Virus record (IMG/VR): IMGVR_UViG_3300022748_000029
Location: 1 to 36,256 of that record
Source: a virus
Reading direction: 5' to 3' (one strand)
DNA length: 36,256 nucleotides
Shown here piece by piece: positions 1-36,256 of the stretch. How positions within the stretch are numbered: the stretch's first letter is position 1; each line of letters opens with the position of its first letter. The notes under the pieces are model-generated. The model saw only the letters and a list, made by a program, of their open reading frames with translations. It had not been told where the DNA came from and made no database searches. The position numbers and the translations under genes were made by a program.

Positions 1-127
1 TATATCAGGGTGTAACAAGCTACAATACGTACTTTACGTCTACGTATTTTGATGCGTATCGAGTAATAAGCGCCGCTGGTGATAGAAACACTAGCGGGGC
101 CACTTATGTTGCCTACCTCTTCGCCCA
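1..127. repeat. 127-bp exact repeat of 35396-35522, left copy
   Basis: Every base from 1 to 127 equals 35396-35522. The match stops at 128 (T here, C at 35523), with two more substitutions in the next 20 or so bases before real divergence beyond about 175. The left limit is simply the window edge. Both copies lie in the same frame of tail-gene sequence. A repeat of exactly 127 bases starting at a contig end fits the overlap left by a k=127 assembly graph closing a circle (inference). Confidence 0.95.
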
Positions 128-1340
128 TGACGCAGGAGGCTTTGGTCTGACGGGTACGGACAATGTGATTTCGTGTGGGTCGTTTACGACTGATGGCTTT
201 GGAATTGCAACAGTAAACCTTGGCTATGAGCCTCAATGGTTGCTATATAAAGATATTGGCTCTGGTGGATATGATTGGCAAATTATTGACAATATGCGTG
301 GCTTTACAACAAGCACCGCAGACAAATTGCTTCAGCCAAATACGTCTGCCGCTGAAAGTTCAAACAATATCGTAGGCCCAACAGCGACAGGCTTTCATTT
401 TGATTTGCGTCCTGGAACCTACATTTACATCGCCATCCGTCGTGGCCCGATGAAAGTGCCTACTGTGGGGACGAGTGTTTATAACGCGTATGCTGCATCT
501 GATGCAACCCTTCAAAATGTAGGATTTCCTGTCGATGTGTTCTTTGACTGCGTTAGAACCGGAGTGGCTTGGAACTTCCTTGCTGGATCAAGACTTATCG
601 GAACGACAAATCAGCTTATAACATCAAGCACAGGTGCTGAAACAACCGTATACGGCCCGAGTGGTGGGTATGACAAACAAAATAGTTTTGCTCCTTCTGT
701 TGGTGGTAGCGCAAATAATCTATGGTACGCGTTCAAACGCGCCCCAGGCTTCATGGATGTGGTGGCTTATACGGGGACGGGTAGTTACACAACCAAAAAT
801 CATGGTCTAGGCGCAGTTCCAGATCTTGTGATTATTAAACGCAGGAACGGAGTAGGAAACTGGTGGGTGTATAGACCCTCTACCGAAGCGGGTTATATGT
901 ACCTAAACGCCACGAACGCCATCAGTAATGTAGGAGGAGGTGGCAATTATTGGCCTGCAACTAACACTACTATAACAGCGTATCCAGATACTTCAGGCGA
1001 AACCTACATCGCCTACCTCTTTGCCTCCCTACCGGGAATCAGCAAAGTTGGAAGCTACACCGGGAATGGTTCAAGCCAGACAATCAACTGCGGATTCTCA
1101 AGCGGTGCAAGGTTTATTCTAATCAAGCGCACTGATTCAACTGGTGATTGGTATGTTTGGGATACAGCACGAGGTATTGTTGCTGCAAATGATCCTCATT
1201 TATCTTTAAACACGTCTGCTGCCGAAGTAACAACTGATGATAGTGTTGATACAGATTCAACTGGTTTTATTGTTAATCAAGTGGCAGCGACAAACATCAA
1301 CGTGACATCAGCAACCTATATTTACTTGGCAATAGCATAG
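3..1340 (+). CDS. Tail appendage protein with DUF7483-like repeats, 3' part (5' end cut by window edge)
   Basis: The frame is open from the window edge (first full codon at position 3), so the GTG at 165 is internal and not a start. The protein is built of repeated modules. Each opens with a TGNG or TGTG strand, has a GYEPQWLL or IKR core, a nucleotide-poor T/S/N-rich middle, and closes with YVAYLFA, YIAIRRGP or YLAIA. This pattern is known from receptor-facing phage tail proteins (DUF7483 family). The same modules make up the partial gene at 34849-36256, and positions 1-127 match part of that gene exactly and in frame, so the two are probably one gene. It ends 8 bases before a tail-fibre assembly chaperone gene, the usual order for a distal tail fibre. 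A role in host recognition is inferred from repeats and position; no enzymatic motif is visible. Confidence 0.75.
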   Translation, partial: YQGVTSYNTYFTSTYFDAYRVISAAGDRNTSGATYVAYLFAHDAGGFGLTGTDNVISCGSFTTDGFGIATVNLGYEPQWLLYKDIGSGGYDWQIIDNMRGFTTSTADKLLQPNTSAAESSNNIVGPTATGFHFDLRPGTYIYIAIRRGPMKVPTVGTSVYNAYAASDATLQNVGFPVDVFFDCVRTGVAWNFLAGSRLIGTTNQLITSSTGAETTVYGPSGGYDKQNSFAPSVGGSANNLWYAFKRAPGFMDVVAYTGTGSYTTKNHGLGAVPDLVIIKRRNGVGNWWVYRPSTEAGYMYLNATNAISNVGGGGNYWPATNTTITAYPDTSGETYIAYLFASLPGISKVGSYTGNGSSQTINCGFSSGARFILIKRTDSTGDWYVWDTARGIVAANDPHLSLNTSAAEVTTDDSVDTDSTGFIVNQVAATNINVTSATYIYLAIA

Positions 1341-1348
1341 GAACAATC

Positions 1349-1834
1349 ATGCAAATACGAATCAGAGAAACAGGGGCAGTAATGTACGAAAATGAATTTC
1401 GCACATTATTTCCTAACACCTCGCTACCGCAACAACTATCAGAATCCTTAATCAACGAACTCGGTGCTGATGTTGTTTTTGAAGGCCCACAAGCTACAGG
1501 TGGTACGGTATATCAATACAGTCAATACGCAGGGGTTGAGCAAATTGATGGCAAGTGGTATACCAAATATATTCTAGGCCCAGTATTTACAGACAACGAA
1601 GAATCGACAGCGGCAGAACAAGAAGCTGCTTATAAAGTATTAAAAGATGCTGAGCAAGCAAAGGCTGTCCGTGAGCAACGCAACAAGCTGTTAGCAGATT
1701 CAGACTGGACGCAATTAGCAGATGCACCTGTTGATAGTGCAATATGGACTGCGTATAGACAAGCTTTGCGAGATGTAACAAAGCAGGATGGCTTTCCTTT
1801 TAATATCGTTTGGCCTGAATTATGCCTGATTTAA
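1349..1834 (+). CDS. Phage tail-fibre assembly chaperone (Phage_tail_APC type)
   Basis: 161 aa. The C-terminal third carries the signature of phage tail assembly chaperones: RNKLLADSDWTQLADAP followed by a W-AYRQALRD helix and a final GFPFNIVWP segment. Family knowledge: such proteins help trimerise or attach distal fibres and are encoded directly after the fibre gene, as here, 8 bases downstream of the repeat-built tail gene. The N-terminal half (a Q-I-D-G-K-W-Y turn region) is less conserved and probably partner-specific. The gene overlaps the next reading frame by 13 bases, suggesting coupled translation into the lysis cassette. The helix at residues 85-112 is rich in Ala, Glu and Lys and could form a coiled coil. 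Confidence 0.8.
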   Translation: MQIRIRETGAVMYENEFRTLFPNTSLPQQLSESLINELGADVVFEGPQATGGTVYQYSQYAGVEQIDGKWYTKYILGPVFTDNEESTAAEQEAAYKVLKDAEQAKAVREQRNKLLADSDWTQLADAPVDSAIWTAYRQALRDVTKQDGFPFNIVWPELCLI

Positions 1835-2028
1835 ATTGCCGTGTTGCTAAAATAGAGCAACAACAAGAAAACCAGACAGAAAGCATTGAAGATATTAAAA
1901 AAATGCTTGAAGAAGTCAGGGACACGCAAAAAGGACAGCAAGGATTTGTTCGCGGCATGGCGTTTACTATAACGGCAATTGTGTCTGCGGCAGGATTTTT
2001 CATTAACCATATATACAATGGCAAATAA
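1822..2028 (+). CDS. Holin-like membrane protein with N-terminal coiled coil
   Basis: 68 aa. The first 45 residues are hydrophilic with heptad-like spacing (IEQQQENQTESIEDIKKMLE), then one hydrophobic segment at about residues 46-63 (AFTITAIVSAAGFFI) and a short basic tail. This layout resembles XhlA-type haemolysin or accessory holin proteins of phages. It overlaps the chaperone gene and directly abuts the next gene (TAA then ATG), placing it first in a compact lysis-type cassette that ends in the lysozyme. Assignment as a holin or holin helper is inferred from topology and neighbours; one predicted membrane span alone cannot prove it. Confidence 0.6.
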   Translation: MPDLNCRVAKIEQQQENQTESIEDIKKMLEEVRDTQKGQQGFVRGMAFTITAIVSAAGFFINHIYNGK

Positions 2029-2385
2029 ATGGAACAGTTAATCTCACTTTTATTCTTAGCTCGTGATTTGGCGCACCGCGAGCATTTACGCACTGATTCA
2101 TTTGCACAGCACATGGCGCTAGGTGAATTCTATGATGGCATTATCGACAATGCCGATGCCTTAGCCGAAGCCTACATGGGTTCTTATGGCGTTCTTAAAG
2201 ACTTTCCTATTCAGGGAAGCCAATCATCCACGCCAATCATTAAAGAACTTGAAAAGCATGTGAGCTGGATTGATAGCAATAGATATAAAGCCTGCGACAA
2301 GGATGACACACCAATTCAAAATCTGATTGATGCTGCTGTCGAAACATATCTGACTGCTATCTTTAAATTAAAGAGGTTAAAATGA
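2029..2385 (+). CDS. DUF5856-like small helical phage protein
   Basis: 118 aa. It opens with LISLLFLARDLAHREHLRTDSFAQHMAL, a His- and acid-containing helical pattern that I recognise from DUF5856 phage proteins, followed by GEFYDGIIDNADALAEAYMG and a C-terminal helix. The spacing of His, Glu and Asp residues on helices is reminiscent of ferritin-like or Dps-like bundles, but that is only a resemblance and no function is established. It begins directly after the previous stop and overlaps the next ATG by four bases (ATGA), so it is translated with the lysis cassette although its role there is unknown. Confidence 0.6.
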   Translation: MEQLISLLFLARDLAHREHLRTDSFAQHMALGEFYDGIIDNADALAEAYMGSYGVLKDFPIQGSQSSTPIIKELEKHVSWIDSNRYKACDKDDTPIQNLIDAAVETYLTAIFKLKRLK

Positions 2386-2525
2386 TTAAATCATGGTTAG
2401 CTGAAAAATCAACGTGGCTAGGTATGTTTGCTGTTGCATCAGCATTTGGCTTTACATTAACCGAACCACAACAATACGCACTGGCAGCTCTAGGTGCTTC
2501 TTTAATGGCAATGAGGGATAGATAA
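2382..2525 (+). CDS. Small membrane protein, probable holin
   Basis: 47 aa, starting in an ATGA overlap with the previous gene and stopping in a TAATG overlap with the next. The sequence starts MIKSWLAEKSTWLGMFAVAS, giving a first hydrophobic helix (about residues 10-26), a short polar turn with PQQ, and a second Ala/Leu-rich stretch (about 31-44) ending in a charged MRDR tail. Two short membrane-compatible stretches and a charged C-terminus are typical of small phage holins, and the lysozyme is encoded 80 bases downstream. I rate it the better holin candidate of the membrane proteins here, by topology and position only. Confidence 0.6.
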   Translation: MIKSWLAEKSTWLGMFAVASAFGFTLTEPQQYALAALGASLMAMRDR

Positions 2526-2605
2526 TGGAATTAATACTGCAAGATGTATTCAAGTTGATTGTTGATGTTTTGAAATACTTGGATATTACTAACGTTTTGG
2601 TTTGA
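2525..2605 (+). CDS. 26-residue hydrophobic peptide, overlapping lysozyme start
   Basis: An ATG at 2525 overlaps the preceding TAA by one base, and the reading frame stops in a TGATG overlap with the lysozyme start. The peptide (MELILQDVFKLIVDVLKYLD and six more residues) is amphipathic to hydrophobic. It could be a real lysis peptide or merely a translational bridge that delivers ribosomes to the lysozyme start, which has no good Shine-Dalgarno of its own. The neat overlaps at both ends are the only evidence that it is translated. Confidence 0.4.
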   Translation: MELILQDVFKLIVDVLKYLDITNVLV

Positions 2606-3051
2606 TGAAAGTCTCACAAACTTGTATTAACTTAATCCGCGACTTTGAGGGATTACGCTTAAAGCCTTATTTATGTCCGTCTGGAATTCCGACTATTGGA
2701 ATCGGTTGTACTCGCTACGATAACGGTAAACCTGTGACTATGGCTGACCCTGCTATAACCACGCCAAAGGCAATAGAGTTGCTTAGAAACCGTCTGACGT
2801 ATTGTGAGCAGGTCATTAACAGGCTGGTCACTGTGCCATTAACTCAAAACGAATTTGATGCGTTGGTTAGCTTTGTTTTTAATGTTGGCGAAGGTAATCT
2901 TGCTAATTCGACACTGCTCAGGATGTTAAATGCGGGTGAAGATAAAGACGAGGTGTCGGCTCAATTACTGCGATGGAATAAAGTAGGCGGCAATCCGGTA
3001 GATGGTTTAACAAGAAGAAGGCAAGCAGAGCGCTCGCTCTTTTTAAAATAA
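2605..3051 (+). CDS. Endolysin, T4-type lysozyme (glycoside hydrolase family 24)
   Basis: 148 aa from ATG 2605 (a TTG at 2602 is a poorer start). It cleaves peptidoglycan glycan strands at the end of infection. The T4-type triad E-8aa-D/C-5aa-T is visible as E15, C24 and T30 around FEGLRLKPYLCPSGIPTIGIG, the variant with Cys in place of Asp known in part of this family. Downstream are the NEFDALVSFVFNVGEG helix and the C-terminal GLTRRRQAERSLF signature, so the domain is complete and of usual length. There is no signal-anchor-release N-terminus, so release probably needs a holin. It is the last gene of the rightward transcription arc. Confidence 0.93.
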   Translation: MKVSQTCINLIRDFEGLRLKPYLCPSGIPTIGIGCTRYDNGKPVTMADPAITTPKAIELLRNRLTYCEQVINRLVTVPLTQNEFDALVSFVFNVGEGNLANSTLLRMLNAGEDKDEVSAQLLRWNKVGGNPVDGLTRRRQAERSLFLK

Positions 3052-3102
3052 GCCCTGTTTTTTCCAGTATTCGGCCCTATCCGTGGCCTCAAGGCTTATT
3101 CT

Positions 3103-3132
3103 AAAAAAAGCCCGTGGGAGAAAACACGGGCT
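3103..3132 (-). terminator. Intrinsic terminator ending the leftward early operon
   Basis: On the minus strand an 8-bp stem (AGCCCGTG with CACGGGCT, loop of 8) is followed by seven T residues. It lies between the convergent lysozyme gene and the MazG-like gene, so it terminates the leftward operon. The plus-strand side of the stem has no T-run, so it is probably one-directional. Confidence 0.85.
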
Positions 3133-3170
3133 GAATAGGAGCATACACAATGAGAGTTGTATAGCGTTAA

Positions 3171-3527
3171 TTATACACCAATAAACTTGCTTACGTCTGC
3201 TGGAATATACATCGGCCCTTTTAAAATTTTCCCGTCCTCACGTTTAGCAACCATGCCTGAGTCTGGGTTAATCTTGCTCATGTTTGAACACCAAACCGCA
3301 TCCCAAGCGCCTTCTAAATCATATCCCATAGACAAACCATAACCTATTAAAACCACCATAACGTCTATCAACTCTTTTAGTTCGTTTTCCTTGCTTGTTG
3401 CTTCTTTTAATTCATCATATTCTTCATTTATTAAATCTGCATACAATATTGCCTGCCCTTCGTTCTTACCTTCCACTGTCTGGCCACACGCTCTCATGAA
3501 TCTTGCTTGGTCTTGAAAAATACTCAT
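3171..3527 (-). CDS. MazG-like nucleotide pyrophosphohydrolase
   Basis: 118 aa. All-alpha NTP-pyrophosphatase signature ExxE...ExxD: E36 and E39 in NEEYDELKEA, then E52 and D55 in ELIDVMVVLIG. These residues bind Mg2+ in MazG/PRA-PH-type enzymes that hydrolyse NTPs or (p)ppGpp-like nucleotides. It is the last gene of the leftward operon, immediately before the terminator, and starts two bases after the stop of the small secreted protein. In phages such enzymes are thought to adjust nucleotide or alarmone pools in the host; the substrate here is not deducible. The C-terminal region (about 80-118) is an extension beyond the core four-helix part. Confidence 0.85.
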   Translation of the reverse strand: MSIFQDQARFMRACGQTVEGKNEGQAILYADLINEEYDELKEATSKENELKELIDVMVVLIGYGLSMGYDLEGAWDAVWCSNMSKINPDSGMVAKREDGKILKGPMYIPADVSKFIGV

Positions 3528-3528
3528 G

Positions 3529-3672
3529 TCATACTCCGCAAATGTTATTGATTTCTTCAGTTGGTCTATTTAAGTCTTGTCCGTGTTTTACACAGCCCTG
3601 CTTTATCACCATTGGTACGCTATACACAGCGCCAGCACTAAGCAACAGACTTAAGATGATTATTGTTTTCAC
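3529..3672 (-). CDS. Small secreted protein with signal peptide
   Basis: 47 aa starting at GTG 3672, with AAAGGA 8 to 9 bases upstream. The N-terminus VKTIIILSLLLSAGAVYS is a textbook signal peptide (Lys, hydrophobic core, A-x-S-type cleavage site), leaving a mature peptide of about 29 residues with two Cys (KQGC and NNIC) that could form a disulphide in the periplasm. No lipobox is present. The start lies inside the coiled-coil gene upstream (35-base overlap in another frame) and the stop is one base before the MazG-like start. Function unknown; an envelope role is inferred. Confidence 0.6.
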   Translation of the reverse strand: MKTIIILSLLLSAGAVYSVPMVIKQGCVKHGQDLNRPTEEINNICGV

Positions 3673-3772
3673 GTTTTTCCTTTTTTAATTGTCTTTTAAG
3701 TAGCATGATTTCTTGGTCTATTTTGCTCTTTTGTTTTGTCAGCATTTCGATTCTGTATTGCAAATAATTCAT
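3638..3772 (-). CDS. Small basic coiled-coil protein
   Basis: 44 aa, starting in an ATGA overlap with the zinc-ribbon gene. The middle (IEMLTKQKSKIDQEIMLLKR) shows heptad hydrophobic spacing with many Lys and Arg, consistent with a single coiled-coil helix. Its 3' end overlaps the secreted-protein gene by 35 bases in a different frame, an arrangement superficially like nested Rz/Rz1 spanins. However, this protein lacks a membrane anchor and the nested one lacks a lipobox, so I do not call them spanins. Function unknown. Confidence 0.5.
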   Translation of the reverse strand: MNYLQYRIEMLTKQKSKIDQEIMLLKRQLKKEKRENNNHLKSVA

Positions 3773-3948
3773 AACATTACACCTGCTTTCTTAAACCGTT
3801 TATTAATCTGTCTTTGCTCGTTTTCTAGCCGTTTTTGTGCCGCACATTCCTTACAGTATTTCTGCATCCTGTTTGTGCTAATCACATCGACTTTGCATAC
3901 TTGGCATTTAATTTTTCTCTCTGTTAGCGTCCATGAGTATTCAACCAT
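3769..3948 (-). CDS. Small zinc-ribbon-type protein
   Basis: 59 aa from ATG 3948; the GTG one codon earlier overlaps the upstream gene and is less likely. Two CxxC pairs (CQVC and CKEC, separated by about 15 residues) can bind one zinc ion, followed by a basic helix RLENEQRQINKRF. This looks like a compact nucleic-acid-binding or adaptor zinc ribbon. The GGGGGAG Shine-Dalgarno lies within the last codons of the upstream gene and the stop TGA shares bases with its ATG, so the two are translationally coupled. Function unknown. Confidence 0.65.
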   Translation of the reverse strand: MVEYSWTLTERKIKCQVCKVDVISTNRMQKYCKECAAQKRLENEQRQINKRFKKAGVML

Positions 3949-4343
3949 CACTCCCCCGTGGCTTTACGAATAGCCGCATCAATTTGAGCATTTCTAAACA
4001 TTTGGTTTTCGTAACACTGCTCTGATTCTTCAAGCAAGCTCCTTGCTTCTATCAATGCCGCTAACAATTCAGGTGCAGCGGCTATTAAACTTGCGTTAGC
4101 AAAGGCTTCTTCAGTTGTTATGCCTTGGCCATTAACTGGATGAGGATCGCGCTGTGTTGCATGAGCAACTCCCCTGCCATTTGCTGAGTCAATTCGTGGG
4201 CATATCGTATCCACATCACTAACAATCCAAGGACCAGGCGTATGTTTTATCTTATTCATTTTTTTGCCTTTAACTTCGCATTTACCGTTTTCAGTTATAA
4301 AGCACGGTTCTTCTGGATGACATAAGGTTGAACATTCAGTCAT
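3948..4343 (-). CDS. Conserved phage protein with HTPGPW motif
   Basis: 131 aa. It contains KHTPGPWIVSD near residue 34 and EAFANASLIAAAPELLAALIEA near residue 80, the two signatures of a widespread phage family of unknown function. Many relatives begin close to HTPGPW, so the internal ATG (MNKIKHTPG) is a possible start. I keep 4343 because a GGGAGAG site stands just upstream. The extra N-terminus has three Cys (CSTLCHPEEPC). The last residues, ATGE, are encoded by bases that also serve as the Shine-Dalgarno of the next gene. Confidence 0.65.
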   Translation of the reverse strand: MTECSTLCHPEEPCFITENGKCEVKGKKMNKIKHTPGPWIVSDVDTICPRIDSANGRGVAHATQRDPHPVNGQGITTEEAFANASLIAAAPELLAALIEARSLLEESEQCYENQMFRNAQIDAAIRKATGE

Positions 4344-4344
4344 C

Positions 4345-4656
4345 TCACTCTCCCTTAGCTTTGGCGATTGCTTTGGTTTTTACGTTTTCGATCCGCGCAA
4401 GGATTGCTCGGTGAATTGCGTGTGCAAAAGCGTGTGACGCTCCATTATCTCCATCACTATCAATCAAGGAATCAATCTCTTCATCCGTGAAAGCACCCAT
4501 GATCGCTGCGAGTTGCTTACGGAGGGCTTCCAACTCGGCAATTCGCGCTTCCGTGTTTTGATTGGGCAAATTCCATCTGCATTGGCACAAAGCTATTACA
4601 GTTCCCATTGGTACATTGCCTTGATCGGGTAAGCCGCATGTTTTGCATACTTTCAT
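4345..4656 (-). CDS. Small zinc-finger/coiled-coil phage protein
   Basis: 103 aa from ATG 4656, chosen over the upstream GTG because AGGGGGAG ends two bases before it. The N-terminus has CKTCG and CQC motifs that could bind zinc, then a helix NTEARIAELEALRKQLAAIM, an acidic patch (DEEIDSLIDSDGD) and a C-terminal Ala/Lys helix ending in KAKGE. The stop is followed after one base by the next ATG. No family function is known to me. Confidence 0.55.
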   Translation of the reverse strand: MKVCKTCGLPDQGNVPMGTVIALCQCRWNLPNQNTEARIAELEALRKQLAAIMGAFTDEEIDSLIDSDGDNGASHAFAHAIHRAILARIENVKTKAIAKAKGE

Positions 4657-4982
4657 CACTCCCCCTTAACTTTACCAGTTTCAGCAGCGGCTAACACTAC
4701 CGCTCTACGGGTTGCTGCATATGGATCGTTGCCCTTTTCTGTTTGGGAAGTCCAGTCCCCGTAAACGATGACGCATGGGCATTCCAGAAAATCAAAGTCG
4801 CATTGAATATGCATATTCAACTTCACCGCCAGCCGCAAAGCATCTCCGTCGTCTATCAGTGGGTTCCAAAAATGTGTGGCTTCACCATCAAAAAACCAAT
4901 AAGCATATCCTTTCCATTCATACTTGCTTAAATCAATCCCAGCCGCCTTAGCCGCAAGTTCTAATAGTTCTTTGTCACTCAT
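4656..4982 (-). CDS. Phage ABA-sandwich-type (NinX-like) protein
   Basis: 108 aa. The central HFWNPLIDDGDALRLAVKL is the signature of the small phage proteins of the ABA-sandwich/DUF2591 (NinX) type, found in early regions of many phages and of unknown function. An N-terminal helix (DKELLELAAKAAGI) precedes it and YAATRRAVVLAAAE follows it, again typical of the family. It overlaps its upstream neighbour by four bases (ATGA), and its terminal VKGE codons contain the ribosome site of the downstream gene. Confidence 0.7.
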   Translation of the reverse strand: MSDKELLELAAKAAGIDLSKYEWKGYAYWFFDGEATHFWNPLIDDGDALRLAVKLNMHIQCDFDFLECPCVIVYGDWTSQTEKGNDPYAATRRAVVLAAAETGKVKGE

Positions 4983-5269
4983 CTCACTCTCCGTAATCTC
5001 TGTTTGAAAGGCTTAATCTCTGTAAGCCTCGGGAAATCAATTCTGCCTTCTTCTTCATGCAACATGGTATACAAATCAAGCAAAGCAAATGCGGCATCCC
5101 ACTCCTCCGGATACGGATATGCTTCGCTAACCATATTTCTAATGCTTCCAGACGCTTTGCCTATAATCTCGCCTAGCTCGTCATAACTAAGGCCAGCATG
5201 ATTGAGCTTAATTAGTACCATTGGCCAGTCTAAAGGTCTGTGTTTTGTTATAAAACGGTTTTTGTACAT
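4979..5269 (-). CDS. Small HTH-like protein, paralogue of 5687-5917
   Basis: 96 aa. Residues 9-65 (HRPLDW, then SYDELGEIIGKASGSI, then PEEWDAAFALLDL) align along their length with the protein at 5687-5917. The SYDELGEIIGKASGSIRNMV stretch looks like a Cro-type helix-turn-helix, so DNA binding is plausible. The C-terminal 25 residues are basic (KPFKQRLRRVR) and absent from the paralogue. It overlaps the downstream gene by four bases. No operator can be assigned to it. Confidence 0.6.
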   Translation of the reverse strand: MYKNRFITKHRPLDWPMVLIKLNHAGLSYDELGEIIGKASGSIRNMVSEAYPYPEEWDAAFALLDLYTMLHEEEGRIDFPRLTEIKPFKQRLRRVR

Positions 5270-5275
5270 GATTTC

Positions 5276-5374
5276 TCACCCGTTTCTGAGTAGCACTTCT
5301 TTTTCAATAGCTCTAGCAAACTCAAAGTCTGCTTTACTGATAACACTTTTTCGTGAAGCTCGTATGATCATCAT
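5276..5374 (-). CDS. Very small basic protein (32 aa)
   Basis: Starts in an ATGA overlap with the XRE-type gene and stops seven bases before the next start, filling the only gap in this part of the operon. The sequence (MMIIRASRKSVISKADFEFA and 12 more residues) is basic, with one predicted helix. Translation is inferred only from its exact fit between the neighbours; function unknown. Confidence 0.45.
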   Translation of the reverse strand: MMIIRASRKSVISKADFEFARAIEKEVLLRNG

Positions 5375-5649
5375 TCATCTTCATATTCTCCTAATAAAAG
5401 AACAGCAGGGATACCAATTGCGTAAGCCCTTTTTGTTGCATCAATCGGCAATCGTTTTCTAACACCTTTCAAAATTTCAATATAATTTCCTGAGGAAAGA
5501 CCTAACACGAATGCAAAATCTCTTTTGGTTAAACCATATTGATCTCGTCTAAACTCTAAAGCATCGACCAATCTAACTGGCGATTTAACTTTTGTATTTA
5601 GCAGCCTATGCATTAACTCGTCGCGCGATTCCCTTTTGTAAGTATCCAT
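5371..5649 (-). CDS. XRE/HigA-like helix-turn-helix protein
   Basis: 92 aa. Residues 29-70 (LEFRRDQYGLTKRDFAFVLG, then SSGNYIEILKGVRKRLP) match the HTH of XRE/HigA-type regulators, with a C-terminal ATKRAYAIGIPAVLLL helix typical of antitoxin-like members. There is no adjacent toxin gene of the HigB type; its neighbours are small HTH-like or unknown proteins. It is preceded by a strong AAGGGGAAG site. Probably a DNA-binding regulator of phage or host genes. Confidence 0.7.
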   Translation of the reverse strand: MDTYKRESRDELMHRLLNTKVKSPVRLVDALEFRRDQYGLTKRDFAFVLGLSSGNYIEILKGVRKRLPIDATKRAYAIGIPAVLLLGEYEDE

Positions 5650-5686
5650 TACTTCCCCTTAGCTTTAACGATTGCTTTTTTAATTT

Positions 5687-5917
5687 TTATTTAACCGGAA
5701 GATTTGTATTGCCTAATCTGATCCACAAATCAATCAAAGCAAAGGCCTTATTCCATTCTTCCGGTGCTTCATGCAAATCGTTAGCTATGCTTGTTATAGA
5801 TGCTCTTGATCTTCCAGCAATCTCAGCTACATCGGCATATTTAATATGCTTACCAATGTCAGACAATAAAACCGCCCAATCAAGAGGTCTGTGTACAGTT
5901 TCAAACCGACGTTTCAC
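5687..5917 (-). CDS. Small HTH-like protein, paralogue of 4979-5269
   Basis: 76 aa. It shares HRPLDW near the N-terminus, the YADVAEIAGRSRASITSIA helix-turn-helix-like stretch, and PEEWNKAFALIDLW with the protein two genes downstream. The two bracket the XRE-type gene, so a local duplication followed by divergence is likely. Its start overlaps the SH3-like gene upstream by 17 bases. Predicted to bind DNA; target unknown. Confidence 0.6.
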   Translation of the reverse strand: MKRRFETVHRPLDWAVLLSDIGKHIKYADVAEIAGRSRASITSIANDLHEAPEEWNKAFALIDLWIRLGNTNLPVK

Positions 5918-6089
5918 AGCTATCCAGTTGTTTTTCGCTAAAAATATGCACGATCCCTTCTGCGTTTTCTACGCAATACCGCACCTGTCCTGATAATTTG
6001 TAGAAAGCGCAAATTACGACTCCGGTGAATGAATAATCACCACCTGACTTGATAACGTGCGTTCCTATTTCATACTTTGGTTGTATCAT
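5901..6089 (-). CDS. Small SH3/KOW-like phage protein
   Basis: 62 aa. The pattern KYEIGTHVIKSGGDYSFTGV, then a strand region with VRYCVE, then VHIFSEKQL, is a small all-beta family common in phages and plasmids and resembling KOW/SH3-like barrels. Function is not established. It overlaps the preceding gene by 20 bases and the following HTH-like gene by 17. Confidence 0.65.
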   Translation of the reverse strand: MIQPKYEIGTHVIKSGGDYSFTGVVICAFYKLSGQVRYCVENAEGIVHIFSEKQLDSCETSV

Positions 6090-6231
6090 TCTCGAATACC
6101 TTTAATGTTTCTGTTGGAATTTGTTTAGCCTGCTTGTCTTTTGAAAATATCATTTCGTAATTATCTCGATATTGTTTGCTAGGCGCTTTGGTCTTTATCG
6201 CATCGCCTGTCACATCATTTGTTGTTGCCAT
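6070..6231 (-). CDS. Small conserved phage protein (KQYRDNYEMIF family)
   Basis: 53 aa, starting in a TGATG overlap with the upstream gene. A Thr/Lys-rich N-terminus is followed by SKQYRDNYEMIFSKDK, a motif I recognise in small early phage proteins of unknown function. No transmembrane or metal-binding features are visible. Confidence 0.55.
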   Translation of the reverse strand: MATTNDVTGDAIKTKAPSKQYRDNYEMIFSKDKQAKQIPTETLKVFENDTTKV

Positions 6232-6539
6232 CAGCGTTTAAACCTCTCGATCTCTTTGTTTGTTAGTGGTATCCATTCTGTTACATCATTAGGCTTGGCT
6301 TTTAAAACAGCTACATATTTCCCTAATACACTTTCGGCTAAAACCCCATGCTCAGGAATGTTTTCCCACCAATCTGGTTCTTTTGGTTTGCGTCTGAATT
6401 TTAAACTTTCACAATGCCACAATGGAGTTTCCCCACAATCCAACCATCCTATATCATCAGGGTTTGTAACATAGTTATTCTGAATCTCAGCACCTTCAGC
6501 CCACTCAATAATTAAATCCGCCCATTTATGTCTAGTCAT
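6231..6539 (-). CDS. Conserved phage early protein (HKWADLI...EGAEIQ family)
   Basis: 102 aa. It opens with RHKWADLIIEWAEGAEIQ and contains several Trp-rich strands (WLDCGETPLW, then FRRKPKEPDWW), the hallmark of a widespread phage family of unknown function. It overlaps the wall-hydrolase gene by four bases (ATGA), with a GGAG site inside that gene's end, so the two are co-translated. Confidence 0.65.
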   Translation of the reverse strand: MTRHKWADLIIEWAEGAEIQNNYVTNPDDIGWLDCGETPLWHCESLKFRRKPKEPDWWENIPEHGVLAESVLGKYVAVLKAKPNDVTEWIPLTNKEIERFKR

Positions 6540-6910
6540 TTTCTCTGCTCCTGTTTATAAAAATAATGCCTGCCAATCTTAGCTGTAATCTTGCCTTTAT
6601 TCCGTGGAAGTCTGGCTTCCCAGCTATCAGCGTTTTTAGCCTGGTCATTAGTTTGTAACCTGACCACGTTTTCAGCTATCGACTGATAGTGGCTCTGTAA
6701 CGCCTTTGGAACTGTTTTGCGTGTCACGCCTGTAATCTTACAGACTGCACGTTTCTGCACCTTAGACCTGTTTACACTGGCTTCAGCTACTGCTATCAAG
6801 CCTGTGACTGGTTCGCCCTGAGCTTCACTAAACATGATTTCACTCAGGCATTTAATTTCGTTTGCACTAACGTCACTTACAAGTAACGCCAACATGATTA
6901 ACTTCTTCAT
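6536..6910 (-). CDS. Secreted SleB-like cell wall hydrolase
   Basis: 124 aa. A signal peptide (MKKLIMLALLVSDVSA, cleavage before NEIKC) is followed by the SleB/Hydrolase_2 core: CLSEIMFSEAQGEPVTGLIA, AEASVNRS, CKITGV, and near the C-terminus GRHYFYKQ. In this family the Glu of the E-A-x-G-E segment is the expected catalytic acid of a peptidoglycan lytic enzyme. It is short for the family but has both ends of the domain. It is encoded in the early leftward operon, far from the lysozyme, so it may act on the periplasmic wall early in infection or assist lysis; timing is inferred from position. Confidence 0.75.
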   Translation of the reverse strand: MKKLIMLALLVSDVSANEIKCLSEIMFSEAQGEPVTGLIAVAEASVNRSKVQKRAVCKITGVTRKTVPKALQSHYQSIAENVVRLQTNDQAKNADSWEARLPRNKGKITAKIGRHYFYKQEQRK

Positions 6911-6933
6911 GTGGGCTTTCCTCTTGGGTTATT

Positions 6934-6963
6934 AAAAAAGATGCCAGCTCTTACCCGACTGGC
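6934..6963 (-). terminator. Weak intrinsic terminator inside the leftward operon
   Basis: On the minus strand GCCAG (loop of 11) CTGGC is followed by ATC and six T residues. The 5-bp stem is short, so partial termination is most likely, lowering expression of genes from the wall hydrolase onward. Confidence 0.5.
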
Positions 6964-7014
6964 TTAGGTCGCTGTTCCCAGCCTGGTTCTTCCATGTCAT
7001 TCGGCTTGTTAAAG

Positions 7015-7155
7015 TTAAATGATCCAGCAGCGATGGTTGATGATTGAGAACCACGACCTCACCATATTCTCAATTTTGTCTATGAGCGTGGATACCATCA
7101 CGGCTGAGGACTGTGGCCTCCATCGGAACATCCAATGGCAATCCTCATGCGTCAT
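7015..7155 (-). pseudogene. Possible frameshifted small gene (46-aa first part)
   Basis: In this otherwise packed operon, 6911-7186 holds no complete convincing gene. The best minus-strand frame starts at ATG 7155 (MTHEDCHWMF) and runs 46 codons. Near 7050 another frame without a start continues as SFNFNKPNDMEEPGWEQRPK and stops at about 6948, reading like a natural C-terminus. A one-base frameshift joining the two would give a protein of about 70 residues. This could be a broken gene, a sequencing or assembly error, or programmed frameshifting. No family is recognised. Confidence 0.3.
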
Positions 7156-7186
7156 GGTGCTGGTTATACGTCCAGCAACGTCAATC

Positions 7187-7384
7187 TTAATTCAATCCTA
7201 AAATTGCACTTAGCAAAATCAGGATTATAAACCCTGCCATTCCAAGGTACACTTTGGTGTCTTGTTTGGCCATCGCTACTTCAGACTCACATTGAGCCAT
7301 GTAGCGGTTCAAAGCATCGCTTCTTAATGCTTTGGCTTGCATGGTTCTTAATTCACGATTTGATAATCTTGTTGTTGTATTCAT
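7187..7384 (-). CDS. Small single-pass membrane protein
   Basis: 65 aa. Polar, basic N-terminal 44 residues (RLSNRELRTMQAKALRSDAL) predicted helical, then a C-terminal membrane helix KVYLGMAGFIILILLSAILG. This is the layout of a tail-anchored inner-membrane protein with its head in the cytoplasm. It overlaps the upstream gene by four bases. Function unknown. Confidence 0.6.
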   Translation of the reverse strand: MNTTTRLSNRELRTMQAKALRSDALNRYMAQCESEVAMAKQDTKVYLGMAGFIILILLSAILGLN

Positions 7385-7590
7385 TTGCTTTTTCTCCGAT
7401 CTTCTTCTAATTGTTCAACCAAAACTGACTCAATCTTATTCCACCATTCATAGCTGATAATGTCGGTAATGTTTTGATCGCCAACATAAACGCCAGCTAA
7501 GACTGGATAGGTTTCTCCAGCATCGCTTTCTTCTACTTCCCAGAAGCAGTCGAAAACAATTCCTCCAAGCTCAATTCCTAATACGTCCAT
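7381..7590 (-). CDS. Small acidic phage protein
   Basis: 69 aa from ATG 7590, chosen because a GCGAGG site sits just upstream within the end of the previous gene; a longer frame would overlap that gene. The protein is acidic, with a beta-rich half (IVFDCFWEVEESDAGETYPV, VLAGVYVGDQNIT) and a C-terminal helix with EQLEEDRRKSK. I recognise the general type from phage early regions but no function. Confidence 0.55.
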   Translation of the reverse strand: MDVLGIELGGIVFDCFWEVEESDAGETYPVLAGVYVGDQNITDIISYEWWNKIESVLVEQLEEDRRKSK

Positions 7591-7592
7591 TT

Positions 7593-7775
7593 TTACCTCG
7601 CCCATGTTTGAGCATAAGACAAATTGCCTTGCGGTGTATTAACCACCACACGAACAACCCTGCCAACAGCCAATCGCTTGGCCGCTGCTTTACCTGCAAC
7701 ACGCAATGCACGTTGCAAGTTTTTGCAGTTGTAAGTTTCCACCAAACTGCCATTTACAAATACTTTAGTCCACAT
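7593..7775 (-). CDS. Small basic early protein
   Basis: 60 aa from ATG 7775 with GGAGAAAG upstream. Lys/Arg-rich with the segment NCKNLQRALRVAGKAAAKRL, then strands VGRVVRVVVN. An overlapping alternative frame (7571-7753) of similar length is rejected because it overlaps both neighbours and has no ribosome site. Possibly nucleic-acid-binding by charge; function unknown. Confidence 0.55.
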   Translation of the reverse strand: MWTKVFVNGSLVETYNCKNLQRALRVAGKAAAKRLAVGRVVRVVVNTPQGNLSYAQTWAR

Positions 7776-7822
7776 ATCACTTTCTCCGGTTTTGTTGTTG
7801 TTGGAGCTTATTATCCATGTTT

Positions 7823-8242
7823 TTAAACACTGTGCAAGTTTTTTTTATCTTTCCAGTAAATAAATGCCTCAAACGCTGCGACATATCCCAGTGCAACACA
7901 CACAAAAGCGCCAGCTTCCTGTGCCGCAAGCAGGTATTCCTGCTGACCTTCTTGCCATGATGACTTGGTGTGGTCTTGTCTTTTAAGCTCACAAACAAAT
8001 GCAGGATTACCAGGCACAATAATATCCGGTGCGCCTTTGGTCATGCCTTCCGCTTTCTGCTTTGCAACTTGGTGAAAACTGCGCTTCCCTTCGTTCCTGA
8101 TATGCGTTGCAATACGCCCATAACTATCTGGATATTCTCTGCGAATCTTGGCAAAGAACGTCACCGCTTCCGCTGTTTCTGACGGGCAATCACCACGGAA
8201 TTTAATATCGCCATAAACTTTAATGTCAGGATGGAATTTCAT
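7823..8242 (-). CDS. VRR-NUC domain nuclease
   Basis: 139 aa. The fold signature of VRR-NUC PD-(D/E)xK nucleases is complete: THIRNEGKR at 47-53, GAPDIIVPG at 70-78 with D73, and AFVCELKRQD at 81-90 with E85 and K87, followed by WQEGQQEYLLAAQEAGAF. Family knowledge: stand-alone phage members are structure-specific nucleases, probably resolving branched or forked DNA during replication and recombination. Here it directly follows and overlaps (17 bases) the SF2 helicase gene, so the pair probably act together on replication intermediates. The longer competing frame at 7777-8019 is a shadow. Confidence 0.88.
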   Translation of the reverse strand: MKFHPDIKVYGDIKFRGDCPSETAEAVTFFAKIRREYPDSYGRIATHIRNEGKRSFHQVAKQKAEGMTKGAPDIIVPGNPAFVCELKRQDHTKSSWQEGQQEYLLAAQEAGAFVCVALGYVAAFEAFIYWKDKKNLHSV

Positions 8243-9971
8243 CAGGTTTGCCGTTATATCCGTAAACGTTAAAAAAATCGCCTTTTTTTTGATAGGTCAC
8301 GCTCACTGGCTGGCTTTTGAGTTCCATAAATTTTTTATGCTTTGGACTGCCAACAACTGCATAAACATCAAATGTTCTATGCTCAGTAACAAAGGTAATC
8401 TTTAAACAATCATTGCCAGCCTTACTAACCATAGGCTTGCACATCATGGATAAAACCTTGTCAGTCTGCACCTGTGTCGGGTCTTTCTTATGCGCGATAA
8501 AATCAGCGACTAACTTCTCGTTCGGGTCTATTAACTCGCCTTTACACTCGCAACAATAACGAGCTGCGATATCATTTTCAGCATTACAATGCACGCAAGG
8601 TTTAAACGTCCATCTGTATTCGCATCGCTCAAATCCACCGCCCTGCACAGGATCCCAGCCGTTACATCTGCGGCCAAAATGCGCTGGAGTAGCACCATGT
8701 TCTGTATCAATCGTATTGCCTTCCAAGTCGATAAAATAGCCATGAATGTTAATAGGCAGTTTTTCTGGATTGTCTTTTTTGGCAAAATAATTAGTGTGCT
8801 TACATTCAGGACATAAGCAGGCCAGCGTTTCTTCTGTTGCGCTTTTGGTTTTTTCTTTAATTTCAGGATTAAAAATATCCGAATCAGGGCAGTGTCGGTC
8901 TACATTCTCAGCGTAATCCAACACAAGGCAATTCTGCTTATTAGGTGCGACACGAAGACCACGCCCAATTATCTGCTGTAACAACGCCACAGACTCAGTA
9001 GCTCTTAATATGGCAATCACATCAACATGCGGTGCATCAAATCCTGTCGTTAATACTTCCACATTAACCAGGTATTTAATCCTTTTAGCCTTGAATCTTT
9101 CAAGAATTAAAGCTCTATCATGTTTGTTGGTCTTGCCAGTTACTATGGCTGATAACTTAGGCGGCAAACTCTCCATGATTTCTTCAGCGTGCTGAACGGT
9201 TGCCGCAAAAAACATCACGCCATGTCTATTCTGCGCCTGCATAACCACATCTGCCACGATTGCAGATGTCAGCCTGCCTCTACCGTGGTACGCCTTATCT
9301 ATGTCGCTACTACTAAATTTACCCATGCTATTTAGCTGCATGTTTTTAGTTTCATAGTGACCAGAATTAATAGCGCCAACGACTGGCTGTGTTAAATAGC
9401 CGTTTTCAATCAAATACCGCGCTGGCAGCATATAGACACGCTGCATAAAATAACCATCATGGCCAGTGGCTATGCCGCGCTCGTCCTGTTTGTAGATATA
9501 CCCAGTTCCCATGCGGTATGGAGTGGCTGATAAGCCGATCACACGCAAGTTTGGATTCTCAGTGCGAATAGCGTTAATGATTTCAATTATCGTGGGTGTT
9601 ATCCGGTGGGCTTCGTCTAAAATAATTGCACAAAATTGATTGCCAAAACGATGTAATCTATTTTTAATGGTTTTTTCAGTACCAAACACCACGGGATGCT
9701 TTAAACATATTGCGCCTACGCTGGCGCTGAATAAAGAACATTGATTGCCTGTTGCTCTATACTTATCAGAATTCTGCTCTAAAAGCTCCTTAGACGGCTG
9801 TATGCATAAGATATGCTTTCCCTTGCTTATCTCATGCAGTGTATTAGCCATGGCCGCTATAACATGGCTTTTACCTGCGCCTGTAGGCAACTCTAAAACA
9901 CAAGGCGCTTTATATTTACGCACCCATGCAATAGCGGCATCGTGGGCTTCTTGTTGGTAGGGGCGTAGCAT
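8226..9971 (-). CDS. Superfamily 2 DEAD/DEAH-box helicase with C-terminal zinc ribbons
   Basis: 581 aa from ATG 9971, preferred over 9983 because TGGGGG precedes it and the upstream gene ends at 9974. Motif I PTGAGKS at 29-35, motif II ILDEAHR, motif III LSATPYR, and motif VI QQIIGRGLRV are all present, so a full ATP-dependent translocase core is expected. Residues about 370-480 carry several Cys pairs (CLCPEC, CVHCN, CCEC) forming probable zinc ribbons that may bind DNA or a partner. It is encoded between the methyltransferase-like and VRR-NUC genes in a recombination block, which argues for unwinding or remodelling forks. Confidence 0.9.
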   Translation of the reverse strand: MLRPYQQEAHDAAIAWVRKYKAPCVLELPTGAGKSHVIAAMANTLHEISKGKHILCIQPSKELLEQNSDKYRATGNQCSLFSASVGAICLKHPVVFGTEKTIKNRLHRFGNQFCAIILDEAHRITPTIIEIINAIRTENPNLRVIGLSATPYRMGTGYIYKQDERGIATGHDGYFMQRVYMLPARYLIENGYLTQPVVGAINSGHYETKNMQLNSMGKFSSSDIDKAYHGRGRLTSAIVADVVMQAQNRHGVMFFAATVQHAEEIMESLPPKLSAIVTGKTNKHDRALILERFKAKRIKYLVNVEVLTTGFDAPHVDVIAILRATESVALLQQIIGRGLRVAPNKQNCLVLDYAENVDRHCPDSDIFNPEIKEKTKSATEETLACLCPECKHTNYFAKKDNPEKLPINIHGYFIDLEGNTIDTEHGATPAHFGRRCNGWDPVQGGGFERCEYRWTFKPCVHCNAENDIAARYCCECKGELIDPNEKLVADFIAHKKDPTQVQTDKVLSMMCKPMVSKAGNDCLKITFVTEHRTFDVYAVVGSPKHKKFMELKSQPVSVTYQKKGDFFNVYGYNGKPDEIPS

Positions 9972-9973
9972 TA

Positions 9974-10552
9974 TTACCCCCATTGTTCAGCCATAGCATC
10001 GGCTATGCCTTGAAAAGTTTTTGCTCTGGCTTTTTGTCTATTTTTTCCACCTTTGTTAAACCAGTTTCCAGCAATTTTAGTGGACTCTCTTTGAGCAACA
10101 ATGTTTGTCGGTATCAAATTTGGCAATCCTTTTAACCACAAACAAGTTCTTTTTTGAAATGGATGTCCATATTCATACGGCTGAATTATTTGGTTATATT
10201 TAGGAAGTTGAAATATTGTTGATGGAATAGGATTTTCAACTGCTATCAATGGAATATTTGCATTAAACAAAGTCATAAAAAAATCTTTTGCTTCCATGCC
10301 TTTTAAAAGTCTATTTTCATTCAATACGCCTTTAGGATAAAGATGAACAGCTCCAGCATTAGTAAGATAGGTGCAAGGCGGATGAGCAATCATCAAATCC
10401 CAGCCATCGTTAATAATATCTAAAACATTACCTTGATAATGATTACCTGGTATGTCGGTAGGCTCTAAATCACAAGACATTGCATAATGTCCTTTAGCAG
10501 CAAACGCTTCTCTAACAACACCGCTATATTCGCAAGCGATTAAAACTCTCAT
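9974..10552 (-). CDS. C5-cytosine-methyltransferase-like protein
   Basis: 192 aa from ATG 10552 (ATGA overlap with the exonuclease gene). It has an N-terminal SAM-binding-like strand-loop (VLIACEYSGVVREAF), a motif IV-like HPPCTYL with the Pro-Cys of C5-methyltransferases, and an AVENPIPS segment resembling the ENV motif. It is about half the size of a complete C5 enzyme, and the C-terminal half lacks an obvious target-recognition region or QRR motif. It may methylate by a reduced design, modify something else, or act as a decoy. Position between exonuclease and helicase suggests protection or marking of phage DNA. Confidence 0.7.
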   Translation of the reverse strand: MRVLIACEYSGVVREAFAAKGHYAMSCDLEPTDIPGNHYQGNVLDIINDGWDLMIAHPPCTYLTNAGAVHLYPKGVLNENRLLKGMEAKDFFMTLFNANIPLIAVENPIPSTIFQLPKYNQIIQPYEYGHPFQKRTCLWLKGLPNLIPTNIVAQRESTKIAGNWFNKGGKNRQKARAKTFQGIADAMAEQWG

Positions 10553-11370
10553 GACAACTTCCAATACTCAGTGGTAGCGCCTTGGTACTTGCTAAGGTCG
10601 GCATGTGGGATTAAATCCTTAACCACTTTGCTGTATGAGATAGCGCCAGCTTTAACAATCTTGGTCAGCTTGTGTCCGCTGATAATAGCGTTCTCACCGC
10701 CTGCCTCAGCTACAATCTTTTCAAGCAATTCTTTTTTATATTCCTCAAGGCGTTTAATCTGGTCTACTACTTGGAAATAATCATCGACCAATGGTGATTC
10801 AAAATCATTTAATGGTTCATCACGAATAGCCATGTATTCATCCCAAAACGCTTTTAATATTGGCGCATTGAGATTAATCCAGTCTATATCAAAATAAACA
10901 TGTTCAAGTTTATGTCCATGTGCAGACCATTGGTAAAAAGCACAACGTGTACGGCCAGTGCATAAAAGTTGGATTTGTATCTGGGCGTAATAATGATGTT
11001 GCTCGTTTATGGATTTAAATTCACCGCCATCACGCAAGCTGTACGGGCATTTAATTTCAATAATCCCATCTTCACCAATAAGACCATCTGGGCTTGCGCC
11101 TAACCAATCTTCATAAGTAAAAAAACCGCACTTATCGACTGCTCTATATTCAAGAACGTAATCGGCTAACGCCAGAGGCTCATGCGTCACGCCATAATCT
11201 GTAGCAATATTGCCTGTAAATTCTGACGGCAATCCTTGGTAATCACGCACCATTTTACGCATAACATCCTGGCGCTTCATGTGCGGTGATAATCCTAATA
11301 TTGCACCAACACTTGACGCTGTGACCAATCCCTTACGGGCGTTAAACCATTCTTCTGTTCTTTGTTCCAT
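10549..11370 (-). CDS. YqaJ-like viral recombinase (lambda-exo-type exonuclease)
   Basis: 273 aa. RTEEWFNARKGLVTASSVGAI opens the YqaJ fold; H63-E64, D95 (GASPDGLIG) and the E105-x-K107 pair (IIEIKCPY) form the PD-(D/E)xK active site. Family knowledge: 5'-3' resection of dsDNA ends to give 3' overhangs for annealing. It is followed by helicase and methyltransferase-like genes and preceded by DUF669 and an AAA ATPase, the classical partner set for recombination-dependent replication. Residues 180-220 contain a helix-rich insertion (IKRLEEYKKELLEKIV) that could mediate oligomerisation. Confidence 0.9.
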   Translation of the reverse strand: MEQRTEEWFNARKGLVTASSVGAILGLSPHMKRQDVMRKMVRDYQGLPSEFTGNIATDYGVTHEPLALADYVLEYRAVDKCGFFTYEDWLGASPDGLIGEDGIIEIKCPYSLRDGGEFKSINEQHHYYAQIQIQLLCTGRTRCAFYQWSAHGHKLEHVYFDIDWINLNAPILKAFWDEYMAIRDEPLNDFESPLVDDYFQVVDQIKRLEEYKKELLEKIVAEAGGENAIISGHKLTKIVKAGAISYSKVVKDLIPHADLSKYQGATTEYWKLS

Positions 11371-11414
11371 TGTTTATTCTCCGGTTAAGTGGCCGTCCTT
11401 GGCCGTTGTTTTAT

Positions 11415-11882
11415 TTAAAAATCCTGGTCTGCTTCTGATGCAGCAGGTCTTGGTGCAGGTTTATTTTTAGGTGACACGGCAGAAATCCAGTTACCTTTTC
11501 TATCGTCCATTTCCCAGACCATCACCTTGATAAGCATAGGTTTGTTTAATAACGCTTTAGCCAATGCTGTGTCAGTCGGTTCTTCACCTGCCGCCATTAA
11601 CTTTCCACCGCAGTTTGCATCAATAGCCGCCAGCATGCGTTTTGCTTTTTCAGCTTTTTTGGCATCCGTGTCGTAAACTTTTACTTTCTGGAATATCTTA
11701 CGACCTTTATAAACAGCAGGTTCAAGCACTGTCCAGCGCAGATTGATATATTCTTCGCCTTGGTATTCTGTCCAGCCAGCATCGTCTAGCATCGCCACGC
11801 AGGTCGTGTCATGCGGGATAACTTCAATGGCTGGCGCGGCTTCAAATGAACCGTCTGTTTCGATATTATTAAAAAATGACAT
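11415..11882 (-). CDS. DUF669-type ssDNA-binding protein
   Basis: 155 aa. It follows the pattern of DUF669 phage proteins encoded beside Sak4-type ATPases: IEVIPHDTTCVAMLDDAGWT near the N-terminus, then YINLRWTVLEP and GRKIFQKVKVY as successive OB-like strands. The C-terminus is Pro/Ala-rich and ends in acidic SEADQDF, the type of tip by which SSBs recruit repair and replication proteins. This supports a phage SSB role. It lies three bases downstream of the ATPase gene and ahead of the exonuclease. Confidence 0.75.
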   Translation of the reverse strand: MSFFNNIETDGSFEAAPAIEVIPHDTTCVAMLDDAGWTEYQGEEYINLRWTVLEPAVYKGRKIFQKVKVYDTDAKKAEKAKRMLAAIDANCGGKLMAAGEEPTDTALAKALLNKPMLIKVMVWEMDDRKGNWISAVSPKNKPAPRPAASEADQDF

Positions 11883-11885
11883 AAA

Positions 11886-12644
11886 TTAAGCTCCTAATGT
11901 TGGAATAAAATTGACTAATGGGTTTTCGCCATTAATCACGGTTAAATCTTCGGTGATGCCGAATCTGTTTTTTGAAATGTTGGCGGCTGTCGCATAAGTC
12001 ACCAGCAAACGAGTGCCATCTGAAAACGCTTTCTTACGCTCGCCATCGCCCTGGGTAAATGTTTCAAGTTTTAAAAAGCCCACAAGGTCAACATTATCAA
12101 TGTAGTGGCTAACGGATTTCTTCTGCATACGAATGTTATAACGTGTGTATGGGTCGGCATCCGGCAGTTCAATAGTTTCTGTTTCAGCGTGCGCGATAAA
12201 CACAATATGCATCCCGCGCTTTTCATTCAACAAACCTGCGGCCTTACGCACACGGCCATGATAGGCGGACAACGCTTGAAATCCTGCACCATAACCGCCT
12301 AACGCTTGGGCTATGGATTTTGGTTTTTTAGGGTCTGTGTCAACAATGTGGTTGCTGAATAAAGTATCCAGTTGAGTCACACTATCCAGAACCAGCGTTT
12401 TATAATCGTGTTCCTCTTTAATAAGAGCTGTAAGCTGTTCCCATAATTGGTCAACACTGGTCAACAGTGGTAGTGCATCTGGACGATTAGCTAGTGGTAT
12501 CGCCTGTAATCCATCCTCTGCGCGGATAAATATAGGCTTTGGGAATGTGGCTGCCAGACTGGTTTTACCCAGACCTGCATCACCTGTTATGGTCGCAATG
12601 ACCGGACGGTCTTGCGGTTTTTCAATAGAGCTTAGTATGCTCAT
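11886..12644 (-). CDS. RecA-like AAA ATPase (Sak4-type recombinase)
   Basis: 252 aa from ATG 12644, which follows GAGGAGA; upstream in-frame codons lie in the promoter. Walker A GDAGLGKT at 21-28, Walker B KTLVLDSVTQLD near 100, and a later FIAHAETE strand typical of the phage AAA_24/Sak4 group. Such RecA-related minimal ATPases promote strand annealing together with an SSB, here the adjacent DUF669 protein. It is the first gene of the leftward operon and therefore probably expressed earliest and most strongly. Confidence 0.85.
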   Translation of the reverse strand: MSILSSIEKPQDRPVIATITGDAGLGKTSLAATFPKPIFIRAEDGLQAIPLANRPDALPLLTSVDQLWEQLTALIKEEHDYKTLVLDSVTQLDTLFSNHIVDTDPKKPKSIAQALGGYGAGFQALSAYHGRVRKAAGLLNEKRGMHIVFIAHAETETIELPDADPYTRYNIRMQKKSVSHYIDNVDLVGFLKLETFTQGDGERKKAFSDGTRLLVTYATAANISKNRFGITEDLTVINGENPLVNFIPTLGA

Positions 12645-12678
12645 GGTCTTCTCCTCATTGGGGTTAAAAATCTCTTTC

Positions 12679-12697
12679 TGGTTGCGTATTCTAACCA
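12679..12697. promoter_or_regulatory. Operator-like dyad TGGTT-N9-AACCA
   Basis: A perfect 5-bp inverted repeat with a 9-bp centre. It overlaps the -35 of the rightward and the -10 of the leftward promoter, the expected place for a dimeric regulator that controls both. The adjacent small HTH protein is the obvious candidate binder. Confidence 0.5.
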
Positions 12698-12710
12698 CTT
12701 AAATTATTAT
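12682..12710 (+). promoter_or_regulatory. Rightward promoter for the HTH-primase genes
   Basis: TTGCGT (12682-12687) and TATTAT (12705-12710), 17 bp apart, upstream of the HTH gene at 12743. It overlaps the leftward promoter in antiparallel, so the two probably cannot be occupied by polymerase at the same time. Confidence 0.5.
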
Positions 12711-12715
12711 TGCAA
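12688..12715 (-). promoter_or_regulatory. Leftward early promoter
   Basis: Minus-strand sigma70-like elements TTGCAA (12715-12710) and TAGAAT (12693-12688) with 16-bp spacing, about 45 bases before the ATPase start. It directs the leftward operon. Its -10 lies in the TGGTT/AACCA dyad. Confidence 0.55.
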
Positions 12716-12742
12716 CATATTTTTTTAACAAGGGAGAAACAA

Positions 12743-12913
12743 ATGCTAACACTAGAGCAAATATTAATAAAACTACAACCTATGAACCTGATGGAAGTAT
12801 CAAGAGCTACAGGTTTACCTTATATGTCTATCTGGAAGCTGTGCAACGAACGATACCAAGAACCGCCCTATTCTGCTGTTAAGAAGCTAAGTGATTATTT
12901 GGAGTCATTATGA
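12743..12913 (+). CDS. Small Cro-like helix-turn-helix protein
   Basis: 56 aa from ATG 12743, after AGGGAGAA; an upstream frame extension runs through the promoter and is rejected. The sequence LMEVSRATGLPYMSIWKLCN is a compact HTH with a second helix SAVKKLSDYLE. It is the first gene of the rightward arc, sits beside the divergent promoters, and overlaps the primase start by four bases (ATGA). The size and place are those of a Cro-type regulator that could shut off the early promoters; no CI-like partner is encoded, so a lysogeny switch is not implied. Confidence 0.75.
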   Translation: MLTLEQILIKLQPMNLMEVSRATGLPYMSIWKLCNERYQEPPYSAVKKLSDYLESL

Positions 12914-14823
12914 TTTATCGCCAGTACCATGATGCTGGCTTTAGAATTTTTGGACTGTATGGCGCGAACGAGCATGGTATTTGCCTTTGTGACAATCCAC
13001 AATGTAACGCACCGTACAAGCATCCAATTGCTAAAGGATGGCAACACACGCCAGAATGGGACGATGACCAGTTGTCCGCGATGGAAATCGCAGGCCACTT
13101 TGATACAGGATTCGGGGTTTTATGTAATGGCTTTATTGTCGTTGATATTGACGCACGCAATGGTGGTGTTGAGTCTTACCAGCAGCTTAATGAAGATTTA
13201 GGCGGGGCATTATTATCTGCTGGCATGATTGTCCGCACAGGTTCAGGTGGTGGCAGTCGGCATCTTTATTTTAAAGCGCCAGCAGGCGTATCACTGCAAA
13301 CCAAGCTTACGGCTTATCCTGGCATTGATTTTAAATCATCTGGCTATGTGGTAGGCGCAGGGTCATTACACGCCAGTGGCGCACGTTATGAGCTTCTAGA
13401 AGGCTCACCGGACGACATTACCGAAGCGCCACAGGTCTTGATCGATTTGCTTGCACGACCTGAAACACACAGGACATCTATTAATGACAGGCAGATAGAT
13501 GTGACCGACAATGATTTGTCATCCATGCTGGCGCATATATCACCGGACTGTGATTACGAAGAATGGGTGCGCTGCGGCATGGCTATCCACCACTCGACCA
13601 ATGGCGCAGGGTTTGAAATCTGGGATAACTGGTCTGCTAAAGGCGCTAAATATCCAGGTAGCAAAGCACTTTCAAAACGCTGGGATTCGTTTGGCAAGTC
13701 AGACAAGCCTGTGACACTAGGCACGTTAGCGCATTACGCTGAAATGAATGGCTGGAAATATCCAGTTGAGTTTTTATCAGAAGAATTTCAAGAACGCACC
13801 ACAGGCTTATTTATTCCTGTTGGCGAAATGATGTCCGCCATGAAAAAACCTGACTGGGTGATTAAAGGCTTAATCGAGCGTGGCAGTAGTAACTTGTTGT
13901 TTGGTGAATCAGGTGCGGGTAAATCTTTATTTGCTTTGGACTGGGCATATTGCATAGGCACAGGTCGCACATGGCACGGCCACAAGGTTAAAAAATCCGA
14001 ACAGGTAGTTTATATCGCAGGTGAAGGTCATCGCGGTCTTACACTTAGGATGCAAGCCTTGACGCAGAAATATGGCGCAGTGCCGGACAATATCTTTTTC
14101 AGCCAGCGTAGCGTCAATTTATTAGATGAAAAAGAAGCGCAAGCCATAACCAAGATAATCGAGGATATGGCGGTTATACCAGCCGTGGTATTCATTGATA
14201 CCTTGCACAGAAACATGGTAGGGGATGAAAACAAGTCTGATGACATGGCGAAGTTTTTTAAATGCATCGAGTTATTAATTGCCAAGTTAGGCTGTGCAAT
14301 TGTTTTGGTTCACCATTCAGGCCATGGCGATAAAACCAGAGCCAGAGGATCAAGCGCCATTAAAGCCGCTATGGATGCCGAGTTTTGCGTTAGCAAGGAA
14401 GGTATGACATCTATACTTACTTGTACCAAGTCTAAAGACTTTGAAGGCGGTCTTGATGTTCGTTTTGGCATTAAACAGGTTGAGCTTATGGGTAGCTTGT
14501 TTTATGACGAAGATGACGATAAGCAAATTACCAGTGTGTTTCTTGAGTATATTGGTGCTGATGGTGCAGAAACAAAATTGAACAAAAATGATGCCTTAAT
14601 GCTGGAGGCTTTAGAGGAAGCCATTAATACCAAAGGCAAAAATGGGGCTGAATTCTCAGTTTTGGGCGCTGACAAGGTTTTGGTATCAATTGATACCTGG
14701 CGGTTTTTTGCTAAAGACAAAATTAAGGATTCAAACAAGTTCAGGGCGTTTGATAGAGCTAGAAAAAGCCTTAAAACTCAAGGACTTGTAGAAAACGATG
14801 GCGATTGGTGGTGGATTGTTTAA
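12910..14823 (+). CDS. Primase-polymerase fused to a RepA-like hexameric helicase
   Basis: 637 aa. N-terminal prim-pol: zinc-type cluster CLCDNPQC then KHPIAKGW, catalytic D79 and D81 in IVVDIDAR, H118 in GSGGGSRHLYF. Residues about 200-285 look like a primase C-terminal (PriCT) helical domain (DYEEWVRCGMAIHHS). The C-terminal half is a RecA-fold ATPase: Walker A GESGAGKS at 332-339, IAGEGHRGL, Walker B VVFIDTLHR with D430, and LVHHSGHG. The protein can thus make primers and unwind DNA. No DNA polymerase gene is present, so host polymerase is presumably loaded. It lies directly upstream of a repeat array that may be its origin. Confidence 0.9.
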   Translation: MIYRQYHDAGFRIFGLYGANEHGICLCDNPQCNAPYKHPIAKGWQHTPEWDDDQLSAMEIAGHFDTGFGVLCNGFIVVDIDARNGGVESYQQLNEDLGGALLSAGMIVRTGSGGGSRHLYFKAPAGVSLQTKLTAYPGIDFKSSGYVVGAGSLHASGARYELLEGSPDDITEAPQVLIDLLARPETHRTSINDRQIDVTDNDLSSMLAHISPDCDYEEWVRCGMAIHHSTNGAGFEIWDNWSAKGAKYPGSKALSKRWDSFGKSDKPVTLGTLAHYAEMNGWKYPVEFLSEEFQERTTGLFIPVGEMMSAMKKPDWVIKGLIERGSSNLLFGESGAGKSLFALDWAYCIGTGRTWHGHKVKKSEQVVYIAGEGHRGLTLRMQALTQKYGAVPDNIFFSQRSVNLLDEKEAQAITKIIEDMAVIPAVVFIDTLHRNMVGDENKSDDMAKFFKCIELLIAKLGCAIVLVHHSGHGDKTRARGSSAIKAAMDAEFCVSKEGMTSILTCTKSKDFEGGLDVRFGIKQVELMGSLFYDEDDDKQITSVFLEYIGADGAETKLNKNDALMLEALEEAINTKGKNGAEFSVLGADKVLVSIDTWRFFAKDKIKDSNKFRAFDRARKSLKTQGLVENDGDWWWIV

Positions 14824-14825
14824 CT

Positions 14826-14924
14826 ATACCATTTCAAAATGGTATGCAATGGTATAAATGGTATTAATACTATACTACCACTACCATCATCTTTATAGAT
14901 GGTAGTGTATGGTATACCCGGTAT
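14826..14924. repeat. Phased ATGGTAT repeat array with two dyads (candidate origin or operator)
   Basis: ATGGTAT occurs at 14839, 14849, 14858 and 14909, with near copies at 14899 (ATGGTAG) and 14918 (CCGGTAT). Spacings of 9-10 bp put neighbouring copies on one helix face. Two perfect 9-bp dyads are included: ATACCATTT/AAATGGTAT at 14826-14845 and ACTACCATC/GATGGTAGT at 14880-14906. The array occupies the only sizeable gap between the primase-helicase gene and the next gene. Confidence 0.8.
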
Positions 14925-14942
14925 TTTTTAGGAGTATGAGAG

Positions 14943-15077
14943 ATGAGTCATTTTATTGTTTGGATGGTTACACCGCTGGTCATTATGGTTATTATGCTAA
15001 TGGCTTGTGGAGTGTTAATATTTGACTTTCTTTATGAGCTGTTCGTTAACTTACTCAAGAGTGAAGATGATGATTGA
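14943..15077 (+). CDS. Small membrane protein
   Basis: 44 aa. ATG at 14943 follows TTAGGAG by about a helical turn. A long hydrophobic helix (IVWMVTPLVIMVIMLMACGV) spans most of the N-terminal half, ending with acidic KSEDDD. The 3' end overlaps the next small gene. Probably an inner-membrane protein made early in the rightward arc; function unknown. Confidence 0.55.
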   Translation: MSHFIVWMVTPLVIMVIMLMACGVLIFDFLYELFVNLLKSEDDD

Positions 15078-15144
15078 AATCGGTAGCATTATTACGGCTG
15101 TGGCTGTTTACTTCTTTTTAAAGTGGTTGCTGTGGACAAAGTAA
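15067..15144 (+). CDS. Very small membrane peptide (25 aa)
   Basis: Two ATGs (15067, 15070) follow GAGTGAAG inside the end of the previous gene. The peptide (MMIEIGSIITAVAVYFFLKW and five more residues) is a single membrane-spanning helix. Its overlap with genes on both sides supports coupled translation, but the small size makes the call tentative. Confidence 0.45.
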   Translation: MMIEIGSIITAVAVYFFLKWLLWTK

Positions 15145-15275
15145 AGCCAAGACTGTTTAAACGTAACGGCCTATGGATGGCTAGGATAGGTGATAGGTTG
15201 ACTGTAGGGAATACGCCTCACCAAGCTTATACTGCGCTGATGTGGGCGGGATTTAAGGAGTCGGTGTATGGCTGA
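15132..15275 (+). CDS. Small basic phage protein
   Basis: 47 aa from GTG 15132, overlapping the membrane peptide upstream and the zinc-finger gene downstream by eight bases. It contains KPRLFKRNGLWMARIGDRLT followed by GNTPHQAYTALMW, a small beta-hairpin-plus-helix pattern known from early phage proteins of unknown role. No better start is present. Confidence 0.5.
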   Translation: MDKVKPRLFKRNGLWMARIGDRLTVGNTPHQAYTALMWAGFKESVYG

Positions 15276-15474
15276 TGAAGCTGACATGGCACAACACCAG
15301 ATTGAACAGGGGTTGGAGGTTGCGCTTAGAGCGATGAAGAACAAAACAATTGATTACAGCAATATCGGTGAGTGCGATATGTGTGGCGAGGTTGGTCGAT
15401 TAATTGAAGGTATATGTGTTCCTTGTACAAGACTGCAAGAGGAGAAAGAAAAGAAATGGAAAGTAAATTACTGA
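15268..15474 (+). CDS. DksA/TraR-like C4 zinc-finger protein
   Basis: 68 aa. The N-terminus MADEADMAQHQIEQGLEVAL is typical of phage TraR/DksA-type proteins, and the C-terminal half has the four-Cys finger CDMCG...CVPC. Family knowledge: they bind the RNA polymerase secondary channel and mimic ppGpp/DksA effects, altering host promoter use. It overlaps the terminase small subunit start by 19 bases. The finger spacing is a little tighter than in DksA, so binding to polymerase is inferred. Confidence 0.75.
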   Translation: MADEADMAQHQIEQGLEVALRAMKNKTIDYSNIGECDMCGEVGRLIEGICVPCTRLQEEKEKKWKVNY

Positions 15475-15734
15475 AAAATAGTGAAAACAATAAACCGCCT
15501 AACGCGGGCAATGGTAGGCCAAAGGGAGCGCAAAACAAAGTTACTAAAGCACTAAAAGAAATGATTTTAGGCGCTTTAAGCGATGTTGGCGGCCAAGAAT
15601 ACTTAGCAAGGCAAGCCGAAGAAAATCCAGTTGCGTTCTTGGGCTTGGTGGGTAAAGTGTTACCGCATGAATTGAAAACAGAATTAAGCGGACAAGGCAA
15701 TATGACTGTTAATATTCAATGGGAAGAATCGTAA
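15456..15734 (+). CDS. Terminase small subunit
   Basis: 92 aa from ATG 15456. It has a Gly/Asn/Lys-rich start (NAGNGRPKGAQNKVTKALKE), helices resembling the small-terminase N-terminal DNA-binding region, and an acidic end, and its gene overlaps the large subunit start by 16 bases. Short for a small terminase but the right size for minimal versions in podovirus-type genomes. It recognises the packaging site and regulates the large subunit. The identification leans on order and the GRPKGAQNK basic motif. Confidence 0.7.
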   Translation: MESKLLKNSENNKPPNAGNGRPKGAQNKVTKALKEMILGALSDVGGQEYLARQAEENPVAFLGLVGKVLPHELKTELSGQGNMTVNIQWEES

Positions 15735-17023
15735 TACCTTACAAGCCTCGTGATGCGTTTAAGCCATTACATAGACGCAAAGAGCGATGGGCTGTTGTTG
15801 TTGCACACAGAAGGGCTGGCAAAACTGTTGCTTGTATAAACGAGCTAATAAGAGCTTGTTGTCGGCACGAAGGGAGTGATGGTCGTTATGCGTATATTGC
15901 GCCCTATTATGCTCAGGCTAAATCAGTGGCTTGGGATTATGCTAAACGCTTTTCTGCGGCTATACCGGGCATACAAATCAATGAGGCTGAATTGCGCATT
16001 GATTATCCCAATGGCTCACGTTTGCAATTGTTTGGCCAAGATAACGCTGATCGCTTGCGTGGTTTGTATTTTGATGGGATTGTGGCTGATGAGTACGGTG
16101 ATTGGAAGCCTAGCGTCTGGGGCTATGTTATCCGACCTGCCTTGGCTGACCGAAAAGGCTGGGCAATAATTATCGGCACACCTAAAGGCCGCAATCAGTT
16201 TTATGACCGTTATGCTGAGGCTATGGATAGACCGGATTGGTTTGACATGAAGCTGACAGCCACACAGTCAGGCTTGCTGGATGCTGAAGAATTAGAATCA
16301 TTGCGCTTAGAATTGACCGATGACCAATGGCGGCAAGAAATGGAGTGTGATTTTGATGCTGCAATACCTGGCGCAATCTACGGCAAGGAATTATACGAGC
16401 TTGAGCAAGAAGGGCGAGTTATTGAGTGTTATGACCGAGAACTTAAGACGCACGCTGTTCTCGACTTGGGATGGTCTGACGATACTGCTATTTGGTGGTA
16501 TCAAGTCGCTGGAAAAGAGATTCGTTTTGTAGATTGTTATAGTAATTCCGGCATGCCAATTGCACATTATGACGAAGTGCTGAAATCAAAGCCATACGAC
16601 TATGGGGAATGGTTATGGTTGCCGCATGATGCCAAAGCCAAGTCATTACAGACTGGTAGGTCTATTCAAGAGCAGTTTAGAACACTGGGTTGGAATCCGC
16701 GTATTGTGCCTGAGCTTGGATTAATGGATGGTATACAAGCGGCTCGATTAACGCTTAGGGATGCTTATTTTGCGCCAACTTGCCGAGATGGCGCTGAAGC
16801 GTTAAAGCAGTATCAGCGTGAATTTGACGAAGATAAAAAGATGTTTAGGGATAAGCCTAAGCACGACTGGACATCGAATTATGCCGATGCTTTTAGGTAT
16901 GCGTGTTTGGCATGGCGCGAAGTGCGTCCAAAGCCTCAAGAGCAACCACCAAAATTCTGGGATGAGCAGTCGCTTGACCAGCTTTGGAAAAGTAATTCGA
17001 GAAAAAGCACAAAACGTATATAA
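15719..17023 (+). CDS. Terminase large subunit (ATPase and nuclease)
   Basis: 434 aa. Walker A HRRAGKT at 30-36, Walker B GIVADEYGD at 120-128, then the ATPase coupling region IIIGTPKGRNQFYDR. The C-terminal nuclease starts at AVLDLGWSDDTAIWW, with D in DLG, a PHDAKA segment and a late YADAFRYACL Asp, the expected RNase H-type metal ligands. It drives genome packaging through the portal encoded next. The sequence fits the compact terminases of podovirus-like genomes that cut by headful or cohesive mechanisms; ends cannot be inferred from this alone. Start ATG 15719 overlaps the small subunit. Confidence 0.93.
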   Translation: MGRIVIPYKPRDAFKPLHRRKERWAVVVAHRRAGKTVACINELIRACCRHEGSDGRYAYIAPYYAQAKSVAWDYAKRFSAAIPGIQINEAELRIDYPNGSRLQLFGQDNADRLRGLYFDGIVADEYGDWKPSVWGYVIRPALADRKGWAIIIGTPKGRNQFYDRYAEAMDRPDWFDMKLTATQSGLLDAEELESLRLELTDDQWRQEMECDFDAAIPGAIYGKELYELEQEGRVIECYDRELKTHAVLDLGWSDDTAIWWYQVAGKEIRFVDCYSNSGMPIAHYDEVLKSKPYDYGEWLWLPHDAKAKSLQTGRSIQEQFRTLGWNPRIVPELGLMDGIQAARLTLRDAYFAPTCRDGAEALKQYQREFDEDKKMFRDKPKHDWTSNYADAFRYACLAWREVRPKPQEQPPKFWDEQSLDQLWKSNSRKSTKRI

Positions 17024-17024
17024 T
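17019..17024 (+). promoter_or_regulatory. Possible -10 element before the portal gene
   Basis: A perfect TATAAT lies at the end of the terminase gene, 33 bases before the portal start. The -35 at 17-bp spacing (TTCGAG) is poor, so this is at best a weak internal promoter for the head genes. Confidence 0.25.
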
Positions 17025-17056
17025 GGCAAGCAATTACTTCCTTTTTGGAAAATGAG

Positions 17057-19246
17057 ATGATCGAACAATTAGACGCTACTCCTTGGCACGATGAAATAAG
17101 CCGCTATAAAGAACAGTTCAAACGCTGGACTGAGCGTGGCGAGGAAATCGTTAAACGTTACCGCGATGAACGCAAAGACACTACGCAAACCGATGCGCGA
17201 TTCAATATTCTTTGGTCTAACATCCAGACCTTAAAGCCTGCCATTTATGCCCGCCCGCCAATGCCGGAAGTCAGCAGACGCTTCAACGATGCCGACCCTG
17301 TTGCTCGATGCGCTTCAACCATTCTTGAACGTGCTTTAGACTTCGAGATTAAGCAATACCAAGACTTTCACAACACGTTAAGCCATGTGGTGGATGACCG
17401 TTTGCTGCCTGGTCGTGGTGTAGCATGGTTGCGCTATGAACCACAGATTGAAACGGTTGAAGAACCTGAAATTACCAATTATGTGGAAGTTGGCGATGAT
17501 GCTTATACTCACGAAACGAGTGAAACTAATGCGCTTGCAGGCGAAACGCCACAACCTTACGAGCGAATCACCAACGAAACTACGCCTGTTGATTATGTTT
17601 ACTGGCAAGATTTCGCCCATTTGCCTGCGCGAACATGGGACGAAGTTACTTGGGTAGGTCGCAGAGTTTATTTATCAAAAGACGAAGGTGCAGAGCGTTT
17701 TGGCGAGCAATTCCTGCAAGTTCCATTGACTGTATCACCGGATAAAAAAGACGGTGAGCGCACCACGACTGAATCACTGAAAAAAGCAGCAGTCTGGGAA
17801 ATCTGGGACAAGCCAAAGAAATGCGTCTATTGGGTGGCTGAAGGTTATGACCGTGTTTTAGACCACAAGGACGACCCGCTGGAGCTGGAAAACTTCTTTC
17901 CATGTCCTAAGCCTTACTTTGCTACGCTTTCGACCGGTACGCTTGTTCCTGTGGCTGATTTTATTCAGTATCAAGACCAAGCAAATGAAATTGACGACAT
18001 CACTGGTCGTATTCAGCATTTAACCAGAGCGTTAAAAGTAATGGGTATCTATGCCGCTGACGAAGGCGCTGTCGAGCGCTTGATGAAAGAAGGCAATGAT
18101 GCCGTGATGATTCCTGTCACCAACTGGGCAGCATTTGTCGAAAAAGGTGGATTACAGAACGCTGTGCAGTTTATCCCGTTGGGCGATGTGGTTGGCGCTT
18201 TGCAGCAGTTATACCAAGCCCGTGACGCAGCTAAACAAATCATTTACGAAATTACTGGTCTGTCTGACATTATTCGAGGCGCTTCACAAGCTCAGGAATC
18301 AGCAACAGCACAGCAGATTAAATCCCAATACGCTTCTTTACGCTTAGGCAATCTAAAAGACGATATGTCACGATTTGCTCGTGAAATATTGCGGATGAAA
18401 GCCGAAGTTATGTGCAGTAAGTACCAGCCTGAAACATTGGTTAATGCGTCAGGCATTATGCACACTGCCGATGCCGCACTGGTTCAGCAAGCGATTATGT
18501 TGCTTAAGAATGAGCCGATGCGTAACTTTAACATCGACATCGAAACCGACACGCTTGTATTGATTGACGAACAGCAAGACAAGCAGGATAGAATTGAGTT
18601 CTTAACTGCTGTGGGCGGATTCTTAAGACAAGCTGTTGATGCCGCCAAATCTAATCCAGGCATGACACCGTTATTAGGCGAGATGTTAATGTTTGGCGTT
18701 CGTGGGTTTAAAATTGGCCGCACAATGGAGGCCAGTTTAGAGCAGTATTTACAACAAGCTAAACAATCTGCTGGACAGCAGCAACCATCTCCTGAGCAAA
18801 TCAAAGCACAAGCCGATATGCAGGCCAAGCAAGCCGAATTGCAAATGGAACAAGCTAAGATGCAGGCTGAACAGCAATTAGAAGCCCAGAAGATTCAATT
18901 TGAGCAGTGGAAAGTTCAGTTAGAAAATGACACCAAAGTGATAATTGCTGAAATGTCTAACAAAAACGCAATTAAACAAAAAATGATTGATTTAAACGTT
19001 TTGCCGGATAGGGAAGCGATTATGGAATTAAATGAAAATGGCGATTTAGTGCCAAATGTATCATTGCAAAGTTTAATGGATACTGTTCACCAAAACATGC
19101 AATCTATTTTGGCAGCACAAAATCAAAATCACGAAATGGCTTTACAAAATCAAGCCGCACAACACGCACAATTGTTGCAACAATTAACGAAGCCAAAACA
19201 AGTGGTGCGAGATCCAAACACAGGTAAAATCATTGGAGTTAAATAA
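17057..19246 (+). CDS. Portal protein (P22-like, long C-terminal coiled coil)
   Basis: 729 aa from ATG 17057 after GGAAAA; a TTG at 17045 is the alternative. It forms the dodecameric ring through which DNA is packed and ejected. N-terminal RYKEQFKRWTERGEEIVKRY and NILWSNIQTLKPAIYARPP are typical of podovirus portals, as is the central ITGLSDIIRGASQAQESATA (clip/stem region). The last 180 residues are Gln/Ala-rich heptads, matching the barrel extension of P22-type portals, and the length is close to P22 gp1. It sits between terminase and head accessory genes. The final stop shares a base with the next ATG. Confidence 0.9.
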   Translation: MIEQLDATPWHDEISRYKEQFKRWTERGEEIVKRYRDERKDTTQTDARFNILWSNIQTLKPAIYARPPMPEVSRRFNDADPVARCASTILERALDFEIKQYQDFHNTLSHVVDDRLLPGRGVAWLRYEPQIETVEEPEITNYVEVGDDAYTHETSETNALAGETPQPYERITNETTPVDYVYWQDFAHLPARTWDEVTWVGRRVYLSKDEGAERFGEQFLQVPLTVSPDKKDGERTTTESLKKAAVWEIWDKPKKCVYWVAEGYDRVLDHKDDPLELENFFPCPKPYFATLSTGTLVPVADFIQYQDQANEIDDITGRIQHLTRALKVMGIYAADEGAVERLMKEGNDAVMIPVTNWAAFVEKGGLQNAVQFIPLGDVVGALQQLYQARDAAKQIIYEITGLSDIIRGASQAQESATAQQIKSQYASLRLGNLKDDMSRFAREILRMKAEVMCSKYQPETLVNASGIMHTADAALVQQAIMLLKNEPMRNFNIDIETDTLVLIDEQQDKQDRIEFLTAVGGFLRQAVDAAKSNPGMTPLLGEMLMFGVRGFKIGRTMEASLEQYLQQAKQSAGQQQPSPEQIKAQADMQAKQAELQMEQAKMQAEQQLEAQKIQFEQWKVQLENDTKVIIAEMSNKNAIKQKMIDLNVLPDREAIMELNENGDLVPNVSLQSLMDTVHQNMQSILAAQNQNHEMALQNQAAQHAQLLQQLTKPKQVVRDPNTGKIIGVK

Positions 19247-19617
19247 TGGCTGTATCACTTAGTACAACGCTTAGAAATAATAGAGCAGACCAAATTACGT
19301 CCGCTGTAGGTAATGGCGGTAAATTGCGTTTATATACGGCTGGCGCTGTGCAAATTGTCGAGCTGATCTGTGCAACGCCATTTGCTTCCGCTGCATCAGG
19401 TGGCGTTTTAACATTAGGAACAATTACCACTGGCACTGCTGGCGCAACAGGCACAGTGACCAATGCCAGCATTTATAAATCGGATGGAACGACTTTGGTT
19501 GTTTCTGGGCTGAGTGTTGGCACATCGGGGTCAAATATCAACTTGTCATCAACATCAATTACAACTGGCGATAATGTTGCCGTATCTTCAGCAACAATTA
19601 CCGAAGGCAACGCATAA
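19246..19617 (+). CDS. Conserved head-region protein, possible decoration or head-tail protein
   Basis: 123 aa. A short helix (LSTTLRNNRADQITSAV) followed by beta-rich Gly/Thr/Ser sequence (KLRLYTAGAVQIVEL, then GTVTNASIYKSDGTT) matches a common family encoded near portals in podovirus-like genomes. Its function is not established; the beta-sandwich look suggests a surface or stopper protein. It overlaps the portal stop and the next ATG by one base each, so it is tightly coupled to head gene expression. Confidence 0.6.
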   Translation: MAVSLSTTLRNNRADQITSAVGNGGKLRLYTAGAVQIVELICATPFASAASGGVLTLGTITTGTAGATGTVTNASIYKSDGTTLVVSGLSVGTSGSNINLSSTSITTGDNVAVSSATITEGNA

Positions 19618-20336
19618 TGGCATTATGGGATAGTGGAATATGGGATACGGCCAAATGGTCTACCATAGAGGCCACTATTTCTGTAACGCTTGGAGATATT
19701 ACTTTTGCTGGCGCTGGACAAGATGTCCATGTTGCCACAATTGCGGTAACTCTTGATGATATTAGCTCTACAGCTTCTGGTGTTGTAACTCATAATGGAA
19801 TATTAAGCCTAACAACCGATAGCATTACATCCAGCATTAATGGATATATCACACGCCACGCTACAATATCTGTAACGCTTGATGATGTTTTGGTGTCTAT
19901 GGGTGGCACGGATATTCACACAGGTAATATTTCCGTATCGCTAGATAATGCTACATTTGCTGCAACAGGTTCGGTCATTCATGTTGATGACTTTAAGTTA
20001 ATTCTTGACCCTATTTCTTTTGACGCAACTGGAACTGTTGTACATCCTGATGTCCAGTTGGTTACAAAAGGCGGTCTTCCTAAAAAGAAAATTAAGCGAG
20101 AACGTGAAGAAGTAGAAAAAGCGGTTGAGAAAGCTGTAAACAAAGCTTTAGGCATTGTTGAACCAGAGCCAATAGTTGAACAGCCGATTGTCGAAAAAGC
20201 GCCTGAAATTGATTATGCAGCGCAAATAAACAACATGATGCTAAAGCTCCAAGCAGAAGCATTAGGATTAAGCATCGAGCAATATCTGATTGAATCAGAG
20301 CTTGATGACGAAGAAGCAATATTATTATTTATTTAG
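19617..20336 (+). CDS. Protein with six ~21-residue beta repeats and charged helical tail
   Basis: 239 aa, unrecognised. Residues 20-144 consist of six degenerate repeats of about 21 residues with consensus ISVTLDDxxFxxxGxxxHxAT, for example TISVTLGDITFAGAGQDVH and NISVSLDNATFAATGSVIH. They suggest a stack of short beta-strand units. After KKKIKREREEVEKAVEKAV (a charged helix near 156-174) comes a Pro/Glu linker and a C-terminal helix ending in acidic residues. The position among head accessory genes argues for a head fibre or virion surface protein. Repeats encoded with different codons indicate an old duplication. Confidence 0.55.
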   Translation: MALWDSGIWDTAKWSTIEATISVTLGDITFAGAGQDVHVATIAVTLDDISSTASGVVTHNGILSLTTDSITSSINGYITRHATISVTLDDVLVSMGGTDIHTGNISVSLDNATFAATGSVIHVDDFKLILDPISFDATGTVVHPDVQLVTKGGLPKKKIKREREEVEKAVEKAVNKALGIVEPEPIVEQPIVEKAPEIDYAAQINNMMLKLQAEALGLSIEQYLIESELDDEEAILLFI

Positions 20337-20343
20337 GTGAAAC

Positions 20344-20817
20344 ATGACTAATGTAGCTATTTCAGCATTACCGGCAGTTACAACAGTAGTGCCACAAACC
20401 GATGTGTTGCCGTTGGTATCCGGTGGCGCTACAACTAGAGCGACTCCAAATGAAATTGTTAAAGCGGCTTTAGAAAGCAGCGTATTAGGTGCTTCACAAT
20501 TAGCGACTTCAGGTTATTTGATTACTAAAGCACCAACAACCGTTACGGCAACAACGTATACCGTCAACGATGGTGATAGTTCAATTATCTGCAATTCATC
20601 AGGCGCATTGACCTTGACATTGCCAGCAGCTTCGAGTTTTTCGGGAAGATGGTTGCATTTAAAAAATATACACAATACAACTGTTGCAAGCGCAACATCT
20701 AATATCATCCCAATTGATAGCGCAACAGCAGGAACAGCTATATTAGCAGGCACAGCAGGCAAATGGTGCGTACTGCAATCAGACGGAACAAACTGGGTAA
20801 TAATGGCGAGTAACTAA
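20344..20817 (+). CDS. Head-fibre or surface protein, beta-rich
   Basis: 157 aa. The N-terminus NVAISALPAVTTVVPQTDVL then LVSGGATTRATPNEI is the anchor-like segment shared by many phage tail/head fibre proteins; the C-terminal half is beta-rich (LTLTLPAASSFSGRW, then WCVLQSDGTNW). A similar C-terminal pattern is seen in the tail protein at 34121-34840 (TFTFPTATAGKSF, then KYVFTGDGTYWWG), suggesting a shared beta-fold. Since it is encoded between portal and scaffold genes, a capsid fibre or decoration role is more likely than a tail role, but this is inferred. Confidence 0.55.
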   Translation: MTNVAISALPAVTTVVPQTDVLPLVSGGATTRATPNEIVKAALESSVLGASQLATSGYLITKAPTTVTATTYTVNDGDSSIICNSSGALTLTLPAASSFSGRWLHLKNIHNTTVASATSNIIPIDSATAGTAILAGTAGKWCVLQSDGTNWVIMASN

Positions 20818-20818
20818 T

Positions 20819-21157
20819 ATGCCTTTGTATGATGTTATTTGCAGAGAATGTGGCAAAACTGACACGATCTTTCGCAAAATATCCGAATATAAGAATCTGC
20901 CTATTTGCTGTGATAAAATGATGTCACAACAGATATTATCCGCACCATTTGTACCGCAAGAGTTTCAGCCGTATAAATCAATGATTAACGGCAAAATGAT
21001 TACGGACAGAGGTGAGCATAGAAGGCATTTAAAAGCGCATGGATGCACTGAAGTCGGCAACGAGGATATGACTCCAAAACGTGACCACTTCAAGGAAAAG
21101 CGAGAAGCTGAACAATTAAGACGCTCTATCGCTGAACAAGTTAATGCTATTGCATAG
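20819..21157 (+). CDS. FmdB-like zinc-ribbon protein
   Basis: 112 aa. MPLYDVICRECGKTDTIFRK and CCDKMM give the two Cys pairs of an FmdB-type zinc ribbon. The rest is charged helix with DRGEHRRHLKAHGCTEVGNE, a recurring phage sequence in this gene position (between portal and scaffold). The function is unknown; it may be a small nucleic-acid- or protein-binding factor for head assembly or a transcription factor. Ends nine bases before the scaffold start. Confidence 0.7.
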   Translation: MPLYDVICRECGKTDTIFRKISEYKNLPICCDKMMSQQILSAPFVPQEFQPYKSMINGKMITDRGEHRRHLKAHGCTEVGNEDMTPKRDHFKEKREAEQLRRSIAEQVNAIA

Positions 21158-21165
21158 GAAATATC

Positions 21166-22095
21166 ATGGAAAATGAAGAAATACTAGACGACTCTAGTGT
21201 TGCTGAAGAACAGCCAAGCGACACAAGGGATATTGTTGAAAAGGCAATGACTGAGCATGAAACTGCTCAAGAAGAAGTAAGCAATCCTGTACAGCCTGAA
21301 CCTGTACAAGATGAGCAGCCTAAGCGTGACCCGTGGAAATCTTGGAAGAAAGAAGCGGCCGAGGAAATGTCAAAGCTGCCTGATAATGTTCAAAAATACA
21401 TTATTGAGCGACAAGACCAGTTTCACAAAGGTTTAGAGCAATATAAAGAAGCGGCTAATTATGCTAAGACTATAGATAAGTCAATCGCTCCTTACAAAGA
21501 ATACCTAAGCCAATTAGGTGTAACGCCTGAAGTCGCGTTTCCTAATTTGCTGAAAACCGAACGCACATTGCGAATCGGTAGCCCACAAGAAAAAGTGGAG
21601 ATGTTTCAAAAGCTGGCGCATGATTACGGAATCGACCTTGGGGCATTAGCCAATATCCCATACGATGCAAATCTTGCACAGTTGAAAGCCCAAAAGGAAT
21701 GGCTAGAAAGCCAGCTCCAAGCCTCACAAGACTTTAAACAAAGCCATGAGGATGCCCAATTACAATCTGTTTTAGATGATTTTGGGTCACAGCACGAGTT
21801 TTTTGATGATGTACGTTTGCAGATGGCAGATTTGCTCGACAGCGGCCTTGCAACAGACTTATCAGACGCTTATGCCAAAGCTATTCGATTAAATGATGAT
21901 GTTTTTGCTAAAGCACAAGCCAAACAGCAAGCCAACAGCAAAACAGCACAATTATCGAAAGCAAATCAAGCTGCACAAGCAGCCAAACAAGCAGCAGTTC
22001 AAGTGAAAGGTTCACCTGTTGGCGTAAAAAACCAAGCAGCGCCTAAATCAACTGAAGATGCTGTGCGTATGGCTTTTCTGGCGCACGGACTTTAA
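21166..22095 (+). CDS. Capsid scaffold protein
   Basis: 309 aa. Acidic, low-complexity N-terminus (EEILDDSSVAEEQPSDTRDI), a long helical middle with Gln/Lys/Ala (KGLEQYKEAANYAKTI), and a basic, Ala/Gln-rich C-terminus (AKAQAKQQANSKTAQLSKAN) that would contact the coat. This is the composition of phage scaffolding proteins, which nucleate procapsid assembly and exit before maturation. It lies directly before the capsid gene except for an inserted endonuclease gene on the other strand, whose stop codon overlaps its own in a TTAA. Confidence 0.8.
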   Translation: MENEEILDDSSVAEEQPSDTRDIVEKAMTEHETAQEEVSNPVQPEPVQDEQPKRDPWKSWKKEAAEEMSKLPDNVQKYIIERQDQFHKGLEQYKEAANYAKTIDKSIAPYKEYLSQLGVTPEVAFPNLLKTERTLRIGSPQEKVEMFQKLAHDYGIDLGALANIPYDANLAQLKAQKEWLESQLQASQDFKQSHEDAQLQSVLDDFGSQHEFFDDVRLQMADLLDSGLATDLSDAYAKAIRLNDDVFAKAQAKQQANSKTAQLSKANQAAQAAKQAAVQVKGSPVGVKNQAAPKSTEDAVRMAFLAHGL

Positions 22096-22709
22096 GTTGT
22101 AAGGGCTTTTATTGGGTCCCAATTATAGGTATAGATTCTAGCTCTAATGGTGCGGTGATTTAAATTTAATTCTCTGCACCAATCAGAAACTGATTGAGTC
22201 TTGCCATTCATTGTGATTTGTTTAACATTTTTTCTGTTGTTGGCTTGTTGAAAAACATCAGCCCAACGACAATTTGAAGGTTCATAATTGCCAGAGCTAT
22301 TAATTCTGTCAATTGTATAGTTGGGTGGGCATTTGCCCATATCAGCTAAAAAATTTTCAAAACTAGATAGCCATCTGTCGCAAACGGTTATTCCTAATGC
22401 GCCATATCGCTTATAATCTGGTTTAGAAGGTAAATAGCAACGGGTTTTCATGTTGTGCCAAATTGAATATTCTCGCGACCGAGCATTATGTTTAGCATGA
22501 CCATGTTTTAAATTAAGTTTTGCCATAAATTCAGATTTTGAACAACCGCATGACTTAATTAAACCTTTGCGAAGTTCATACCCAGGCACTTGTGTTGTTT
22601 TTCCGCATGAACAGCTACACAACCAACGTGCTTGCCCCGTTGCCGGAACGCGGGATAGAACTGTTAGCTTGCCAAAAACTTGGCCTGTAATATCTATGAG
22701 TGTAGGCAT
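22092..22709 (-). CDS. Free-standing HNH homing endonuclease (AP2/HNH phage type)
   Basis: 205 aa. Layout: N-terminal Cys-rich zinc ribbons (CSCSCGKTTQ, SCGC), then GHAKHNARSREYSIWHNMKT, the nuclease core YGALGITVCDRW and TIDRINSSGNYEPSNCRWAD typical of this phage nuclease group, and a C-terminal NUMOD-like DNA-binding segment (VSDWCRELNLNHRTIRARI). Such enzymes cut related phage genomes lacking the gene and spread by repair. It sits between scaffold and capsid genes in reverse orientation, the only minus-strand gene in the rightward arc. No Shine-Dalgarno is visible and a hairpin lies 8 bases upstream, so expression is probably low. Confidence 0.85.
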   Translation of the reverse strand: MPTLIDITGQVFGKLTVLSRVPATGQARWLCSCSCGKTTQVPGYELRKGLIKSCGCSKSEFMAKLNLKHGHAKHNARSREYSIWHNMKTRCYLPSKPDYKRYGALGITVCDRWLSSFENFLADMGKCPPNYTIDRINSSGNYEPSNCRWADVFQQANNRKNVKQITMNGKTQSVSDWCRELNLNHRTIRARIYTYNWDPIKALTT

Positions 22710-22716
22710 AAAGTTA

Positions 22717-22759
22717 TGATGTATTAGTTAATGACAATCTAATAATACATCAATTTTTT
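22717..22759 (+). terminator. Hairpin terminator upstream of the capsid gene
   Basis: Plus strand: TGATGTATTA (22717-22726) pairs with TAATACATCA (22743-22752), then TTTTTT at 22754-22759. The stem is AT-rich, so moderate efficiency. It separates the scaffold/endonuclease region from the capsid gene, which starts 30 bases after the T-run. Confidence 0.6.
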
Positions 22760-22788
22760 ATATCATTCAAGAAATATAGGAGGAGCTA

Positions 22789-23775
22789 ATGAGCTTCGCT
22801 AATAGTGCGATTTCGGACATAATCGCGACAACAATTGAAAGCCGTACAAAATCGGCTCAAGATAACTTGACCAACAACAATGCGTTGTTATTGAAACTGT
22901 CAGAAAGAGGCAACATTAAGCCTATTACTGGTGGTTCAACAATCTTGCAAGAGATTTACTACAACGATCCTAATACTAACTTTGCTAATAGCTATTCTGG
23001 CTATGAAACAATCAACATTTCTCCTGATAGCCCTATCTCTGCTGCTCAGTTTACTCTGAAGCATTATGCTGATGCTGTGACTATTTCTGGCCCAGAAATG
23101 CTGCAAAACAGCGGTAAAGAGCAAATGATTGACCTGTTAGCTACTCGTGTTGAAGTTGCTGAATCTCGTTTGCGTAACAAAATTGACTATGACTTGCACG
23201 GTGATGGCACAGCCAATGCTGGCAAAGCTTTAGTTGGTTTACAAGCAATGATTTCAACAACTCCTACCACTGGCACATACGGTGGCATTTCACGCGACAC
23301 ATGGGCTTTCTGGCAAAATGGTGCTGATACTTTGTCATCAGCTACAACCAGCAACATCCAAGCTAAAATGAACACTGTGGCTCTGGGTCGCGTTCGTGGA
23401 ACTGACCATGTTGACTTGATTTATGCAGGTTCTACTGCATACAGCTTGTACTTGGGTTCTTTGCAAGCCATCCAACGTATCACTGACGACAAATTAGGTG
23501 CTGCTGGTTTCAGCTCACTGAAATTCTACGGTGGCGCTGGTACTGCTGACGTTGTACTGGGTGGCGGTATTGGTGGTAACCAAGCTGCTGGCCGTATGGA
23601 CTTCATCAACACTAAATACGTTCATTTCCGTCCTCACAAAGACCGTAACTTTGTTGCTATCGGTGGTGACAGACAAGCTGTGAACCAAGACGCTGTTGTT
23701 CGTTTAATGGGTTGGTCAGGTGCATTAACTTGCTCAGGCGCTCAGTTCAACGCTGTTCTGACTGTTACAGTTTAA
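22789..23775 (+). CDS. Major capsid protein (HK97-fold type)
   Basis: 328 aa, with a very strong AGGAGGAG site seven bases upstream. The N-terminus DIIATTIESRTKSAQDNLTN then ALLLKLSERGNIKPITGGST belongs to the capsid family with TKNNALLxRL..GGxTI..E and SGYETINISPDSPISAAQFT, known from podovirus-like phages. Then SGPEMLQNSGKEQMIDLLATR is the spine helix region, and the P-domain-like strands follow. Codons are GC-ending more often than in neighbouring genes, fitting high expression. It is followed by a cement gene and a terminator. Confidence 0.88.
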   Translation: MSFANSAISDIIATTIESRTKSAQDNLTNNNALLLKLSERGNIKPITGGSTILQEIYYNDPNTNFANSYSGYETINISPDSPISAAQFTLKHYADAVTISGPEMLQNSGKEQMIDLLATRVEVAESRLRNKIDYDLHGDGTANAGKALVGLQAMISTTPTTGTYGGISRDTWAFWQNGADTLSSATTSNIQAKMNTVALGRVRGTDHVDLIYAGSTAYSLYLGSLQAIQRITDDKLGAAGFSSLKFYGGAGTADVVLGGGIGGNQAAGRMDFINTKYVHFRPHKDRNFVAIGGDRQAVNQDAVVRLMGWSGALTCSGAQFNAVLTVTV

Positions 23776-23790
23776 TAAGGAGTTATAAAA

Positions 23791-24285
23791 ATGGCTTATG
23801 TAATTTCTACTCCGCTTGCTGGTTTTCAACCGATTGCGGTTACTGATACCACTCAAAACCATGCGCTAGGCACAATCGTTCAAGCGGTTGACCCTACTTA
23901 TGGTGCTGGTGAGTTTATCTATCTGAAAGGTGTTGCTTCTACTGCTGTCGGCTCTATGGTTGACTATGACAGCTATTTGGCAACTACTGCTCTTTCACCT
24001 GCTACTGGCGGTGTTGGTCCTGTTGCTGTTGCGATGTCTGCAAACGTAGCAAATCAATACGGCTGGTATCAAATCCAAGGTATTGCTGCTGTCAAAGCAC
24101 CTAATGCTATGACTGTGGGCGCTGATGTATTCTCATTGGCTGCAACACCAGGCTCTGTGGACGACGCTGCTGTGAATGGCGAACAAATCTTGAACGCTAA
24201 AGTCACAACAACTACTGGTACACCTTCAACTGGTTTGGCATTGATTGAAATCAATCGTCCTTTCCACCAAGGTCAAATAGTGTAA
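23791..24285 (+). CDS. Capsid cement/decoration protein
   Basis: 164 aa, with AAGGAG upstream. AGFQPIAVTDTTQNHALGTI, then DPTYGAGEFIYLKGVAST, then MSANVANQYGWYQIQG are signatures of beta-barrel capsid decoration proteins encoded directly after the coat gene in this kind of genome. It would stabilise the expanded capsid. It forms a bicistron with the major capsid gene, ending at a strong terminator. Confidence 0.75.
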   Translation: MAYVISTPLAGFQPIAVTDTTQNHALGTIVQAVDPTYGAGEFIYLKGVASTAVGSMVDYDSYLATTALSPATGGVGPVAVAMSANVANQYGWYQIQGIAAVKAPNAMTVGADVFSLAATPGSVDDAAVNGEQILNAKVTTTTGTPSTGLALIEINRPFHQGQIV

Positions 24286-24292
24286 TAAAATA

Positions 24293-24321
24293 GGGGAGGT
24301 GTAACAGCCTCCCCATCTTTT
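24293..24321 (+). terminator. Intrinsic terminator after the capsid/cement genes
   Basis: GGGGAGG (24293-24299), loop of 8, CCTCCCC (24308-24314), then ATCTTTT. A strong G/C stem with a short U-tract. It limits read-through into the tail genes. Confidence 0.8.
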
Positions 24322-24344
24322 AAACTTTCTAAGGACGACTCCTG

Positions 24345-24875
24345 ATGAACGAAGAAATTAATTATGTAGGCGAACAAAGCGGTGACAATTACTTGGACGT
24401 TTTGTTTTACAAAGGTATGCACAACGGTGAAGAATGTGATTTTGTCAGAATTGGCGTACCAGGCGACAAAACCATCACAATTGACACATTAGCAGATGAT
24501 AGCCACAAAAGACGTTTTGCACGTCAATGGTCTGCTTATGAAGGAATCCGCAATCTTAGCGGCACTTCATTGGATGAATGGGATGAGATTTCCGACTCTT
24601 ATAAACGGGAACTGAATTACCAAGGCTTTAAATTTGTTGAGCAGTTAGCGTCTGCTCCTGATGCTGCATTTGCTCGATTGATGGGCGGCACTCAGTTAAG
24701 AGATAAAGCCCGTGCTTTCTTGGATAGAGGTAAAATCAGCTCTGATGCGGTTATTAAAGAGCAGGCTAACCAGATTCAAGAACTGCAAGAAAAGATGGCT
24801 ATTTTGATGGAAGCATTAAACGAAAAGCCAAAACGTGGCAGAAAAGCTGCTGACGAACCACCTTTAGAGGAATAA
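24345..24875 (+). CDS. Conserved head-tail region protein
   Basis: 176 aa, with AAGGACG upstream. The pattern CDFVRIGVPGDKTITIDTL, KRRFARQWSAYEGIRNLSGT and LDEWDEISDSYKRELNYQGF is typical of a family between capsid and adaptor genes, function unknown. The C-terminal helix (IKEQANQIQELQEKMAILME) is coiled-coil-like, followed by a basic KPKRGRKAADEPPLEE tail. Possibly an assembly chaperone or head completion factor; inferred only from position. Confidence 0.55.
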   Translation: MNEEINYVGEQSGDNYLDVLFYKGMHNGEECDFVRIGVPGDKTITIDTLADDSHKRRFARQWSAYEGIRNLSGTSLDEWDEISDSYKRELNYQGFKFVEQLASAPDAAFARLMGGTQLRDKARAFLDRGKISSDAVIKEQANQIQELQEKMAILMEALNEKPKRGRKAADEPPLEE

Positions 24876-24881
24876 CGATAC

Positions 24882-25790
24882 ATGGCAACCTTACTTCAAA
24901 ATGTTCAAAATGTTTGTTTAGAATTAGGGTTGCCGTCACCCAATGCGGTGGCAACATCTACTGACCCGCAAATACTGCAAATGCAGGCGCTTTTGAATCG
25001 CGCTGGTGACATATTATCAACCGAACGCGACTGGCAAGTATTAGCTTCTGAGTATCGCTTTGAAACGGTTTATTATACCTACACAGGCGATGTAACAAAC
25101 GGATCAACAACCATCACCAATTTAAGCTCTGTAGTCGGTTTAAGCACCGATTTCATGGCTACTGGCACTGGCATTCAGCAAGACTCGTTTTTAACGTCTG
25201 TGGGCGTTTCTAGTGCCGAGATGTCTATACCATCCACGCAAACAGCCACAGGCATAACGATTACATTTGGCCAAGCTAAATACTCAATGCCGTCTGACTA
25301 TGCTCGTATTGTTAATAAAACCCAATACAACAAGTCTAACCGTTGGTCAATTATCGGCCCTAAAGATGCTCAGGAATGGCAATGGCTTAAGGCATCGTAT
25401 GTAACCACTGGCCCACGGATGCGTTTTCGTATCATGGGTGATAAATTTACTTTATGGCCTATGCCTTCCAGTACGTTGGTCATGGGTTTTGAATATGTTT
25501 CCAATGCGTGGGTAGTTGGCGCTGATGGCACATTAAAAACCAGCGCCACAAACGATTCAGATACGTTTAGATTCCCTGACAGACTGTTGGTATTAGGCAC
25601 AAAGCTTAAGTTATTCGAAATTAAAGGATTTGATACGACAGCATTGGTTCAAGATTACACCAGAGAGCTGGAAAAGTGGAAGGCATCCGAATCCGGTGCT
25701 GATACGTTGTCGCTCGCACCACGCTATCCAAATCTGCTTCTAACTCAGAACAATATCCCGGACACCGGATACGGAAACGCAACATCTTAA
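24882..25790 (+). CDS. SU10-type head-tail adaptor protein
   Basis: 302 aa. The N-terminus VQNVCLELGLPSPNAVATST then LLNRAGDILSTERDWQVLAS is the helical bundle of the SU10-type adaptor that docks under the portal. The middle has Thr/Ser-rich strands and YSMPSDYARIVNKTQYN, the C-terminal half ends in DRLLVLGTKLKLFEIKGFDT, all as in this family. It joins portal and short tail. The gene is followed by the ADP-ribosyltransferase-like gene after 35 bases. Confidence 0.8.
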   Translation: MATLLQNVQNVCLELGLPSPNAVATSTDPQILQMQALLNRAGDILSTERDWQVLASEYRFETVYYTYTGDVTNGSTTITNLSSVVGLSTDFMATGTGIQQDSFLTSVGVSSAEMSIPSTQTATGITITFGQAKYSMPSDYARIVNKTQYNKSNRWSIIGPKDAQEWQWLKASYVTTGPRMRFRIMGDKFTLWPMPSSTLVMGFEYVSNAWVVGADGTLKTSATNDSDTFRFPDRLLVLGTKLKLFEIKGFDTTALVQDYTRELEKWKASESGADTLSLAPRYPNLLLTQNNIPDTGYGNATS

Positions 25791-25825
25791 GGTTAGGGTA
25801 TTCAGAAACCTATTGGAGTTAATTA

Positions 25826-26938
25826 GTGGACATTAGCAGACTGGCAGACAAGTTACGTTCTCAAAACTTTGGTGCAAATGACAGCACAATTTTAAGTGCA
25901 ATCAATCATCCTTTGACAGCGGCTCAAAAAGGCGCAGATTGGTTCGCTGGTCAAGTCAATCGAGCGGCCAATATTCCTGAGCAATACGACAATCCAAATC
26001 CATTAGCAGGTTATACGCCTGAACAACAAGTTGGTGGTGCTTTGAATCTTGCTGGATTAGCAATGACTGGGCCAGCTCCATTTGGCCCAAAAGGTTCTGG
26101 TGGTACGTTGGGAGCGATTCCTGTTTCACATGGGTCGCCTCATGGCCCATTTAAAGAATTCGATTTATCAGAATTAGGAACTGGCGCTGGCGCTCAAGCG
26201 TATGGGCATGGCATATATTTTGGCGAGGGGTACAATTCGCCTGTTGCGATGAGATATGCTCCAAGAAATGAAAAGCTAGAAAATAAATTGCAAGATTTGT
26301 ACGACATTGCAGAAAAACGCAACCAATATCCATCTATGGAGGTTTATGAGCAATATATGCTAAATAAAGCGCCTGAAGATGTTGAAAAATATTTAGCGGA
26401 AGTTTTGCCTGATTATTCCAAATCAGAACAAATGGCAATGAAACAAGCCCATGAATTGGCTAAAAAAGCATATCAAGGTCAAAAAGGTTCTTACTTATAC
26501 AATGCTGACTTGAAATGGACAGACCCAGCAAAAGAAGCTGAAATGCCTATGTCAGAGGAACATTTTTTGCATTGGGATAAACCTTTGCATGAACAATCTG
26601 ATTATGTAAAAAAAGCTTTATATTCGATGCCATTGATAACGGATAATTTAACTGCAAAATTGTTAAATGGTGAACAAGGCTCAGATATTTATAATGCTTT
26701 AATAAATGCGACAGAGCTTGGTAAATTACCAAAAACTAGTGAACAATTTGGCGTTAAAGGTTCGGCAGAAACAGCTTCTAACTATTTAAACTCAATTGGA
26801 ATACCTGGCATTAGATATTTTGATCCAGAACACGGAAGCGGAAAAAGCTTGCAGAATTTTGTAACTTTTAATCCTAAAACAGCCGATATTTTGTCTATAA
26901 ATAGCAAAAAAATAGCCAACAAACTTAGAGGCCAATAA
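25826..26938 (+). CDS. ADP-ribosyltransferase-like protein (ART-PolyVal type) in the tail operon
   Basis: 370 aa from GTG 25826 with TTGGAG seven bases upstream. Residues 1-95 resemble N-termini of phage virion proteins (LNLAGLAMTGPAPFGPKGSG). From about 98: SHGSPHGPFKEFDLSELGTG (H102-G-S motif), then AGAQAYGHGIYFGEGY with Y126 and the Y131-F-x-E pattern, and near the C-terminus GIPGIRYFD and NFVTFNPKTADILSIN. These are the successive signatures of ADP-ribosyltransferases found in phage polyvalent proteins, which transfer ADP-ribose from NAD+ to host proteins. The third catalytic acid is not obvious. Its place between adaptor and nozzle genes suggests packaging in, or ejection from, the virion like T4 Alt; this is inferred. 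Confidence 0.75.
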   Translation: MDISRLADKLRSQNFGANDSTILSAINHPLTAAQKGADWFAGQVNRAANIPEQYDNPNPLAGYTPEQQVGGALNLAGLAMTGPAPFGPKGSGGTLGAIPVSHGSPHGPFKEFDLSELGTGAGAQAYGHGIYFGEGYNSPVAMRYAPRNEKLENKLQDLYDIAEKRNQYPSMEVYEQYMLNKAPEDVEKYLAEVLPDYSKSEQMAMKQAHELAKKAYQGQKGSYLYNADLKWTDPAKEAEMPMSEEHFLHWDKPLHEQSDYVKKALYSMPLITDNLTAKLLNGEQGSDIYNALINATELGKLPKTSEQFGVKGSAETASNYLNSIGIPGIRYFDPEHGSGKSLQNFVTFNPKTADILSINSKKIANKLRGQ

Positions 26939-28564
26939 ATGCTCAGACCAAAACGCCAATCATCATCAACCATTACGGTAACAGCACCTATTGGCGGCTG
27001 GAACGCTGTTACACAATTGGCGGCTATGTCACCTAATGAAGCGGTGATTATAGACAATTGGTTTTGCTTGCCGACTGAGTTGCAGGTTCGCAAAGGTTAT
27101 ACGGAATGGGCTACAGGCTATACAGGTAACATTCAATCATTTATCAATTATTCTCCAGCAAGCGGAACAATCAAGTTTTTTGCGGCTGCCGACAACAATG
27201 GCGATTGTGCGCTGTACGACGTATCTTCGCAAAATATCAGCGTCACCAACTTGGTAACAGAATCCGGTGATTTCATTACCACCGAGGCTGGCGTTCTTTT
27301 AGATACAAACAAAGCGGCTGTTGTTTACGGATTAACCAGTGCTAAGTTTAGATTTGCACAGTTTGCAAACAGCGGTGGTCATTTCACAATTGCCATCAAT
27401 GACACCGATCCATTATTGCTTTATGACGGTACAACTTGGAATTCAGTCACTAGCACAAGTTCTCCTTATGCGATAACAGGTGTTGATACATCCGCATTAA
27501 ATGATGTTATTTTGCATAAACGCAGAGTTTGGTTTGCTGAGCAAGACACTTTAAATGGCTGGTATCTTGATACCGATGCTGTGGCTGGAACAGCGCACAA
27601 GTTTGATTTTGGCCCGTTATTTTCTCAAGGCGGCTCAATTGCTAAATTAACCACTTGGACACTTGACGCTGGCTGGGGGATGGATGATTACTTAGTCGTC
27701 TTAACCACGAAAGGCGAGGTTGCTGTTTATAAAGGTGTGAATCCTGCCGACCCTGCCGACTGGTCATTGCAAGGTGTTTATTATATCGGTTCGCCTGTTG
27801 GGTTCTTCCCGACTTGCAAATACGGTGGCGATGCCTTGTTATTAAACAAAGACGGATTAATTCCTTTGTCGCAATGTTTAATGTCATCTCGGGTATCTAC
27901 TCGAATCTCAATCACCAACAAGATTCAATCAAAAGTTACTCAAGCAACAACTGATTATGCCGGCAATTATGGTTGGCAAGTAATTTTGTTTCCACCGCAA
28001 AATATGTTGATGATTAACGTACCAACATCGAATACAACATCAGACCAATATGTGATGAATACTATTAGCGGGGCATGGTCAAGATTTGTTGATGTTAATG
28101 CCACCACATGGACATTTATCAATGAAGAAATGTATTTCGGAAATGCTGGCGCTGTTTATAAGTTCTGGGACGGACAAAACGACAATGGGTCTGTTGTAAC
28201 AACTGATTTGTTGCCAGCTTTTAGTTCGTTTGGAAGTCAGTCGCAAATCAAACGCTGGTCAATGGCTAGAGTATCAATGGGCTATGACATTACATTTTCA
28301 TTTTCATCGCAATTAAGTCTTGATTTTGATTTAGTATCTCAGCCGCCACAACCTTACAATACATTGTCATCAACCGCAGGTGTTTGGGATGTTGGCCATT
28401 GGGATAACGCGCTATATGGCGGGAATATTATCCCATTCGCTCAATGGCAAATGGCTTCAGGGATGGGGCATTATGGTTCTTATAGAATTAGAACATCGAG
28501 CAAAACAAGTGATATTCGATATTATGCAACCGACTATGTTTTGGAAGCGGGTGGAGTTCTTTAA
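26939..28564 (+). CDS. Tail nozzle-like structural protein
   Basis: 541 aa, starting immediately after the previous stop. The N-terminus TVTAPIGGWNAVTQLAAMSP then EAVIIDNWFCLPTELQVRKG is a signature of the beta-propeller or nozzle protein of short tails (T7 gp12- or P22 gp10-like role). The body is beta-rich with many Trp/Gly turns (VWFAEQDTLNGWYLD, then MFYF-like strands EMYFGNAGAVYKFWDG) and repeated SPVG/TTW elements. It would form the tail tube below the adaptor. Followed by a small gene with one-base overlap. Confidence 0.75.
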   Translation: MLRPKRQSSSTITVTAPIGGWNAVTQLAAMSPNEAVIIDNWFCLPTELQVRKGYTEWATGYTGNIQSFINYSPASGTIKFFAAADNNGDCALYDVSSQNISVTNLVTESGDFITTEAGVLLDTNKAAVVYGLTSAKFRFAQFANSGGHFTIAINDTDPLLLYDGTTWNSVTSTSSPYAITGVDTSALNDVILHKRRVWFAEQDTLNGWYLDTDAVAGTAHKFDFGPLFSQGGSIAKLTTWTLDAGWGMDDYLVVLTTKGEVAVYKGVNPADPADWSLQGVYYIGSPVGFFPTCKYGGDALLLNKDGLIPLSQCLMSSRVSTRISITNKIQSKVTQATTDYAGNYGWQVILFPPQNMLMINVPTSNTTSDQYVMNTISGAWSRFVDVNATTWTFINEEMYFGNAGAVYKFWDGQNDNGSVVTTDLLPAFSSFGSQSQIKRWSMARVSMGYDITFSFSSQLSLDFDLVSQPPQPYNTLSSTAGVWDVGHWDNALYGGNIIPFAQWQMASGMGHYGSYRIRTSSKTSDIRYYATDYVLEAGGVL

Positions 28565-28719
28565 TGCCTAGTACAAGTGAAAAACAACATCTTTTTATGG
28601 AAGCCGTAGCGCACAATCCCGAATTCGCTAAAAAAGCGGGTGTTCCGCAATCTGTTGGTCAGGATTTCAACCAAGCAGATAAACGCAAACGATTAGCAAA
28701 ACAATTAAGAAAACAATGA
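28564..28719 (+). CDS. Small DUF3008-like virion-region protein
   Basis: 51 aa, starting in a one-base overlap with the nozzle-gene stop and ending in an ATGA overlap with the next start. MPSTSEKQHLFMEAVAHNPE followed by FAKKAGVPQSVGQDF matches a common small phage protein (DUF3008-like), and the tail DKRKRLAKQLRKQ is strongly basic. It may be a minor virion or DNA-associated protein; no function is known. Confidence 0.65.
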   Translation: MPSTSEKQHLFMEAVAHNPEFAKKAGVPQSVGQDFNQADKRKRLAKQLRKQ

Positions 28720-29204
28720 ACAAAGAAGAATACACGCATGTGCCACCTTGGGGCGAGCCATCTTATGATAAAATGCTGGAAATTCTGGCTGGAAATCAAG
28801 ATGCCGTTAGAATGATGCAAGTTATCGGCAAATGGTCGCACATTTATGATGATTTGATAGACAAAGACAAAGAAGTGTCGAAAGATGAAATCCATTGGGT
28901 AATGTGGGAGTTATTGGTTAATTTACAGCTTAATCCATTTTATACTGCAAATAGCATAATTTTAACTCCTTTAGTAATGAGTGGAATAATTAACTGGTTT
29001 GCAGCTAATGAAATTGAAAAAATTGGAAATTTAGAAGAATTAAGAATATCGCACAGCATTAGATATTCGATTTGCGATGTTGGGATGGTATCAATGATAT
29101 TAGCTGGCGGCCTAGAGCATGCTAAAAAATATGCTCGTGTTGCGCGATTACTTTTCCAATGCGACACATGGGAACACTATAAATCTGAACATTTAAAAGG
29201 GTAA
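28716..29204 (+). CDS. Helical tail-region protein of unknown function
   Basis: 162 aa, largely alpha-helical with two hydrophobic stretches (IILTPLVMSGIINWFAAN; VGMVSMILAGG) that could be amphipathic or membrane-facing. The segment KWSHIYDDLIDKDKEVSKDE recalls the Asp-rich motif of prenyl synthases, but without a second motif this is probably coincidental. Relatives seem to occur in podovirus-like tail operons. A role in the ejection machinery is possible by position only. Confidence 0.5.
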   Translation: MNKEEYTHVPPWGEPSYDKMLEILAGNQDAVRMMQVIGKWSHIYDDLIDKDKEVSKDEIHWVMWELLVNLQLNPFYTANSIILTPLVMSGIINWFAANEIEKIGNLEELRISHSIRYSICDVGMVSMILAGGLEHAKKYARVARLLFQCDTWEHYKSEHLKG

Positions 29205-29208
29205 AAAT

Positions 29209-30903
29209 ATGTGCGACACCGGCCCATCAGCACCACCAGCACCAAATTACGCAGCAGCGGCTAGAGAAACCGCTCAGGGTAACGCAAATGCAGCTCGTAT
29301 TGCCCAGTATGGCAATATGGTCAATCAAGTTACGCCGCAAGGTACTGTCACCTATAACCCGTCAACTCGAGGTTATATGGATGAAAAAGGCAATACAATA
29401 TCAATAGATGCTTATAACGCATTAAAAAATAAAAAAGGTTATTCGCCTTTAGAACAGTGGACACAATCGGTCACTTTATCGCCTGACCAACAAGCTTTAT
29501 ACGACCAATCTGTTGCAATGAACAAAGAGCTGGGCAATATTGCTCAGTCTGGTTTGGCGTATGTTAAAGATGCAATGGGCAATCCAATCAAGCCCAAATT
29601 TGATGTTGTTGGCAATGCTCCTACTACATTTAGTCAAATGACTTCTAATGTTGACAGGCCTGATTTACAGACAGAAGTTGGCGATGCTGGAAGAATTCAA
29701 CGGTCAGTAAATGATTACACTGGCGATGTACAACGTCAATCCGGTGCAAATGAACAGGCTAATGCCAATGTTTATCAGACATTAGGCCAATTACAAACAA
29801 GGGTGCAAAATCCTGAGTTATTAGCGCAAGACACCACAAACGCTTTGTACAAAGCGAACACACAGTATTTAGACCCGCAATTTGAGCAGGCACAATCTAA
29901 GCTAGAAAATCAATTGGCGAATCAAGGTATAACCAGAGGTTCTGAGGCATATAACAATGCCATGCAAAACTTTGGTAATCAAAAGCAACAAGCTTATGAA
30001 TCTGCAAGAAATCAAGCAATAGCGGGTGGTACACAAGCTGCACAAGGCATGTTTGGTATGAATCTTCAGGGCGGTCAATTTGCTAATCAAGCACTTGGTC
30101 AACAATTTGGCCAATCTGTTACACAACAAGAATTGGCTAATGCTGCGGCTAATCAAAACAATCAATTGGCGCTGGCCAATCAGCAAGCCTACAACCAAGC
30201 GATTGCTCAGCAATATGGTCAAGGATTGGGCGCTGCTAATTTTGCTAATCAAGCACAGCAACAACAATACGACCAGTTGCTTAATAATGCCAATTTCAGA
30301 AATGCTGCACTACAAGGCATGTTCGGTATGGGCATGCAAAACGCTGCTCTTAACAATCAAGTTCAAAACCAAGCATTTGCACAAGGTTTATCAAACGCTC
30401 AATTGCAAAATGCGGCTTCTCAGCAAGATATTTCGCAACAACAAACCTTACAGCAAGCGCCCATCAATATGCTTAATGCCGTTAGAACTGGTCAGCAATT
30501 ACAGGCAGCACAAATACCGCAAGTCGGTGTTTCTCAACCGGGTCAATTGGCTAACTGGCAAGGGGCTGACATGTTAGGCGCGGCACAAGCTCAAGGACAA
30601 TATAACCAAGGTATTTATAACGCACAATCTGCGGCTGATGCACAAAAGGTAAGTGCGGGAATTGGGGCTATTGGTTCAATTGGCGGTGGTTTTGCTGCGA
30701 AGTCAGACATTCGACTCAAGAAAAACATTGTGCGATTGGGTACTCATAAAACATTGGGCATCGGCCTTTATAAGTGGGATTATATCTGGGATTATCCTGG
30801 TTACGGTGTCATGGCTCAAGAACTTGAACAAGTTATGCCTGAAGCTGTGTTTACGATGCCTGATGGCTATAAAGCTGTTAATTACTCAATGCTGGGGGCG
30901 TAA
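29209..30903 (+). CDS. Gln/Ala/Asn-rich virion protein with C-terminal S74-type chaperone domain
   Basis: 564 aa. The N-terminus (MCDTGPSAPPAPNYAAAARE) and the long Gln/Ala/Asn-rich middle (many QQ, NQ and AN repeats, about residues 150-460) fit an ejection protein. From about 499 to the end is an S74 intramolecular chaperone: SDIRLKKNIVRLG with its conserved Ser, then LYKWDYIWD, GVMAQELEQVMPEAV and a YKAVNYSMLGA finish. Such domains help trimerise fibre-like proteins and cut themselves off. Having one on a Gln-rich internal-type protein is unusual. It directly precedes three more ejection-type genes. Confidence 0.75.
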   Translation: MCDTGPSAPPAPNYAAAARETAQGNANAARIAQYGNMVNQVTPQGTVTYNPSTRGYMDEKGNTISIDAYNALKNKKGYSPLEQWTQSVTLSPDQQALYDQSVAMNKELGNIAQSGLAYVKDAMGNPIKPKFDVVGNAPTTFSQMTSNVDRPDLQTEVGDAGRIQRSVNDYTGDVQRQSGANEQANANVYQTLGQLQTRVQNPELLAQDTTNALYKANTQYLDPQFEQAQSKLENQLANQGITRGSEAYNNAMQNFGNQKQQAYESARNQAIAGGTQAAQGMFGMNLQGGQFANQALGQQFGQSVTQQELANAAANQNNQLALANQQAYNQAIAQQYGQGLGAANFANQAQQQQYDQLLNNANFRNAALQGMFGMGMQNAALNNQVQNQAFAQGLSNAQLQNAASQQDISQQQTLQQAPINMLNAVRTGQQLQAAQIPQVGVSQPGQLANWQGADMLGAAQAQGQYNQGIYNAQSAADAQKVSAGIGAIGSIGGGFAAKSDIRLKKNIVRLGTHKTLGIGLYKWDYIWDYPGYGVMAQELEQVMPEAVFTMPDGYKAVNYSMLGA

Positions 30904-31304
30904 TGACACCATTCGACCAATATAACCAAAGCTCTGGACAACCTTATTTGCGTCCGGCAACAGGATACATTGACGAATCACAAAGAGCCGCACTTGCTGC
31001 TGCTTTGCGTCAAGGGCCAATGCAAGCTCAGCAACGCTCAAGTAAAAGCCCTATTTCTCCAGAAATGGCTAATAAATTTGCTGATTGGGCTTTAGGATTA
31101 GGAAAAGAAGGCTTGCCAAATAGCTCACAAAATGTCGGTGTAAATGCTGTTACACCTGATTTTCAATCTGGCAATTATGGCGCACCTACCATGAACATGA
31201 CTGGTGCAGGGTCTATTACACCTAACTTTAATTCAACTAATAATTTTCAAACGCCTATGATGCAACAGGGGTTCAATCCTTCTATGTTTAAGGGGATTTA
31301 TTAA
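30903..31304 (+). CDS. Small Gln/Asn-rich virion-region protein
   Basis: 133 aa, with one-base overlaps with both neighbours. Pro/Gln/Asn-rich low-complexity sequence (YNQSSGQPYLRPATGYIDES; TNNFQTPMMQQGFNPSMF) and one helical piece (MANKFADWALGLGKEGL). Composition resembles linkers of ejection proteins. I do not recognise a family. Probably a structural or ejected accessory protein of the following gene product. Confidence 0.5.
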   Translation: MTPFDQYNQSSGQPYLRPATGYIDESQRAALAAALRQGPMQAQQRSSKSPISPEMANKFADWALGLGKEGLPNSSQNVGVNAVTPDFQSGNYGAPTMNMTGAGSITPNFNSTNNFQTPMMQQGFNPSMFKGIY

Positions 31305-32497
31305 TGGCTAGTTTATATGACGAACGTGTTTTAGGCGCACAACAACGGGCTGAGTTTGCTCGCAAGCTTCGAGAATCTTCCAATCAGCCTGCTGGCCAAA
31401 TGGTATCCGGTTGGTATGTGCCTAACACGGGTGGCGCTGTTGTAGATGCCTTGCGTAATATTATGGGCGCTTATCAAGAGCGTGAAGCTAAAGATGAATT
31501 AAAAAACATCCAAAGGGAAAAACTGCAATCCACTATTCAAGCTATGAATCAAGCTGGAATTCAAGCGCCTGAATCAATGCTGAAAGAAGCTGGCACACCT
31601 GAAGTCAAACCCGGCATGTGGGACAGATTGACAGCGACTTTAAGAGGCGAAGAGGCTAAAGGAACACCAGCGCAACCTTATCAGCAAAATGTTGCTCAAA
31701 ACGCAACTCCAGAGCAAAGAGAAGCTGGCTTGATGAATTTGCTGCAAGTGAATCCTGAGGTGGCCTCTGGCGCTATTGGCTTATATAACGCATCAACTAA
31801 TCGAGCTTTAACTAAAGCTGAAAAAGAATATCAACATGCAAAAGATGTTCAAGAGCAAGAATGGAAACAAAAAACATACGAAGAAGGTAGGGCAGACCGT
31901 CTTGCTAGAGAAACTGCTGATAGAGATTTAAGAGCTGCTATTGCTGGAAATAAACAGCCACAATCCCAGTATGAATATAAGGAAATAAACGGACAGCCAT
32001 TTAGTTTTAATCGGTTTACAAATCAATTAAGTCCAGTTCAATCACCTGAATCCGCTGGATTCCCTGTAAAAAAATTGAGTCCTGAGCAGCAAAAAATACA
32101 AGATGCTAATGACGCAATTGAAATACTTAAGGAAGCTGCCCCATTAGTTAATAAATCAACATCAAGCGGCATTGGAGCTGGAATTGATTATGCCGCGTCT
32201 TTAATCGGGAAAAGCACAGATGGCGCCGACGTTGCGGCACAGCTTAAGGTTTTAGGTGGTTCACTTGTTGCCAAAATGCCGAAAATGTCTGGGCCTCAAT
32301 CAGATAAAGATGTTCTGCTTTATAAAGAAATGGCAGGAAGAATCGGAGACCCAACAGTTCCAGCATCGCAAAAAATAGCTGCCATGAATTCAATAAACCA
32401 ATTGCAATCTAAATACGCTGGTGTTGAACCGGCACAATTGCAATTTGATGAAAAACCCGCGCAAGGTTCATGGAAAATAACTCCAATGGGACAATAA
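31304..32497 (+). CDS. Helical ejection-type virion protein
   Basis: 397 aa. Largely helical and Gln/Ala/Lys-rich (ALRNIMGAYQEREAKDELKN; YEEGRADRLARETADRDL), with a short glycine-rich part (SSGIGAGIDYAASLIGKSTD) and a conserved-looking C-terminal unit (KKLSPEQQKIQDANDAIEIL; KMPKMSGPQSDKDVLLYKEM). The composition and location after the Gln-rich S74 protein fit internal virion proteins that form a channel across the host envelope. No enzymatic motif seen. Confidence 0.6.
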   Translation: MASLYDERVLGAQQRAEFARKLRESSNQPAGQMVSGWYVPNTGGAVVDALRNIMGAYQEREAKDELKNIQREKLQSTIQAMNQAGIQAPESMLKEAGTPEVKPGMWDRLTATLRGEEAKGTPAQPYQQNVAQNATPEQREAGLMNLLQVNPEVASGAIGLYNASTNRALTKAEKEYQHAKDVQEQEWKQKTYEEGRADRLARETADRDLRAAIAGNKQPQSQYEYKEINGQPFSFNRFTNQLSPVQSPESAGFPVKKLSPEQQKIQDANDAIEILKEAAPLVNKSTSSGIGAGIDYAASLIGKSTDGADVAAQLKVLGGSLVAKMPKMSGPQSDKDVLLYKEMAGRIGDPTVPASQKIAAMNSINQLQSKYAGVEPAQLQFDEKPAQGSWKITPMGQ

Positions 32498-32498
32498 A

Positions 32499-34109
32499 AT
32501 GCCTAGTTTTGAAATTACAGCACCAGACGGAAGAAAATATGCAATTGATGCACCTGAAGGCGCTACGCAGGAACAGGCGTTAGAGCATTTTAAGGCTAAT
32601 TGGAAGCCAGAAACCGATACGTCTGCATTAAAAAGATTTGGCCAAGGATTATTAGAGCCAGTAGAAGGTCTTGGACAAATAGCGGCTCAAGGCATTGCTG
32701 CGGCTGCTCCAAATACGGAAGCTGGCAGATTTGCTCAACAACATTTGGAATTTGGCAAACAACAAAGACTAGCGCAAGAAGCTGCCAATCAAGCCGCTAA
32801 TGTAGGAACTAATTATGCAGGAATGGCGGGCAATGTATTAAGCCCAGTTAATTTAATGACTGGTGCTGCAATGAAAGGCGCTCCATTGATTTCTCAAGGG
32901 GTGCGTGGCGGCGCTGTTAGCGGCCTGTTATCACCAAATAATGCAGAGGATAATTTTGCTGAAGAAAAAGCCAAACAAATTGGCATGGGCGCTTTAACTG
33001 GAGCAGCAACTGGATTAGGCTCTGATCTTGCAACCGGATTTATTAAAGGCGCTACACCTTCAAAATATGTGGAATTATTGCGAAAAGAAGGAGTTACGCC
33101 AACAGCTGGACAAATATTAGGCGGTGCATGGCAACGAGCTGAAAATAAATTAGAAAGCATTCCTATTCTTGGTGATTTTATTACTAAAGGACATAAAGAA
33201 GGATACGAAGAATACAACAAAGCTATTTTAAATAGAGCATTAAAGCCAATAGGCGAAACCACAGATAAAGTGGGTCGTGAAGGTGTTCAAGAAGTAGAAA
33301 GCAAGTTGAACCAATATTATGACAAAATATTGCCAGAACTTGGATTTTTACCTGACGATGAATTTGTTCAAAAAATGTCAACTATTAAACAAATGGTTGG
33401 TCAATTGCCTAGAAACGAACAAAAGTCATACGCCAATATAATGCAACGTATTGAAAGCCAAGCAAGTCCAAATGGTGGAATGGTTGGCGAAACATTTAAA
33501 GAAGTTGAATCGCTTTTAAATACTGAGGCAAAAAGATTTGGAAAATCTACTGATGCTTATCAACAAAGCCTTGGCGATGCGTTAAGCGAAACTTTAAAAA
33601 CATATCGAGAAGTTTTGCCCAGATCAAATCCTAATTATGCCGATGAATTAACAAAAGCTAATACAGGGTGGGCAAATTATGCTCGTATTCGTGATGCAGC
33701 CAATAGAACATCGGCAGGCGCTAATGAAGGCATATTTTCACCAGCACAATTAGCTCAAGCAGTGAGATCGCAAGACAAAACAGTTGGCAAAGGGGCGTCC
33801 GCTAAAGGTAAAGCTTTGATGCAAGATATTGCTGAAGCCGGTACAAATGTATTATCGCCAAAATATCCAGATTCGGGAACAGCTGGTCGAGCTGCTTTAG
33901 ATTTGGCAGTGGGCGGCGCAGGCTATGCGTTTAATCCTTTAATCCCTGCTGGACTTGCCGCAGCAGGATTGCCATTTGTTGGCGCTGGTAGAAAAGCTAC
34001 TGGAAATCTGTTATTAAACAGACCTGAAGAAGCAAGAAAACTTGCTGATATTTTAAGACAAGGCGCAGCGTATGGTGTTACTGCATCGCCTTACATGGTT
34101 AATCAATAG
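32499..34109 (+). CDS. Large ejection-type virion protein
   Basis: 536 aa. The N-terminus SFEITAPDGRKYAIDAPEGA followed by TQEQALEHFKANW is a small module repeatedly found at the start of podovirus ejection or internal proteins. The middle is helical with glycine-rich amphipathic stretches (GGAVSGLLSP; AAKGAPL-type) that could insert into membranes, then charged helices (EGVQEVESKLNQYYDKILPE; EFVQKMSTIKQMVGQLPRNE). The C-terminus has RAALDLAVGGAGYAFNP and a likely membrane-active tail. No muralytic domain recognised. Likely one of the proteins ejected before DNA. Confidence 0.6.
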   Translation: MPSFEITAPDGRKYAIDAPEGATQEQALEHFKANWKPETDTSALKRFGQGLLEPVEGLGQIAAQGIAAAAPNTEAGRFAQQHLEFGKQQRLAQEAANQAANVGTNYAGMAGNVLSPVNLMTGAAMKGAPLISQGVRGGAVSGLLSPNNAEDNFAEEKAKQIGMGALTGAATGLGSDLATGFIKGATPSKYVELLRKEGVTPTAGQILGGAWQRAENKLESIPILGDFITKGHKEGYEEYNKAILNRALKPIGETTDKVGREGVQEVESKLNQYYDKILPELGFLPDDEFVQKMSTIKQMVGQLPRNEQKSYANIMQRIESQASPNGGMVGETFKEVESLLNTEAKRFGKSTDAYQQSLGDALSETLKTYREVLPRSNPNYADELTKANTGWANYARIRDAANRTSAGANEGIFSPAQLAQAVRSQDKTVGKGASAKGKALMQDIAEAGTNVLSPKYPDSGTAGRAALDLAVGGAGYAFNPLIPAGLAAAGLPFVGAGRKATGNLLLNRPEEARKLADILRQGAAYGVTASPYMVNQ

Positions 34110-34120
34110 GGGAATAACAA

Positions 34121-34840
34121 ATGCCATTTAACGGTTCAGGAACTTATACATTGCCTGCTGGAAATCCTGTTGTCACTGGGACTACCATATCTTCAACAAC
34201 GACTAACAATACAAATTCAGATATTGCAACAGCATTGACGAATTGCGTTACTAGAGATGGACAGTCTACGCCATCGGCTGATTTGCCGATGAATAGCCAT
34301 AAATTAACAGGATTATCCGCTGGAACATCTAATGGCGATTCTGTGCGCTGGGATCAGGTACAATATGTCTTAAATATAGCTAGCGCAGGAACGTCAGGGC
34401 AAGTTTTGACTTCTGGTGGTACTGGTGCGCCAACATGGACTAATGCAGCAACAGGAGATGTCACTTTAACTGGCACTCAAACCTTAACAAATAAAACTAT
34501 TGAAGCCGGTATATTCACTAATGGCTACACTGAAGAAACTGTAACAGCTAATACATCTACAGCTTATACAATTGATTTGGCTAACGGCTCTGTTCAGGTG
34601 TTGACCCTGACAGGCAGCTGCACGTTTACATTTCCAACTGCTACTGCTGGCAAATCATTTATGTTATTGCTTAAACAGGATGCCACAGGTTCTCGTACAG
34701 TTACTTGGCCTGCTTCTGTAAAATGGCCAGCAAGTACAGCTCCTACAATCACAAGCACCGCAAGCAAAGGTGATAAGTATGTGTTTACAGGTGATGGCAC
34801 ATACTGGTGGGGAAGCGTAGCTGGTCAAAACTATTTATAG
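34121..34840 (+). CDS. Tail spike/fibre-like protein
   Basis: 239 aa, with GGGG upstream of the ATG. N-terminus NGSGTYTLPAGNPVVTGTTI, then LPMNSHKLTGLSAGTSNGDS, a common phage tail-fibre adaptor pattern, followed by SGQVLTSGGTGAPTW and TGTQTLTNKTIE. The C-terminal part is beta-rich (TFTFPTATAGKSFMLLLK; YVFTGDGTYWWGSV). It probably is the base of the appendage whose distal protein is encoded next, eight bases downstream. Receptor specificity is likelier in the next gene. Confidence 0.65.
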   Translation: MPFNGSGTYTLPAGNPVVTGTTISSTTTNNTNSDIATALTNCVTRDGQSTPSADLPMNSHKLTGLSAGTSNGDSVRWDQVQYVLNIASAGTSGQVLTSGGTGAPTWTNAATGDVTLTGTQTLTNKTIEAGIFTNGYTEETVTANTSTAYTIDLANGSVQVLTLTGSCTFTFPTATAGKSFMLLLKQDATGSRTVTWPASVKWPASTAPTITSTASKGDKYVFTGDGTYWWGSVAGQNYL

Positions 34841-34848
34841 GGGTCAGT

Positions 34849-36256
34849 ATGTTTTCAAGTAACTCAACACAGGTTAGTTCAGAGGCTAATTACATCGAGG
34901 ATGTATTCTCTACTTATCTCTACACCGGCAACAGCTCTACCCAGACGATTAACAACGGCATTGACTTGGCTGGGAAAGGTGGGATGGTGTGGATAAAATC
35001 AAGAAGCGCGGCTACTACTAATCATCGGATATTTGATACAAATAGGGGCGTTGGGAATTCCATTAGCTCAAATTTAACAACTGCGCAAAGTTTTGCAACT
35101 TCTTCTTTGGATGGTTTTTTATCTTCTGGGTTTTCTATTCAAGGCTTTAACGGAGAAATAAACGATTCTGCGAGAACCTACGCCTCTTGGACATTCCGCA
35201 AGCAACCTAAGTTCTTTGATGTGGTGACTTGGACTGGTAACGGCGCTTCACAAAATATTAGCCATAATCTTGGTTCCCAACCCGGCATGGTTATAGTAAA
35301 ACGCACAAATGCAACTGAAGCGTGGGGTGTGGCGGTAAGACAATCTTCAACAACTTATGCTACGGGGCTTAGCTTAAATACTACGGATGCCGCCGTATAT
35401 CAGGGTGTAACAAGCTACAATACGTACTTTACGTCTACGTATTTTGATGCGTATCGAGTAATAAGCGCCGCTGGTGATAGAAACACTAGCGGGGCCACTT
35501 ATGTTGCCTACCTCTTCGCCCACAACGCAGGAGGCTTTGGCCTGACGGGTACGGACAATGTGATTTCGTGTGGGTCTTATACGGGTAATGGTTCTGCTTC
35601 CGGCCCGACTATTACACTTGGCTATGAACCACAATATCTGATGATTAAAAATGCTTCCGGCACAGGTAACTGGCAAATCATAGATAATATGCGTGGTATG
35701 CCTGTCGGTTCTGCTGACGCGGAACTACAAGCAAATTTATCTAATGCAGAATCATCTGCTGACTATGTTTCACCTAATGCTACTGGGTTTCAAATTGTAT
35801 CTACAAGCACTGAAGTAAACACAAGCGCTTCAACCTACATCTACCTCGCCATCCGCCGTGGCCCGATGCGAACGCCTACGAGTGGGACGCAGGTGTATGC
35901 GCCAACGCTGACGGTGGATACGACCGGTCAACAAATCAACACAGGGTTTCCTGTCGATTTGCAAATAGAAGCCTACCGACCAGGCGGCGGCAACAACTAC
36001 GTGTTTGATCGCCTGCGGGGGATTTCCACGAACAGCACTGAAGCCGGTATGGCGCTGTTTACAAACAGCACCGGAAGTGAGTCCGCGATTGCGTTTACTC
36101 GCTACTTCAACAACACAGGCTTTCAGCAGCCTAGCGGCTCTACGGTGGCTGGCGGCTATATCAACTGGAACTTCCGCCGCGCCCCCGGATTCTTTGACGT
36201 GGTTTGCTATACGGGGAACGGGGTTGCTGGGCGTACTGTTGCACACAGTCTTGGCT
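34849..36256 (+). CDS. Tail appendage protein with DUF7483-like repeats, 5' part (3' end cut by window edge)
   Basis: ATG 34849 after AGGGGTCAG; open to the window edge (469 codons visible). The first module (residues about 20-120) reads YLYTGNSSTQTINNGIDLAG, MVWIKSR, then WTFRKQP; the second starts FFDVVTWTGNGASQN and ends YVAYLFAH; the third starts GFGLTG and ends YLAIRRGP; then a GFPVD region leads to FRRAPGFFDVV of another module. Same repeat family as 3-1340 and continuous with it if the 127-bp repeat is a closure. That would give a 628-aa protein (1887 bases across the junction, in frame). Bases from about 35940 are clearly GC-richer. Probable receptor-binding tail protein. Confidence 0.75.
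   Translation, partial: MFSSNSTQVSSEANYIEDVFSTYLYTGNSSTQTINNGIDLAGKGGMVWIKSRSAATTNHRIFDTNRGVGNSISSNLTTAQSFATSSLDGFLSSGFSIQGFNGEINDSARTYASWTFRKQPKFFDVVTWTGNGASQNISHNLGSQPGMVIVKRTNATEAWGVAVRQSSTTYATGLSLNTTDAAVYQGVTSYNTYFTSTYFDAYRVISAAGDRNTSGATYVAYLFAHNAGGFGLTGTDNVISCGSYTGNGSASGPTITLGYEPQYLMIKNASGTGNWQIIDNMRGMPVGSADAELQANLSNAESSADYVSPNATGFQIVSTSTEVNTSASTYIYLAIRRGPMRTPTSGTQVYAPTLTVDTTGQQINTGFPVDLQIEAYRPGGGNNYVFDRLRGISTNSTEAGMALFTNSTGSESAIAFTRYFNNTGFQQPSGSTVAGGYINWNFRRAPGFFDVVCYTGNGVAGRTVAHSLG
35396..35522. repeat. 127-bp exact repeat of 1-127, right copy
   Basis: Same 127 bases as the window start, in frame inside the tail gene, followed by a diverging but homologous version of the bases found after position 127. 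Circularising here gives a unit length of 35,395 bp. Confidence 0.95.

What the first reader, a model, noticed from the sequence alone, without database searches (positions are those of the whole stretch)
25826..26938. ADP-ribosyltransferase-like gene embedded among tail genes: candidate virion-delivered effector
The protein carries successive ART motifs (HGS at 102-104, the GTGAGAQAYGHGIYFGEG block, C-terminal GIRYFD and NFVTF) typical of ADP-ribosyltransferases in phage polyvalent proteins. It is fused to an N-terminus resembling virion proteins and encoded between adaptor and nozzle genes. Expressed late, it makes sense as a protein packaged or ejected with DNA to modify host targets at the start of the next infection, similar in logic to T4 Alt but in a small podovirus-like genome without its own RNA polymerase. 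The third catalytic acid is unclear, so a novel variant is possible.
Basis: partly seen in the sequence, partly recalled or inferred. Interest (0 to 1): 0.78.

Follow-up and report, generated by a model that had tools for sequence, protein, structure and literature searches.

The report
Swappable virion-cargo ADP-ribosyltransferase in a podovirus
A small phage carries, in a gene slot whose contents are swapped between related phages, a protein with the ADP-ribosyltransferase fold that is probably loaded into the virus particle and delivered into the host cell; the fold is well supported, the delivery and the activity are not yet shown.

Summary
The ORF (25826-26938, 370 aa) and its motifs are real. 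A profile of 138 relatives, built without it, recovers it at E=9e-54; H102 and Y131 are kept in 137/139 and 139/139. AlphaFold plus VIA-align place residues ~95-361 on the ART fold (tankyrases, PARP10, diphtheria toxin, RES). It is a divergent relative of Pfam ART-PolyVal: 81/96 relatives hit that family; the window protein does not. The 'unclear third acid' resolves by structural register: N344 sits where PARPs carry the catalytic Glu, and is Asn in 132/136 relatives (H-Y-N).

New here: the adaptor-nozzle slot is a cargo slot in this phage lineage. Of 64 distinct slot sequences, 24 are empty, 19 hold HNH endonucleases, others hold unrelated effector-like proteins (ARTs, a PBECR5 nuclease, a possible peptidase+GNAT). 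Non-HNH cargo share a short N-terminal segment (LAxxLR) that the window ART also has (0/1000 shuffles as similar).

Best reading: a modular, virion-loaded ART effector that works like T4 Alt but is not of its family. The top structural match is a cyanophage A4 pre-ejectosome chain. Virion presence, activity and target are untested; E121A and a lost Ser-Arg may mean altered or lost activity.

The parts
25826..26938 (+). ART-fold cargo gene, 370 aa, GTG start
25815..25818 (+). GGAG, ribosome-binding-like site 7 nt before the GTG
   Evidence: sequence
25826..25873 (+). N-terminal segment MDISRLADKLRSQNFG, shared with other cargo of the same slot
25826..26104 (+). N-terminal helical, low-confidence region (residues 1-93)
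   Evidence: AlphaFold pLDDT about 42-70
26108..26908 (+). ART-fold domain, residues 95-361
26129..26131 (+). His102 (motif I, HGS); register of tankyrase-2 H1031
26186..26188 (+). Ala121, where 138 of 139 aligned sequences have Glu
26216..26218 (+). Tyr131 (motif II, GxGxYF)
   Evidence: 139 of 139
26255..26257 (+). Tyr144, likely nicotinamide-stacking second Tyr
   Evidence: 139 of 139
26264..26485 (+). helical insert between strands 2 and 3 (residues 147-220)
26855..26857 (+). Asn344 at the start of strand 5, register of the PARP catalytic Glu
24882..25790 (+). adaptor gene (SU10_adaptor), upstream border of the cargo slot
26939..28564 (+). nozzle-like tail gene, downstream border of the cargo slot
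   Evidence: position and size

Best explanation
The gene encodes a modular cargo effector. Residues ~95-361 form an ADP-ribosyltransferase-superfamily domain of the ART-PolyVal kind, with a PARP-like His-Tyr-(Tyr) NAD+ site and Asn at the strand-5 catalytic position. The gene sits in an exchangeable cargo slot between adaptor and nozzle genes and is probably transcribed with the tail genes. An N-terminal segment shared with unrelated cargo of the same slot probably recruits it into the assembling particle. It is then ejected with the DNA and mono-ADP-ribosylates (or otherwise uses NAD+ on) a host macromolecule at the start of infection. Shown: ORF, homology, predicted fold, motif residues, slot exchange, shared N-terminus. 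Inferred: late expression, packaging, ejection, activity, host target.
For: Homology: profile without the window, E=8.6e-54; 81/96 relatives hit PF18760; the relative with the best BLAST score (L029) passes that family's cut-off (32.5 vs 31.2 bits). Fold: VIA Z 7.9 diphtheria toxin, 6.9 tankyrase-2, 6.0 PARP10, plus PARP2, PARP13, MbcT, RES, NatT, 6kyf; BFVD E=1.2e-17, several targets named ART-PolyVal-like. Register: model 361 pairs with TNKS2 1155, TNKS1 1308, PARP10 1004, PARP2 575, PARP13 893, which without gaps puts N344 on E1138, E1291, I987, E558, V876, and H102 on TNKS2 H1031 (ranges; catalytic residue numbers from general knowledge). Precedent: top VIA hit is a cyanophage A4 pre-ejectosome chain, Z 9.3; A4L_27 of that phage carries HGT(1426)...GSGTYFSK...TLVIN. 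Context: solo relatives lie next to portal, terminase and scaffold genes. Cargo slot: 24 empty, 19 HNH, other cargo in the rest of 64. Shared N-terminus: 0/1000 shuffles, cargo chosen by their bodies; codons differ synonymously. No ART found elsewhere in 20 relatives without one in the slot.
Against: No virion proteomics and no activity data for any member could be read. Foldseek alone found no PDB match at E<=0.001; VIA Z values of 5-8 are in the range that can be a common arrangement, though the rows are heavily ART. The strand-5 acid is Asn; the window also lost E121 and the Ser-Arg of the loop before strand 5, so activity may be changed or lost. The A4 match spans 468..1604 with only 154 aligned residues, and the family HMM does not detect A4L_27. 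The first 93 residues are poorly predicted. Late expression is assumed from gene order (one search finds promoter-like sites no more often than shuffles).
Confidence: 0.6

Rival explanations
1. ART-fold effector made late and acting in the cell that produces it (for example against superinfecting phages or host NAD+ signalling), not packaged.
For: Slot neighbours are tail genes, so it is made in the producing cell; HNH genes in the same slot show that non-virion genes also sit there.
Against: Shared N-terminus with unrelated cargo and not with the HNH proteins; relatives sit in the head and ejection gene region or inside large polyvalent proteins; ART-like block in an ejectosome protein of A4.
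Confidence: 0.2
2. Catalytically dead or re-purposed ART domain, kept as an NAD+/ADP-ribose or partner-binding module, or decaying.
For: N344 in place of the acid; E121A (1 of 139); Ser-Arg replaced by Glu-His.
Against: N344 is the family rule (132/136), so it is not decay of this copy; H102, Y131, Y144, W250, D251, Q257 and D333 are all kept; PARPs without the Glu (H-Y-I, H-Y-L, H-Y-Y) are listed as mono-transferases in PMC7955679.
Confidence: 0.15
3. Structural neck or tail protein that uses an ART-like fold only as scaffold.
For: Position between adaptor and nozzle genes.
Against: The slot is empty in 24 of 64 relatives, so it is dispensable; the conserved residues include the NAD+ site.
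Confidence: 0.05

Closest known systems
ART-PolyVal (PF18760), ADP-ribosyltransferases of phage polyvalent proteins (PMC5512222)
   Same: His in strand 1, Tyr in strand 2, PARP-like fold, phage late-gene context, solo or inside giant polyvalent proteins; 81/96 relatives hit the family
   Different: Window protein itself scores no hit; strand-5 position is Asn; E121 and Ser-Arg lost; solo protein in a tail cargo slot
Sulfitobacter phage phiGT1 gp5 (QLB38217.1)
   Same: Solo ART of the same family in a podovirus structural cluster, 26% identity
   Different: Lies between a structural-like gene and the scaffold gene; keeps GTGEGAQAYGHG and the Ser-Arg; different N-terminus
Cyanophage A4 pre-ejectosome protein (9k3a chain B; A4L_27)
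   Same: ART-like HGT ... GSGTYF block in a virion-internal ejection protein; best VIA match
   Different: 1717-aa ejectosome protein, not detected by the family HMM; that chain B is A4L_27 is inferred from length and numbering
T4 Alt
   Same: Idea: ART delivered from the virion at the start of infection
   Different: Alt has an R-S-E site (PMC5512222); here H-Y-N; no homology shown

Membership tests
ART superfamily | split-sheet ART fold | tested here: met
   AlphaFold core pLDDT about 90; VIA rows dominated by ART structures; BFVD E=1e-17
ART superfamily | NAD+-site His (strand 1) and Tyr (strand 2) | tested here: met
   H102 137/139, Y131 139/139, register with tankyrase H1031
ART superfamily | transfer or hydrolysis of NAD+ | not testable with these tools
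   needs an assay
ART-PolyVal (PF18760) | score above the Pfam cut-off | tested here: not met
   no hit for the window protein; L029, the relative with the best BLAST score, passes, so kinship is transitive only
ART-PolyVal (PF18760) | Asp in strand 5 (H-Y-D, PMC5512222) | tested here: inconclusive
   PARP catalytic-Glu register is N344; which residue the paper's Asp aligns to could not be settled from the prototype CBX87992
Polyvalent protein | several unrelated domains in one polypeptide | tested here: not met
   one ART domain plus an N-terminal segment
T4 Alt family | R-S-E active site | tested here: not met
   H-Y-N residues
Virion-delivered effector | protein present in virions | not testable with these tools
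   no proteomics held; phiGT1 Table S3 not readable here

The most novel reading that the evidence does not exclude
A small-genome podovirus lineage has a true cargo-loading system: a short N-terminal helix (xxLAxxLRxx) brings otherwise unrelated, exchangeable effector proteins (ARTs, PBECR nuclease, possible peptidase/GNAT, unknowns) into the particle, perhaps by mimicking the N-terminus of an internal ejection protein, much as T4 head proteins use a capsid-targeting sequence.
Probability: 0.35. Interest if true: 0.75.

Novelty: new variant of a known kind. Interest (0 to 1): 0.52.

Why it matters
ARTs in phage virions are widely predicted but rarely shown; this lineage gives a compact, testable case. 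A shared loading tag on swappable cargo would explain how small phages change their early-infection effectors. The near-invariant Asn at the catalytic position, in a family seen in at least 535 uncultivated virus contigs but only a handful of isolates, asks whether these proteins are transferases, NADases or binders.

Tried and rejected
Sequence search against PDB chains with the single protein and with the 96-row profile gave only unrelated chance-like hits, mostly to helical proteins. Foldseek against PDB gave nothing significant; VIA was needed. The idea that the window's own late ORFs share the cargo tag was tested and not supported (best in-window match not above shuffles), leaving only the weak family-level signal for ORF 31304 homologues (23/1000). 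A single ancestral ART in the lineage: the tree does not group window, L203 and L209 (3 changes, 0% of bootstraps with one origin), though it is poorly resolved. Isolate phages with virion proteomics: the family is in only about six of 50,697 phage records, none with readable virion data; supplementary tables could not be read. The cyanophage A4 paper is not in the library. The PHROG labels 'endolysin' (phrog_873) and 'amidase' (phrog_5107) were not taken at face value.

Full report
Observation. The ORF at 25826-26938 is intact: GTG start, GGAG 7 nt upstream, 370 codons, stop abutting the ATG of the next gene. The window is an IMG/VR virus record of 36,256 bases.

Is the ART call more than chance? 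Pfam, PHROGs and PDB sequence searches with the protein alone find nothing of use. Two phage records carry relatives: phiGT1 gp5 and a 1974-aa protein of vir555. A first scan of virus contigs gave eight loci, one of them an identical copy; a profile of eight sequences gave at least 535 relatives in virus contigs and 56 in species genomes. In the 139-sequence alignment the most conserved positions are H102-G-S/T-P, GTGEGAQAYGxGxY131, Y144, Y225, W250-D251, Q257, G328, Y331, D333, a Ser-Arg, N344 and F348. A profile built without the window finds it at E=8.6e-54. Of 96 relatives scanned, 81 match PF18760 ART-PolyVal, 24 DUF3990 and one PARP; L029 passes the PF18760 cut-off.

Fold. AlphaFold gives pLDDT around 90 for most of the core, with strands at 98-104, 130-134, 223-229, 328-332, 343-347 and 353-358. 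Foldseek on PDB is not significant, but VIA-align ranks cyanophage A4 pre-ejectosome (Z 9.3), diphtheria toxin (7.9), tankyrases (up to 6.9), PARP10, PARP13, PARP2, and the ART-like MbcT, RES, NatT and 6kyf (an anti-CRISPR protein). Rows of other folds match only the helical insert 147-220. BFVD matches reach E=1.2e-17, several named ART-PolyVal-like.

Third catalytic position. The VIA rows end at model residue 361 paired with TNKS2 1155, TNKS1 1308, PARP10 1004, PARP2 575 and PARP13 893. Counting back 17 residues without gaps, N344 falls on the catalytic-Glu position in all five (E1138, E1291, I987, E558, V876; numbers from general knowledge), and H102 falls on TNKS2 H1031. N344 is Asn in 132 of 136. 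So the family reads H-Y-N with a second Tyr (Y144). Only ranges are given by the tool, so the register is an inference. PARPs without the Glu are listed as mono-transferases in PMC7955679. The window departs from its family at E121 (Ala; Glu in 138/139) and in the Ser-Arg before strand 5; L203, from a related phage, also has Ala at 121.

Neighbourhood. Upstream is an SU10-type adaptor, downstream a nozzle-like gene. With these two as queries, 72 and 38 loci were fetched. The slot between them varies. Of 64 distinct slot sequences 24 are empty, 19 hold HNH endonucleases, 5 a 131-aa protein, 3 a 110-aa and 2 a 167-aa protein; one holds a 154-aa protein, one the ART of the window. A group shares 158 N-terminal residues followed by different bodies: ART (L203), ART variant (L209), a protein with a ParB-C-named PHROG match (L199), a HEMQH motif plus weak GNAT match (L200), unknown (L210). 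L202 has PBECR5 (E=2e-22) after a related start. No ART was found elsewhere in 20 relatives (that search had no positive control). The three slot ARTs do not group in the tree. The slot is therefore a place of repeated cargo exchange.

Shared N-terminus. The non-HNH cargo begin MDAVRLAQLLRQ, MATLAEMLRQ, MPTLADLLRQ or (M-ATRQV)DISRLAALLR; the window ART begins MDISRLADKLRSQ. L195 and L188 share 16 of 16 residues and then diverge. Distinct N-termini with the pattern: 16 of 110 in or just after the slot, 1 of 328 elsewhere (the pattern was drawn from the same data). In a test with cargo chosen by their bodies, the window's first 16 residues score higher against cargo N-termini than all of 1000 shuffles; against homologues of the internal-protein ORF 31304, 23 of 1000 shuffles do as well. 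Within the window alone no late ORF stands out. Codons in the motif vary synonymously, which points to selection on the peptide. That it is a loading signal is a hypothesis.

Mechanism. Packaging and delivery are inferred from the slot, the shared N-terminus, the head/ejection gene context of solo relatives, and the precedent of an ART-like block in a virion ejectosome protein of cyanophage A4. Iyer and colleagues proposed virion delivery for polyvalent ARTs in general (PMC5512222). What is added here is the exchangeable slot, the common N-terminus and the H-Y-N reading.

Verdict. It is a new variant of a known kind. My estimates: ART fold about 0.97; virion cargo about 0.7; active on a host target about 0.6.

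Noticed in passing
window 22092-22709 (-): HNH-like ORF on the minus strand between the scaffold-like and capsid-like genes.
   Followed up: no
window 29209-30903: Virion/ejection-like protein with a C-terminal Peptidase_S74 chaperone domain.
   Followed up: no
window 32499-34109: Weak SelO match below cut-off (E=0.0045).
   Followed up: no
L203, and window 26186-26188: Same Glu-to-Ala change in the GTGEGAQA block in two ARTs that do not group together in the tree.
   Followed up: partly
L250 (Anabaena phage A-4L), A4L_27, residue 1426 onward: ART-like block in a cyanophage ejectosome protein annotated only as tail protein.
   Followed up: partly
hits H5, H6, H11: The ART family also occurs in archaeal-virus records and in a jumbo-phage gene annotated NUDIX hydrolase.
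   Followed up: no
phrog_873, phrog_5107: PHROG names 'endolysin' and 'amidase' attach to ART relatives and to the nozzle-like protein and are misleading here.
   Followed up: no

Follow-up and report, generated by a model that had tools for sequence, protein, structure and literature searches.

The window analysed here, which is the whole 36,256-nucleotide stretch of the IMG/VR record IMGVR_UViG_3300022748_000029, very probably represents a 35,395-bp circle together with a 734-bp side branch. The branch would carry a second allele of a tail-fibre gene whose domains are apparently exchanged at conserved DNA islands.

The genome maps as a 35,395-bp circle

A sequence-only reading of the window had claimed that positions 1-127 are equal to positions 35396-35522. 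On re-checking, we found an exact match in the same frame, which stops at exactly 127 nt. Identity between the two copies is 95% when the comparison is extended to 201 nt and still 84% at 301 nt (E 1.5e-89), and the 127-bp match is therefore not a chance event. The left copy (1-127, + strand), with which the contig starts, covers the end of domain 2 (module M1) and the first 11 nt of the island that we call I2, and we refer to this 127-mer as V. The right copy (35396-35522, + strand) lies in its full gene context, preceded by codons 1-196 of a DUF7483 tail-fibre gene (34807-35395, + strand), a 5′ part that is common to both alleles in this assembly. The same reading had proposed that collinear homologous protein follows both copies, and both continuations are indeed open in one frame, with the peptides GTDNVISCGS, LGYEPQ, QIIDNMRG, AIRRGPM, GFPVD, RAPGF, and HxLG in common. 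There is no direct terminal repeat at the two contig ends; the second copy of V is separated from the right end by 734 bp.

Evidence for a circular map comes from another, independent contig, IMGVR_UViG_3300022747_000066 (11,370 bp; hereafter L004), which was found in an IMG/VR protein search with the right-end gene. L004 aligns to 25629-35522 and then continues unbroken into 128 onward, such that the join from 35522 to 128 is contained within one contig. In a global alignment, L004 and the window have 0 differences over 11,300 bp (25629-35522 plus 128-1533). The 3′ part of the gene at the left end of the window (allele A; 1-1340, + strand), when joined to 34807-35395, encodes a protein of 642 aa, and 642/642 residues are identical to those of the intact L004 ORF. 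In L004, this complete, single-copy tail-fibre gene is followed by the tail-fibre assembly gene, and its neighbours are those found in the window. Because L004 holds the join without differences, the genome maps as a 35,395-bp circle, which supports the earlier proposal of a circular or permuted genome of that length. Likewise, the single-copy gene in L004 favours the accompanying suggestion that the last 734 bases are a second allele of the tail segment. The circular map is compatible with virion DNA that is either circularly permuted or equipped with terminal repeats. The terminase is similar to those of Rhodoferax phage P26218 and of HTVC010P-type pelagiphages of 33.6-37 kb, a size range in line with a 35.4-kb genome.

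L004 is identical to the window until 1533 and diverges in its last few dozen bases (1534-1593), which suggests a further allele fork inside the tail-fibre assembly chaperone gene.

The forked gene encodes a DUF7483 tail-fibre protein

Both ends of the gene match the Pfam family PF24299 (DUF7483; 185.2 and 159.7 bits, with a cut-off of 27), and the gene's PHROGs match is phrog_24898, tail fiber protein; Pfam and PHROGs scans returned only DUF7483 and phrog_19943/24898. The adjoining gene (1349-1834, + strand; PF16778, phrog_4912) is a tail-fibre assembly chaperone gene, and the assignment as a phage tail-fibre gene thus has both a profile match and a neighbouring tail-fibre assembly gene behind it. 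The protein is a putative binder of the host surface or receptor.

An AlphaFold2 model of the L004 protein, made with 71 relatives, has a mean pLDDT of 85.8 and reads as a chain of six predicted beta-domains of ~90-110 residues each. The domains are joined by predicted strand-linker-strand hairpins at residues 124-131/137-143, 231-238/253-259, 336-343/357-362, 436-441/448-454, and 531-537/544-550. A search of solved folds gave no reliable match: the best Foldseek hit had an E of 1.8e-3, and the best VIA Z, 5.7, extended across 67 residues of a single domain and is likewise not reliable. The sole match in a PDB sequence search (E 0.095) is at chance level, and the nearest named predicted viral protein is itself a DUF7483 protein. 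A literature search on DUF7483 found the family not named and no function described.

In some relatives the full-length DUF7483 gene is present two or three times in direct tandem, as stop-to-stop frames set end to end (L027, 3-6287; L030, 5651-9757; L033, 5509-9900; L071, 9806-14029; L065, 7958-11809). Same-locus matches of 100% among relatives were dismissed as overlapping flanks rather than repeats.

Alleles A and B differ by whole domains of the tail fibre

The allele B branch (35523-36256, + strand) encodes alternative domains 3 and 4 (modules M2 and M3) as well as the beginning of domain 5. The two alleles are 100% identical until they split at position 128, which is 11 nt inside island I2; thereafter, nucleotide identity is 89% in I2, 55% in M2 (domain 3; 198-419 in allele A, + strand), 68% in island I3, and 49% in M3 (domain 4; 492-707 in allele A, + strand). 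This is the level of random pairs in the family, for which median identity is 0.55 in M2 and 0.43 in M3. Over 700 bp, the difference between A and B takes the form of whole-domain replacement with indels. A protein search with allele B found relatives of 71% identity at most and no second copy in IMG/VR, and an exact IMG/VR search with its last 49 bp gave no match. We propose that allele B would be the gene of co-occurring phages with other third and fourth domains.

A similar arrangement was seen in IMGVR_UViG_3300042383_000185 (35,325 bp), which has two tail-gene alleles, one at each end (L215 and L219). Similarity between these alleles is mostly 30-50% in modules M1-M4 and 85-100% in the C-terminal domain and the sequence after it, and another contig, L236, bridges both ends of the record. 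This separate case favours reading A and B as alleles.

The 127-bp repeat as a probable fork in the assembly graph

The exact 127-bp repeat is probably a single k-mer left where the assembly graph forks, with both the assembler and k being deduced. The largest k-mer in common use for such metagenome assemblies (metaSPAdes settings) is 127, and in a de Bruijn graph with k = 127, a fork leaves an exact 127-base repeat with diverged continuations. A precedent was found in another phage: the contig end of L041 is a 127-base exact match to L195, located at island I4, and the bases ahead of the match differ, while those following it are identical in both alleles. It is on this precedent, together with general knowledge of metaSPAdes, that the k = 127 reading is based; a literature search for a stated rule on k = 127 end repeats found none. 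The published account in PMC11443906 gives the reason why de Bruijn graphs fail to phase strain variants that are separated by more than k.

Under the graph reading, position 1 and position 35396 would be one site, namely a 127-base vertex in the single-copy DUF7483 gene at which two alleles fork. The contig would then be made up of a loop edge of 35,522 bases and, after it, the allele B edge; allele A (128-1340) would close the circle, and allele B (35523-36256) would have been appended by the assembler as a side branch. The contig's final 127 bases (36130-36256, + strand), which span allele B's island I4 and for which L041 is again the precedent, are probably a second graph vertex, with allele B ending where the alleles rejoin at I4. 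The layout resembles the k-length end repeats of circular contigs, in which one k-mer is repeated exactly at circle closure. It differs in that the assembly ran 734 bp into a second allele. The repeat consequently lies away from the right edge, and the circle would go unnoticed in a simple end-repeat test.

We also considered whether contig ends are enriched in the gene, using a sample of 58 island-matching contigs. Ends fell in the gene in 8/31 contigs of at least 8 kb against ~3.8 expected; however, the hazard profile was noisy and the comparison was set aside.

Other explanations for the second allele

The strongest competitor holds that allele B is a chimeric extension from an unrelated co-occurring phage that shares the end of M1, and that the backbone of the present phage exists without B. 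The continuation of B is no nearer to A than are random family members, B is absent from all other IMG/VR contigs, and modules circulate among unrelated phages, so that sharing V needs no common backbone. We nevertheless regard such an extension as rather unlikely, since 38 of the codons in V, all at 100% identity, belong to the poorly conserved M1 and genuine strain pairs with the same type of swap are found in other phage clusters. Even if B were chimeric, it would still be the product of the same module exchange.

It is less likely again, at a probability we would put well under that of a chimera, that two adjacent DUF7483 genes share V, with the contig broken between them and A and B on one molecule. 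Tandem genes, two or three in number, do occur in relatives (L027, L030, L033, L065, and L071), and the tandem model would yield an identical layout, with the upstream genes, N-terminal part, and V-B on one side and V-A and the chaperone gene on the other. L004, however, is identical over 11.3 kb and has one copy between the same neighbours. Moreover, a second tandem copy would place an N-terminal part of its own ahead of the left V, whereas V is the very first sequence of the contig. The comparable record 3300042383_000185 has both alleles leading into the same downstream sequence, which argues against tandem copies there.

The competing model of the sequence-only reading, one longer gene with a duplicated module, fares poorly, given the homologue lengths and the single copy in L004: duplication within one gene needs ~970 aa, and it is unlikely because the 134 complete homologues have a median length of 665 aa, with 875 aa or more in just 5. 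Finally, although diversity-generating retroelements and DNA-inversion switches are both known means of varying phage tail fibres, it is scarcely credible that either acts on this tail gene, as the A/B differences are whole-domain and not scattered adenine-directed changes, no reverse transcriptase was found among the scanned ORFs of at least 250 aa, no invertase was found in the ORFs scanned, and the window contains 0 inverted repeat pairs of at least 25 bp; the window shows no positive sign of either mechanism.

Interdomain hairpins coincide with conserved DNA islands

The interdomain hairpins are stretches of high DNA conservation. Four islands were delimited, all on the + strand: I1 (codons 121-143; 35167-35235), at the beta hairpin that joins domain 1 to domain 2, with 2.0-fold synonymous conservation; I2 (codons 236-262; 117-197), between domains 2 and 3, at 2.1-fold and with the A/B split inside it; I3 (codons 337-360; 420-491), between domains 3 and 4, at 2.1-fold; and I4 (codons 433-456; 708-779), between domains 4 and 5, at 1.7-fold. 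Median nucleotide identity is 0.67-0.78 in I1-I4 versus 0.43-0.55 in the modules.

The synonymous test used 79 sequences that had been fetched by protein similarity only, and its expectation was derived from codon usage. An earlier codon analysis that included loci with the exact island pattern was biased, and the protein-fetched loci alone gave the same result. The ratio of observed to expected agreement at 4-fold degenerate third bases was 2.02 for I1 (bootstrap interval 1.80-2.18), 2.09 for I2 (1.95-2.21), 2.08 for I3 (1.92-2.30), and 1.73 for I4 (1.55-1.91), compared with 1.1-1.5 outside the islands (1.17-1.30 in the modules, 1.34 in J5, and 1.14 in the C-terminal domain). J5 is as conserved as the islands at the protein level, yet its synonymous conservation is just 1.34. 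Because the islands exceed both the equally protein-conserved J5 and the conserved C-terminal domain, protein constraint alone is insufficient to account for them.

A 35-base stretch that crosses the point where A and B split, written with two wobble positions, is matched exactly at 58 places in IMG/VR; in deposited phage records, a DNA-level match was found in MW202710 only. One possible interpretation, which we offer tentatively, is that the islands are conserved as DNA crossover anchors and that unrelated aquatic phages share a pool of receptor-binding domains that are exchanged whole. The islands may be alike as a result either of frequent recombination or of selection as anchors.

Domains appear to be swapped across the family

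Pairwise identities of the two halves of one module are correlated (r 0.26-0.53; 0.08 for N), while those across an island to the next module are not (r -0.05 to 0.00). In the pairs L028/L063 and L040/L014, one module is 97-98% identical and both neighbouring modules are 41-62% identical. Within codons 110-470, 19/30 edges of shared blocks fall in islands versus 32% expected (p 3e-4, where p-values are indicative only, as gene pairs are non-independent), and 37/54 do so when all loci are counted. Conservation of the islands in all loci accounts for part of this placement, since it extends block edges into them, and the edge positions are blurred accordingly. Additional breakpoints, around codon 64 and at J5, lie in places with weaker synonymous conservation.

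In five other phage clusters, flanks that are 96-99.9% identical enclose swapped interiors, with edges mostly at islands. The flanks of L040 and L195, for example, match up to codon 64 and again from 449 onward, whereas L005 and L011 are 99.9% identical over 10.7 kb starting at codon 244. The A and B alleles of the window provide one more example of such a swap, and the exchange is apparently not specific to this phage but a family-wide swapping of domains at conserved islands.

We envisage that, in co-infecting phages, homologous recombination between islands would swap one or more whole domains, and that a crossover placed in an island would preserve both the reading frame and the packing of the hairpin. 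The genome encodes a YqaJ-type exonuclease (10549-11370, - strand; PF09588) and an AAA_24 ATPase (11886-12698, - strand; PF13479), a possible recombinase partner of the exonuclease, and these phage proteins may mediate the domain exchange. The swaps might, in turn, alter host range.

Other features of the genome

An HNH endonuclease gene (22092-22709, - strand; phrog_374) lies beside the major head gene. The segment around it is missing from a 97% identical sister contig (L103), which suggests that it was inserted or lost recently. A DNA methyltransferase gene (9974-10564, - strand; phrog_757) is absent in L103 as well, the alignment passing directly from 9973 to 10555. An imperfect 35-nt direct repeat (77%; 30079-30113 and 30241-30275) is found in a gene with a Peptidase_S74 C-terminal domain.

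Significance and comparison with known systems

The combination of a circle and an allele branch accounts for the odd end of the contig, and it indicates how public viral assemblies come to display alternative tail-fibre alleles, whose branches conceal circular genomes from end-repeat tests. The uncharacterised, widespread DUF7483 family gains a testable role as a modular tail fibre with domains exchanged at islands. If the swaps change host range, domain sequences in metagenomes could reveal host-range shifts. A literature search on pelagiphage tail-fibre hypervariability with recombination found no account of the DUF7483 system.

The closest parallel is gp38 of the T-even phages, in which, according to the summary in PMC12529663 of the work of Tetart, Desplats, and Krisch (1998), conserved glycine-rich motifs separate the hypervariable segments, and segments and specificity are exchanged when these motifs recombine (Tetart et al. 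1998). As far as that summary goes, both systems consist of a tail-fibre protein with conserved motifs and hypervariable segments that are exchanged at the motifs; in DUF7483 we found the alternation of motifs and hypervariable segments as well as recombination edges at the motifs. In contrast, DUF7483 is not a gp38 homologue by Pfam and PHROGs, and its units are six predicted beta-domains of ~100 aa that appear to be swapped whole. Its motifs are conserved at synonymous sites between phages that are otherwise ~50% identical.

A second parallel is provided by metaviromic islands (Mizuno et al. 2014, PMC3909814), in which the host-recognition genes of near-identical, co-occurring marine phages vary; tail fibres are among the variable genes, and the variation sometimes covers barely one protein domain. 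Those islands were recognized by read recruitment, and the main text of the paper does not contain the word recombination, whereas the present sequences directly display an alternative allele, islands of crossover, and domain units that reassort. The DUF7483 system thus appears to work like gp38 and would be seen as a metaviromic island.
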